A stretch of DNA of 43,331 nt. It comes from Spirochaetales bacterium (lineage in GTDB: Bacteria; Spirochaetota; Spirochaetia; Treponematales; UBA12059). This document shows positions 1 through 43,331 of the stretch, in pieces. A program made the position numbers and the translations under genes. The first letter of the stretch is position 1, and each line of letters opens with the position of its first letter. The stretch lies in contig JAFGNN010000067.1 of NCBI GenBank assembly GCA_016926955.1, forward strand, positions 1 to 43,331. The letters are read 5' to 3'. The notes under the pieces are model-generated. The model was not told the DNA's origin, did not search any database, and saw only the letters and a list, made by a program, of their open reading frames with translations.

Positions 1-802
1 CCGGATCGGGCAACAGCACCCAGGGCACCACCTCGAAGCCGGCGGCCGAGAGCCACTCGAGCTTCGCGAGCTCGTCGCCGAAGGCGGGAAGCGCCGCGCC
101 GCCCGGGACGGGCTCGTCGAAGAGCGAGGGACCGGCCCCGGCGACCGGCCTGCGCGGCGCGGCGGAGGCTGCCACGCGCTCGATGTCCCCGGTCGAAAGC
201 ACGTCGTACACGACGACGCGGAGGTCTTCCGAACCGGATCCGTCCTTCCGCTTCATGAGCCCGTTGGCGGCGTTGCGGCAATTGGCCTTGTCCGAGTACT
301 TCGCGGCGTGCACCGCGCGCGGCATGAGCACCTCGCCCCGCACGCCGCCCGAGAAAGCGCCCGGCAGCTCCCTCACGATCCCGACCATACGGAGCGCGTT
401 GGGCGTGATGTCGTCGCCGGTCTCGCCATCGCCGCGGGTGACGGCCCTGACGAAGCGCCCCCCCTCGTACTGGAGCTCGAGGCTGGCCCCGTCGAGTTTG
501 TGCTGCACGAGCCACTCGGGGTGCCCGACCTTGGCGGCCCAGGCCAGGAAGGCCTCGGGATCGGAAGCCTTCTCCTGGCTTCCCATGGGAATCAGGTGTC
601 GCGCCTTCGGCCAGCCGTCCGCGGAATCCGCCCCTACCGCGCCCAAAACCGGGTTATCCGGATCGAGATCGGAGAGCTCATCCCAAAGGACGTCGAATTC
701 GGCGTCGGAAATCTCGGGTTGGCCGTTGTAATAGAGATCCTGGTGGCGGCGGATTTCCCGCTCGAGCTCCGCGACGCGCGCCGCTTCCTTCCCGCGTTTC
801 AT
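1..802 (-). CDS. ligA: NAD-dependent DNA ligase LigA (5' part, runs off the left edge)
   Basis: This is the first 267 codons of a bacterial NAD+-dependent DNA ligase, which seals nicks in replication and repair; full-length proteins are about 670 residues, so roughly 60% lies outside the window. The N-terminal Ia-like region has the YY and DAEFD/LW elements (about residues 24-39). The adenylated lysine is K102 in K-L-D-G (102-105). RGDGETGDD (123-131), the GEV element with E157 and N-x-RNAANG (about 174-181) follow in the family order. The ATG at 802 places K102 close to its usual position. It has no Shine-Dalgarno sequence; instead a TTGACA/TAGAAT promoter ends 7 nt upstream, so the mRNA is probably leaderless. 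The gene is divergent from the MFS transporter. Confidence 0.95.
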   Translation of the reverse strand, partial: MKRGKEAARVAELEREIRRHQDLYYNGQPEISDAEFDVLWDELSDLDPDNPVLGAVGADSADGWPKARHLIPMGSQEKASDPEAFLAWAAKVGHPEWLVQHKLDGASLELQYEGGRFVRAVTRGDGETGDDITPNALRMVGIVRELPGAFSGGVRGEVLMPRAVHAAKYSDKANCRNAANGLMKRKDGSGSEDLRVVVYDVLSTGDIERVAASAAPRRPVAGAGPSLFDEPVPGGAALPAFGDELAKLEWLSAAGFEVVPWVLLPDP

Positions 803-809
803 GGGCGCG

Positions 810-839
810 ATTCTACGCGCTCCTCCGCTCCGCTGTCAA
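810..839 (-). promoter_or_regulatory. ligA sigma-70 promoter, probably leaderless
   Basis: On the minus strand the -35 box TTGACA is at 839-834 and the -10 box TAGAAT at 815-810, with an 18 nt spacer. The ATG of ligA begins 7 nt after the -10 box, so transcription should start at or next to the A of the start codon. No purine-rich ribosome binding site fits in between. Confidence 0.7.
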
Positions 840-858
840 AGCCGGCCCGAGCACCCCG

Positions 859-888
859 TTGACCCCCGCGAGCGCGGAAAGCTACCAT
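859..888 (+). promoter_or_regulatory. Candidate promoter of the MFS transporter gene
   Basis: TTGACC (859-864) and TACCAT (883-888) are separated by 18 nt. A start near 895 would give a leader of about 28 nt containing the GGAG ribosome binding site at about 912-915. The -10 match is imperfect. Confidence 0.45.
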
Positions 889-922
889 ATAAAAACCGCT
901 TCGGGCGGATCCGGAGACAACC

Positions 923-2113
923 ATGCAGACCGAATCGACCTCGCCTCCGCCCGCGGACCTGCGCCGCATGGCGGTCATCATGCCCGCGTCCTTCCTGGCC
1001 GCCATCGCGATCGGCTTCCTCCAGCTGGGCTTGCTCTTTGTCGTCAAGGAAGTCTATCTCGTGCCGCCGGCCGCCGTGGGCTGGTTCGGCGCGCTCTGGT
1101 CCGCGGCCTACCTGGCCGGGGTATTCCTCCTCATGAAACCGGCGAAGCGGCTTCCCGCCCGCGTCGCCGTCGCGTTGGCCACGGGCGGCGCCGCGCTCGC
1201 GCTTGCCGGCTTCCTCATCCGGCCATCGCTTGCCCTGGCCTATGTCGCCTACGCCATCGTAGCCTTCGCGATAGCCCTCCACTGGCCGCCCCTCATGGGC
1301 TGGCTCTCGCGCGGGCTCGAGGGCGAGAAGCTCGGCAAGGCCGCCGGGCTCTTTTCGGTGTCGTGGACCTCGGGCGGCATCGTGAGCCCCTGGCTCGGCG
1401 GCCTGCTGTCCGAGCATGACAAATTCCTTCCGGTGCTGGCGGCCGCCTTCGTCTTCGCCCTCGAAGCGCTCTTCGTGCTCTCCTCGCGCGTCTGGCTCCG
1501 CGATCCCTGGGAAGCCCGTCCCGACGCCAGGGCCGCGCAGTCGTCCGACCGCTCCACCTCGCTCCGCTTCCCGGCATGGATCGGCGTCGTCCTCGTGTAC
1601 GCGGCCCTGGGCGTCGCGTTCACCATATTCCCGGTCTACGCCCGCGACGAACTCGGCCTCGCCGAAGGCGCCGTGGGCTTCACCCTGACCCTGCGCGCCG
1701 TCCTGACCGGCGCCGGCTTCGCACTGCTCGGCCGCTGGCACGGCTGGCAGTTCAAGCGCGCCCTGGTGGCGGCGCCCATCGCCCTCATGCTCCCTGTCAT
1801 CGTGGCACTCGCCTTCGCGAAGCTCCCCTGGCACTTCGCCCTCGGTTTCTCGCTCGTGGGGCTCCTCATGGCATGGGCCTACAACAACTCGATCTTCTAC
1901 GGCGCCTCGGGCGCCCCCGACCGCGACAAACGCATGAACGTCCACGAGGCCCTTCTGACCACGGGGCAGTTCGCCGGCGCCGCGGCGGGCGGCCTCGTCT
2001 ACCAGGCCGCCTCGATGAAGGCCGTGTTCCTCGCGCTCGCGCTCCTCCTCGCCGCGGGACTCGCCGCGCAGGCCCTGCTCTCCGCCCGGGGCTCCGGCAG
2101 CCCGGGTGCGTGA
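923..2113 (+). CDS. Major facilitator superfamily transporter
   Basis: This 396-residue protein is hydrophobic throughout, with about 12 predicted membrane-spanning segments beginning near residue 16. The central loop around residues 190-215 is charged and rich in R, D and S, as expected between the two six-helix halves of an MFS carrier. The glycine-rich helix around residues 125-165 resembles the fourth and fifth helices of drug or sugar efflux carriers. The substrate cannot be read from the sequence. A GGAG Shine-Dalgarno lies 8 nt before the ATG. The gene is divergent from ligA and is followed by its own intergenic promoter region for the next gene, so it is probably monocistronic. It could equally be an exporter or an importer. 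Confidence 0.8.
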   Translation: MQTESTSPPPADLRRMAVIMPASFLAAIAIGFLQLGLLFVVKEVYLVPPAAVGWFGALWSAAYLAGVFLLMKPAKRLPARVAVALATGGAALALAGFLIRPSLALAYVAYAIVAFAIALHWPPLMGWLSRGLEGEKLGKAAGLFSVSWTSGGIVSPWLGGLLSEHDKFLPVLAAAFVFALEALFVLSSRVWLRDPWEARPDARAAQSSDRSTSLRFPAWIGVVLVYAALGVAFTIFPVYARDELGLAEGAVGFTLTLRAVLTGAGFALLGRWHGWQFKRALVAAPIALMLPVIVALAFAKLPWHFALGFSLVGLLMAWAYNNSIFYGASGAPDRDKRMNVHEALLTTGQFAGAAAGGLVYQAASMKAVFLALALLLAAGLAAQALLSARGSGSPGA

Positions 2114-2140
2114 AATTCAGAACATTTCACGTATTTTTCT

Positions 2141-2169
2141 TTGCGCAATCGAACATGGTGGTTTATTAT
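2141..2169 (+). promoter_or_regulatory. Promoter of the 5'-nucleotidase gene
   Basis: TTGCGC (2141-2146) and TATTAT (2164-2169) are separated by exactly 17 nt in a locally AT-rich stretch. A start near 2176 gives a leader of about 55 nt ending in GGAGG at 2221-2225, 5 nt before the GTG start. Confidence 0.55.
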
Positions 2170-2230
2170 TGCGTTCCCTTCCGGCTCCGGCCGGGAAGGC
2201 CCATGATCGAATGATTCCCGGGAGGATCAC

Positions 2231-3853
2231 GTGAAATCATCCAAGTTCGCGATCGGCCTGATCGCGCTGTTCTCGCTCCTCGTCTCCTGCCAGACCGCTC
2301 CGATCGCGGAATACGGCAGCCTCGACCGCGCCGCGGTCGAGCTTCTCGCCAACGGCAGCGCCCGCCGCGTCGACATCGTCAGCTTCAACGACTTCCACGC
2401 CGCCCTCGTCGAGGAACTCACCGTGGTCGACGGCGGCGTCATCGTCCAGGGCAAGAACCCCGGCATGGCCAAGCTCGCCACCGCCATGCGCGAAATGAAG
2501 CGGACGAACCCGAATACGGTCTTCGTCTCCGCCGGCGACAGCTACCAAGGCTCCGCCCTGTCGATCCTGTCCAAGGGCAAGATCGTCTCCGAGTTCCTCA
2601 AGTCGATGGGCGTCGCCGCGAGCGCGGTCGGCAACCACGAGTTCGACTGGGGCGACGAATGGTTCGACGACTGGTCGCGCGACGGCGGCTTCCCCTTCGT
2701 CGCCGCCAACATCGCCCTGAAGGCGACGGGCGAGATCCCCTCGTGGGCCGTCCCCTACACCATCATCAAGGTCGGCGGCCATCGCATCGCCCTTCTCGGC
2801 CTCGCCACGCTCGAGACGCCGACCAGTACCACGCCCGCCAACGTCGCCGCCTACGATTTTCTCGACCCCGCCGCCACCGCCCGCTTCTGGGTCAACCGCA
2901 TCCGCGCCACCGAGAAGCCCGAGGTCCTGATCGCCCTGACCCACATTCCCTCGGCCGTCGACAAGCTCGACGCCTCGCGCGCCGTCTCCGCCTCGGAGCT
3001 CGGCGAGCTCGAGGCCCTGGCCGCGGTCGAGGGCATCGACGCCATCGTCACCGGCCACAGCCACGCCCGCGTCTCCGCCAAGACCGACGGCGTCCCCGTC
3101 GTCCAGGCCTACTACAACGGCCGCGGCCTCGGCCGCATCGCCATCACCTTCCGCGACGACGGCTCCTTCTCGCTTTCGACCGGCTTCGTCGACCTCTACT
3201 CGGCCAAGGACTCCATCCTCGAGGATCCCGAGGCGAAGGCCCTCTACGCCCGCTACATGGCCGAGCACGGAGCCACCCTGCTCCGCAAGGTCGCCACGGT
3301 CGAAGGCGACCTTGCACACGACCGCTCCTCCAACGTCACCCCGATGGGTCTCTGGGTCGGCACCGCCATGATCGAGCGCTTCGGCGCCCAGGTCGCCATC
3401 ATGAACGGCGGAGGCTTGCGCAAGGGCTTCGCGCCCGGCCGCGTCGCGGTCCAGGACTTCTGGGACCTCATGCCCTTCGACAACACCGCCGTGGTCTTCA
3501 AGGCCAAGGGATCCGACCTGCGAGCCATGATCGAGCACGGGCTCGACTCCGTCGGCTTCGGCAACGGGCAGTTCGCCGGCCTCGTCGTCGAGTACGATCC
3601 CATGAAGCCCCAGGGCGCCAAGATCGTCTCAATGCGCCTCGCCGACGGGACGCGCGTAGCTGACGACGGTCTCTACACCATCGTCACGAACGACTTCATC
3701 TTCGAAGGCGGCGACGGCTACGTCATGATGGAGAAAGCCGCTGTCGAAAGCGTGAACACCTTCGTCCCCATCCGCGACGCCCTCATCGAGTACGCTGAAA
3801 AGGCCGGCGTCATCCGCGCCCGCAAGCCCGAAGTGCTGAAAGCGGTCTTCTAG
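2231..3853 (+). CDS. Lipoprotein 5'-nucleotidase / 2',3'-cyclic phosphodiesterase family (UshA-like)
   Basis: This 540-residue protein belongs to the two-domain 5'-nucleotidase family that releases phosphate from nucleotides outside the cytoplasm. The signal peptide ends in a lipobox LVSC with the lipidated C20. The calcineurin-like metallophosphoesterase domain shows the metal ligands in order: N-D-F-H (D54, H56), A-G-D-S (D103), G-N-H-E (N135, H136) and G-H-S-H (about 276-279). The C-terminal nucleotidase domain carries N-G-G-G-L-R and F-E-G-G-D-G-Y, typical of substrate binding. The start is GTG with GGAGG at ideal spacing. A strong terminator follows. The exported nucleases at 7265-17595 suggest that it acts on nucleotides released from DNA, although it is a separate transcription unit. 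Confidence 0.9.
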   Translation: MKSSKFAIGLIALFSLLVSCQTAPIAEYGSLDRAAVELLANGSARRVDIVSFNDFHAALVEELTVVDGGVIVQGKNPGMAKLATAMREMKRTNPNTVFVSAGDSYQGSALSILSKGKIVSEFLKSMGVAASAVGNHEFDWGDEWFDDWSRDGGFPFVAANIALKATGEIPSWAVPYTIIKVGGHRIALLGLATLETPTSTTPANVAAYDFLDPAATARFWVNRIRATEKPEVLIALTHIPSAVDKLDASRAVSASELGELEALAAVEGIDAIVTGHSHARVSAKTDGVPVVQAYYNGRGLGRIAITFRDDGSFSLSTGFVDLYSAKDSILEDPEAKALYARYMAEHGATLLRKVATVEGDLAHDRSSNVTPMGLWVGTAMIERFGAQVAIMNGGGLRKGFAPGRVAVQDFWDLMPFDNTAVVFKAKGSDLRAMIEHGLDSVGFGNGQFAGLVVEYDPMKPQGAKIVSMRLADGTRVADDGLYTIVTNDFIFEGGDGYVMMEKAAVESVNTFVPIRDALIEYAEKAGVIRARKPEVLKAVF

Positions 3854-3885
3854 GGGCTTCCCGCCCTTCGCGAACCGCACAACGG

Positions 3886-3924
3886 AAGCCGCCCGTCCAT
3901 CGAGGACGGGCGGTTCTTTTTTTC
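3886..3924 (+). terminator. Rho-independent terminator of the 5'-nucleotidase gene
   Basis: A perfect 10 bp GC-rich stem (3889-3898 with 3904-3913, loop ATCGA) is followed by a T-rich tract at 3914-3923. Confidence 0.85.
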
Positions 3925-4156
3925 GCAAGAGCATTGCCAGGGCGCCTCGGGCGCGTCGGAGGACGCGCCCGACCGGGGCTTCCGCTCCAATCGCCGCGCC
4001 ATCAGACGAGTGTCACGAAGCTTCCGGGCAGGGGCTTCGTTCTGCCCGGGCAGGCGCGCGGCGATTCCGCTGCAGTCCCTGGCGCGATTCGAGGCGGGGC
4101 GGCGCCGGGAGGCTCCGGGGATGGCGCAGCCGGGAACTACGTCGAGCCCATGCCGA
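3925..4156. other. Intergenic region with hairpins, no gene seen
   Basis: No convincing coding sequence was found. A perfect 10 bp stem with a GGAG loop (3948-3957 with 3962-3971) is followed by no T tract. A second imperfect inverted repeat (CCGGGCAG and CTGCCCGG around 4024-4051) lies downstream. These may be repeat-type hairpins or may protect the 3' end of the convergent TA transcript. Confidence 0.4.
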
Positions 4157-4534
4157 TTAGGGAACGAACTTCCTGCACTCGATCGTGGGGATATACTTAT
4201 AGTGCTTTTCGTTCGCCGTAAGGAGCGTCTCGCCCGACTGGACCACCGTGGCCGCGATCAGGGCGTCCGCCAGGGTCATCGAGTGGCTCAACGCGTACTC
4301 CTGGACGTAGAACATGGCCCGCGCGGAAATCTCCCTGTCGATCTGGACGATCTCGACGTTCCACGCGTTCATGCGCTTCCGGAAACGCCTGGCCTCATCC
4401 TTGTCCCTCATGCCCCGTAGCAGTTCCGTGTAGGTGACGACCGACACCGAGAACGGTACGCTCTTTTCCACGACCGTCCTCGCCGCGACGTTGCCGCGGA
4501 GATACCGGATGAGGACGTCGGAATCGATGATCAA
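4157..4534 (-). CDS. vapC: VapC-family PIN-domain toxin
   Basis: Residue D4 in I-I-D-S-D-V and residues E37 and L-A-D-A-L (about residue 93) mark the acidic active site of a PIN-domain ribonuclease. The reading frame stays open far upstream into the antitoxin gene. The start chosen here is the TTG at 4534, because it overlaps the antitoxin stop (TTGA), gives the standard N-terminus MIIDSDVL and has AAGGAAG about 7 nt upstream. That gives 125 residues, which is normal for VapC. Toxins of this family cleave RNA, often initiator tRNA or rRNA, and are held inactive by the partner encoded just upstream. The pair is isolated between the convergent 5'-nucleotidase and the outer-membrane protein gene. 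The target RNA cannot be inferred. Confidence 0.85.
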   Translation of the reverse strand: MIIDSDVLIRYLRGNVAARTVVEKSVPFSVSVVTYTELLRGMRDKDEARRFRKRMNAWNVEIVQIDREISARAMFYVQEYALSHSMTLADALIAATVVQSGETLLTANEKHYKYIPTIECRKFVP

Positions 4535-4767
4535 AACCGTCTTCCTTTTCGGAGCTCCCGGACCTGTTCCTCGACGCTCTCCGCAGCACTCCGGTCTTCC
4601 CACATCCCGAAGATGGAAAGGTCGTCCCGTTCCTTCTCGCCGGTCCTGAAAGGCACGATCCGCGCGAGGGGCGTCCCGCGGAAAGTGACGACTACCTCCT
4701 GGCCGCCCGCCACCTGCTCGATGATCCTGCCGGGCTGAATCCTGAGTTCCTTCGTGGTCACTTCCAT
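4531..4767 (-). CDS. Phd/YefM-family antitoxin
   Basis: This 78-residue protein begins MEVTTKELRIQPGR and continues with GQEVVVTFRGTPLARIVP, the DNA-binding Phd/YefM fold pattern. The C-terminus is charged and probably disordered (EEQVRELRKGRR), as expected for the toxin-wrapping tail. The ATG at 4767 was chosen over an upstream in-frame ATG because AGGAGGT (4780-4774) lies 6 nt away and the operator palindrome sits immediately upstream. Its stop overlaps the toxin start, implying translational coupling. It should bind and neutralise the toxin and, with it, repress the operon through the inverted repeat at 4781-4802. Confidence 0.85.
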   Translation of the reverse strand: MEVTTKELRIQPGRIIEQVAGGQEVVVTFRGTPLARIVPFRTGEKERDDLSIFGMWEDRSAAESVEEQVRELRKGRRF

Positions 4768-4780
4768 GACACGACCTCCT

Positions 4781-4802
4781 GTGTACACTTCAGAGTATAC
4801 AC
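4781..4802 (-). promoter_or_regulatory. Operator-like inverted repeat of the first TA module
   Basis: GTGTACACT (4781-4789) and AGTATACAC (4794-4802) form a 9 bp inverted repeat with one mismatch and a 4 nt spacer. It ends 14 nt upstream of the antitoxin ATG, just before the Shine-Dalgarno. Position and symmetry fit autoregulation by a Phd-type antitoxin. Confidence 0.6.
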
Positions 4803-5057
4803 CAGTAAGCGCGGAGTACCAGCGTATCCGCACCTACGCGTGAATCCGCTCCCCGGTCGGACGGGATCAGCCACAGGGCTCGACAAGCCCGGCGACTTCG
4901 AGGTAGCTCCTCACGCCGCAACCCTTGAACTCGAAGGAAGCCGTCCCGCCGTATACGACCGCGCCTTTAAGGACGGAACCCGTCGATGATCGACCGGAAA
5001 TCATGCCTTCTTTCGATTCAATCGGAATTATGTATGGATCGTACTGGACCAATGGAT
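4803..5057. other. Intergenic region with a short repeat-like hairpin
   Basis: No supported gene was found. GGGCT-CGACA-AGCCC (4876-4890) resembles the CTCGACAAGCTC-type palindromic repeats common in bacterial intergenic DNA, and a related sequence lies at 24876-24890. A 61-codon minus-strand frame (4867-5052) passes through it, but it lacks a ribosome binding site and looks like read-through of the repeat. Confidence 0.35.
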
Positions 5058-5085
5058 GTAAAAAAGCCGCCCCGAAGGGCGGCCC
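5058..5085 (-). terminator. Terminator of the outer-membrane protein gene
   Basis: On the minus strand a 7 bp stem GCCGCCC/GGGCGGC (5083-5077 with 5072-5066) with a TTCG loop runs into six T residues at 5065-5060. It lies just past the stop codon at 5108. Confidence 0.85.
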
Positions 5086-5107
5086 GTGGATTCGAGATGC
5101 GCTCGGC

Positions 5108-6964
5108 TCAGAACTTGATGGTGCTGTAGAGGCCGAGCGAGACGACCTGGCTCGTGTCGACCTTCCAGCCGGATTCGGCGCCCGAGGCGGAGAGCTCGAC
5201 TTCGAAGCGCTCGGTGGGGTCCCAGACCAGGGACGCGGTCCAGGAGACGTCGTCGAGGAGGCCGGGGAGGGGCCAGGCTCCGGAGTCGGCGTAGGACACG
5301 AGGCCGTTGTTGGTCCAGCGCTCGGCGCCGAGTGTCAGCGCGAGCGGCAGGCCGAGGAGCTCATGGGTCCGGAGCTCGAGTTCTCCGTACCAGCCGGCGC
5401 CCTGCATGGCGAGGGATTCGACCCCGTATACCAGGATGCGGTAGCCGCCGCGGAGGGCACCCAAGTCCATGCCGAGGAAGGCCGCGGGCGAGATATCGAC
5501 GCCGAGTTCGGCGCCGAGCGCGTTGCCGGCCTTGGCGGCGTCGAAGTCGCCCCAGAGCGAAACGCCGTCGAAGCGGTCTTCGAGCAGGTTGCCGCCCCAG
5601 CCGCCATACCCGTACTGCTTGAATGCGGCCGCGCCCTCGAGGCCGAAGCCGAGCCAGTCGGCCGAGAAATCGGCGCCGAACGCGAGCGACAGCTCGGAGG
5701 GGTCACCTTCAAGATAGCGGTCGTTCCACAGGATGGCGTCGAGTTCGAGCGCGGCATCGACGGAGAGCGCCCCGCGGAGCTCGTAGTCGATGCCGAGGCT
5801 GGCGGCCAGGTGCTCCGGCCTGACAAGCAGGTCCGGCGCGAGCAGCTCGAGCGAGACCGAAAGCTCGTGGCCTATCAGGCGCTCGAAATCGTAGGCGGCC
5901 GCGAGCTTGGCGCCGATCCACGAAGACTCGCCCGGGTACCATTCCATGGTCTTGGTGTTGTAGTCCTCGACGACGGACTCGATGCCGCCCGAAGCGGCCG
6001 CGGTGATCGAGAACGACAGTCCCGGGACGAATCCGGGCGCGAGGGCGAGGCGCAGGCTGGAACCCGCCTCGTCCTGCGAGGCGCGGGGACTCCGTACGAG
6101 CGCACCCGTCGAGAGGGCGGAGCCGAGGAAATCGAAACGAAGGTCGAGGAGGCCGAAAAGATTCGTGAGAGAGAGCCAGGCCGCCTTCACCTTGACGCCG
6201 CCGATGCTCAGGGTCGAATCGCTGCCGAAGACGTATTCCTCGAAGCGCGTGTAGGCTTCCATTTCCTGGAGGACGGCCTCCTGCTGTTCCGCGGTGAGCA
6301 GGCGGAACGCATACTGGTTGATCGGGTCGCCGGAACCGGAGGTGACGTCGCCGGAGATGTTCTCGATGGCGCCCAGGATGGCGTCGCGCAGGTCTGTGTA
6401 GAGCGCGCGGGCGTCGGACCACTTGTCCTGGGTCCATGAGACCCACTCGATCGGTTCGGCGGTGTTTCCGTAGATGAAGCGGTAGCGTCCGCTCGAAGCG
6501 CCGTAGCTGGTGGTGGGCCAGGCGATCGCGGCCATCCCGTAGCGCTCGCGGTTGTCGACGTACCAGTCGATCATGCGCTGGATCTCCGGGTAGCCCGAGG
6601 TGTCGGCGTCGAAGTCGGCCTCGTATGTAGCCGACTCCACAGCAAGAAGCTCGGCGAGGTCGAACTTGAGGCCGGCTTCGTAGCCGAACGTTCGCTCCAC
6701 CCGGTACTGATCCTCGTACCAGGTCCGGTCTATGCCGCCGCGGGTCGCCGTGGCGGAGAAAATGAGCTCTACATCCGCGAGGAACAAGCCTCCGGTTAAA
6801 CCGGGTACGTCCGCGACGAAGGGATCGCGGAGCAGGTTGAAGTCCGCGAATCCAGCAGTGGCCGATCCGACGAACTTCGGACCGGGGACGGAGACGGATT
6901 CCTGCGCTCCCGCGGCAAAGGCGATCAGCGCAAGCAGGAGCGGTACGATGTTTCTTTTCAGCAT
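5108..6964 (-). CDS. Large outer-membrane beta-barrel protein (hypothetical)
   Basis: This 618-residue protein has a signal peptide (KRN, then a hydrophobic LLLALIAFAAG core, probable cleavage after AGA near residue 20). The mature chain is rich in alternating hydrophobic/polar strands and ends in T-I-K-F. A C-terminal phenylalanine is the usual mark of a BAM-inserted outer-membrane barrel. Residues about 100-240 form a more polar, Tyr/Trp/Glu-rich section that could be a periplasmic plug or an extracellular domain. AAGGA lies about 7 nt before the ATG. No specific family was recognised. It is divergent from the exported nuclease cluster, so it might be a porin or receptor for nucleic-acid breakdown products, but that is inference from position only. 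Confidence 0.75.
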   Translation of the reverse strand: MLKRNIVPLLLALIAFAAGAQESVSVPGPKFVGSATAGFADFNLLRDPFVADVPGLTGGLFLADVELIFSATATRGGIDRTWYEDQYRVERTFGYEAGLKFDLAELLAVESATYEADFDADTSGYPEIQRMIDWYVDNRERYGMAAIAWPTTSYGASSGRYRFIYGNTAEPIEWVSWTQDKWSDARALYTDLRDAILGAIENISGDVTSGSGDPINQYAFRLLTAEQQEAVLQEMEAYTRFEEYVFGSDSTLSIGGVKVKAAWLSLTNLFGLLDLRFDFLGSALSTGALVRSPRASQDEAGSSLRLALAPGFVPGLSFSITAAASGGIESVVEDYNTKTMEWYPGESSWIGAKLAAAYDFERLIGHELSVSLELLAPDLLVRPEHLAASLGIDYELRGALSVDAALELDAILWNDRYLEGDPSELSLAFGADFSADWLGFGLEGAAAFKQYGYGGWGGNLLEDRFDGVSLWGDFDAAKAGNALGAELGVDISPAAFLGMDLGALRGGYRILVYGVESLAMQGAGWYGELELRTHELLGLPLALTLGAERWTNNGLVSYADSGAWPLPGLLDDVSWTASLVWDPTERFEVELSASGAESGWKVDTSQVVSLGLYSTIKF

Positions 6965-7264
6965 CCGGGTTCCTTTTCACTGAGACGGGGCCGCGGCGCC
7001 AGGAGGCGGCGGCGAGCGTATCGTGTTAAATTTCTCGCATTTTGTCCCTACCTTCACAGCGGATGGCCGGGGCGAGCGGAACTCACAACTATACCGACCC
7101 TTCAATGCCTGTCAACAAAAAAAGCCTCCGGAGCGAACCCGGAGGCAAAATAAAGCTTGCGTTTTGGATGTGACGGATTTACCATACCCTCCCCTTTTCC
7201 GCCCGCGCATCCCATCAGTGACGCGTCGGCGGCACGTATTATAAGAACGGAGCGCGTCAATTCG
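6965..7264. other. Divergent intergenic region between the barrel gene and the nuclease cluster
   Basis: It contains a minus-strand terminator-like hairpin (7117-7146) and, further right, the minus-strand hexamer TATAAT (7243-7238) without a good -35 box. No confident promoter for the plus-strand nuclease gene was identified. A 27-codon minus-strand frame starting near 7182 has a GGGGAGGG ribosome binding site but runs into the terminator hairpin. Confidence 0.4.
7117..7146 (-). terminator. Terminator-like hairpin inside a divergent promoter region
   Basis: An 8 bp stem GCCTCCGG/CCGGAGGC (7124-7131 with 7139-7146, 7 nt loop) is followed on the minus strand by seven T residues (7123-7117). 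No minus-strand gene lies to its right, so it would either end a short untranslated RNA or act as an attenuator in the leader of the barrel gene at 6964. Confidence 0.6.
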
Positions 7265-9895
7265 ATGAAAATCACCCGAGTCACGACCCTTGTCTTCGCG
7301 GCCCTCCTGATCATCCTGGCATCCTGCGCACCGTTGCGCTCGGGCTACGTGCTGGAGGGCACGGTTCTCGACGCCGCCGGCTCTCCTGTGGCCGGCGTCT
7401 CCATCTCGCTCGAGGGCGACGCCATGTCGACGACGAGCGCCGCCGACGGCACGTACTCCCTGAGTCCCGCGCCCTACGGCACTTGGCGTGTCGTGGCGAC
7501 CAAGCCCGGCATGGTCTTCGTTCCGCGACGATCCGACGCGACGCGAGATGGCGCCGTGGTCTTCCTCGGGGAGAGCCGGAGCGTTGAGCTCGATTTCGTC
7601 GCCGCGGATGCCGGTTCCCTGACCATTCCCATGATACAGGGTACCGGCTTCACGAGCCCGCTCACCGGCCAGGAAGTGCGCAACGTCATCGGCGTCGTCA
7701 CACAGCTGACGCGCAAGGCTCCGCACGTGATCTACGAAACCCTGCTCAGCGACGGCACCACTACCCCGCAGTGGGTCTCGGAAGACGGCTTCTTCATGGA
7801 AGCCTTCGACTCGTACAAGGACGGGAACCCGCTCACCTCGGACGGCATCTTCGTCTACACCCACAACGACGCCTACGTCGAATCCAAGTGGCTTGACTCC
7901 GTGCCCTCGGACCTCGAAGTCGGCGACGTGGTCTCGGTCTCGGGCGTCGTGCGCGAGCACCGCCCCGTCGACCGCTTCGGCAACTCCGAAGGCTACCTGA
8001 CCTTCACCCGCATCGAGGGACCGACCGTGCTCCGCGTCTCCGAAGCGGGGGTGCCTGTTACACGCACCGACGACTTCCCGGCCGGAGTGCTGCTCACCTA
8101 CGAAGAAGCCCCAGCCCTGCCCGCCGGCGTCGCCGAATGGCGCACCCTGCCCTGGGGTCCGGACGCCGCGGGCAAGCTGAGCCTCCTCGACGCGTCGCTC
8201 GTCCTCGAGAGCGTCGAAGGCATGGTGGTCCGCGTCAACGATCCCCTCGTCTCCACCTCCACCTATTACAACGTCACCGGCATCCTCGCCGACTCTGGCC
8301 AGAAAGGCGGCATCGACAACCCGAGCCTGAACGCCGCCTGGAAGGGCGTGGTCCTCCAGGACCCGTCCGTGAACGGCATGGACTTCAACGCCGAGCTCCT
8401 TTTCTGCGACTATCAGAAACCCAACTGGGCTACTTTCAACCCGATTCCCCAGACGGGCGACCGCCTCCAGGACTCGTCGAACGCCTACGTGCTCCGCGGC
8501 GTCATGGAATATACGGCTGACGCCCTCTACATGATCAAGCCGCTCCAGAACCTGCCCGCGGGCCTGACCGCCGACGGCGTCAGCGCGATTGTGGACCAAG
8601 GCTGGAATTTTGAAGTGAACCCTGATTACGGCAGCATTGCCACCCTGCTGGACGCCTATACGTCTTCACAGAAAATTTCGACAGCCGATCGTGGCACGAT
8701 CCGCAATTGGCGCATCGGCGCATCGGCAGACGCACGCTTCAAAGCCCCCTGGGGCATCACGCCCGATCCCGCCTGGCTCAAGGTAGGCGCGTTCAACATC
8801 GAGAATTTCGAAGAGCAGGGCGGCACTTACGGGACCGAAGTGGATATCGCTGACATCATAGTCCACAACATGAGCGCCCCCGACGTGCTCATCGTCGTGG
8901 AGATGGGCGACGACTACGGCTCGACCATCGTTTACGTCAACCAGGACAACTCCTACGCCATACCCGACGGCATCGTCACCTCGGTGCTCAATTTCCGCTC
9001 TATCATAGATGCAATCAAGTCCGTGGGCGGTCCCCAGTACGACTTCCGTTGCATCGATCCGGAGGAAAACCGCGACGGCGGCGAGCCGGGCACCAACATC
9101 CGCGTGGGCTTTCTCTTCCGGACCGACACGGTGGAATTCGTGGACGCGGGGCTCCCGACCAACCACCTGCTAACGACCGGCACCTCGACCACGGTTTCTC
9201 CCGAAACGGAGTGGGCCGTAGGCTTCCCCTCCGCGCTCGCCACCGCGCTCGCCACGACAGCCACCTCGGTCGTCCGCGACCCGGTCGACGGCAAGCCCGC
9301 GCTCAGCCAGAGCCCGGGGCGCATCATCGGAGCCCCCTTCGCCGGCGCCACGCGGAAGCCGCTCGTCGGCGAATTCATCCACAAGGCGACGGGCGAGAAG
9401 TTCTTCGTCATCGCCGCCCACCTCGGCTCCAAGCGCGGCGACACGCCCCTCTACGGCGAGCAGCAGCCGCCCGTGTTCGGCTCCGACGCCCGCCGCGCCG
9501 AGCAGGGCAAGGAGATCGCGAAGCTCGTGTCGCAGATACTCGACATCGCCCCCGGCGCCAAGATCGTGGTCGGCGGCGACATGAACGACTTCCCCTGGGC
9601 CGACTCCATGAAAGCGCTCTCGGGCCAGGATACCGGAGCGCGCATCCTCTGGAGCCCGAGCGAGGAATACATGCCGCGCAACGAGCAATTCAGCTACGCC
9701 TTCCGCGGCAACCTCCAGCAGATCGACAACATCTACGCCTCGTACGGATTGATCATGCCGAACGACGCCGCGGCCCGTGCCGATTGGACCGAGGCCGTTT
9801 TCATCTCGCACATCGACTCGCCCTTCTCCAAGAACAACCACATCCAGAGCTCCGACCACGACGCCATCGTGGGCCGGTTCAAGATCGGGGACTGA
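7265..9895 (+). CDS. Lipoprotein extracellular nuclease, EEP domain (ExeM/NucH-like)
   Basis: This 876-residue protein has a lipobox LASC near residue 20. A carboxypeptidase-regulatory-like Ig domain follows (about 28-100; EGTVLDAAGSPVAGVSIS). An OB-fold region typical of secreted nucleases comes next (about 120-215; IQGTGFTSPLTGQEV then GDVVSVSGVV). The C-terminal catalytic EEP domain covers about 500-876. Visible catalytic motifs are A-F-N-I-E-N-F, V-V-E-M-G-D, A-A-H-L-G-S-K, G-G-D-M-N-D-F, Q-I-D-N-I-Y and S-S-D-H-D-A. The ATG at 7265 opens the signal peptide; an upstream TTG in frame would add 36 unlike residues. The protein should cut DNA at the cell surface. The next gene follows after 2 nt, so the cluster is an operon. 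Confidence 0.88.
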   Translation: MKITRVTTLVFAALLIILASCAPLRSGYVLEGTVLDAAGSPVAGVSISLEGDAMSTTSAADGTYSLSPAPYGTWRVVATKPGMVFVPRRSDATRDGAVVFLGESRSVELDFVAADAGSLTIPMIQGTGFTSPLTGQEVRNVIGVVTQLTRKAPHVIYETLLSDGTTTPQWVSEDGFFMEAFDSYKDGNPLTSDGIFVYTHNDAYVESKWLDSVPSDLEVGDVVSVSGVVREHRPVDRFGNSEGYLTFTRIEGPTVLRVSEAGVPVTRTDDFPAGVLLTYEEAPALPAGVAEWRTLPWGPDAAGKLSLLDASLVLESVEGMVVRVNDPLVSTSTYYNVTGILADSGQKGGIDNPSLNAAWKGVVLQDPSVNGMDFNAELLFCDYQKPNWATFNPIPQTGDRLQDSSNAYVLRGVMEYTADALYMIKPLQNLPAGLTADGVSAIVDQGWNFEVNPDYGSIATLLDAYTSSQKISTADRGTIRNWRIGASADARFKAPWGITPDPAWLKVGAFNIENFEEQGGTYGTEVDIADIIVHNMSAPDVLIVVEMGDDYGSTIVYVNQDNSYAIPDGIVTSVLNFRSIIDAIKSVGGPQYDFRCIDPEENRDGGEPGTNIRVGFLFRTDTVEFVDAGLPTNHLLTTGTSTTVSPETEWAVGFPSALATALATTATSVVRDPVDGKPALSQSPGRIIGAPFAGATRKPLVGEFIHKATGEKFFVIAAHLGSKRGDTPLYGEQQPPVFGSDARRAEQGKEIAKLVSQILDIAPGAKIVVGGDMNDFPWADSMKALSGQDTGARILWSPSEEYMPRNEQFSYAFRGNLQQIDNIYASYGLIMPNDAAARADWTEAVFISHIDSPFSKNNHIQSSDHDAIVGRFKIGD

Positions 9896-9897
9896 GC

Positions 9898-11721
9898 ATG
9901 AAGAAACTCAAGCACTTCGCACCGGCGACAAGCCTCATCCTTCTCCTCGCGTCAGCGTTCGCCTCCTGCGCTCCCGTACCGGAATTTCCGGCGATAACTA
10001 CCTTTACGTTCAAGGCCGCTGACAACGCGGCGGCTGGCCTCGGCGTAGACGTCGAAGGCTTCATCGACGAGGAGACGGACGTCATCACGGTGCGCCTCCC
10101 CGACACCGTCACGGATTACTCGAACCTCGTGGCCAGGGTGAGCGCAAGCGAAGGAAACACGGTCTTTCCCGCGCTCCCGACCGATTTCTCCACGAATCCG
10201 ACCGCGCTCACCGTCGGCAACGACCTGGGCGAACAACGCGTCTACCTGGTGGACGTCGGCGCCGCCCTGGCCTACGCTCCCGCAGACACGGTGCTCTTCA
10301 CCGAGTACTACGCGGGTACGGGGTACGAGTACGAATCGCCCTTCAATCGCTGGATCGAAATCACCAACAAGCACACCGCGCCGGTCGACCTCGCGCAATA
10401 CCGCCTCGTGAAATACGCGCGCGAGGATGGAATCCGGACGCCGGAACGCGACCAGTCGATCCAGTTGCGCGGCACAATCGCAGCAAATGACTCGATCGTC
10501 ATCTACGCGGACCGCACCGCATCGACTTTCTCGGGCGCCAAAGCCGCCGGCGTCGGCTATTCCGACCTGGCTTACAACTCGGTGATCGATTTCGACGGCG
10601 ACGACGGGTTCCAATTGGTGCGCGACGGCGTCACGCTCGACGTCCTGGGACCGAACGGCGGGACGGGAGCCGACTACGACTGGGGACGGGAAAAGCGCAT
10701 GCTCCGCAAGAGCGACCGGCTTCCATCCAAGAACTGGGACGAGAAGGACTGGGTCGCCTACGCCATCCTCAACACCGCAGCGGACGACGATAACTGCGGA
10801 CTCGTGACGCCGCCCTTCGCCCCCACCGACACGACCCTCACTTATTTTGCGCTCGAGGCCCTCGAGCCGCGCGTCTACGGAACCATCGACACCGCGGCTG
10901 GAACGGTCACCCTGAGCGTCGAGGAGCACACCGACCTGAGCGCGGTCAATCCGTTCTTCTCCACCCAGGGCGCCGGCATTTCCTTTCTGGGCCAGCTCAT
11001 CTACTCGGGCGTATCGACCATCAACCTCGATGACGGGGCAACCATCACGGTATGGGCGGCCGACGGCTCGACCTGGCGCAACTACACGGTCCTTGTATCG
11101 CGTTACCACGAGCTCCAGTTCACCACCGTGAACCATGATTTCACGGGCAATGTCGACGCAGCGTGGGACTTCCTCATGGCGCTCGGCGACGACTCAGGCA
11201 ACTTTACCGGCAGCTTCGCACCCGACACTACGATTACCGGCATCGTCACCGCGAAGGACGTCTACATATCCTCGGGCTTCAACAAGTCTTTCTTCGTGCA
11301 GGACGGCGACCGTGGCATCCTCGTATGCACGGGCACCAGCATACCCTACCCGATGGGGGCGAAGGTCAGCTTCACCGCCACCTCCGGCTCGAAATACTAC
11401 GGTATGCCCGAGATCACCGCTTTCACGGGCCTCACGCGTAGCGATGAGCAGGTGTATGACATCTACTATCGCGAAGGAAATTACGACAACGAGGAAGCGC
11501 GCGGCTCGGTCTACCGCTGGGAAGGCATCATAGCCGAAGGGATGGACTCCTTCTCACAGGGAACCTTCGAAGGCGCGCTCAAATTCCATTCCGACCGCTA
11601 CGCGTCCTACGCCCCCCTGTTGGCGGAGGGGAAGCGCGGCGAATTCTTCGGGCCGGTCTCGTACAGCTATTCTGCATACCGGATTGAAATCTCGGACGAA
11701 ATCCAGATCAAGGCCCCGTAA
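9898..11721 (+). CDS. Lipoprotein with lamin-tail-like domain
   Basis: This 607-residue protein begins MKKLKHF and has a lipobox-like ASAFASC with the cysteine near residue 24. The N-terminal Ig-like segment is of the kind shared with the next two genes. A lamin-tail domain follows (about 135-270; V-L-F-T-E-Y-Y and R-W-I-E-I-T-N), then a second Ig-like unit with WAADGSTWRNYTVLV (about 383-397). A C-terminal OB-fold-like domain begins at ITGIVTAKDVYISSG (about 443). No catalytic motif was seen. Lamin-tail domains are often found in secreted bacterial nucleases, so it may be a DNA-binding or scaffolding partner. It starts 2 nt after the EEP nuclease stop and ends 3 nt before the next start. Confidence 0.75.
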   Translation: MKKLKHFAPATSLILLLASAFASCAPVPEFPAITTFTFKAADNAAAGLGVDVEGFIDEETDVITVRLPDTVTDYSNLVARVSASEGNTVFPALPTDFSTNPTALTVGNDLGEQRVYLVDVGAALAYAPADTVLFTEYYAGTGYEYESPFNRWIEITNKHTAPVDLAQYRLVKYAREDGIRTPERDQSIQLRGTIAANDSIVIYADRTASTFSGAKAAGVGYSDLAYNSVIDFDGDDGFQLVRDGVTLDVLGPNGGTGADYDWGREKRMLRKSDRLPSKNWDEKDWVAYAILNTAADDDNCGLVTPPFAPTDTTLTYFALEALEPRVYGTIDTAAGTVTLSVEEHTDLSAVNPFFSTQGAGISFLGQLIYSGVSTINLDDGATITVWAADGSTWRNYTVLVSRYHELQFTTVNHDFTGNVDAAWDFLMALGDDSGNFTGSFAPDTTITGIVTAKDVYISSGFNKSFFVQDGDRGILVCTGTSIPYPMGAKVSFTATSGSKYYGMPEITAFTGLTRSDEQVYDIYYREGNYDNEEARGSVYRWEGIIAEGMDSFSQGTFEGALKFHSDRYASYAPLLAEGKRGEFFGPVSYSYSAYRIEISDEIQIKAP

Positions 11722-11724
11722 GCC

Positions 11725-12936
11725 ATGAAGCTTCGCGCCTTCCTCGCGGCGCTCGTCGCCGCGTCGCTCGTCTCGCTGCTTTCCTGCGTCCCGTCGACCC
11801 TGCCCGAGTTCAAGTCTTCGGAGAAGCAGCTTTCCTCGCTCTCGATCCTGGCCTCCGACAACCCGGAGGCCGGGCTCGGGGATGACTACTCATTCACCTG
11901 GAACCGCAATCACCAGGCCTTCGTCAGCATCCCTCCGCAGGCGCCCTTCGACGCCGACCTCTCCGGCCTCGTGGCGCGCTTTGCGCTATCGGAGGGCGCC
12001 ACGGCCTCCATCGGCGGCACGCGCGTAGAAGCGGGCATCACCCCGATCGACTTCCGCGCCGGCGCGCTCTTCGAGATAAGCGCCGAAGACGGCTCGAGCG
12101 TAGAACTTCTCGCCCTGCTCGGACAAGAAGCGCCGCCGCCGTCCGGCGATCCCATCGGCGTGGACGTCACTGTCGCAAGCTACAACGCAGAGGATTTCGA
12201 CATGGGCGGCGGCCCCGCGAAGCATGCGGAGATCGCGTCGATGCTGAAGGCGAAGAGCGTTGAGGTCGTGATTCTCACGGAAACCGAGGCTTCGGGGCTG
12301 GACAATGATGTCGGGCTTCTCCAAACCGAACTGGTCGAGATCGGCTGGCCGATGCAATACGTCGCGGTCGCTGACTCAGGTTACGAAGATGACGCCGTGA
12401 TCGTCAGCAAGTTTCCCATCGAATCGGAAACCGTGCTGAGCTGCACGACCGGGAGCGAAAACGGCATGCGCCCCGGGGTGCTGGCCAAGCTGAAAGTTCA
12501 AAACGGATCGGGAGCATACGTCTACCTGACCGTCATGGGCTTCCACCTGAAGGCGATGGTAGACGGGCTCTCCATCAGATTGGAACAAGCGCGATCACTC
12601 GCGAACTACCTCCGTACCACTTATGAGGCCGACCTCTCGAACGGGTATTACATCATCGCGGGCGACTTGAACACGGTGGCCGCGGGGGACCGCGGCTCGG
12701 CGACTTCGACGATGGGCTACCTCCGCATGCTCGACGACCCGGATACCACCAACGATTTCTGGGCGGTGAACGAGTCGCTTCTTCCGACCACCGCCACACA
12801 CCAGATGGGAAGCGTACTCGACCACATCATCCTTTCTCCCGCCTTGTCGTCCAGGTACAAGGCAGACTCAATCGACGTGGACCAAAGCGTCGTGCTATCC
12901 GATCACTATCCGGTTCTGCTCGAGCTGGCTCTGTGA
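11725..12936 (+). CDS. Lipoprotein endonuclease/exonuclease/phosphatase-family nuclease
   Basis: This 403-residue protein has a lipobox LLSC (cysteine near residue 21). An Ig-like domain ends near residue 135 (E-I-S-A-E-D-G-S-S-V-E), followed by a PPPSGDP linker. A compact EEP domain then shows A-S-Y-N-A-E-D-F, I-L-T-E-T-E, G-F-H-L-K-A, I-I-A-G-D-L-N-T, L-D-H-I-I-L and L-S-D-H-Y-P in order. These are the Mg-binding and catalytic Asn, Glu, Asp and His positions of DNase I-like enzymes. It could be a nuclease or a phosphodiesterase. It is the second EEP enzyme of the cluster and is far shorter than the first, so the two may have different substrates. It is cotranscribed with its neighbours. Confidence 0.85.
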   Translation: MKLRAFLAALVAASLVSLLSCVPSTLPEFKSSEKQLSSLSILASDNPEAGLGDDYSFTWNRNHQAFVSIPPQAPFDADLSGLVARFALSEGATASIGGTRVEAGITPIDFRAGALFEISAEDGSSVELLALLGQEAPPPSGDPIGVDVTVASYNAEDFDMGGGPAKHAEIASMLKAKSVEVVILTETEASGLDNDVGLLQTELVEIGWPMQYVAVADSGYEDDAVIVSKFPIESETVLSCTTGSENGMRPGVLAKLKVQNGSGAYVYLTVMGFHLKAMVDGLSIRLEQARSLANYLRTTYEADLSNGYYIIAGDLNTVAAGDRGSATSTMGYLRMLDDPDTTNDFWAVNESLLPTTATHQMGSVLDHIILSPALSSRYKADSIDVDQSVVLSDHYPVLLELAL

Positions 12937-12974
12937 TAGCCCCCGTCGGGGGACAACATTCAGGAGGCTTCCGA

Positions 12975-15900
12975 ATGAAACGTTTCCTTTACCTTGGCCT
13001 CGCGGCCATCCTGCTCATCGGCCTTTCCGGCTGCCCAAGTCCGGTAGGGCCATCGGCATCGACCGCCGCCGACCTGACCTCGATCTCGCTGCCCGTCTCG
13101 CTCAACCCGCAGCTCGGCGAGGATCTTGTCGGCACCCAGAATCCCGTGACCGGCGCGTTCGTGTTCTCCGCGCTGCCCACCGGCGCCTCGATCGACGCGC
13201 TCATCCCGACCTTCACCGTGTCGGCCGGCGCCAGCGTCAAGGCGGACGGCAGCGCGGTCACCTCGGGCGTGACGCCGGTCGACTTCACCGCTCCGGTCAC
13301 TTTCACCGTGACCGCCGAGGACGGAAGCACCGCAAAGGACTACACGGTTACCGTCACCGCGCCCGAGCTGGGTTTCACCAGCTTCTCGATAGCGGTCGCC
13401 GGTCTTCCCGGCGACACCATGCCACTGAACTTTAACAACGACGCCCTCACCATCACCGGAGAGGTCCCGTACACGTTCAGGACCGCCCTGGACAGCCCGG
13501 TCGTGGTCAGCTTCGCTAATAATGGCGATGCCGTGTTTGAAGGCGTCAACGAGCTGACAAGCGGTACGTCCACTCTTGACTTCTCCGCCGCCGGCCAGCC
13601 GTCCTGGAGCATCGAGCTCCGCAACGGAGACGTGATCAGCAAGACTTACACGGTTTCCGTGACCGCGGCCGCCAGCGCATCCACCGAGGCCGGCCTGTCC
13701 GAATTCTCCGTTACCTACGGTACCGAGACCTTCCCGGGCACCATCGCGGGAACAGAAGTCACCTTCCCGCTCCTGCCGGTGTATGTGGACATCAATGCGC
13801 TTACGGTGAACTTCACCATGGCACACGTGGCCGCCACGCTCGTCGACGGTGCCACGCCGCTTGCGAGCGGGACCAGCGTGCTCGATCTTGGCGCCGACAA
13901 GATCCTGACCGCCACCGCTGAGGACGGGAGCACCGCGCTTTCGTACACCGTGCGCAAGCCCGACAACACCCCTGCCCTGGCCATCGTCGCCTTTGACTCC
14001 GCCGATGACGCAGACAACCTCAAATGGATAGAGGTCAAGGTCATAGACAAGACGCGCGTGACCGGTGTGGCCCGGCTTGTCGCGACCGGGGAATACGAGA
14101 ACACCCTTATCCCCGACTTCACCGCCCTGCCGATCTGGGCTAGCGTGGTTGACGGGGATGTCATCAGGGTTTGGGACGCATACGCGCTCAAGACCTCCGA
14201 CACCGTCAAGTCTGACAATTCGCCTGCCGTATGGGACCAGCTCAACCTGGAAGCCGGCAAGTACAACTTGGGCGAAAAGTACGGCGCCCTCTTCATCGAA
14301 ATCGGCGGCACGCCGGTAAATTACGTAGCGTACTCGGTCGGAACGAATTCCACCTGGAAGACCAAGACCTCACAGACCACCGCAGTAGACAACAAGCTCT
14401 GGCCGAGCACAGCCCTCGATACTGCGTACACTCCGGTCGCATACACCGCCGGTTGTTACTACCAGCTCGCTGCCGGCTTTACCCATGGCGTGTCAGCTGC
14501 CGCTTGGGAACGGGCCACTGGCCAGGAGTTCTGGACCCTGTCCGGCGCGGCAGCATCGCGCCAGGTCAACGCAGGCACCGGCGGGGACGTTACCTTCAGC
14601 GTGACGCCGGTATACAGTGGTACTGGAACCCACAGCATGACGAGCATAGCGCTCGACGTGAGTCCTTTGCTGGGTCAGTCATCTAACACTACCAACGAGC
14701 CTATGGCAGACTTGGACGTCGACGGTACGTATACCCTCGATTTCAATATTCCCTCTACCGTTACCGCAGGATATAAGTCCCTCCGCTTCCGCACCGAGAC
14801 CGTGGTCAACGGCGTTACCCTGTTGGACACAGCCACGACCTACGGGTACACAGTGCTCGGGGCCAAGGACTTTACTATTGATGCGGTTGCGGTGGACAAC
14901 GCCCTGATCCTGTGGGGGGTTGCCACTCCGGTGAATTTCTCCGTGGATGTAACGCCGATCAATATCGAAGCCGTGGATTCAGTGTCCATGGACCTTACGG
15001 CCCTTGGCGGAGCGGCTGACGAGGCCCTGGCCGACGCTGACCTTGACGACACCTGGACCCTGGCCTACGAAATTCCGGGCACTGTTGCCGCCGGCACCTA
15101 TCCCATCACGGTTACCGTAACGGTCCTGGGAGAGAACGGCGTATCCGACCTGGTCAAGACGGATGCGTCGCTTTCCATGGTGGTCACCGACCAGCCCACC
15201 ATGCTCCTGTCCAACGCCAGCGTCACTCCAGACCTTGTTGTGGTAGGTAACGCTACGCTGTTGGCAGCCAGCGTGGATATCATGGCAGTCAACGGCGCGG
15301 CGCCTGACAGCGTGACCGTGGACTATAGCGCTTTTGATGGTGGCTCCGTGGTTGCCATGACTGACGGCGGGAGCGGCACCTGGACTGACTCATCGTTCAC
15401 GGTTTCTGACACCCAGGCCGCTGGTTCCTACACGGTGACCATCACTGCCACGGATAGCATAAACTCGCTGACCGAGACAGAGCAGTTGGTCGTCAAGGTT
15501 GGAAACGAGCTTGCCTTTGCCAACAGCGACATGGAAGCCGACATGCACAATACGAGCTACGGACTCAAGCCTACTACCAGTGGGTATGAGTCAGTAACCG
15601 GGCATGACGGTACCACGTCCAGGGCGCTTCACGTGTACGGTACGAATACAAGCACGGCTTTTATCTTCACCTCCGCTGTACCATTAAATGCCCAGGGAAC
15701 CTACACCAAGATAAGTTTCTGGGTTAAAGGCGCTATAACGGTCGTGGACAAGACCCTGTCCATCCAGGTTGGAAGTGTTGGTAGCAGCGCTCCTGGTCAG
15801 TTGTTCCCCTGCGGAGTTATTGGGGCAAGTGACAAGACTGTCGTTTCAGCCACCAATCACAGCTACACTGGTTCGCTCAATACGGAGGGGAATTGGGTAA

Positions 15901-16028
15901 AAATCACCCTCGACCTCATTACCGGTACCGCCACGACGACGGCTGGAAATACCATAGCGTTTAAAGTCGGCGGCGCTACCGGTTTGACCTGTGATTTCTA
16001 CATCGACGATATCGTTTACGAAGAATAA
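12975..16028 (+). CDS. Large Ig-like repeat lipoprotein of the nuclease cluster
   Basis: This 1017-residue lipoprotein has the lipobox GLSGC (cysteine near residue 20). The ATG at 12975 has AGGAGG at 12962-12967 and was preferred to an in-frame upstream ATG. Several Ig-like units carry the signature AEDGSTAKDYTVTV or AEDGSTALSYTV. A central segment (NLKWIEVKVIDKTRVTGVA, about residues 352-370) may be a lamin-tail-like or OB-type module. Two or three further beta-sandwich units follow, and the C-terminus resembles a carbohydrate-binding-type jelly roll (about 855-1017; S-F-W-V-K-G and F-Y-I-D-D-I-V). No enzyme motif was seen. By eye the GC content falls after about 14500. It may bind polymer or other surfaces for the nucleases. 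Confidence 0.7.
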   Translation: MKRFLYLGLAAILLIGLSGCPSPVGPSASTAADLTSISLPVSLNPQLGEDLVGTQNPVTGAFVFSALPTGASIDALIPTFTVSAGASVKADGSAVTSGVTPVDFTAPVTFTVTAEDGSTAKDYTVTVTAPELGFTSFSIAVAGLPGDTMPLNFNNDALTITGEVPYTFRTALDSPVVVSFANNGDAVFEGVNELTSGTSTLDFSAAGQPSWSIELRNGDVISKTYTVSVTAAASASTEAGLSEFSVTYGTETFPGTIAGTEVTFPLLPVYVDINALTVNFTMAHVAATLVDGATPLASGTSVLDLGADKILTATAEDGSTALSYTVRKPDNTPALAIVAFDSADDADNLKWIEVKVIDKTRVTGVARLVATGEYENTLIPDFTALPIWASVVDGDVIRVWDAYALKTSDTVKSDNSPAVWDQLNLEAGKYNLGEKYGALFIEIGGTPVNYVAYSVGTNSTWKTKTSQTTAVDNKLWPSTALDTAYTPVAYTAGCYYQLAAGFTHGVSAAAWERATGQEFWTLSGAAASRQVNAGTGGDVTFSVTPVYSGTGTHSMTSIALDVSPLLGQSSNTTNEPMADLDVDGTYTLDFNIPSTVTAGYKSLRFRTETVVNGVTLLDTATTYGYTVLGAKDFTIDAVAVDNALILWGVATPVNFSVDVTPINIEAVDSVSMDLTALGGAADEALADADLDDTWTLAYEIPGTVAAGTYPITVTVTVLGENGVSDLVKTDASLSMVVTDQPTMLLSNASVTPDLVVVGNATLLAASVDIMAVNGAAPDSVTVDYSAFDGGSVVAMTDGGSGTWTDSSFTVSDTQAAGSYTVTITATDSINSLTETEQLVVKVGNELAFANSDMEADMHNTSYGLKPTTSGYESVTGHDGTTSRALHVYGTNTSTAFIFTSAVPLNAQGTYTKISFWVKGAITVVDKTLSIQVGSVGSSAPGQLFPCGVIGASDKTVVSATNHSYTGSLNTEGNWVKITLDLITGTATTTAGNTIAFKVGGATGLTCDFYIDDIVYEE

Positions 16029-16055
16029 GCATGTCAATTACTGAACCTTGAGAAC

Positions 16056-16100
16056 AAGGGCCGCCCCCGCAAGGGGGCGGCCCTTTCATATAAACTTTTC
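16056..16100 (+). terminator. Strong terminator closing the nuclease operon
   Basis: A 13 bp perfect stem (16056-16068 with 16073-16085) with a GCAA tetraloop is followed by TCATATAAAC and T-rich sequence. It lies between convergent genes and best fits the plus-strand transcript. Confidence 0.85.
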
Positions 16101-16158
16101 GTCTTTTTTTCAATACGCAATAACGAGGTTATATGGTCTGCTTGCTTATGATTTGAAT

Positions 16159-17595
16159 CTAATTTTCGAAATCCACCAGCTCCACCAGCTCCGGATAATC
16201 TATGAAAGGGTTCCTGTTTCCCTGCCATGCCGCCACCGCTCCGTTGCGCGCGGTTTCCTTCGCGCTCACCGGGTCGGCCGCGGCCCAGGCGCGGAGCATG
16301 TTGTCGTACCAAGTTGTTAAGCGAGCTCCCGGTTTAGCCCAAGGATAGGTCGGGGTGTATGATTCTACCGGACTCATGGAAAACGCGGGATCATTGTAGT
16401 AACGGATGGCTATGTAAAAGTGCATGCGGGCGATATCGCCCTTATAGTATGCGAGAGGTTCGAAAACGGTCCCGGTGAATCCGAGATCCATCCTTGCGCT
16501 TCCCAGTTTGGATAGGTTCATTGAGGACCAAGAAGCGCTGCCGACTTCACCATAGGCGAAGTTGCTTCTCTTACCGTTCACATAGCCGTCGGTCGGGAAA
16601 ATGTGGTGTCCATCAGAGTATGCTGGCATTGCGTCACCGAACGAGCTCTTGGGCCACGAGTGTTCGCGGTTGTATCCATCTTGCTCACTATCATAGTTGC
16701 CAAGCTGATTGAGCACGAAGGTATACCAGTACACCGCGGTACTTCCATCAGCGCTCGTGTTCGAGTACATGTCCCAGACCTTGCCACTTGGCGCGGCGTC
16801 GGTGGTTTGGACCATCTCCCAAAGTCCATCATACGTTTTCGGTGTATGTGTCGAGGTTATGATGGTCTGAAGCTCCGCCTTGAGTTCCGCTCCGGAAAGG
16901 CCGTACGCGCTCCGGTAATAGTCGCGCACCGCGAGTGGCAGTTCCGGATTCTCGGTGAAGACCGCGGCGCCGCCCGACTCGATGCTTACCGAGGCCGAGC
17001 CTGAGGTCGACCAGTTCCCGGCGGTGTCGACGCCTTGGACGTAGAGGGTGTGCGTACTGCCGACTGGGAGCGCCGGCGCGGTCCAGGTCGTGTCCGCTAT
17101 CGTAGTCCATCCGCTTGAGTCGGTGGCGTCGAGCTGCACCCTGAACGAAACGGAATCCGTCGAGGCGGTCCAGGTCCAGGTCGGGGTGACATCCGTCGCC
17201 GGACTCTCGAGCGTGACGGCCGGCGCGTCTGGCGCGAGCGTGTCGACCTTCACGGTCCTGACGTCGAACGAGGATTCCTCGCCCTCCGCGTTCACCGCCT
17301 TGATGTACAGGCTGTGGTTGCCGTCCGTCAGGTCGTACGAGGGCGTCCAGGCGCGGGGCAGGACGCCGACGCGCGTCCAGGCGCCGCTCATCGAGTCGAG
17401 CTGGACCAGGTAGGCGTCCGCGTACTCGGCGGCGGTCCAGGTCCAGGTCGGCCGGCTCTGGTTCGTGACGGCCGGCGCCGACAGCACGGGTGCGCCCGGC
17501 ACGGGCAGGTCGAGCGCGGGGGGCATGCAGGACGAAAGACTGAAAAGCAAGAAAAAAACGGCGGCGGACGCCGCGACGAAGGACCGGTTCTTCAC
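16159..17595 (-). CDS. Lipoprotein endonuclease I (EndA/NucM family) with N-terminal Ig-like domains
   Basis: This 478-residue protein has a GTG start with GGAG upstream and a lipobox LSSC (cysteine near 23). Two fibronectin/Ig-like domains (about 30-120 and 125-210) share the pattern P-T-W-T-W-T-A. The C-terminal endonuclease I domain (about 225-478) has N-R-E-H-S-W-P, D-G-H-H-I-F-P-T-D, K-R-S-N-F-A-Y-G, K-G-D-I-A-R-M-H-F and N-R-N-P-F-I-D-Y-P. The histidines of EHSWP and GHHIFP belong to the metal-dependent catalytic site that cuts DNA nonspecifically. The gene is convergent with the other nuclease genes. Base composition shifts inside it: the Ig part is very GC-rich and the nuclease part is not. 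Confidence 0.9.
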   Translation of the reverse strand: MKNRSFVAASAAVFFLLFSLSSCMPPALDLPVPGAPVLSAPAVTNQSRPTWTWTAAEYADAYLVQLDSMSGAWTRVGVLPRAWTPSYDLTDGNHSLYIKAVNAEGEESSFDVRTVKVDTLAPDAPAVTLESPATDVTPTWTWTASTDSVSFRVQLDATDSSGWTTIADTTWTAPALPVGSTHTLYVQGVDTAGNWSTSGSASVSIESGGAAVFTENPELPLAVRDYYRSAYGLSGAELKAELQTIITSTHTPKTYDGLWEMVQTTDAAPSGKVWDMYSNTSADGSTAVYWYTFVLNQLGNYDSEQDGYNREHSWPKSSFGDAMPAYSDGHHIFPTDGYVNGKRSNFAYGEVGSASWSSMNLSKLGSARMDLGFTGTVFEPLAYYKGDIARMHFYIAIRYYNDPAFSMSPVESYTPTYPWAKPGARLTTWYDNMLRAWAAADPVSAKETARNGAVAAWQGNRNPFIDYPELVELVDFEN

Positions 17596-17697
17596 AGGAG
17601 GCTCCCGGATCGGTGGTACCGGCCGTTCCGGGCCGGAAGGGGACTATACACCGCGCCGCGGCCTTTTTTCTACCGGAGCCGGAAGCCCCTCCGACCC

Positions 17698-17726
17698 TTG
17701 CCCCCTCCCCGTTTCCGGTCTACCAT
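17698..17726 (+). promoter_or_regulatory. Candidate promoter of cheX
   Basis: TTGCCC (17698-17703) and TACCAT (17721-17726) with a 17 nt spacer lie upstream of cheX, leaving a leader of about 25 nt with GGAG before the ATG at 17759. The -10 match is moderate. Confidence 0.4.
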
Positions 17727-17758
17727 GAAGGAGCCCCGCCGGGCGCACGGAGTGGAGC

Positions 17759-18256
17759 ATGAACGCCGCGCACGTCAATCCCTTCCTCTCGGCCACCATA
17801 CGCCTTTTCGAGCGGACCTTCGGCGTCGCCGCCGAACCGGGCAAACCCTACCTGGAGGACCGCGGTCTGAGCCACCGCTGGGACATCTCGGGGGTTATGG
17901 TGCTGACGGGTAACGCCATCGGCGTCGTGGCCATCAGGCTGACGCGGCTGCTCGGAGACAAGCTCCTTGACCGCTCCGGCGTCACCTGGAAGACCGAGGA
18001 GGAGCGGCACGAGCTCGTCAACGGCATGGTGGGCGAGCTGGTAAACGTCATCGCGGGCAACGCGTCTACCGAGCTCTCCGGCTTCAACATCGAGATCTCC
18101 GTGCCCGTGGTCATCCAGGGCAAGAACCATACTGTCGCCTGGCCAGACCGCGAACCTATAGTCGGCGTACCATTCAATACGCCCCTGGGGCCCTTCCTCG
18201 TTAACCTCTCGCTCATCGAAGTTCCCGCGGCGTACCGGCAGACGGGGTGCAAGTAA
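17759..18256 (+). CDS. cheX: CheX-type chemotaxis CheY-P phosphatase
   Basis: This 165-residue protein has the CheC/CheX signature M-V-G-E-L-V-N-V-I-A-G-N. E93 and N96 match the catalytic Glu and Asn that remove phosphate from CheY-P in spirochaetal CheX. A single such motif, rather than two, argues for CheX over CheC. The protein would act as a dimer in the cytoplasm to end the motor signal. GGAG lies a few nucleotides before the ATG. It stands alone, with no other chemotaxis gene in the window. Residues 30-75 are also typical of the fold (W-D-I-S-G-V and G-V-V-A-I-R). The TA island and its flanking repeat begin directly after its stop. Confidence 0.85.
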   Translation: MNAAHVNPFLSATIRLFERTFGVAAEPGKPYLEDRGLSHRWDISGVMVLTGNAIGVVAIRLTRLLGDKLLDRSGVTWKTEEERHELVNGMVGELVNVIAGNASTELSGFNIEISVPVVIQGKNHTVAWPDREPIVGVPFNTPLGPFLVNLSLIEVPAAYRQTGCK

Positions 18257-18263
18257 ACGGATT

Positions 18264-18347
18264 GAACCGCAGCTGAGGAAGCGCGCGACAAGCGCGCGGT
18301 ACAATCCATTGCTTGCCGAAAGTAGCGCGAAGCGACGCAGGCGCAGA
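18264..18347 (+). repeat. Left inverted copy of the TA-island flanking repeat
   Basis: This segment matches the reverse complement of 21133-21226. Shared blocks are ACAATCCATT (18301-18310 and 21180-21171), CGAAAG, a 17-bp block (18325-18341 and 21156-21140) and CGCAGA, with a looser GC-rich match upstream (AACCGC, TGAGG). It ends about 20 nt before the first antitoxin gene. Confidence 0.7.
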
Positions 18348-18368
18348 TTTCGAAGCCGGAGGCAAGTC

Positions 18369-18596
18369 ATGACCAAGAAGCTCATCCAGCACGGGAACAG
18401 CGCCGCTCTGGTCATCGACAAGCCGATATTGGAGCTCTTGAACATCACCGTCGACACGACCTTCGAGCTCACCACGGACGGCAGGAACTTGATTCTTTCC
18501 CCGCAGGGCGACAGGCGGGATGAACCGGACTTGCTGCGATCCCTCGAGAAGATAAACGGAAAATTCGGCAACGTCCTGAGTGGCCTCGGCGCGTGA
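18369..18596 (+). CDS. MazE/AbrB-type antitoxin (partner of a decayed Doc toxin)
   Basis: This 75-residue protein begins MTKKLIQHGNSAALVIDKP, the swapped-hairpin AbrB/SpoVT DNA-binding pattern typical of antitoxins, followed by a polar tail (R-R-D-E-P-D-L-L-R-S-L). GGAGG lies 6 nt upstream of the ATG at 18369; an earlier in-frame start lies inside the flanking repeat and is unlikely. Antitoxins of this subfamily are usually paired with a Doc/Fic-type toxin. Here only the C-terminal part of such a toxin follows, overlapping the antitoxin 3' end. The antitoxin itself looks intact and may still bind DNA or neutralise related toxins elsewhere. Confidence 0.75.
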   Translation: MTKKLIQHGNSAALVIDKPILELLNITVDTTFELTTDGRNLILSPQGDRRDEPDLLRSLEKINGKFGNVLSGLGA

Positions 18597-18774
18597 CGGA
18601 AACAAGCAGGTCGCCCTCGCGTCGGCGCTCGTCTTCCTGGACCTGAACGGCTTCGACTTCGATGCCACGGAGGACGAGGCATACGAAGCCATGATGTCCG
18701 TCGCCCGGTCGGAACTCCAGAAACCCGGGCTGACCCGCTTTTTCGTCGGGCACTCCAGGCTAAGATTGGAGTAG
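18580..18774 (+). pseudogene. Truncated Doc (death-on-curing) toxin remnant
   Basis: The frame reads D-G-N-K-Q-V-A-L-A-S-A-L-V-F-L-D-L-N-G-F and then A-T-E-D-E-A-Y-E, which is the C-terminal part of a Doc protein starting at the Fic active-site motif HPFxxGNKR. The preceding about 60-70 residues, including the HPF half of that motif, are absent. The fragment fuses into the end of the antitoxin gene in a different frame, which suggests an internal deletion. The Arg expected in GNKR is Gln here. The last nine residues do not look like Doc. It should be non-toxic. Confidence 0.75.
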
Positions 18775-18810
18775 CAATGCGCGGAGGCGTCGGCACTTGA
18801 AGACTCTCGA

Positions 18811-18843
18811 TGTACACGTGTGCACCTTGCAAACACGTGTACA
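18811..18843 (+). promoter_or_regulatory. Perfect 11-bp inverted-repeat operator
   Basis: TGTACACGTGT (18811-18821) and ACACGTGTACA (18833-18843) are perfect inverted repeats, 11 nt apart. Each arm contains the 8 bp palindrome ACACGTGT. A related half site GCACGTGT lies at about 18855-18862. An AT-rich -10-like sequence (TATATT, 18845-18850) sits between them, so binding should block the promoter of the pair at 18875-19548. Confidence 0.75.
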
Positions 18844-18874
18844 TTATATTAATGAGCACGTGTCGGAGGATGCC

Positions 18875-19135
18875 ATGCTTACGAAACTGACACTCACCAT
18901 AGATCGCGACGTCATAATGAAGGCGAAAAGCTACGCCCGGAAGCGGAAACGCAGCGTTTCCCGGATGGTGGAGGATTACCTCCTCGCCGTTTCTACCGCT
19001 GATGCCGCCGCTGCCTCCGGGACTCAGCATGAGGGCGCCCTGACCAGGAGCGTCACGGGCATGTTCAGGGACGAGTACAAGGGGCAGCCCTATCGTGAGC
19101 TGCTCGAGGAAGCCTTGCTGGAGAATCACGCATGA
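18875..19135 (+). CDS. Antitoxin of a PIN-toxin pair (DUF6364-like, ribbon-helix-helix)
   Basis: This 86-residue protein begins MLTKLTLTIDRDVIMKAKSY, followed by A-R-K-R-K-R-S-V-S-R-M-V-E-D-Y-L. That is the N-terminal beta strand and two helices of a ribbon-helix-helix DNA-binding antitoxin of the DUF6364 type. The C-terminus (Y-R-E-L-L-E-E-A-L-L) probably grips the toxin. GGAGG lies about 5 nt before the ATG at 18875. The stop overlaps the toxin start as ATGA. It probably represses its own promoter through the inverted repeat at 18811-18843. Confidence 0.8.
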   Translation: MLTKLTLTIDRDVIMKAKSYARKRKRSVSRMVEDYLLAVSTADAAAASGTQHEGALTRSVTGMFRDEYKGQPYRELLEEALLENHA

Positions 19136-19548
19136 TCAGGAAGGTCTTCGTCGATTCCGACGTCATCCTCGACGTGGCGACGGGACGGACGCCCTTCGTC
19201 GACGCGAGCGCCGAAACCCTATCCATCATGGAAAATGGGCTTGCCGTCGGTGTCGTCTCGTCGAACAGCGTCACCAATATCTACTACGTGTTGAGAAAGC
19301 TCGGTTCGAGCGAAAAGGCGAAGGCCTTCCTGCGGACCATTCTCGAGTACCTCTCAGTCATTCCGGTGGACCACAACAACATAAGGAAAGCGCTGGACTC
19401 CGAATTTCTCGACTTCGAGGATGGCGTCCAGCATTACTGCGCCTTCGAGAACGGCTGCGACTTGATCGTGACCAGGAACGTCGAAGATTATGGCGAATTC
19501 CAGATCGAAGTGCTCACCCCGCGGGAATTCGTCCTCCGCTTCAAGTAG
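19132..19548 (+). CDS. PIN-domain toxin
   Basis: This 138-residue protein has the PIN-domain acids V-D-S-D-V-I-L-D near the N-terminus, S-N-S-V-T-N-I-Y-Y in the second strand region, F-L-D-F-E-D-G-V-Q near residue 100 and V-T-R-N-V-E-D-Y near the end. These fit a PIN ribonuclease of the type paired with DUF6364 antitoxins. It starts at the ATGA overlap with the antitoxin stop. Its 3' end overlaps the convergent toxin gene at 19541 by 8 nt, so the two TA operons share a tail-to-tail junction with no room for a terminator. Confidence 0.85.
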   Translation: MIRKVFVDSDVILDVATGRTPFVDASAETLSIMENGLAVGVVSSNSVTNIYYVLRKLGSSEKAKAFLRTILEYLSVIPVDHNNIRKALDSEFLDFEDGVQHYCAFENGCDLIVTRNVEDYGEFQIEVLTPREFVLRFK

Positions 19549-19939
19549 CCGCCGAAAGGCCCAGGTCCTTCGCGAGCGCGAGCATGGCCTTGTCCCTTGA
19601 GACGACGGAAGCGCCGTGCCTGCGCGCCGCGATCAGGTAGAACAGGTCGTAAGCGGGGTGGCGTCGCTTCGCCGCTTCGGCGAAGACTTCCTTGCAGAGC
19701 TCTTTCGTGCTTATGAAGTCATCGACGAGCGCGAGACAGCCTTCGATGCCGTCCTGGCAGCTGGCCTCGTCAAGGCCGGAAAACGCCGCATACTTCCAGA
19801 AGGCGTTCGTGATCTCGGACGGATACGTGTCCGGCGCCAGCACCAGGTCGGTGGCTTCGAGCGTCCGGAGAAACGCGGTCTTCATTCCCAGGTTCAAGGC
19901 GATCTCCACCGCGGCGCTCGCGTCGATCACCACGGTCAT
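19541..19939 (-). CDS. vapC: VapC-family PIN-domain toxin
   Basis: This 132-residue protein begins MTVVIDASAAVEIAL, with the first PIN acid in V-I-D-A-S. P-S-E-I-T-N-A-F-W-K supplies the second acid. P-A-Y-D-L-F-Y-L-I-A-A-R and V-V-S-R-D-K-A-M give the third and fourth positions, a standard VapC pattern (the FitB-like subgroup). The ATG at 19939 overlaps the antitoxin stop as ATGA. The frame is open upstream through the antitoxin gene, but that extension has no domain. The gene reads against the neighbouring TA pair and overlaps its end. Confidence 0.85.
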   Translation of the reverse strand: MTVVIDASAAVEIALNLGMKTAFLRTLEATDLVLAPDTYPSEITNAFWKYAAFSGLDEASCQDGIEGCLALVDDFISTKELCKEVFAEAAKRRHPAYDLFYLIAARRHGASVVSRDKAMLALAKDLGLSAAT

Positions 19940-20178
19940 CGTTCGCGATCCTCCCTGACCAGGGCTACGGGATCGGGAAGGCCGGCTCCGTCGATGCCCA
20001 GCTCCTCGAGCCTGCGGATAGCCTCCACCCTGCGCGACTTGTCGCCCAGCTTCACCTCGATTCCTTCCTTCAGAATGACGATAGCCTCCTGGGTAAGGCT
20101 CCGGTGTTCCTTCTCGGCGAGGAATGAAAGCTGGCGGTAGATCTCCGCCGGCACGTCCCGAACCTGCAATGTGGGCAT
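19936..20178 (-). CDS. vapB: FitA/VapB-like ribbon-helix-helix antitoxin
   Basis: This 80-residue protein begins MPTLQVRDVPAEIYRQL, then L-A-E-K-E-H-R-S-L-T-Q-E-A-I-V-I-L. The pattern of beta strand and two helices matches the FitA-type antitoxins, which carry R-D-V-P and S-L-x-x-E. The ATG at 20178 has AGGAGG (20189-20184) at good spacing and was preferred over in-frame upstream starts. The tail L-P-D-P-V-A-L-V-R-E-D-R likely fills the toxin active site. A strong promoter with flanking TGCAA repeats lies just upstream. Confidence 0.85.
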   Translation of the reverse strand: MPTLQVRDVPAEIYRQLSFLAEKEHRSLTQEAIVILKEGIEVKLGDKSRRVEAIRRLEELGIDGAGLPDPVALVREDRER

Positions 20179-20195
20179 ATCGTCCTCCTGCATGC

Positions 20196-20224
20196 AATAT
20201 ACAGGCATTTTGCAACACATACAA
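20196..20224 (-). promoter_or_regulatory. Promoter and operator of the minus-strand VapBC pair
   Basis: On the minus strand TTGTAT (20224-20219) and TATATT (20201-20196) are separated by 17 nt. TGCAA and TTGCA half sites overlap the spacer and the -10 box, a plausible site for antitoxin autorepression. Confidence 0.6.
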
Positions 20225-20264
20225 GTCAAGCGTGGACTTCAGCCCCAAGCCAGGCAAGCGGACG

Positions 20265-20286
20265 GGGATGGATGGTCGCGATGGCG
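20265..20286 (+). repeat. 22-bp direct repeat, left copy
   Basis: Positions 20265-20286 are identical to 21010-21031. The two copies bracket the plus-strand VapBC pair at 20350-20966. Confidence 0.75.
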
Positions 20287-20314
20287 ACGCCACCAGAGCT
20301 TGACGACAGCCAGC

Positions 20315-20334
20315 ATGTGCATTAGCATACACAT
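20315..20334 (+). promoter_or_regulatory. Operator-like inverted repeat of the last VapBC pair
   Basis: ATGTGCAT (20315-20322) and ATACACAT (20327-20334) form an 8 bp inverted repeat with one mismatch and a 4 nt spacer, 15 nt before the antitoxin ATG. It is similar in style to the operators of the other TA pairs here. Confidence 0.5.
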
Positions 20335-20349
20335 GGTGAGGTGTATCCA

Positions 20350-20553
20350 ATGCGCACAAACATCGTTCTGGACGATAACTTGGTCGACGAGGCTTTCAGG
20401 CTCGCCGACGACATCCGGACCAAGCGCGAGCTCCTCGATGCCGCCCTGCGGGAGTTCGTGAACGTGCGAAAGGCCCGAAACCTGAAGGAGCTCAAAGGCA
20501 AGATCGCCTTCGCCGAGGGCTATGACCATAAGGCCATGAGAAGCGCGGGATGA
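20350..20553 (+). CDS. vapB: VapB antitoxin
   Basis: This 67-residue protein begins MRTNIVLDDNLVDEAFRLAD, followed by I-R-T-K-R-E-L-L-D-A-A-L-R-E-F-V. This is the classic VapB ribbon-helix-helix signature of the R-T-N-I-V-L-D-D type. The tail is charged (L-K-E-L-K-G-K-I). The ATG at 20350 has GAGG about 8 nt upstream and was chosen over a GTG nine nucleotides earlier. The stop overlaps the toxin ATG (ATGA), so the two are translationally coupled. Confidence 0.9.
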   Translation: MRTNIVLDDNLVDEAFRLADDIRTKRELLDAALREFVNVRKARNLKELKGKIAFAEGYDHKAMRSAG

Positions 20554-20966
20554 TCCTGCTCGACACGTCCGTGCTGATCGACTACCTGAAGGGAATCGAG
20601 AACCCGGAGTCGGCCGCGCTCGATCGGATAATCGACAAGGGAATACCTTTCGGCATCTGCGCTTTCGTTCTCCAGGAAACCCTGCAGGGGGCGCGGGATC
20701 TGGCGGAATACGAGCGGCTCCGCGAATACCTCGGATCGCTCGTCCTCCACGAGCTCCGGAACGGAATCGGCTCGTACGAAAAGGCCGCGCTCATCAACGT
20801 GAAATGCAGGAAGGCGGGCATCGTCGTCCGGAGTACCATCGACCTCCTCATCGCCGAGATCGCCATCGAGAATGGCCTCGAGCTCCTGCACCGCGACAAC
20901 GACTTCCTGAACATCGCGGGCGTTGTCGGAGAACTCAAGCTCTTCGATCCTCGCGAAGTAGCCTGA
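20550..20966 (+). CDS. vapC: VapC PIN-domain toxin
   Basis: This 138-residue protein begins MILLDTSVLIDYLKG, with the first Asp of the PIN site at residue 5. L-Q-E-T-L-Q-G-A-R gives the Glu. S-T-I-D-L-L-I-A-E-I-A gives the third acid and H-R-D-N-D-F the last. All four are present, so the ribonuclease is probably active. This subfamily includes toxins that cut initiator tRNA, but the target here is unknown. It is the last gene of the TA island; two tight hairpins and the right-hand flanking repeat follow. Confidence 0.9.
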   Translation: MILLDTSVLIDYLKGIENPESAALDRIIDKGIPFGICAFVLQETLQGARDLAEYERLREYLGSLVLHELRNGIGSYEKAALINVKCRKAGIVVRSTIDLLIAEIAIENGLELLHRDNDFLNIAGVVGELKLFDPREVA

Positions 20967-21009
20967 TCACGCTCCCATCCCGAACCTCAAAGAGATATTT
21001 AGCTTGGCA

Positions 21010-21031
21010 GGGATGGATGGTCGCGATGGCG
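21010..21031 (+). repeat. 22-bp direct repeat, right copy
   Basis: Identical to 20265-20286. Its 3' part forms one arm of the hairpin at 21022-21046. Confidence 0.75.
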
Positions 21032-21074
21032 CCGGGCGCCATCGCGGCGACGGAAGGCTTAGTGCCTTCCGTCG
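21022..21074. repeat. Two back-to-back perfect hairpins
   Basis: The first has 12 bp arms (21022-21033 and 21035-21046) with a single-base centre. The second has 11 bp arms (21048-21058 and 21064-21074) with the loop TTAGT. Neither is followed by a T tract on either strand. Confidence 0.7.
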
Positions 21075-21132
21075 ATCCCCCCGACTTCCTGGACAGCTCT
21101 CCCTCTTTTCCCTTCCCTCTTCTCCCTCTTCC

Positions 21133-21226
21133 TCTGCGTCCTGCGTCGCTTCGCGCCGCTTTCGTAGAAGAATGGATTGTAGTGCCCGCGCTTCGCGCAG
21201 GCGACCTCATCTGCGTCTCCGCGGTT
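21133..21226 (-). repeat. Right inverted copy of the TA-island flanking repeat
   Basis: The reverse complement of this segment aligns with 18264-18347, including two exact blocks of 10 and 17 nt. It is embedded between two copies of a 21-nt polypyrimidine repeat. Confidence 0.7.
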
Positions 21227-21293
21227 ATCTTCTAGCTTCCCTCTTCTCCCTCTTCCCTCTGCGCCTCTGCGGTTCTCTTCGTCTTCCTTGATG

Positions 21294-24707
<3,414 letters not shown>

Positions 24708-24750
24708 GCTGGCTTTCCGACAATCAAACGGGATACCCTGAAGTCGCGGT

Positions 24751-24779
24751 ATACTAACCCGATAGCGCGCATGCGACAA
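24751..24779 (-). promoter_or_regulatory. Promoter of mfd
   Basis: On the minus strand TTGTCG (24779-24774) and TAGTAT (24756-24751) have a 17 nt spacer. A start near 24744 leaves a leader of about 37 nt. The same interval must hold the promoter of the divergent gene at 24793, for which no good -35 box was seen. Confidence 0.55.
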
Positions 24780-24792
24780 GGAGCCTTCCGCC

Positions 24793-25770
24793 GTGAAACC
24801 TTCCCGGCCAGCCCGAGTTATCGCCGTTCTCGTCATCGCGTTCCTCGCAGGCGCGTCATACGCCCAGACCCCAGGGGCCTCGACAAGCTCGTTCGGCGCG
24901 GAACTTTCCATCCGCTTTTGGGACGCCCGCGTCTATTACACCGGCGACAGCGTGCACGTGAAGGTGACCCTCCACAATTCGGGCGCCGCGCCGTTCCGCT
25001 TCAAACTGTCCGAGAGCCGCATGTTCTCGCTTTCGTTCGAGGCCCGCACGCCCTCAAACCGCCTTTTGGACGCCTCCGACGACTACAAGCGTACGGTCGC
25101 CGGCAGCATGCCGGTCTATTATCGCGAGATCACCCTGGAGCCCGGCGAGGAATACTCCTTCGTCGAGGACGCGAGCCGTTACGTCAAGCTCGACGAAGCC
25201 GGCCTCTATACCCTTCGCGCCGTCTTCCTTCCCGAACTGCTCCGTCCCGGCGAATCGGGCACCGTCATCCTTTCCAACGCGCTCTCGCTCTCCTTGCGCC
25301 CCGCCGCCGGGCTTCCGGCCTCGGCGCCCGCGGTGTCCGACTCGACCGGCGACGTGCTCCGGCCCGAGAAGATCTCTCCGGACGAGGTGGTTCGACGCAC
25401 CATCGCGGCGCGTCAGAAGGGCCGTTGGGAGGAGTTCTTCCTGTACCTCGACGTGGAGAGCCTGCTCAGGCGGAATGAAGGCCTTCGCCTCCGCTACGAC
25501 CGCGAATCCGACGAGGCCCGGCTCCGCATGATCGAAGCCTATAAGGCCGACCTACGCCTCGACCGTGTCGATACCGACATCGTCGTAATCCCGACCAGCT
25601 TCGAGATCGTGCAGACCGCCTACACCGCGTCCTACGGCACGGTGACGGTCGTGCAGAAATTCGCCTATCCCGGCTTTTCCATGATCAAAGACTATGTGTA
25701 CGAGCTTTCACGGCGGGACGATGTCTGGTACGTCGTCGGATATTCGGTCAGGAACCGGGGAACCGAATGA
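24793..25770 (+). CDS. Exported protein of unknown function
   Basis: This 325-residue protein has a GTG start with AAGGAG about 9 nt upstream and a signal peptide with probable cleavage after A-S-Y-A near residue 24. Residues about 40-175 look like an Ig-like or intracellular-proteinase-inhibitor-like beta sandwich (V-K-V-T-L-H-N-S-G-A-A-P-F-R-F and E-P-G-E-E-Y-S-F). Residues about 200-325 look like a small alpha/beta cone-fold domain ending in D-V-W-Y-V-V-G-Y-S-V, as in NTF2-like exported proteins. The exact family was not recognised. It overlaps the next gene as ATGA, so the two are coupled. The stretch P-G-A-S-T-S-S-F (about residues 27-35) is encoded by a CTCGACAAGCTC-like repeat also seen near 4880. 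Confidence 0.65.
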   Translation: MKPSRPARVIAVLVIAFLAGASYAQTPGASTSSFGAELSIRFWDARVYYTGDSVHVKVTLHNSGAAPFRFKLSESRMFSLSFEARTPSNRLLDASDDYKRTVAGSMPVYYREITLEPGEEYSFVEDASRYVKLDEAGLYTLRAVFLPELLRPGESGTVILSNALSLSLRPAAGLPASAPAVSDSTGDVLRPEKISPDEVVRRTIAARQKGRWEEFFLYLDVESLLRRNEGLRLRYDRESDEARLRMIEAYKADLRLDRVDTDIVVIPTSFEIVQTAYTASYGTVTVVQKFAYPGFSMIKDYVYELSRRDDVWYVVGYSVRNRGTE

Positions 25771-26504
25771 AGGTACTCGTTGTCGTCGACGACGATCGCG
25801 TCTCCGAGCTGCTGCGCTTCTATCTCCGGCCGCTCGGTTTCGAGATCGTCCGATATCGCAATCCCGTCAAGGCCCTGGACAACCTCGATGAGATCGATCC
25901 GGACGCCGTGGTGGTCAGCGCGCGCGACTACCCGCGCCACTGGAAGCCCATCGCCGTCTCCATGCGTTCGCTCAAAGCCAAGGACAAGTGCGCCATCATC
26001 CTGATGAAAGGCGAAGTCTTCCCCTTCGAGGAAGCCGCCAAGGCCATGCATCTGGGCGTGAACGGGGTGGTCCGCGACGCTCTGGACGACCGCGAGGAGG
26101 TTGACCACTTCCAGCGGCTGCTCAAGCGTTATGTCGACGTGGATGAAGGCCGCCGGAACGAGCGCGTTGCGCCATCTCCCTGGGACCGCATCGACTTCGT
26201 CTTCTCGCATCCGCGCAGCCTCACGCCCATCAGCGGCCGCGTGGAGACCCTCTCTTCGGGCGGCGTCTCCTTTTCCCCGGACGCCCTCGCCTTGGTGGCG
26301 GACATCGAGATCGGCGAGGTGGTCCCGGACTGCTCGCTCCGCGTCGGCCCCGACATCATCGACCTATCGTGCAAGGTCGTGCGTTCCGGGAAGGTTGTGG
26401 CGTTTTCCTTCACCCGCATCGCGCCGGAGGACGGCGAGCTCATCGAGGGCTATCTCCGCAGCTGCCCCGAACGGCGCATGCGCGCCCTGTTGAAAAACTC
26501 GTAA
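25767..26504 (+). CDS. Receiver-like domain plus PilZ domain protein
   Basis: This 245-residue protein starts with a response-regulator receiver fold (1-120). The acidic cluster D8-D9-D10 and the conserved K81 are present. The position of the phosphorylated aspartate, after the third beta strand (D-A-V-V-V-S-A-R), appears to be S51, so phosphorylation may be lost. The C-terminal half (about 125-240) is a PilZ-type domain with R-R-N-E-R (129-133) matching RxxxR and L-S-S-G-G matching the SxxG part. The Asp/Asn of the second PilZ motif is Thr, which may weaken cyclic-di-GMP binding. It is translationally coupled to the exported protein upstream. A role in motility or surface signalling is plausible but unproven. 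Confidence 0.75.
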   Translation: MKVLVVVDDDRVSELLRFYLRPLGFEIVRYRNPVKALDNLDEIDPDAVVVSARDYPRHWKPIAVSMRSLKAKDKCAIILMKGEVFPFEEAAKAMHLGVNGVVRDALDDREEVDHFQRLLKRYVDVDEGRRNERVAPSPWDRIDFVFSHPRSLTPISGRVETLSSGGVSFSPDALALVADIEIGEVVPDCSLRVGPDIIDLSCKVVRSGKVVAFSFTRIAPEDGELIEGYLRSCPERRMRALLKNS

Positions 26505-26518
26505 TTTATCGATATGAT
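26490..26518 (+). promoter_or_regulatory. Promoter of the arsR-like gene, probably leaderless
   Basis: TTGAAA (26490-26495) and TATGAT (26513-26518) have an exact 17 nt spacer and overlap the 3' end of the receiver-PilZ gene. The ATG at 26526 is 7 nt past the -10 box, so the transcript should start at or beside the start codon. Confidence 0.7.
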
Positions 26519-26525
26519 GGCGCCC

Positions 26526-26876
26526 ATGCTTACCCAGCCGCCCTGCGCCGATGAAATCGTCATCGAGCATGCGAAAAAACTGAAGGCGATCGGACACCCG
26601 GTTCGCCTGCGCCTCCTGTGCCTGATCGAAAGGCAAGAGGATCCGTGCGTTTCGGACCTCTGGAAATGCCTGAAGCAGCCCCAACCGGTGATCTCGCAGC
26701 ACCTTGCCATCCTCAAGCAGTCCGGCATCGTCAGCGCCGAGGTGCACAGGACTCGCAGGGTCTATTCGATCTCGGATTCCTTCATCAAATCCGTAATCCG
26801 GTCGATCGTGGACACCATTCCCAACATCGGCGATCCGGTCGCGGACGCGCCTCTCATCGGCAAGCCTCTCTCCTGA
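26526..26876 (+). CDS. ArsR/SmtB-family winged-helix regulator
   Basis: This 116-residue protein shows the ArsR fold: A-K-K-L-K-A-I-G-H-P-V-R-L-R-L-L, then the DNA-reading helix V-I-S-Q-H-L-A-I-L-K and the wing R-T-R-R-V-Y-S-I. C41 sits in D-P-C-V-S-D-L, the position used by alpha-3 metal and metalloid sensors of the E-L-C-V-x-D-L type. C7, C32 and C48 are further thiols, so it may sense a metal, an arsenical or redox state. The ATG at 26526 was preferred to the ATG at 26514 because the latter lies inside the -10 box. No Shine-Dalgarno is present. No metal-resistance gene is nearby, so its target is unknown. Confidence 0.8.
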   Translation: MLTQPPCADEIVIEHAKKLKAIGHPVRLRLLCLIERQEDPCVSDLWKCLKQPQPVISQHLAILKQSGIVSAEVHRTRRVYSISDSFIKSVIRSIVDTIPNIGDPVADAPLIGKPLS

Positions 26877-26904
26877 GCCAGGGACGGCCGCGGCGAAGCG
26901 ACGT

Positions 26905-28185
26905 TCAGCGTCCCGTCGCGCCAGGTATCGACGGGAAGGGCGTCACGCTCGGCGCCGACAGCTGGGCCCGCGCCGCCCGCGAACTCTCTCCGAGCTCCGG
27001 GTATCGGGCAAGCACCGTCCAGACCGATCGTGCCCCGCCCCGGTTATTCCTTAACCACATCGAATCCGCCAGATAGAGCATCGACTGCCACACCCCGCTG
27101 GCCTCTGCGTAGGCCGCGAAATCCCGGTCGGCCAGTATCCTTCCGGCAAGCTCTTCCAGCGTCGTGTAGACGTAGCCCGGTTCACGTATGGCGATGCGCT
27201 CGATGATGCGCGTAAGCGGCGCGTTCACGGCGACCGCCGCGTGCACCAACGCCTGCTCTCGGGCGCCGGCCCGATAGAACGCGGCAAGCTCTCGCCAGGC
27301 GCGCTGCGACCAGGCGGTTTTGGTCCGGTACAGGGTCATGAAGCGGTCGAAAGCGTCCGAACCCGCCTTGGGGCCGGAAGCGTCCGAAAGCGTCCGCTCC
27401 ATCGCCGCGATGAGGAATTCCTCTTCCGGAGCCATGAGCGGATCCTCGCGGAGTATCGCCTTGAGCGAAGCCTCGTACGAAGCCATGTCGCCCGAAAGAT
27501 GCCAGGTCTCGGCCAGGGCGTAGGCGGCGGCGTAGCGGTCCTCGGTCGTCTCGAACGACTCTCCCATCGAAAGCGCGCGCTCGAACTGCGCCCTGGCCAG
27601 CGCTATCTCTCCCTCCCGCTGGTAGACCCTGCCTATCCAGTACTCGGCTTCGGGATAACGCGCGAGCCACCGGGTTTCGGCGTCGAGGCGCGATATGGAA
27701 TCGTGCAGCTCGTCCCAGGATCGATGCCTGAGGACCAGGTCCAGAACGCTCAGGAAAGCCCTGAAGCTGTCGGAGAGGCGACGCTCGAGGAAGAGCTCCG
27801 CGAGGCGCCTCCGCGATTGGCCGGCGGCGGTTTCTATCGCGAGCCGTTCGCTCGCGATGAAATCCCGGTCCGCATAGAGCCGTATCAGGGCATCGATCGA
27901 GCCCAGGGCCCGGACGGACAGCGGATCTTTAAGACTGTACGCGAGCGAAGCCTGGGCTTCCTCGAAGGTACGGCGGCGTTCGTCGGCGGCGTTCCGGAAA
28001 GTCGTCAGGGCGTCGCCGAAACGGCCCGCTTCGTACAGCTTTCGGCCTTCCTCGAAACGTACCCAGATCGGGTCGGCCTCGGCATGCAGCGCCTGAACGG
28101 ACCCTGCGAAGGTGAGTATAAGCGTCGCGGCGAAGACGGCACCGCGAATCCGCGGCCTTGCCCTATCGTTCATTCGGGTACTCAT
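26905..28185 (-). CDS. Exported helical-repeat (TPR-like) protein
   Basis: This 426-residue protein has a basic N-terminus and a hydrophobic stretch A-V-F-A-A-T-L-I-L-T-F, with probable signal cleavage after A-L-H-A near residue 35. The mature protein is almost all helical, with TPR-like units such as G-R-K-L-Y-E-A-G-R-F-G-D-A-L-T-T-F and Y-W-I-G-R-V-Y-Q-R-E-G-E-I-A-L-A. Such proteins usually act as periplasmic scaffolds. The ATG at 28185 overlaps the ispG stop (ATGA), so it is the last gene of the long V-ATPase/ispG operon. No link to isoprenoid synthesis or to the ATPase can be read from it. Confidence 0.7.
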   Translation of the reverse strand: MSTRMNDRARPRIRGAVFAATLILTFAGSVQALHAEADPIWVRFEEGRKLYEAGRFGDALTTFRNAADERRRTFEEAQASLAYSLKDPLSVRALGSIDALIRLYADRDFIASERLAIETAAGQSRRRLAELFLERRLSDSFRAFLSVLDLVLRHRSWDELHDSISRLDAETRWLARYPEAEYWIGRVYQREGEIALARAQFERALSMGESFETTEDRYAAAYALAETWHLSGDMASYEASLKAILREDPLMAPEEEFLIAAMERTLSDASGPKAGSDAFDRFMTLYRTKTAWSQRAWRELAAFYRAGAREQALVHAAVAVNAPLTRIIERIAIREPGYVYTTLEELAGRILADRDFAAYAEASGVWQSMLYLADSMWLRNNRGGARSVWTVLARYPELGESSRAARAQLSAPSVTPFPSIPGATGR

Positions 28186-29225
28186 AGTTTCGAGAGCTCT
28201 TCCTCGAATACAGTATCGGCTTCCGCTGCCGTTATCGTTCGGACGATTTCTCCCTTGCGGAAAACGAGCACCCTGTCTCCCGCGCCGGTGATTCCGATAT
28301 CGGCATGACGCGACTCGCCGGGGCCGTTCACCACGCAACCCATGATGGCAACGGTGACGTCGTTTCCGAGGCCGTAAATCCGGTCGCGCCAACGCTCCGC
28401 GAACGCATGCGTGTCGAAAGACGCCCGGCCGCAACGCGGGCAGGAGACGATCTCGGGCCCGCTCCGCTTGCCGGTGGAGAGCGCCACGATCTCCTTGCCG
28501 GCGAGCACTTCGCTTTCCATGTCGGCGGAAAGCGAGACACGGAGCGTGTCGCCTATGCCCTTCGAGAGCAGGGCATGCAGGGCCACGGCGCTGCGCACGC
28601 AGCCCTGGACGAGGGGTCCCGCCTCCGTGACGCCGATGTGGAGGGGAATATCCGGGTGGCGTTCGGCGAAGCGCTCGTTGCAACGCACGGTCTCCGTGAC
28701 GTTCGACGCCTTCATCGAGACGATCACTTCGCGGAAGCCGAGCGCGTCGAGCGCGGCCACTTCGCGCTCGGCTGCGAGGACAAGGGCCTCGGCGCGGTCA
28801 GAAAGGTCTTTCAGATCGGCGGGCAGGGAGCCTGAGTTCACGCCGACGCGGATCGGGACGCCCGCGGCAGCGGCCTTGGACGCGACTTCCTCGAGCTTCC
28901 AGGCGGCGCCGAGGTTGCCGGGATTGACGCGAATCTTGGCGACGGGAAAGTCGAGGCAGCGGAGCGCGATGCGCCAGTCGAAGTGGATGTCGGCGACGAG
29001 GGGAAGGACGGAGCGGGAAGCGAGGGCGCCGAGGGTGTCCGCGTCGGCCTCGGTCGGCACGGCGAAGCGCAGTATGCCGCAACCGAGATCCCCGAGCTTC
29101 CGGATGCGCGCTTCGGCGGCGTCGAGGGCGTCTGGACGGAGCGGTTCCTTCCACATGGTCTGCACCGGAGCCGGGTAGCCCCCGCCCACGATGACGCCCC
29201 CCACCCTCACCGCCCTGGTCTTCAT
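28182..29225 (-). CDS. ispG: 4-hydroxy-3-methylbut-2-enyl diphosphate synthase
   Basis: This 347-residue enzyme (GcpE) converts methylerythritol cyclodiphosphate to HMBPP in the MEP isoprenoid pathway. The TIM barrel has V-Q-T-M, V-A-D-I-H-F-D, R-V-N-P-G-N and V-S-M-K-A-S-N. The C-terminal part carries the 4Fe-4S ligands C-P-R-C-G-R (about 270-275) and M-G-C-V-V-N-G-P-G-E (about 304-313). The length matches the short bacterial form. The ATG at 29225 was chosen because GGAGGGG lies upstream; the longer frame runs into an inverted repeat. It lies 150 nt after atpK with the CACGGAGGC inverted repeat between them, so it may be cotranscribed with the ATPase or separated by that element. Confidence 0.93.
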   Translation of the reverse strand: MKTRAVRVGGVIVGGGYPAPVQTMWKEPLRPDALDAAEARIRKLGDLGCGILRFAVPTEADADTLGALASRSVLPLVADIHFDWRIALRCLDFPVAKIRVNPGNLGAAWKLEEVASKAAAAGVPIRVGVNSGSLPADLKDLSDRAEALVLAAEREVAALDALGFREVIVSMKASNVTETVRCNERFAERHPDIPLHIGVTEAGPLVQGCVRSAVALHALLSKGIGDTLRVSLSADMESEVLAGKEIVALSTGKRSGPEIVSCPRCGRASFDTHAFAERWRDRIYGLGNDVTVAIMGCVVNGPGESRHADIGITGAGDRVLVFRKGEIVRTITAAEADTVFEEELSKL

Positions 29226-29244
29226 GCTCCCCTCCAAAAAACCA

Positions 29245-29356
29245 ACCACGGAGGCACGGAGACAAGAGGGAGAAGAAGACAAGGGCTTAGGGATCGAAAG
29301 TCCTTTCCCCGAATTCTTCCTTCCTCTTCCTCTCCGTGTCTCCGTGCCTCCGTGGT
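29245..29356. repeat. Long inverted repeat of the CACGGAGGC type
   Basis: Two 19-bp perfect inverted arms lie at 29245-29263 and 29338-29356 (core CCACGGAGGCACGGAGAC), flanking purine-rich and pyrimidine-rich inner arms that also pair imperfectly. The element fills the gap between atpK and ispG and resembles the sequence beside mfd at 21236-21290. Confidence 0.8.
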
Positions 29357-29375
29357 CTTCTTCGTCGGATGGCGC

Positions 29376-29798
29376 CTAGATGGCGCCGAAGGTGAAGGCC
29401 ATGACGAAGAGGGCCACCGTCTCGCAGAGGCCGACGACGGTGATGTACTGGCCGAAGCCCTTGCCGGTCTCGCCGAAGGCGTCGGAGCCCGCGGCGCCCG
29501 CGAGACCCTGCGCGATGGCGGACATGCCCATGGCCAGGCCGCCGATGACGCCGGCGCCGAGGAGGAGGCCTGAGTCCGCTTCGGACGAGAGCATGCGCTG
29601 CATGAGGATGAAGCCGTAGATGGTCTGGGTGAGCGGGGCGCCCGCGAAGACCACGAGAAGGAAGCTCGCCGGTTTGTTCGCGAGGTAGCTGCGCTTCCAC
29701 GAACCGATGGCCGCCTGGCCCGCGGTTCCGGCGCCGATGGCCGAACCGATGGCCGAGATGCCGAGGACAGCCGCGACGCCGATCATGCCTAAATCCAT
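29376..29798 (-). CDS. atpK: V-type ATP synthase subunit K (rotor ring)
   Basis: This 140-residue proteolipid has four membrane helices arranged as two hairpins. The first has G-I-S-A-I-G-S-A-I-G-A-G-T-A and A-P-L-T-Q-T-I-Y-G. The second has L-A-M-G-M-S-A-I-A-Q-G and G-L-C-E-T-V-A-L-F. Only the second hairpin has the ion-binding carboxylate, E126. T57, Q58, Q97 and E126 line up with T64, Q65, Q110 and E139 of the Enterococcus hirae NtpK sodium site, so Na+ coupling is likely. AAGGAG lies upstream of the ATG. It is the last ATPase gene of the operon, 12 nt after atpI. Confidence 0.93.
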   Translation of the reverse strand: MDLGMIGVAAVLGISAIGSAIGAGTAGQAAIGSWKRSYLANKPASFLLVVFAGAPLTQTIYGFILMQRMLSSEADSGLLLGAGVIGGLAMGMSAIAQGLAGAAGSDAFGETGKGFGQYITVVGLCETVALFVMAFTFGAI

Positions 29799-29810
29799 TC
29801 GAGTCTCCTT

Positions 29811-31667
29811 TTACTCCGCCCGATCCGCCGGAGCGGTATCGCGGAACGGTTCGTATTTGTAGCCGGACCATTCCATGCCGAGGTGGCTTGAGAATTCCAG
29901 CACGTTGAGCCTGACGCCGTGCACGATGACGGAAAGCACGGCCATGATCATGTTGAGTCCGTGGCCGAAGAGGAGCAGGGCGATGCCGGCGGCCGCCATG
30001 ATCGCGCTTCCGAACATCGGTCCGGCCATGTTGTTCACCGTTTGGCTGATCGCCACGCCCGCGAGCCCGACCGCCCAGAGGCGGATGTAGCTGACGATGT
30101 CCGCGAAGACGTTCACCACGCCCAGGAACACCGAGACGATGTTGGCGAGGCTGGCGAGCACGCCGCCGACAAGCCCCTTAATGAAGCCCTTCGACCCGTC
30201 GTAGTTCGAGAACACGAAACTCGCGACGAAGCCTCCGCCGATGAGGGCGAGCGACCAGGACGGGATCGGGTACTTTTTCTGGCTGATGACCAGGTTGAGC
30301 ACCATGAAGAACATGCCCGCCACCATGGCGAACTGCCCGAGCTGGCCGAGCATCTTCGGGGACGGCCAGTCGCGGCGGATGTTTTTGACATGCGCAATCA
30401 CGAGCTGCACCGTGCCGATGGCGAAGCACAGCACCTTGACGTTGTCGGTAGCCTCGCTGTTGCCGCCGTTGATCCAGGGTATCGAGACCTTCCGGAGCAG
30501 GGCCGGCAGCGCGTCAAAGGGGATGCCGAACCAGCTGGCCGTCGCCACGCCCCAAGCCACCGTCGAGAGCGCGAGCACGATGACGAGCTTGAGCATGTCG
30601 GGCACCTTGCCCGTTCCCGCCTTCGCCTTGAGGGCCATGACGAGCGCGGCGACCAGCATGATGGAGCCGTAGCCGCCGTCGCCGAAGATCATGGCGAAGA
30701 AGAACGAGAAGAAAAACAGGAAGAGGCCCGAGATGTCGTATTCGCGATAGCCGGGCACGGTGCCGAGGAACTCGAAGATCGGCTGGATGATGCGCACCAG
30801 CGCGTTGCTCTCGACCTTGGTCGGCGGCAGCTCGTCGTCGGACGGGTCGTCCGCGAGCAAGCCCCAGCCCCGCCGCACCGCCTCTTCGGAGAGCCTCGGG
30901 TAGTCGGCGGCGGGCAGGTAGCCTTCGAGCCAGGCGACTTCGCCCTCGGCCTCGAGTCCGGATCGAAGGGTCTCGAAGCGGTGGTCGCGCTCGGTCTTGG
31001 CGAGCCTCGCCTTCGCCGAGGGCAGCTCCGCGGCCAGCGACGCGTATTCCTCGCCGATCGCGGCGAGACGTGCGGCAACTTCGCGTCCGCGCGCTTCGAC
31101 GAGGGCGAGTCCGCGCTCGGGCAGGACGAACTCCCGCAACGCCTCCGACTCCGGGAAGGCCGTGCCGAGGGGCGCCACGAGGAGGACCCGTGTGGCGTCC
31201 TTCGAGGTCGCGAAGGGGACAAGGCTCCATCCCTCGGGCGGCTCGGCGAGAGCCCGCGCGGGCCCGGAGACGAGGCGCACCTCGAGGCCGGAGGCGCGGA
31301 GCTCCCCGACAAGACCAGGATCGAAATCGCCCCAGGGCGCGATTCGTTCGGATTCGCGGGCGAGCGCCGCCGCTTCCTCGTAAAGGCGTTTTTCCTCGTC
31401 CGAGAGCGCGTTGACGGAGCGCGCGACCTCGAGACCGCGATTCTCGTCGGCCGCCTCTGGCGCGAAGCCCTTCGGGAGCTTGACCCCCTCGAGTATGCCC
31501 ACGGCCCGCCGCGCCTCTTCGAGCGCTGCCGCTGCGGCTTCGAGCCCCGCTCCGGAGCCCTGCACCGGCACGGGATGCACGAGGCCGAGGCGCCTGAGCG
31601 CCTTGAGGGCCTGATCGCGCTCCCGGTCGAGCATGACCAGGAATACCTTCTTCATAGGGGCTATCAT
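29811..31667 (-). CDS. atpI: V-type ATP synthase subunit I (membrane stator)
   Basis: This 618-residue protein is the homologue of eukaryotic subunit a. The N-terminal cytoplasmic half (1-300) is charged and coiled. About seven to eight membrane helices follow from residue 330, beginning after V-P-G-Y-R-E-Y-D and F-F-A-M-I-F-G-D-G-G-Y-G, a family landmark. The C-terminal helices include the long polar run A-D-I-V-S-Y-I-R-L-W-A-V-G-L, whose arginine is the stator residue facing the rotor glutamate. The ATG at 31667 overlaps the atpD stop (ATGA) and has GAGGGAG upstream; MKK four codons later is an alternative. It forms the ion half-channels with subunit K. Confidence 0.92.
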   Translation of the reverse strand: MIAPMKKVFLVMLDRERDQALKALRRLGLVHPVPVQGSGAGLEAAAAALEEARRAVGILEGVKLPKGFAPEAADENRGLEVARSVNALSDEEKRLYEEAAALARESERIAPWGDFDPGLVGELRASGLEVRLVSGPARALAEPPEGWSLVPFATSKDATRVLLVAPLGTAFPESEALREFVLPERGLALVEARGREVAARLAAIGEEYASLAAELPSAKARLAKTERDHRFETLRSGLEAEGEVAWLEGYLPAADYPRLSEEAVRRGWGLLADDPSDDELPPTKVESNALVRIIQPIFEFLGTVPGYREYDISGLFLFFFSFFFAMIFGDGGYGSIMLVAALVMALKAKAGTGKVPDMLKLVIVLALSTVAWGVATASWFGIPFDALPALLRKVSIPWINGGNSEATDNVKVLCFAIGTVQLVIAHVKNIRRDWPSPKMLGQLGQFAMVAGMFFMVLNLVISQKKYPIPSWSLALIGGGFVASFVFSNYDGSKGFIKGLVGGVLASLANIVSVFLGVVNVFADIVSYIRLWAVGLAGVAISQTVNNMAGPMFGSAIMAAAGIALLLFGHGLNMIMAVLSVIVHGVRLNVLEFSSHLGMEWSGYKYEPFRDTAPADRAE

Positions 31668-32281
31668 GCCGACTCCCTCTCGACGACCTTGCGCTTGGCG
31701 ATCTTGCCCCGGACCACCTGGGCGGTTTGCTGGTCCCCGAGGTAAATGCGGATCTTGCGGATGTTCTCCGCGGTCTCGGGAATCTTCACCTTCTCGAACA
31801 GGTTCACCCGCTGCGTCGTGACGCGGAGCTCGCGCGACAGGCGCGCCACCTGCTCGTCCAGGACCTTGATCTCGAGGTCGAGGAGCAGCATTGCCTTGAG
31901 CCGTTCGAGGGCCTTGTCGATCCAGAGCGGCCGCACGAAGAGGTCGTAGTCCTCGAGCGAGAAGTCCGCGCCCTCGAACACGGGGATTTCCACGCCCGCG
32001 ATGTTGCCGACGCGAGTCCGTATGGAACGCACCTTGAGCAGCCAGAGCCCGTCCGAGGCGCGTACAGCCTCGGTTTCGCCGAAGACCGCGATCCACGCGA
32101 CGAACTCGGCGTCAAGGCGGTCGCGTTCCTCGGCCAGGGCTCGGGCCCGGGCTTCGATGCCGCGGATCTCGGCCTGGAGCTGCTGCTTCTTGAGCTGGAG
32201 CGTGGGAAGGTAGCGCTTGAACATCTTCAGCGCGTCCTTCTGCTTCTTCAGCTCGTTCTTGGTCAGCTTGATTTTCGCCAT
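31664..32281 (-). CDS. atpD: V-type ATP synthase subunit D (central shaft)
   Basis: This 205-residue, strongly helical protein begins MAKIKLTKNELKKQKDALK, the usual N-terminus of subunit D, the gamma-like rotor shaft. Long N- and C-terminal helices (about 1-65 and 135-190) would form the coiled coil inside the A3B3 head. The C-terminal V-N-L-F-E-K-V-K-I-P is a family signature. GGAGG lies about 12 nt before the ATG, somewhat far. It is coupled to atpI through an ATGA overlap. Confidence 0.93.
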   Translation of the reverse strand: MAKIKLTKNELKKQKDALKMFKRYLPTLQLKKQQLQAEIRGIEARARALAEERDRLDAEFVAWIAVFGETEAVRASDGLWLLKVRSIRTRVGNIAGVEIPVFEGADFSLEDYDLFVRPLWIDKALERLKAMLLLDLEIKVLDEQVARLSRELRVTTQRVNLFEKVKIPETAENIRKIRIYLGDQQTAQVVRGKIAKRKVVERESA

Positions 32282-32297
32282 AACGGCGCCCGGCCTC

Positions 32298-33599
32298 CTA
32301 CGCCGTCTTCTTCGGCCAGTACTGGTCGACGAGCTTGGTCTGGAGACCGGTTTCCTGCGGCTCGAAGCAGTCGGCCAGGATCTCCCAGCCGCGGTCGAGA
32401 GCCTGCTCGAGGGGTATGTTGACCGAGAGGTCCATCATGCCCTTCTCGAATTGCTCGCCGTACCGGAGCAGCTTCCCGTCCCAGGCCGACATCTGGAAGC
32501 CCATGGACTTCTTCTCGAGCGTGTCCTTGTAGGCGGCGTAGAGCTTGATCATGCCGTCCATGATGGCGCGGTGATCGCTCCGGGTCTTGCCGTTGACCAT
32601 CTGCTTGAGGCGCGAGAGGGAGCCGAAGGGCTCGATGCGGCCGTTCTTCAGGTAGAACTGGCCCTCGGTGATGTAGCCCGTGTTGTCCGGCACCGGGTGG
32701 GTCACGTCGTCGCCGGGCATGGTGGTGACCGCGAGGATGGTGATGGAACCCGAGCCCTCGAAGTCGACCGCCTTCTCGTAGCGGCTCGCGAGCTGCGAGT
32801 AGAGGTCGCCCGGGTAGCCGCGGTTCGAGGGAACCTGCTCCTGGGTGATGGCAATCTCCTTCATGGCGTCGGAGAAATTGGTCATGTCGGTGAGCAGGAC
32901 GAGGACGCTCTTGCCCTTGAGGGCGAAGCGCTCGGCCACGGCGAGCGAGATGTCCGGCACCATGAGGCACTCGACCACGGGGTCGCTCGCGGTGTGCACG
33001 AACATGATGGTCTTGCTCATGGCGCCGCCGGACTCGAGCGCGTCCTTGAACGAGAGGTAGTCGTCGTACTTGAGGCCCATGCCGCCGAGCACGATGATGT
33101 CGACCTCGGCCTGCATGGCGATGCGGGCCAGGAGCTCGTTGTAGGGCTCGCCGGAGACCGAGAAGATCGGCAGCTTCTGGCTCTTCACCAGGGTGTTGAA
33201 GAGGTCGATCATCGGGATGCCCGTGCGGATCATCTCCTTGGGGATGATGCGCATGGCCGGATTGACCGAGGGGCCGCCGATGGTGATCAGGTTTTCGTCG
33301 AGGGTCGGTCCCTTGTCGCGGGGCTCGCCCGCGCCGTCGAAGATGCGGCCCATGAGCGAGTCGCTGAACGAGACCTTCATGGGGTGCCCGAGGAAGCGGA
33401 CCTCGTCGCCCGTGGAGATGCCGCGGCCGCCAGCGAAGACCTGCAGGCTCACCAGGTCGTCCGAAAGGCGGATTACCTCGGCCAGCGAGGCGCCGAAGCG
33501 CGTGCGGACCTCGGCCAGCTCGCCGTAGGCGACGCCCTCGGCCTTGACCGCGATGACGTTGCCCGTGATCGACTCGATGCGGGAATATACCTTCTTCAT
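32298..33599 (-). CDS. atpB: V-type ATP synthase subunit B (non-catalytic head)
   Basis: This 433-residue protein is the regulatory nucleotide-binding-fold subunit of the V1/A1 head. The family landmarks are [25 protein letters not shown] and the degenerate P-loop [26 protein letters not shown] and [12 protein letters not shown] follow. The missing Gly-Lys-Thr of a true P-loop separates it from subunit A. The start at 33599 lies 2 nt after the atpA stop. Length is slightly under the common 460 residues because the extreme C-terminus is short. Confidence 0.95.
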
Positions 33600-33601
33600 G
33601 G

Positions 33602-35374
33602 TCAGCGCTCCAAGGTTTCGATGTGGCGTGCGGCGACGGGATCGAGGCCCTCGGACCGCTCGGCGACGGCGGCCTTCAGGGCGGACTCGACCTCCGCGAA
33701 GCGCGGGGTGTTCCACTCCGCGCCGTTCAGGTCGATGAAGAGCTGGCGGACGCGGTTGAAGTACGAGCGCGCCTCGTCCTTGTCCTTGAGGCGAAACGCG
33801 GTGCCGAGCACCGTGAGCACGAGGCCGAAGACCCGCTTCTGCCGCTCGGGCGAGACTGCCGCGTCCACCGGGTCGAAGGAATTCTGCTGGAGGTAGACCG
33901 CGTCGAGGAGCTCGCCTTTGAGGTACACGGCGAAGTCGTCGAGGCTGGTGCCCTCCTCGCCGACCACCTTCATCATCTGGCCGACCTCTGAGCCCCGGAA
34001 CAGGAAGTCGTGCGCGTAGGCCACGATCTCGCGATCGATGATGCCGCCGTACTTGGACCAGGAGTCGAGCGGGTGTATGGCCGGGTACTTGCGAGCGTCG
34101 GAGCGCTCGCGCGAGAGGCCGTGGAAGGCGCCGACGACCTTGAGGGTGGCCTGGGTGACCGGCTCCTCGAAGTTGCCGCCTGCGGGGCTGACCGTACCTC
34201 CGACCGTGACCGAGCCGGTGGTGCCGTCGGCGAGCCGTACGATGCCGGCGCGCTCGTAGAAGCTGGCGATGACCGACTCGAGGTAGGCGGGGAAGGCCTC
34301 CTCGCCGGGGATCTCCTCGAGGCGGCCGGACATCTCGCGCATGGCCTGGGCCCAGCGGCTCGTGGAGTCCGCGAGCAGGAGGACGTCGAGGCCCATCTGC
34401 CGGTAGTACTCGGCCATGGTGACCGCGGTGTACACGGAAGCCTCGCGCGCGGCGACCGGCATCGAGGAGGTGTTGCACACGATGATGGTGCGTTCCATGA
34501 GCGAGCGTCCGGTGCGCGGGTCGAGGAGCTCGGGGAATTCCTTGAGGGTCTCGACGACCTCGCCGGCGCGCTCACCGCAGGCCGCGATGATGACGATGTC
34601 GACGTCGGCGTGGCGGCTCGTGATCTGCTGGAGCACCGTCTTGCCGGCCCCGAAGGGTCCGGGGATGCAGTAGGTGCCGCCCTTGGCCACCGGGAAGAAG
34701 GTGTCGATGAGGCGGACGTGGGTGACCATGGGCTCGACGGGCTTGAGGCGCTCGGCGTAGCAGTCGACGGCGCGCTTGACCGGCCACTGGAAGAGCATGG
34801 TCACCTTGTGGACGACGCCCTCCGAGTCGACGAGCTCCGCAACCTGGTCGGTGACCGCGTACTCGCCGGCCGCAGCGATCGACTTGACCGTCAGGTCGCC
34901 GTAGAGGTTGAAGGGCACCATGATGCGGTGGGTGAAAGACCCTTCGGGAACCGTGCCGAGCGTATCCGCGCGTCGGACGACGTCGCCGGCCTTGGCCGCA
35001 GGCGTGAAGACCCAACGATTCTTGCGCGGCAAGGCTTCGAGGTAGACGCCGGCCTCGAGGAAATAGCCGGTCTTCTCCGCTACCTCGGGCAGCGGGTTCT
35101 GGAGGCCGTCGTAGATCTGTCCGAGCAGGCCCGGCCCGAGCTCGACGGCGAGCAGCTCGCCGGAGAAGGAGACCGGGTCGTCGACCTTGATTCCCTTGGT
35201 GAGCTCGAAAACCTGGAGCTGGACCGAGTCGCCGCGCACCCGGATGATCTCGCTCTTGAGCGAACGGCCCTGGTTCTCGATGTAGGCTACCTCGTTCATG
35301 TACACGGGTCCGTCGACTCGGGCCGTGACCATGTTGCCGTTGACGCCCGTAACTCTTCCTTTTGTAGCGGTCAT
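33602..35374 (-). CDS. atpA: V-type ATP synthase subunit A (catalytic head)
   Basis: This 590-residue catalytic subunit has the Walker A motif G-P-F-G-A-G-K-T at 239-246 (K245). The long insertion before it, the hallmark of A over F1-beta, covers about 115-190. Downstream are the acidic G-E-R-A-G-E-V (E for catalysis), S-M-P-V-A-A-R-E-A and [13 protein letters not shown]. The ATG at 35374 overlaps the DUF2764 stop (ATGA). In spirochaetes this enzyme may run as a synthase or as a pump; the sequence does not tell which. Confidence 0.95.
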
Positions 35375-35982
35375 GTAGTCACTCCGGTGTCTTCGCTTGC
35401 GGGATTGGGCTTTCCGTCCTGCCCCGGGGCGCCCGCGGCGCCCAGTATGTCGTCGTAGATTTCACCGTACGCCGCCTTGCCGCGCTCGACCTCGAAGCGG
35501 GCGACCCGCTCGAGTATCCGGAGCTTGAGGCCGTAGGCGACAAGAGCTTCGGTATCGAAATAGTGCCCGACCTGGAGCCGTTCGACGACATTCCAGCGTT
35601 CCCGCTCCATGACGATTTCGCCTTCGAGGGGACTCTCGGCCTGGAATGCGGACTGGGCCGCCCTGAGACCGTCCCACTCCACCGAACCGGGCCGCACGTG
35701 CTTTTCCGCCGGCTGTCCGAGCCTTCCGGCCCTGAGCCGAGCGAGCTCGTTCCGGAGGGCGAGTTCCCAGCGATAATAGGCGGCGAGCATCCGCGAGCGG
35801 CCCGCCGCGGCGGGCAGGCCCCCGTCGGCGGGCAACGCGGGACGGGCGTCCCCCACGATCGCGAGGTCCCGCGGGGACAGATGGATGGCGCAACGCTCCA
35901 GGAATTCCCGGGAACTCAGCGGCATCGCTCCGCGCCAGGAGAGCGACGGCAAGGTCGCTCCGAAGTAGTAGTAGCTGGCCAC
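35371..35982 (-). CDS. V-ATPase-associated protein DUF2764
   Basis: This 203-residue soluble protein (GTG start; begins MASYYYFGATLPSLSW) matches the spirochaetal V-ATPase operon protein that lies between E and A, annotated as DUF2764. It is helical, with W-E-L-A-L-R-N-E-L-A-R-L and V-A-R-F-E-V-E-R-G. In this operon the usual genes for subunits C, F and G are missing; the position and size suggest that it replaces subunit C as the central-stalk socket, but that is inference. It starts 5 nt after atpE and overlaps atpA by 4 nt. Confidence 0.8.
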   Translation of the reverse strand: MASYYYFGATLPSLSWRGAMPLSSREFLERCAIHLSPRDLAIVGDARPALPADGGLPAAAGRSRMLAAYYRWELALRNELARLRAGRLGQPAEKHVRPGSVEWDGLRAAQSAFQAESPLEGEIVMERERWNVVERLQVGHYFDTEALVAYGLKLRILERVARFEVERGKAAYGEIYDDILGAAGAPGQDGKPNPASEDTGVTT

Positions 35983-35987
35983 GGCGC

Positions 35988-36602
35988 TCAGCCTTCCGCG
36001 AGGGCTTTTTCGACGATGGCGGCCACGCTGGCATTGAGGTGCTGACCGAGGATCTCCGCGACCGATTCAGCCGAATAGTCGTAGTAGGCGGCGCCGTCCT
36101 TGCGGGCGATGCGGAAGCCGGCCTTGAGCGTCGGGTGGCTCTTGATCTCGAGCCCGGCCTTGAAGCTGTCGGCGAGCTTGGCCTTGAGGGCGGCCTCGAG
36201 CTTCGCGAGGTCCGCGGCGGGCACGAGCAGCGAAAGATCCTTCGCGTCCTCGCCTTTCCAGCCGGCGAGCACGGCGGGGATGGCCTTGGCCACGGCGTCC
36301 GCGTCGTAGGCCCTGGCGACCTCGTCGCGGGTGAGCGCGGCCAGCATTCGGTCGATCTCCTTGCGGAAGGCGAGCGCGGCGTCGCGGGCTGCCTGGGCGA
36401 TCGCGGCTTTGCCCGCCTCTTCCGCACGTGCGGCGTCTGCCGCGGCTTTTTCGCGCAGAGCCTTCGCGTCGCTCTCGGCGGCCTCGATGATGGCCTTCCG
36501 TCCCGCCTCGGCTTCGGCCGCGATGCGCGCGGCTTCCTTCCCCGCGGCCTCTACGCCGTCGCGCTTGATTTTCTCGAGAAGCTCCTGCAGTCGGATGTCC
36601 AT
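35988..36602 (-). CDS. atpE: V-type ATP synthase subunit E (peripheral stalk)
   Basis: This 204-residue protein starts with a long Ala/Glu/Lys-rich helix (about 1-100; A-G-K-E-A-A-R-I-A-A-E-A-E-A) typical of the peripheral stalk. The compact C-terminal domain (about 105-204) ends V-A-A-I-V-E-K-A-L. No subunit G partner is seen in the operon; the small protein upstream could supply it. AAGGAAC precedes the ATG. The gene lies 42 nt after the upstream small protein and 5 nt before DUF2764. Confidence 0.88.
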   Translation of the reverse strand: MDIRLQELLEKIKRDGVEAAGKEAARIAAEAEAGRKAIIEAAESDAKALREKAAADAARAEEAGKAAIAQAARDAALAFRKEIDRMLAALTRDEVARAYDADAVAKAIPAVLAGWKGEDAKDLSLLVPAADLAKLEAALKAKLADSFKAGLEIKSHPTLKAGFRIARKDGAAYYDYSAESVAEILGQHLNASVAAIVEKALAEG

Positions 36603-36644
36603 GGCTGCTTTCGTTCCTTTCCCGAAGGATTGGCGTTCCCAGAG

Positions 36645-37010
36645 TCAGCGGGAATCGCCGGATTCGATATAGCGTCTGACCTTGCTGATCTTGCGGCCCA
36701 GGAGCTCGGTTATGGCCTTCGGCTCCTCGTGGCGGGTGACGAGGTCGAGGGCGCCCTTCCGGACCACATCCACTACTTCGTCGATACTTTTATATAGCGA
36801 GCCCTGTATTCCGTCAACGAAAAGAGCCAGTTCCCGGCACGATTCCTGCTCTCGCAACAGCAAGGCGCCATTTTCGCGATAGACGTAGGGGGTGACTTCC
36901 GAACGCTCGTAACGTTCGCGCAGACCGGTATCGATGGCGGCCAGATCTTCGGCCAGATCCTCGAGCTCGGCGCGCAGGATGCCCAGGAAGAACGTGACCC
37001 TGTCGGACAC
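36645..37010 (-). CDS. Small protein at the head of the V-ATPase operon
   Basis: This 121-residue protein starts at GTG 37010, chosen because AAGGAGG lies 6 nt upstream; an ATG 33 codons earlier would put the promoter inside the gene. The sequence (V-T-F-F-L-G-I-L-R-A-E-L-E-D-L-A-E-D-L and I-D-E-V-V-D-V-V-R-K-G) is highly charged and helical, possibly a coiled coil with a C-terminal basic helix R-K-I-S-K-V-R-R-Y. No known family was recognised. As first gene of the operon it could be an assembly factor or a substitute for the missing subunit G. That assignment is inference. Confidence 0.65.
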   Translation of the reverse strand: MSDRVTFFLGILRAELEDLAEDLAAIDTGLRERYERSEVTPYVYRENGALLLREQESCRELALFVDGIQGSLYKSIDEVVDVVRKGALDLVTRHEEPKAITELLGRKISKVRRYIESGDSR

Positions 37011-37047
37011 CGGACGCCTCCTTATGTGCCTATTCGCGCTCACTGAA

Positions 37048-37075
37048 AGTATAGGGAAGCTACATCGCGGTACAA
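37048..37075 (-). promoter_or_regulatory. Promoter of the V-ATPase operon
   Basis: On the minus strand TTGTAC (37075-37070) and TATACT (37053-37048) are 16 nt apart. Transcription from about 37041 leaves a leader of about 30 nt with AAGGAGG before the GTG at 37010. Confidence 0.6.
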
Positions 37076-37117
37076 GGTGAAAATGCGCAGGGGAAGGTTC
37101 ATGGTTCATCGGAGTGC

Positions 37118-37146
37118 TTGACCATCCCTCCCGGGCGTGTTATATT
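37118..37146 (+). promoter_or_regulatory. Strong promoter at the head of the tRNA-Gly leader region
   Basis: TTGACC (37118-37123) and TATATT (37141-37146) have an exact 17 nt spacer. The next gene on this strand is the tRNA at 37635, nearly 500 nt away, so a long untranslated RNA or separate small RNA is implied. Confidence 0.65.
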
Positions 37147-37151
37147 CATCT

Positions 37152-37263
37152 CAAGAACTTCGCGTCCCGCAAGGGTCGCCCGGCAGCCGAGAGGCTTGCC
37201 ACTTCGCGTCCCGTTACGGGGCGCCCCGTTTCCGACGCCGTTTCGCCACGACGTCTTTTTTTT
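37152..37263 (+). ncRNA. Candidate small structured RNA (unidentified)
   Basis: Downstream of the strong promoter two 44-nt units both start with ACTTCGCGTCCCG (37157 and 37201). Hairpins are visible: GGCAGCC-GAGA-GGCTTGCC (37182-37200, one bulge) and the palindrome ACGGGGCGCCCCGT (37216-37229). Eight T residues at 37256-37263 could end the RNA, although the stem before them is weak. No open reading frame with a ribosome binding site fits. It does not match 4.5S, 6S, tmRNA or RNase P as far as I can tell. Confidence 0.3.
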
Positions 37264-37306
37264 GCCCCGAGCCGCCGTCCGTTCACCACCGTCCCGCGTG
37301 GACGAA

Positions 37307-37389
37307 GATGAACGAGCCGAACGACGGCAACCTCAAGCGCGCCGGTCGTACACCGCAGCCCCGAAGGGGCGAGGATGAACGAGCCGAAC
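37307..37389 (+). repeat. 16-nt direct repeats with 67-nt period
   Basis: GATGAACGAGCCGAAC occurs at 37307-37322 and 37374-37389. Between them lies a partial copy (GACGGCAACCT and GCGCCGGTCGTAC, about 37323-37350) of the longer repeat at 37430 and 37543. Confidence 0.6.
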
Positions 37390-37429
37390 CATAGCTTCGC
37401 GCGCGCCGAGCGCGCACGTGAATCGACGA

Positions 37430-37609
37430 GGTCGTACGGCGAGAACCCGAGCTAGCGCGAGGGCCTCGAGCCGAACGACGGCAACCTTGAACGTGAATCG
37501 CGGTCCGGACGAAGGCCGGCCGCGATGAACAATAATCGCGCCGGTCGTACGGCGAGAACCCGAGCTAGCGCGAGGGCCTCGAGCCGAACGACGGCAACCT
37601 TGAACGTGA
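37430..37609 (+). repeat. Perfect 67-bp direct repeat upstream of tRNA-Gly
   Basis: Positions 37430-37496 and 37543-37609 are identical over 67 bp, with a 113-nt period. After each copy the sequence continues with TCGCGG and, some way later, with an AATCGCGCCGGTCGTA block that matches the start of the tRNA gene (37632-37647). Confidence 0.85.
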
Positions 37610-37634
37610 GTCGCGGAAGCGACGAACTATAATC

Positions 37635-37706
37635 GCGCCGGTCGTATAACGGCTATTACCCCAGCCTTCCAAGCTGGAGACGAGGGTTCGACTCCCTTTC
37701 GGCGCT
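37635..37706 (+). tRNA. tRNA-Gly (anticodon UCC)
   Basis: The 72-nt sequence folds into a complete cloverleaf. The acceptor stem GCGCCGG/TCGGCGC (one G-U) closes it. The anticodon stem CCAGC/GCTGG holds the loop CTTCCAA with TCC at 37668-37670. The T arm is GAGGG-TTCGACT-CCCTT. The D arm closely resembles E. coli glycine tRNA (UCC). The CCA end is not encoded; TTCA follows. A terminator lies 10 nt downstream. Parts of the 5' end are repeated upstream. Confidence 0.95.
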
Positions 37707-37715
37707 TCAATCGTG

Positions 37716-37743
37716 CGGCCCGCCACCAGGCGGGCCGTTTTTT
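37716..37743 (+). terminator. Terminator of the tRNA-Gly transcript
   Basis: A 9 bp perfect stem (37716-37724 with 37729-37737), loop ACCA, is followed by six T residues. Confidence 0.9.
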
Positions 37744-37880
37744 ATCGGGGATTCGGCGACGGCTAAGGAAACGGCACCAATACCGCCCGTAAACGCTGAC
37801 GCGCCGCCTCGTGACGGGGCATGGCGAGCTGGGGCTCCGGCGGCTGTTTCCCCCTCCTTCCCTTCTGCTATAGTCGCGGC

Positions 37881-38522
37881 ATGCCGAACCGCTTCGCGCG
37901 CCGCATCAGGGATGGCGAGATCGACAGCCCGGAGGCGCTGGCCTCGGAATTCCGCGCGCTCGCGAAGGCGACGCATCCGGACCTGGCCGGTCCAGGCGCC
38001 GATCCGCAGGAATTCGTCAGGGTGCGCGCCGAGTACGAGACAGCCCTCCGCGATTTCGAACGGCACCGCTTCGGCTCGCGGAAAGCTGGCGCCGAAGCGG
38101 AGTCCGAACGCGGCGGGAGCTTCGCCGCCGAATCTTTCCGCGCATGGACGGCCCTCGGGCTGCTCCTCAAGCGCGGATTTCCGAAGGAACCCCGCCACGA
38201 GAAAGAGAGGCTCCGTTACGAGTACGCGCTCTGGCGGCTCGCCCGGGAACTGCCCGCTCTCGGAGAGGACGCGGCCCGCCGCTTCGGTCCCTTCGCTGCG
38301 GCCATGTCGGTGCTCAAGGGAAGCTCGCCCGCGGAAACCCGCCGCGTGGTCGCGCTCCTCCGGGAGCTGCTCGAGTACCGCCGCACAGGCATCGAAGCCT
38401 TGCGCACCTCGATAGCGCACGGGCTCGAAACGCTCAGGCGGAGTCCTCTCGATCCCTCCCTGGTCGCCTTCATGGAGGCGCTTGCAGGCATACGGCTCGA
38501 TTCCGGCGCGCCGCCCCCGTGA
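37881..38522 (+). CDS. J-domain-like protein of unknown function
   Basis: This 213-residue protein begins MPNRFARRIRDGEIDSPEAL, then F-R-A-L-A-K-A-T-H-P-D-L-A-G (about residues 24-37). The H-P-D tripeptide after an alternating helix and the following helix R-A-E-Y-E-T-A-L-R recall a J domain that would stimulate a DnaK-type chaperone. The remaining residues 75-213 are helical and rich in Arg, Glu and Leu, with no recognised family. The ATG at 37881 has no Shine-Dalgarno, and a -10-like TATAGT (37869-37874) lies only 6 nt before it, so this mRNA may also be leaderless. No good -35 box was found. Confidence 0.65.
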   Translation: MPNRFARRIRDGEIDSPEALASEFRALAKATHPDLAGPGADPQEFVRVRAEYETALRDFERHRFGSRKAGAEAESERGGSFAAESFRAWTALGLLLKRGFPKEPRHEKERLRYEYALWRLARELPALGEDAARRFGPFAAAMSVLKGSSPAETRRVVALLRELLEYRRTGIEALRTSIAHGLETLRRSPLDPSLVAFMEALAGIRLDSGAPPP

Positions 38523-38566
38523 TCCCGACTGTCCCCCGCCGGGCTCAGGCAAAATGACGAAGCCCT

Positions 38567-38596
38567 TTGACCAGTTTCACGGACCGAGGATAGACT
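38567..38596 (+). promoter_or_regulatory. Promoter of trkA, probably leaderless
   Basis: TTGACC (38567-38572) and TAGACT (38591-38596) are 18 nt apart. The trkA ATG at 38604 starts 7 nt past the -10 box and no ribosome binding site intervenes. Confidence 0.65.
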
Positions 38597-38603
38597 TCGC
38601 GCC

Positions 38604-39956
38604 ATGCGCATCGTGGTTGTGGGCGGGGGCATAATCGGCACCCAGGTAGCCCGCCGGCTTGTTGAGAAAGGTCAGGACGTCGTCCTCGTCGAGCGCGACC
38701 CCATCAAGGCCCGACACTTGTCCAATGACCTGGACTGCAGGGTGATCTGCGGCGAAGGCACCGACCTTGACGCACTCATCGAAGCGGGCGTAGCCGAGGC
38801 GGACCTGCTGGCCGCCCTGACCGGTTCCGACGAGGTCAATATCGTCAGTTGCCTCGTGGCCGGCCGCGAATCGCCAGCTCTCAGGACGATAGCGCGCGTC
38901 AAGAATCCCGACTACGCGCGGCTCGGCGGAGCGTCCGGCTCGCCCTTTCCCGGCATCGACCGGGTCGTCTATCCGGAGGTCGCCGCCGCGCACGAGCTCG
39001 TGGCGGCGATCGGCCGCGGTTCCACCGCTGACCAGACGGACCTGCCGGCCTGGGGCCTTCGGCTCCGCGCGATCGACATAGCCTCCGGCTCGGGTCTCGA
39101 GGGAGTCCCGCTCAAGGACCTGCGCAACACGCGAAAAGGGGACTTCCTCGTCCTGGCAATACGCCGCGGCGAGGAGCTGATCGTGCCGAGGGGGGAAGAG
39201 CGCCTGCTTCCCGACGACCGCGCCTTCGTCATCGGGTCTCCCGCCGGCCTCGACGCGGCCCTGGGGGCACCGCCCCTTCCGCTCGGCCGGAACCGCACGG
39301 TCGCCGTGATCGGAGGAGGGCTCGTCGGCGAGGAAGTGCTGCGCGGCTTCTTCGGCGACGGCAAGGCGCCCCGCGGCAAGGCGGCCGTCTTCGAGCAGTC
39401 GATCGAGAAGTGCAAGGACATAGCGGAGCGCTTCCCCGAGGTGCTGGTCGTCCATCGCGACATGGCCGAGGAGGAAGCCTTCGCCGACGAGCGCATCGGC
39501 GCCTATGACCTGGTCGTCGCGGCCACGGGCAACCAGGACTTCAACCTGCTCTCCGCGGCGCGGGCCAAGGCGCTCGGCGCCAAGCGCTGCGCCGCCCTGC
39601 TCGTCTCGGGGGAATATCCGGAGATCCTCGAGCGGCTCGAGGTCGACGTGGCGGTGAGCCTCCGCGACGCGGTGACCGCTACCGTGATCGCGGCGACCCG
39701 GGCCGGCTCGCTACGTACGCTCCGGGCCTTCCTCGGCGAGGGTCTCGAGCTCGTGGAAGCCGAGATACGCCCCGACGCGCCCCTGGCCTACAAGTCGCTC
39801 AAGGACGCGAGGCTACCGGAAGGCGCCCTCGTCGCCTTCGTCGGAAGGGCGGGCAAGACCCTCCCGGCCACAGGCGACACCAGGCTCCAGCCCGGCGACC
39901 GGGTGGGCATCCTGGTCCGGACCGACGTCGCGCAGAACGTCGAGAACCTGGTGTAG
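38604..39956 (+). CDS. trkA: Trk potassium uptake regulatory protein TrkA
   Basis: This 450-residue protein contains two NAD-binding RCK units. The first begins I-V-V-V-G-G-G-I-I-G-T-Q with the acidic end of strand 2 at V-E-R-D (about 30-33). The second begins T-V-A-V-I-G-G-G-L-V-G-E (about 232). Each is followed by a TrkA-C-like domain, and the second ends D-R-V-G-I-L-V-R. The double-unit layout is that of classical TrkA, which forms a ring under TrkH and gates potassium uptake in response to nucleotides. trkH follows after 9 nt. The promoter sits directly before the ATG. Confidence 0.95.
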   Translation: MRIVVVGGGIIGTQVARRLVEKGQDVVLVERDPIKARHLSNDLDCRVICGEGTDLDALIEAGVAEADLLAALTGSDEVNIVSCLVAGRESPALRTIARVKNPDYARLGGASGSPFPGIDRVVYPEVAAAHELVAAIGRGSTADQTDLPAWGLRLRAIDIASGSGLEGVPLKDLRNTRKGDFLVLAIRRGEELIVPRGEERLLPDDRAFVIGSPAGLDAALGAPPLPLGRNRTVAVIGGGLVGEEVLRGFFGDGKAPRGKAAVFEQSIEKCKDIAERFPEVLVVHRDMAEEEAFADERIGAYDLVVAATGNQDFNLLSAARAKALGAKRCAALLVSGEYPEILERLEVDVAVSLRDAVTATVIAATRAGSLRTLRAFLGEGLELVEAEIRPDAPLAYKSLKDARLPEGALVAFVGRAGKTLPATGDTRLQPGDRVGILVRTDVAQNVENLV

Positions 39957-39965
39957 GCGGTCCCG

Positions 39966-41426
39966 ATGCCCTGGAAGACCATCCTGACCCTGATTTCCTT
40001 CATGCTCATTCCGATCAGCGCGCTGATGGCCATATCGGCCGCCGTGGGCCTTCCCTACGGCGAAGGCGCCGTGGCCTTGCATGCCTTCGGTCCGCCGGTC
40101 GCGGCGAACACCGCCTTCCTCCTGCTGATGCTCCTCCTCGGGGGAGCCCGGAGGCGCGGCGTGGAAAGCTTCCCGCCCAGGGCGGGACTCCTCTTCGTCG
40201 CGCTCTCCTGGACGGCGGCTTCCCTGAGCGGTTCAATCCCGTTCATGCTGTCCGGCCACGTCCCTTCCTTCTCCGACGCCTTTTTCGAGACGATGAGCGG
40301 CTTCACAACGACGGGGGCGACTATACTCGCCGACATCGAAGCGTTGCCGAGCTGCCTGCTGTTCTGGCGCTCGGCCACCCATTGGCTCGGCGGCATGGGC
40401 ATCGTGGTCCTGACGGTCGCCCTCTTTCCCCTGCTCGGCATCGGAGGTTTCCGACTCATGGAAGCGGAGGCGCCCGGTCCGTCAGTGGACCGGATCAGCG
40501 CGCGCATCTCGGGCACGGCGAAGCGCCTGTGGCTGGTGTACCTCGGTCTCACCGTCGTGGAGACGGCGCTTCTGATGCTCGCCGGCCAGGACGCCTTCGA
40601 CGCCGCGACTCACGCCTTCGGCACGATGGCCACGGGCGGCTTCTCCCCGAAGAACGCGAGCATCGGCCACTACGGTAACCCGGCTTCCGAGTGGATCGTC
40701 GCCGTGTTCATGCTGCTGGCGGGCATGAACTTCACCCTGCACTACCGCGCGCTGACCGGGCGTCCGCGTGCCGTGCTCCGCGACCTCGAATTCCGGGTGT
40801 ACATCCTGGTCGTCGCGGCGGCGGCCGGCGCCATCGCGGTCGACCTCTCGCTCTCGGGCCTGGCGGCGGGAGAGTCCGCCCGCGCCGCCGTGTTCCAGGC
40901 GGCGTCGGTCATCACCACCACCGGCTACGCGACGGCGGACTTCGCCCTCTGGCCGGCCTTCTCGCAGGCCGTGCTTTTCCTGCTCATGTTCGTGGGCGGC
41001 TGCGCGGGCTCCACCGGCGGCGGCATCAAGGTGGTCCGGCTCGTGGCGCTCTTCAAGATGGCCGCGAACGAGCTCCGCCTCGCTACCCGTCCGCGCGGCG
41101 TCTTCGCGGTGGTCATGAACGGCCGCGCGGTCAAGAAGAACGTCATCTACGATACGGCCGCCTTCGTCGTCATCTACCTCTTCCTGGTGGTAGCCGGCAC
41201 CGTCGTGGTCGCCTCGGGAGGCTACGACACGACCACCTCGCTGACCGCCACGCTGGCAACCCTCGGCAACATCGGTCCGGGACTCGCGCTGGTCGGGCCG
41301 ACCGCCAACTACGGCTTCATGCCGGACTACATCCTGTGGTTCCTCTCCTTCCTGATGCTTGCGGGCAGGCTCGAGATCTTCACCGTGTTCGCGCTGTTCC
41401 TGCCCGAGTTCTGGAGGAAGCGCTAG
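39966..41426 (+). CDS. trkH: Trk potassium channel subunit TrkH
   Basis: This 486-residue membrane protein has four membrane-pore-membrane repeats with about ten helices. Pore glycines are visible in F-T-T-T-G-A-T, M-A-T-G-G-F-S, I-T-T-T-G-Y-A and L-G-N-I-G-P-G, which matches the K+ filter of TrkH. The start at 39966 has AGGCGG about 7 nt upstream. It is cotranscribed with trkA. Similarity to KtrB exists, but the length and partner favour TrkH. Confidence 0.95.
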   Translation: MPWKTILTLISFMLIPISALMAISAAVGLPYGEGAVALHAFGPPVAANTAFLLLMLLLGGARRRGVESFPPRAGLLFVALSWTAASLSGSIPFMLSGHVPSFSDAFFETMSGFTTTGATILADIEALPSCLLFWRSATHWLGGMGIVVLTVALFPLLGIGGFRLMEAEAPGPSVDRISARISGTAKRLWLVYLGLTVVETALLMLAGQDAFDAATHAFGTMATGGFSPKNASIGHYGNPASEWIVAVFMLLAGMNFTLHYRALTGRPRAVLRDLEFRVYILVVAAAAGAIAVDLSLSGLAAGESARAAVFQAASVITTTGYATADFALWPAFSQAVLFLLMFVGGCAGSTGGGIKVVRLVALFKMAANELRLATRPRGVFAVVMNGRAVKKNVIYDTAAFVVIYLFLVVAGTVVVASGGYDTTTSLTATLATLGNIGPGLALVGPTANYGFMPDYILWFLSFLMLAGRLEIFTVFALFLPEFWRKR

Positions 41427-41459
41427 GAGCCGGAGCCGGCGACCAGGCCCGCGTCCGCC

Positions 41460-41489
41460 TTGCGTCCGTACCCTTCGCTCGGATAGAAT
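41460..41489 (+). promoter_or_regulatory. Candidate promoter of speD-speE
   Basis: TTGCGT (41460-41465) and TAGAAT (41484-41489) are 18 nt apart. A start near 41496 leaves a leader of about 105 nt before the GTG at 41602; it contains GC-rich palindromes (CCGCGCCGCGCGCGGCC). Confidence 0.45.
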
Positions 41490-41601
41490 CTGCCTTCCGC
41501 CCGGGGCGCTCGGCTCCGGACGGACCCGGACGGGACGCGCGCAAGGCGGGCCGACGGGCATCAAGGCCGCGCCGCGCGCGGCCGGGGGCGGGACGGAAAC
41601 A

Positions 41602-42387
41602 GTGCTCAGAAGGGTCAGCGGAAGAAAGATAAAGCTCGAGGGGTTCAACAACCTCACGAAGACGCTCTCGTTCAACATCTACGACATCTGCTACGCGAAG
41701 TCGCGGGAAAGCCAGATCGATTACCTCGAGTACATCGACGGCGAGTACAATTCGGAGAAGCTCCTCACTATCGTCGAGGAGGTGACGCGCATCATCGACG
41801 CGCGCCTGGTGAACGTATCCACGCAGGATTACGATCCCCGCGGAGCCAGCGTCACCGCGCTCATCAACGAGTACGACCATAACCTGCCGAAATCGGAATA
41901 CGCGGGCGGGCACGCGGTCGGACACTTGGACAAGAGCCACATCACCGTCCACACCTATCCCGAGCACGACGCCGAGTCGGGCATCGCGAGCTTCAGGGTC
42001 GACGTCGACGTCTCCACCTGCGGCATGATCTCGCCGCTCCGCGCCCTCCACTACCTGATCGACAGCTTCGATTCCGACATCGTGCTGATGGACTACCGGG
42101 TACGCGGCTTCACGCGCGATTCCAGGGGACGCAAGATCTACATCGACCACGACATCGCGAGCATCCAGGACTACATTGCCGAGGACGTGCTGTCCGGCTA
42201 CCAGGCCTACGACATCAACATCCTCTCCGCGAACCTCTTCACTACGCGGATGATCAAGAAGAAGCTCGTCCTGGACGACTACCTCTTCGGTCCCGAGATG
42301 GACGGACTCGGCCAGAAGGAACGACGCCGGGTACGCGAGCTGCTGAGGCAGGAGATGCAGGAGATTTTCGAGTGCCAGAACTACTAG
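41602..42387 (+). CDS. speD: S-adenosylmethionine decarboxylase proenzyme, E. coli type
   Basis: This 261-residue proenzyme makes decarboxylated AdoMet, the aminopropyl donor for spermidine. It aligns along its length with E. coli SpeD: L-E-G-F-N-N-L-T-K-T-L-S-F, Y-D-I-C-Y-A-K, V-S-T-C-G-M-I-S-P-L and D-Y-R-V-R-G-F-T-R-D. The self-cleavage site K111-S112 in D-K-S-H-I-T-V-H-T-Y-P-E has the same numbering as in E. coli; S112 becomes the pyruvoyl group. GTG at 41602 was chosen by alignment; the ribosome binding site is weak and the frame is open upstream. It overlaps speE by 16 nt. Confidence 0.93.
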   Translation: MLRRVSGRKIKLEGFNNLTKTLSFNIYDICYAKSRESQIDYLEYIDGEYNSEKLLTIVEEVTRIIDARLVNVSTQDYDPRGASVTALINEYDHNLPKSEYAGGHAVGHLDKSHITVHTYPEHDAESGIASFRVDVDVSTCGMISPLRALHYLIDSFDSDIVLMDYRVRGFTRDSRGRKIYIDHDIASIQDYIAEDVLSGYQAYDINILSANLFTTRMIKKKLVLDDYLFGPEMDGLGQKERRRVRELLRQEMQEIFECQNY

Positions 42388-43301
42388 ACCCCTCAGGGGC
42401 GCGGCGCGAGGTCGTCGCCGAGTGGTTCAACGGCCACGCCGGGCACTTCTACGCGGTCGCCCGCCGCCTCGTCCGGTCCCGCACGCGCTTCCAGGACGCG
42501 GAGCTCCTCGAGACGCCCTTCCTCGGGCGCGTGCTCTCGCTCGACGGCATGACCCAGGCGGCGGACTCGGGCGAATTCGAATACCACGAGGCGCTGGCGC
42601 ATCCCGCGCTGCTCGCCCATCCCGATCCGCGGCGCGTGCTCGTCATAGGCGGCGGCGACGGCGGCATCCTGCGCGAGGTGCTCCGCCACCCCTCGGTCGA
42701 GCGAGCCGTCATGGTGGAACTGGACGGCGAAGTGGTGCGCTTCTCCGCCGAAACCCTGCCCGAGATATCCGACGGCGCCTTCGCCGACGCGCGCGCCCGC
42801 GTCGAGATAGCCGACGGACGCGCCTTCGTGGAGGGCGCTGAGCCCGGTTCCTTCGACGTCGTGATCATGGACATGACGGATCCCGGCGGTCCTTCGCTCG
42901 CGCTCTACACCGAGGAGTTCTTCCGCGCCGCGCGCCGCGCGCTGTCGGGCGCGGAAGGAGTCTTCGCGATGCACGCCGAATCGCCCGTCGCGCGTCCCGC
43001 CGCCTTCGCGTCCATCCACGCCACGCTCGCGCGCGTCTTCCCCACGGTCCGCCTCGCTTTCGCCTACGCCCGCATGTACGGGACGCTCTGGTCCTACGCC
43101 TTCGCTTCCGAGGCGTCAGATCCCGCCCGGCCCGCTCCGGGCCGCCTCGAGGCGGCATTCGACGGACCGCTCTCGGGCCTCAGGCTGCTGGACGCCCAAT
43201 CGTACCGGGCCCTCTTCGCCGGAGCGCCCTGGATCAGGAACCTGCTTTCCCGCCCGGCCAAGACCATCACTGACGCCGACCCGGAATTTCCGGAAGAATG
43301 A
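42372..43301 (+). CDS. speE: Spermidine synthase (polyamine aminopropyltransferase)
   Basis: This 309-residue enzyme transfers aminopropyl groups from decarboxylated AdoMet to putrescine. E-F-E-Y-H-E-A-L-A-H-P (about 68-78) matches the conserved Y-H-E element. V-I-G-G-G-D-G-G-I (91-99) binds the AdoMet derivative. V-E-L-D (about 115-118) follows, and D-M-T-D-P-G-G-P holds the catalytic Asp loop, with D-M-T instead of the common D-S-T/S. The GTG start at 42372 lies inside speD, with AGGAG about 8 nt upstream. The two polyamine genes form one coupled unit. Confidence 0.93.
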   Translation: MPELLDPSGARREVVAEWFNGHAGHFYAVARRLVRSRTRFQDAELLETPFLGRVLSLDGMTQAADSGEFEYHEALAHPALLAHPDPRRVLVIGGGDGGILREVLRHPSVERAVMVELDGEVVRFSAETLPEISDGAFADARARVEIADGRAFVEGAEPGSFDVVIMDMTDPGGPSLALYTEEFFRAARRALSGAEGVFAMHAESPVARPAAFASIHATLARVFPTVRLAFAYARMYGTLWSYAFASEASDPARPAPGRLEAAFDGPLSGLRLLDAQSYRALFAGAPWIRNLLSRPAKTITDADPEFPEE

Positions 43302-43331
43302 GGAAGGTCGCGGCGCGGAAGGCCCGTCGTC
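43298..43331 (+). CDS. Possible start of a further gene (runs off the right edge)
   Basis: An ATG overlaps the speE stop as ATGA and opens an Arg/Lys-rich frame (MRKVAARKARR) to the end of the window. The overlap style matches the operon, but eleven codons are too few to judge. Confidence 0.25.
   Translation, partial: MRKVAARKARR

Follow-up and report, generated by a model that had tools for sequence, protein, structure and literature searches.

Why should the start of a tRNA gene recur, without the rest of the gene, in the DNA that precedes it? The question is raised by a tRNA-Gly(UCC) gene in the 43,331-nt stretch of spirochaete DNA analyzed here (the window), whose host genome, G000, measures 3.38 Mb. 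The window and its relatives, of which those with names found by pattern search are Spirochaetota MAGs, share a module whose architecture suggests an undescribed switch on the making of tRNA-Gly.

The leader of tRNA-Gly(UCC)

The first 12 nt of the tRNA, GCGCCGGTCGTA, occur three times in the window, as exact copies beginning at 37339 and 37538 and in the gene itself, and were not found on the opposite strand of the whole window. A further tRNA-start copy is degenerate (gacgaGGTCGTA, ending at 37436). The preliminary description of this DNA had reported such copies at 37338 and 37538; they are real and exact and the second position was correct, but the first copy starts at 37339. Its other two observations, that the copies lack the rest of the tRNA and that a perfect 67-bp repeat begins at 37430 and 37543, were confirmed. 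The repeat (37430-37496 and 37543-37609) is nested in a 93-nt pair that is 90% identical, with a spacing of 113. The 12-nt copy appeared in none of 2000 dinucleotide-preserving shuffles of the leader, and the longest repeat was 67 nt in the real leader versus a maximum of 12 nt in 30 shuffles. The array went unreported by Tandem Repeats Finder. The features of the locus are as follows.

37118-37146, plus strand: sigma-70-type promoter, TTGACC-17-TATATT with TG before the -10 box; the sole promoter-like site in 37000-37850
37153-37233, plus strand: structured first part of the leader, with two ACTTCGCGTCCCG hairpin repeats (37153-37225), between promoter and terminator
37234-37263, plus strand: hairpin resembling an intrinsic terminator, with eight T after it, between promoter and tRNA; near-identical in G001 and G002
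37264-37338, plus strand: degenerate first unit, with antisense ACGACGGC-AACC at 37321-37332 (from sequence reading and repeat analysis)
37339-37350, plus strand: exact copy of tRNA-Gly nt 1-12
37351-37424, plus strand: remainder of the degenerate second unit (hairpin and linker)
37425-37537, plus strand: third unit, with the degenerate 12-nt copy (37425-37436), a hairpin, antisense ACGACGGC (37475-37482), AACC, a long second hairpin (37497-37526) and a tail
37538-37549, plus strand: exact copy of tRNA-Gly nt 1-12, opening the fourth unit
37550-37634, plus strand: fourth unit, with an inner hairpin, antisense ACGACGGC (37588-37595), AACC (37596-37599), a second hairpin GTCGC-GGAA-GCGAC (37610-37623) and a tail reaching the mature tRNA start
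37635-37706, plus strand: tRNA-Gly(UCC)
37715-37738, plus strand: terminator 3' of the tRNA

The -10 box of the promoter lies 488 nt from the tRNA-Gly start, compared with 10-53 nt for other lone tRNA genes with a detectable promoter in the same genome. A TATAAT at 37628-37633 was ruled out as the -10 box of tRNA-Gly by its position, because it ends one base before the mature tRNA. Judging from the sequence, tRNA-Gly may be transcribed from the distal promoter at 37118-37146. G001 and G002, relatives in the same genus, also have this promoter ahead of the array as well as the terminator, with two units in G001 and at least three in G002. The leader through the terminator gave a fold z of -2.5 and the fourth unit one of -2.9, and the two ACTTCGCGTCCCG hairpin repeats could possibly form a ligand or antiterminator fold. 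At the gathering threshold, Rfam reported only the tRNA in the window. A small ORF directly 3' of tRNA-Gly (37821-38522) had no Pfam match and was also found in G001.

The array is specific to its gene. Among the 45 tRNAs of G000, only tRNA-Gly(UCC) is preceded by copies of its own start; a single 11/12 near-match belonged to a tRNA-Ser within a tRNA-Ser cluster.

A conserved module in related genomes

We read the leaders at 95 tRNA-Gly(UCC or CCC) loci and found a shared module plan in three families of the order, at many loci in families f1 and f4 and in genus g18 of f5, preceding tRNA-Gly(UCC) and/or tRNA-Gly(CCC). Each module runs from a copy of tRNA nt 1-12 through a hairpin-bearing spacer of 16-61 nt to an antisense segment, ACGACNNN, complementary to tRNA nt 4-11; then follow (A/T)(A/T)CC in most modules, a linker of ~9 nt, a hairpin of 5-8 bp, a tail of ~10 nt, and the next copy or the real tRNA. 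Unit length ranges from 77 nt (L124) to 122 nt (L132). In all clear cases, across families and isoacceptors, the antisense starts at -45 to -51 (about 48 nt) relative to the next tRNA start. In f4 modules, a second complement lies immediately 3' of the copy and offers it another pairing partner. Hairpin 2 often carries a GNNAA pentaloop (GAGAA, GAAAA, GGGAA or GACAA), as in L025, L078, L122, L132 and other f4 units, which recalls lambdoid boxB loops.

A covariance model, R1, was built on the antisense-to-copy part. It matched the third unit of the window at 37475-37549 (E = 3.0e-8) and the fourth at 37588-37646 (E = 1.1e-11), and gave 66 matches, spread over 25 of the 47 genomes selected; wherever the neighbourhood was read, the match belonged to a tRNA-Gly(UCC/CCC) leader or to an array truncated by a contig end. 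On a phylum sample of 149 genomes, R1 matched in the window's genus alone. A DNA pattern combining copy and tRNA matched 6 of 394 genomes of the order, with no match in family f3. Because about half of the searched genomes in the module-bearing families are without the module, it is dispensable. Copy numbers in these genomes are minima, since MAG assemblies may collapse repeats.

The copies track the tRNA that they precede. Of 39 parsed copies, representing seven tRNA variants, 34 are identical to the start of their own tRNA over all 12 nt; these counts leave out L085, whose units parsed poorly, and the affected L005 units were aligned by eye. In G009, copies read GCGACCG in the UCC array and GCGGCCG in the CCC array, so that each array fits its own gene and not the other array. 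The tRNA of G071 reads GCGACTG, and the matching change is present in both copies and both antisense segments, in two units that are otherwise 40-70% alike. Similarly, in the diverged arrays L126, L122, L134 and L080, spacers are 46-60% identical, compared with 92-100% for the copy and 88-100% for the antisense. In the window's genus, the antisense is imperfect (ACGACGGC, ACGATCGC, ACGACCGC, ACGAACGC). The retention of matched copy and antisense amid diverged spacers points to selection, or to a copying process aimed at exactly these parts.

The pairings are supported by compensatory change. For copy and antisense (21 distinct pairs), 87.5% of cells were paired and covariation was 0.233, versus 0.085 in shuffled controls, which ignore relatedness among the sequences (reached in 0 of 500), and at most 0.098 in slid controls, which retain it. 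For antisense with tRNA together with hairpin 2 (24 sequences), 90.1% were paired and covariation was 0.239, versus 0.081 shuffled (0 of 500) and at most 0.114 slid, although covariation does not separate this pairing from that of copy and antisense, because the antisense tracks the tRNA partly through the copy and the letters are shared. Both hairpins of the module show compensatory changes. By the measure of compensatory change in predicted helices, the module counts as a conserved structured RNA.

No Rfam family matches the module. Low-threshold matches such as SpF41 and miRNA were set aside, being below the cut-offs and mostly overlying the tRNA itself, and a Bathyoplasma match at L089 proved to be ordinary tandem full tRNA genes. 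The element is likewise undescribed in the openly accessible literature; subscription papers lay outside this scope, so the absence is weak evidence, and the element may be called novel with respect to Rfam and these open sources.

A possible leader switch and its rivals

Our leading interpretation, with a probability of roughly 0.4, is that the array is a bistable pre-tRNA leader controlling the folding of tRNA-Gly and its maturation by RNase P. Such a leader would consist of one to several modules, each with a copy (C, tRNA nt 1-12) and an antisense (A, against nt 4-11). A could pair either with the C of its own unit, forming hairpin 1, or with the real 5' strand of the tRNA (T), and C might displace T opposite the 3' acceptor strand. 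The pre-tRNA would then choose between two folds: in one, A:C pairing leaves the tRNA correct; in the other, A:T pairing traps the 5' end of the tRNA. This competition would set the share of tRNA-Gly that folds correctly and that RNase P cuts at the right junction. An earlier checkpoint may be added, in the window's genus, by the terminator between promoter and array. The module is conserved; its function as a leader, including the switch itself and the signal that would drive it, we infer from sequence.

Energy models permit both folds. When only the antisense part is present, the models predict upstream pairing of the tRNA 5' strand while the tRNA is still incomplete; at many loci, adding the copy reduces this pairing. 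For the finished transcript, an equilibrium model pairs the 3' acceptor strand with the copy at a mean of 0.70, versus 0.18 with its own 5' strand, estimates that reveal the existence of competing folds and not the fold used. Predicted bistability alone proves nothing, because any copy of the tRNA 5' strand would compete in folding. Unless folding is kinetic, the misfold, often favoured at equilibrium, would carry a cost, the gene being single-copy.

Among the ideas offered in the preliminary description, whose interpretation is partly supported overall, a tRNA-like regulatory leader fits best, because of the specificity, the covariation and the long leader with its terminator. We prefer the leader switch for three reasons. 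Structure in the leader by the cleavage site can slow RNase P, as with inhibitory 5' leader stem-loops such as that of E. coli valVW (PMC9433436); the module keeps its geometry and its hairpin 2; and terminators stand between promoter and gene in tRNA-Gly leaders of this clade, namely in the window and in L114, L115, L118, L121 and L133.

The strongest competitor is a repeat, selfish or converting, that targets the start of tRNA-Gly; we consider it a serious, if doubtful, possibility. Such an element would insert after nt 12 of tRNA-Gly, multiply by unequal crossing-over and be homogenised by gene conversion, its RNA structure being tolerated or serving its own spread; the tRNA would be restored intact because the insert carries a copy of nt 1-12 at its end. 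The first copy indeed lies 13-21 nt after the -10 box in L134, L128, L016, L006, L008 and L126, where the tRNA starts in module-free genes, and the inserted part is not derived from the tRNA. In L115, a unit stands between terminator and tRNA, whereas in its congeners L118 and L121 the tRNA follows that terminator directly. Copies are tandem, mirror-image modules occur at the 3' ends of other tRNAs, and in G050 the UCC array shares 92% identity with the CCC array, which indicates conversion or copying between the loci. However, no copy was found outside tRNA-Gly in the searched genomes: G000 has no second copy of the array at unrelated loci (the preliminary description had named copies at many unrelated loci as an outcome that would count against it), the matching f4 genomes have none beyond the two tRNA-Gly loci, and the R1 matches show none. 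No transposase or integrase was found nearby, in a test that covered tyrosine integrases. If purely neutral, the copies would be expected to decay as the spacers have, but copy and antisense still match each other where units have diverged, and the antisense distance is fixed over three families. The earlier suggestion of past integration at the tRNA end survives in this form, as targeted insertion.

That the array is an RNase P decoy or processing array is unlikely. On this reading, the tail-copy junctions would mimic the leader-tRNA junction, and hairpin 1 with its 3' ACC the acceptor end, yielding small RNAs of ~97 nt or slowing RNase P. Unit borders do coincide with the mature tRNA 5' end and (A/T)ACC follows the antisense in most units, but the units offer no full mimic of acceptor and T-stem, and RNase P cleavage at a unit border is not expected from the fold, because the predicted helix begins at nt 3-4 and not at nt 1.

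Neutral tandem slippage at the tRNA 5' end with concerted evolution, free of function or mobility, is already disfavoured and seems improbable. Tandem duplication, which the preliminary description had proposed as slipped duplication, does occur: near-identical tandem units are present in L021, L025, L124 and L132, and recent duplication is also visible in L004. It does not account for the origin of the array, because the part between copies comes neither from the tRNA nor from an ancestral leader and the architecture with its fixed antisense recurs in three families; the antisense and the conservation of copy and antisense in diverged units are likewise left unexplained. Very improbable are remnant attachment sites of an integrative element, for which tRNA genes are common sites, or an assembly artefact, which the preliminary description had raised against itself and to which the arrays that end contigs (G002, G009, G018, G131, G135) might point: no integrase gene lies on the contig of the window, the four Phage_integrase genes of the genome being on other contigs, phage matches cover the tRNA itself only and plasmid matches were none, the window copies sit inside the contig, and the module is present in the complete genome G031 of another family (one contig, 3,239,340 bp) and in the 10-contig G015.

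Related elements and significance

RtT RNA, from the E. coli tyrT operon, consists of tandem repeats beside a tRNA gene that carry a copy of the tRNA end within the tRNA transcript, and Rfam contains it. The array described here likewise adjoins a tRNA gene and carries a tRNA-end copy. However, RtT copies derive from the 3' end and lie downstream of tRNA-Tyr, whereas the present ones derive from the 5' end and lie upstream of tRNA-Gly only; RtT gave no Rfam match in the window or among the low-threshold matches of the relatives, and the features that define it were absent. We know of no antisense/copy covariation in RtT. T-boxes, which regulate mRNAs by binding the anticodon and acceptor of a tRNA, also tie a leader RNA to a tRNA, and L011 reads TGGTACC. 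A T-box riboswitch was rejected, since Rfam returned no T-box at threshold, the TGG is unconserved (GGC, GGT, AGT, AGC) and the bases that precede ACC change with the tRNA. The array resembles integrative elements in tRNA genes in that the insert restores the tRNA through a copy of its end, but the units here are 65-110 nt long, gene-less, tandem, at the 5' end and without an integrase. Inhibitory pre-tRNA leaders differ in being single stem-loops or leader:RCCA pairs, without copies of the tRNA 5' strand, antisense or arrays (PMC9433436).

Other tRNA genes of these spirochaetes have elements of their own. Mirror-image modules were observed at tRNA 3' ends in the host genome (L033, L039, L042, L056, L059, L061, L068, L070, L072) and in relatives (L004, L010, L011). 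Behind the trailer and terminator they have a reverse-complement copy of the last ~18-20 nt of the tRNA and a GC-rich body with recurring GGAGGCGG-like motifs; most loci add a direct copy of the last ~17 nt, and several of these repeat trailer and terminator. Each matches its own tRNA. Before tRNA-Gly(CCC), a leader of the form TTTTCCGGCATG..CATGCCGCCCTATTTCAGTCCNTCG..CGANGGGCC.. is conserved in two related genera (L114, L115, L118, L121, L133), with an intrinsic terminator just before the tRNA or unit; it appears attenuator- or riboswitch-like and is absent from Rfam. A different conserved structured leader, GCGCGCATCGCGCGTCCCGAGG..CTTCAGGGAGCGCGG.., precedes tRNA-Gly(CCC) in genus g9 (L125, L135, L137).

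We tentatively suggest that the array may represent a new class of cis-acting RNA, a pre-tRNA leader in which serial copies of the tRNA's 5' strand, and an antisense, exchange partners with the tRNA and so govern how it matures; the class would occur in part of one spirochaete order and only at tRNA-Gly(UCC/CCC), and other tRNAs may carry a mirror-image counterpart at their 3' ends.

The module supplies a search model for other clades. If the selfish repeat is the true explanation, a repeat would be parasitising the start of an essential tRNA gene while leaving the gene intact, and the element would be better placed among tRNA-associated repeats than as a wholly new class. The usual view puts the control of bacterial tRNA genes at the promoter and in turnover. 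A leader that works by strand exchange, if true, would give codon-specific translation a new control point, acting on a single isoacceptor family.
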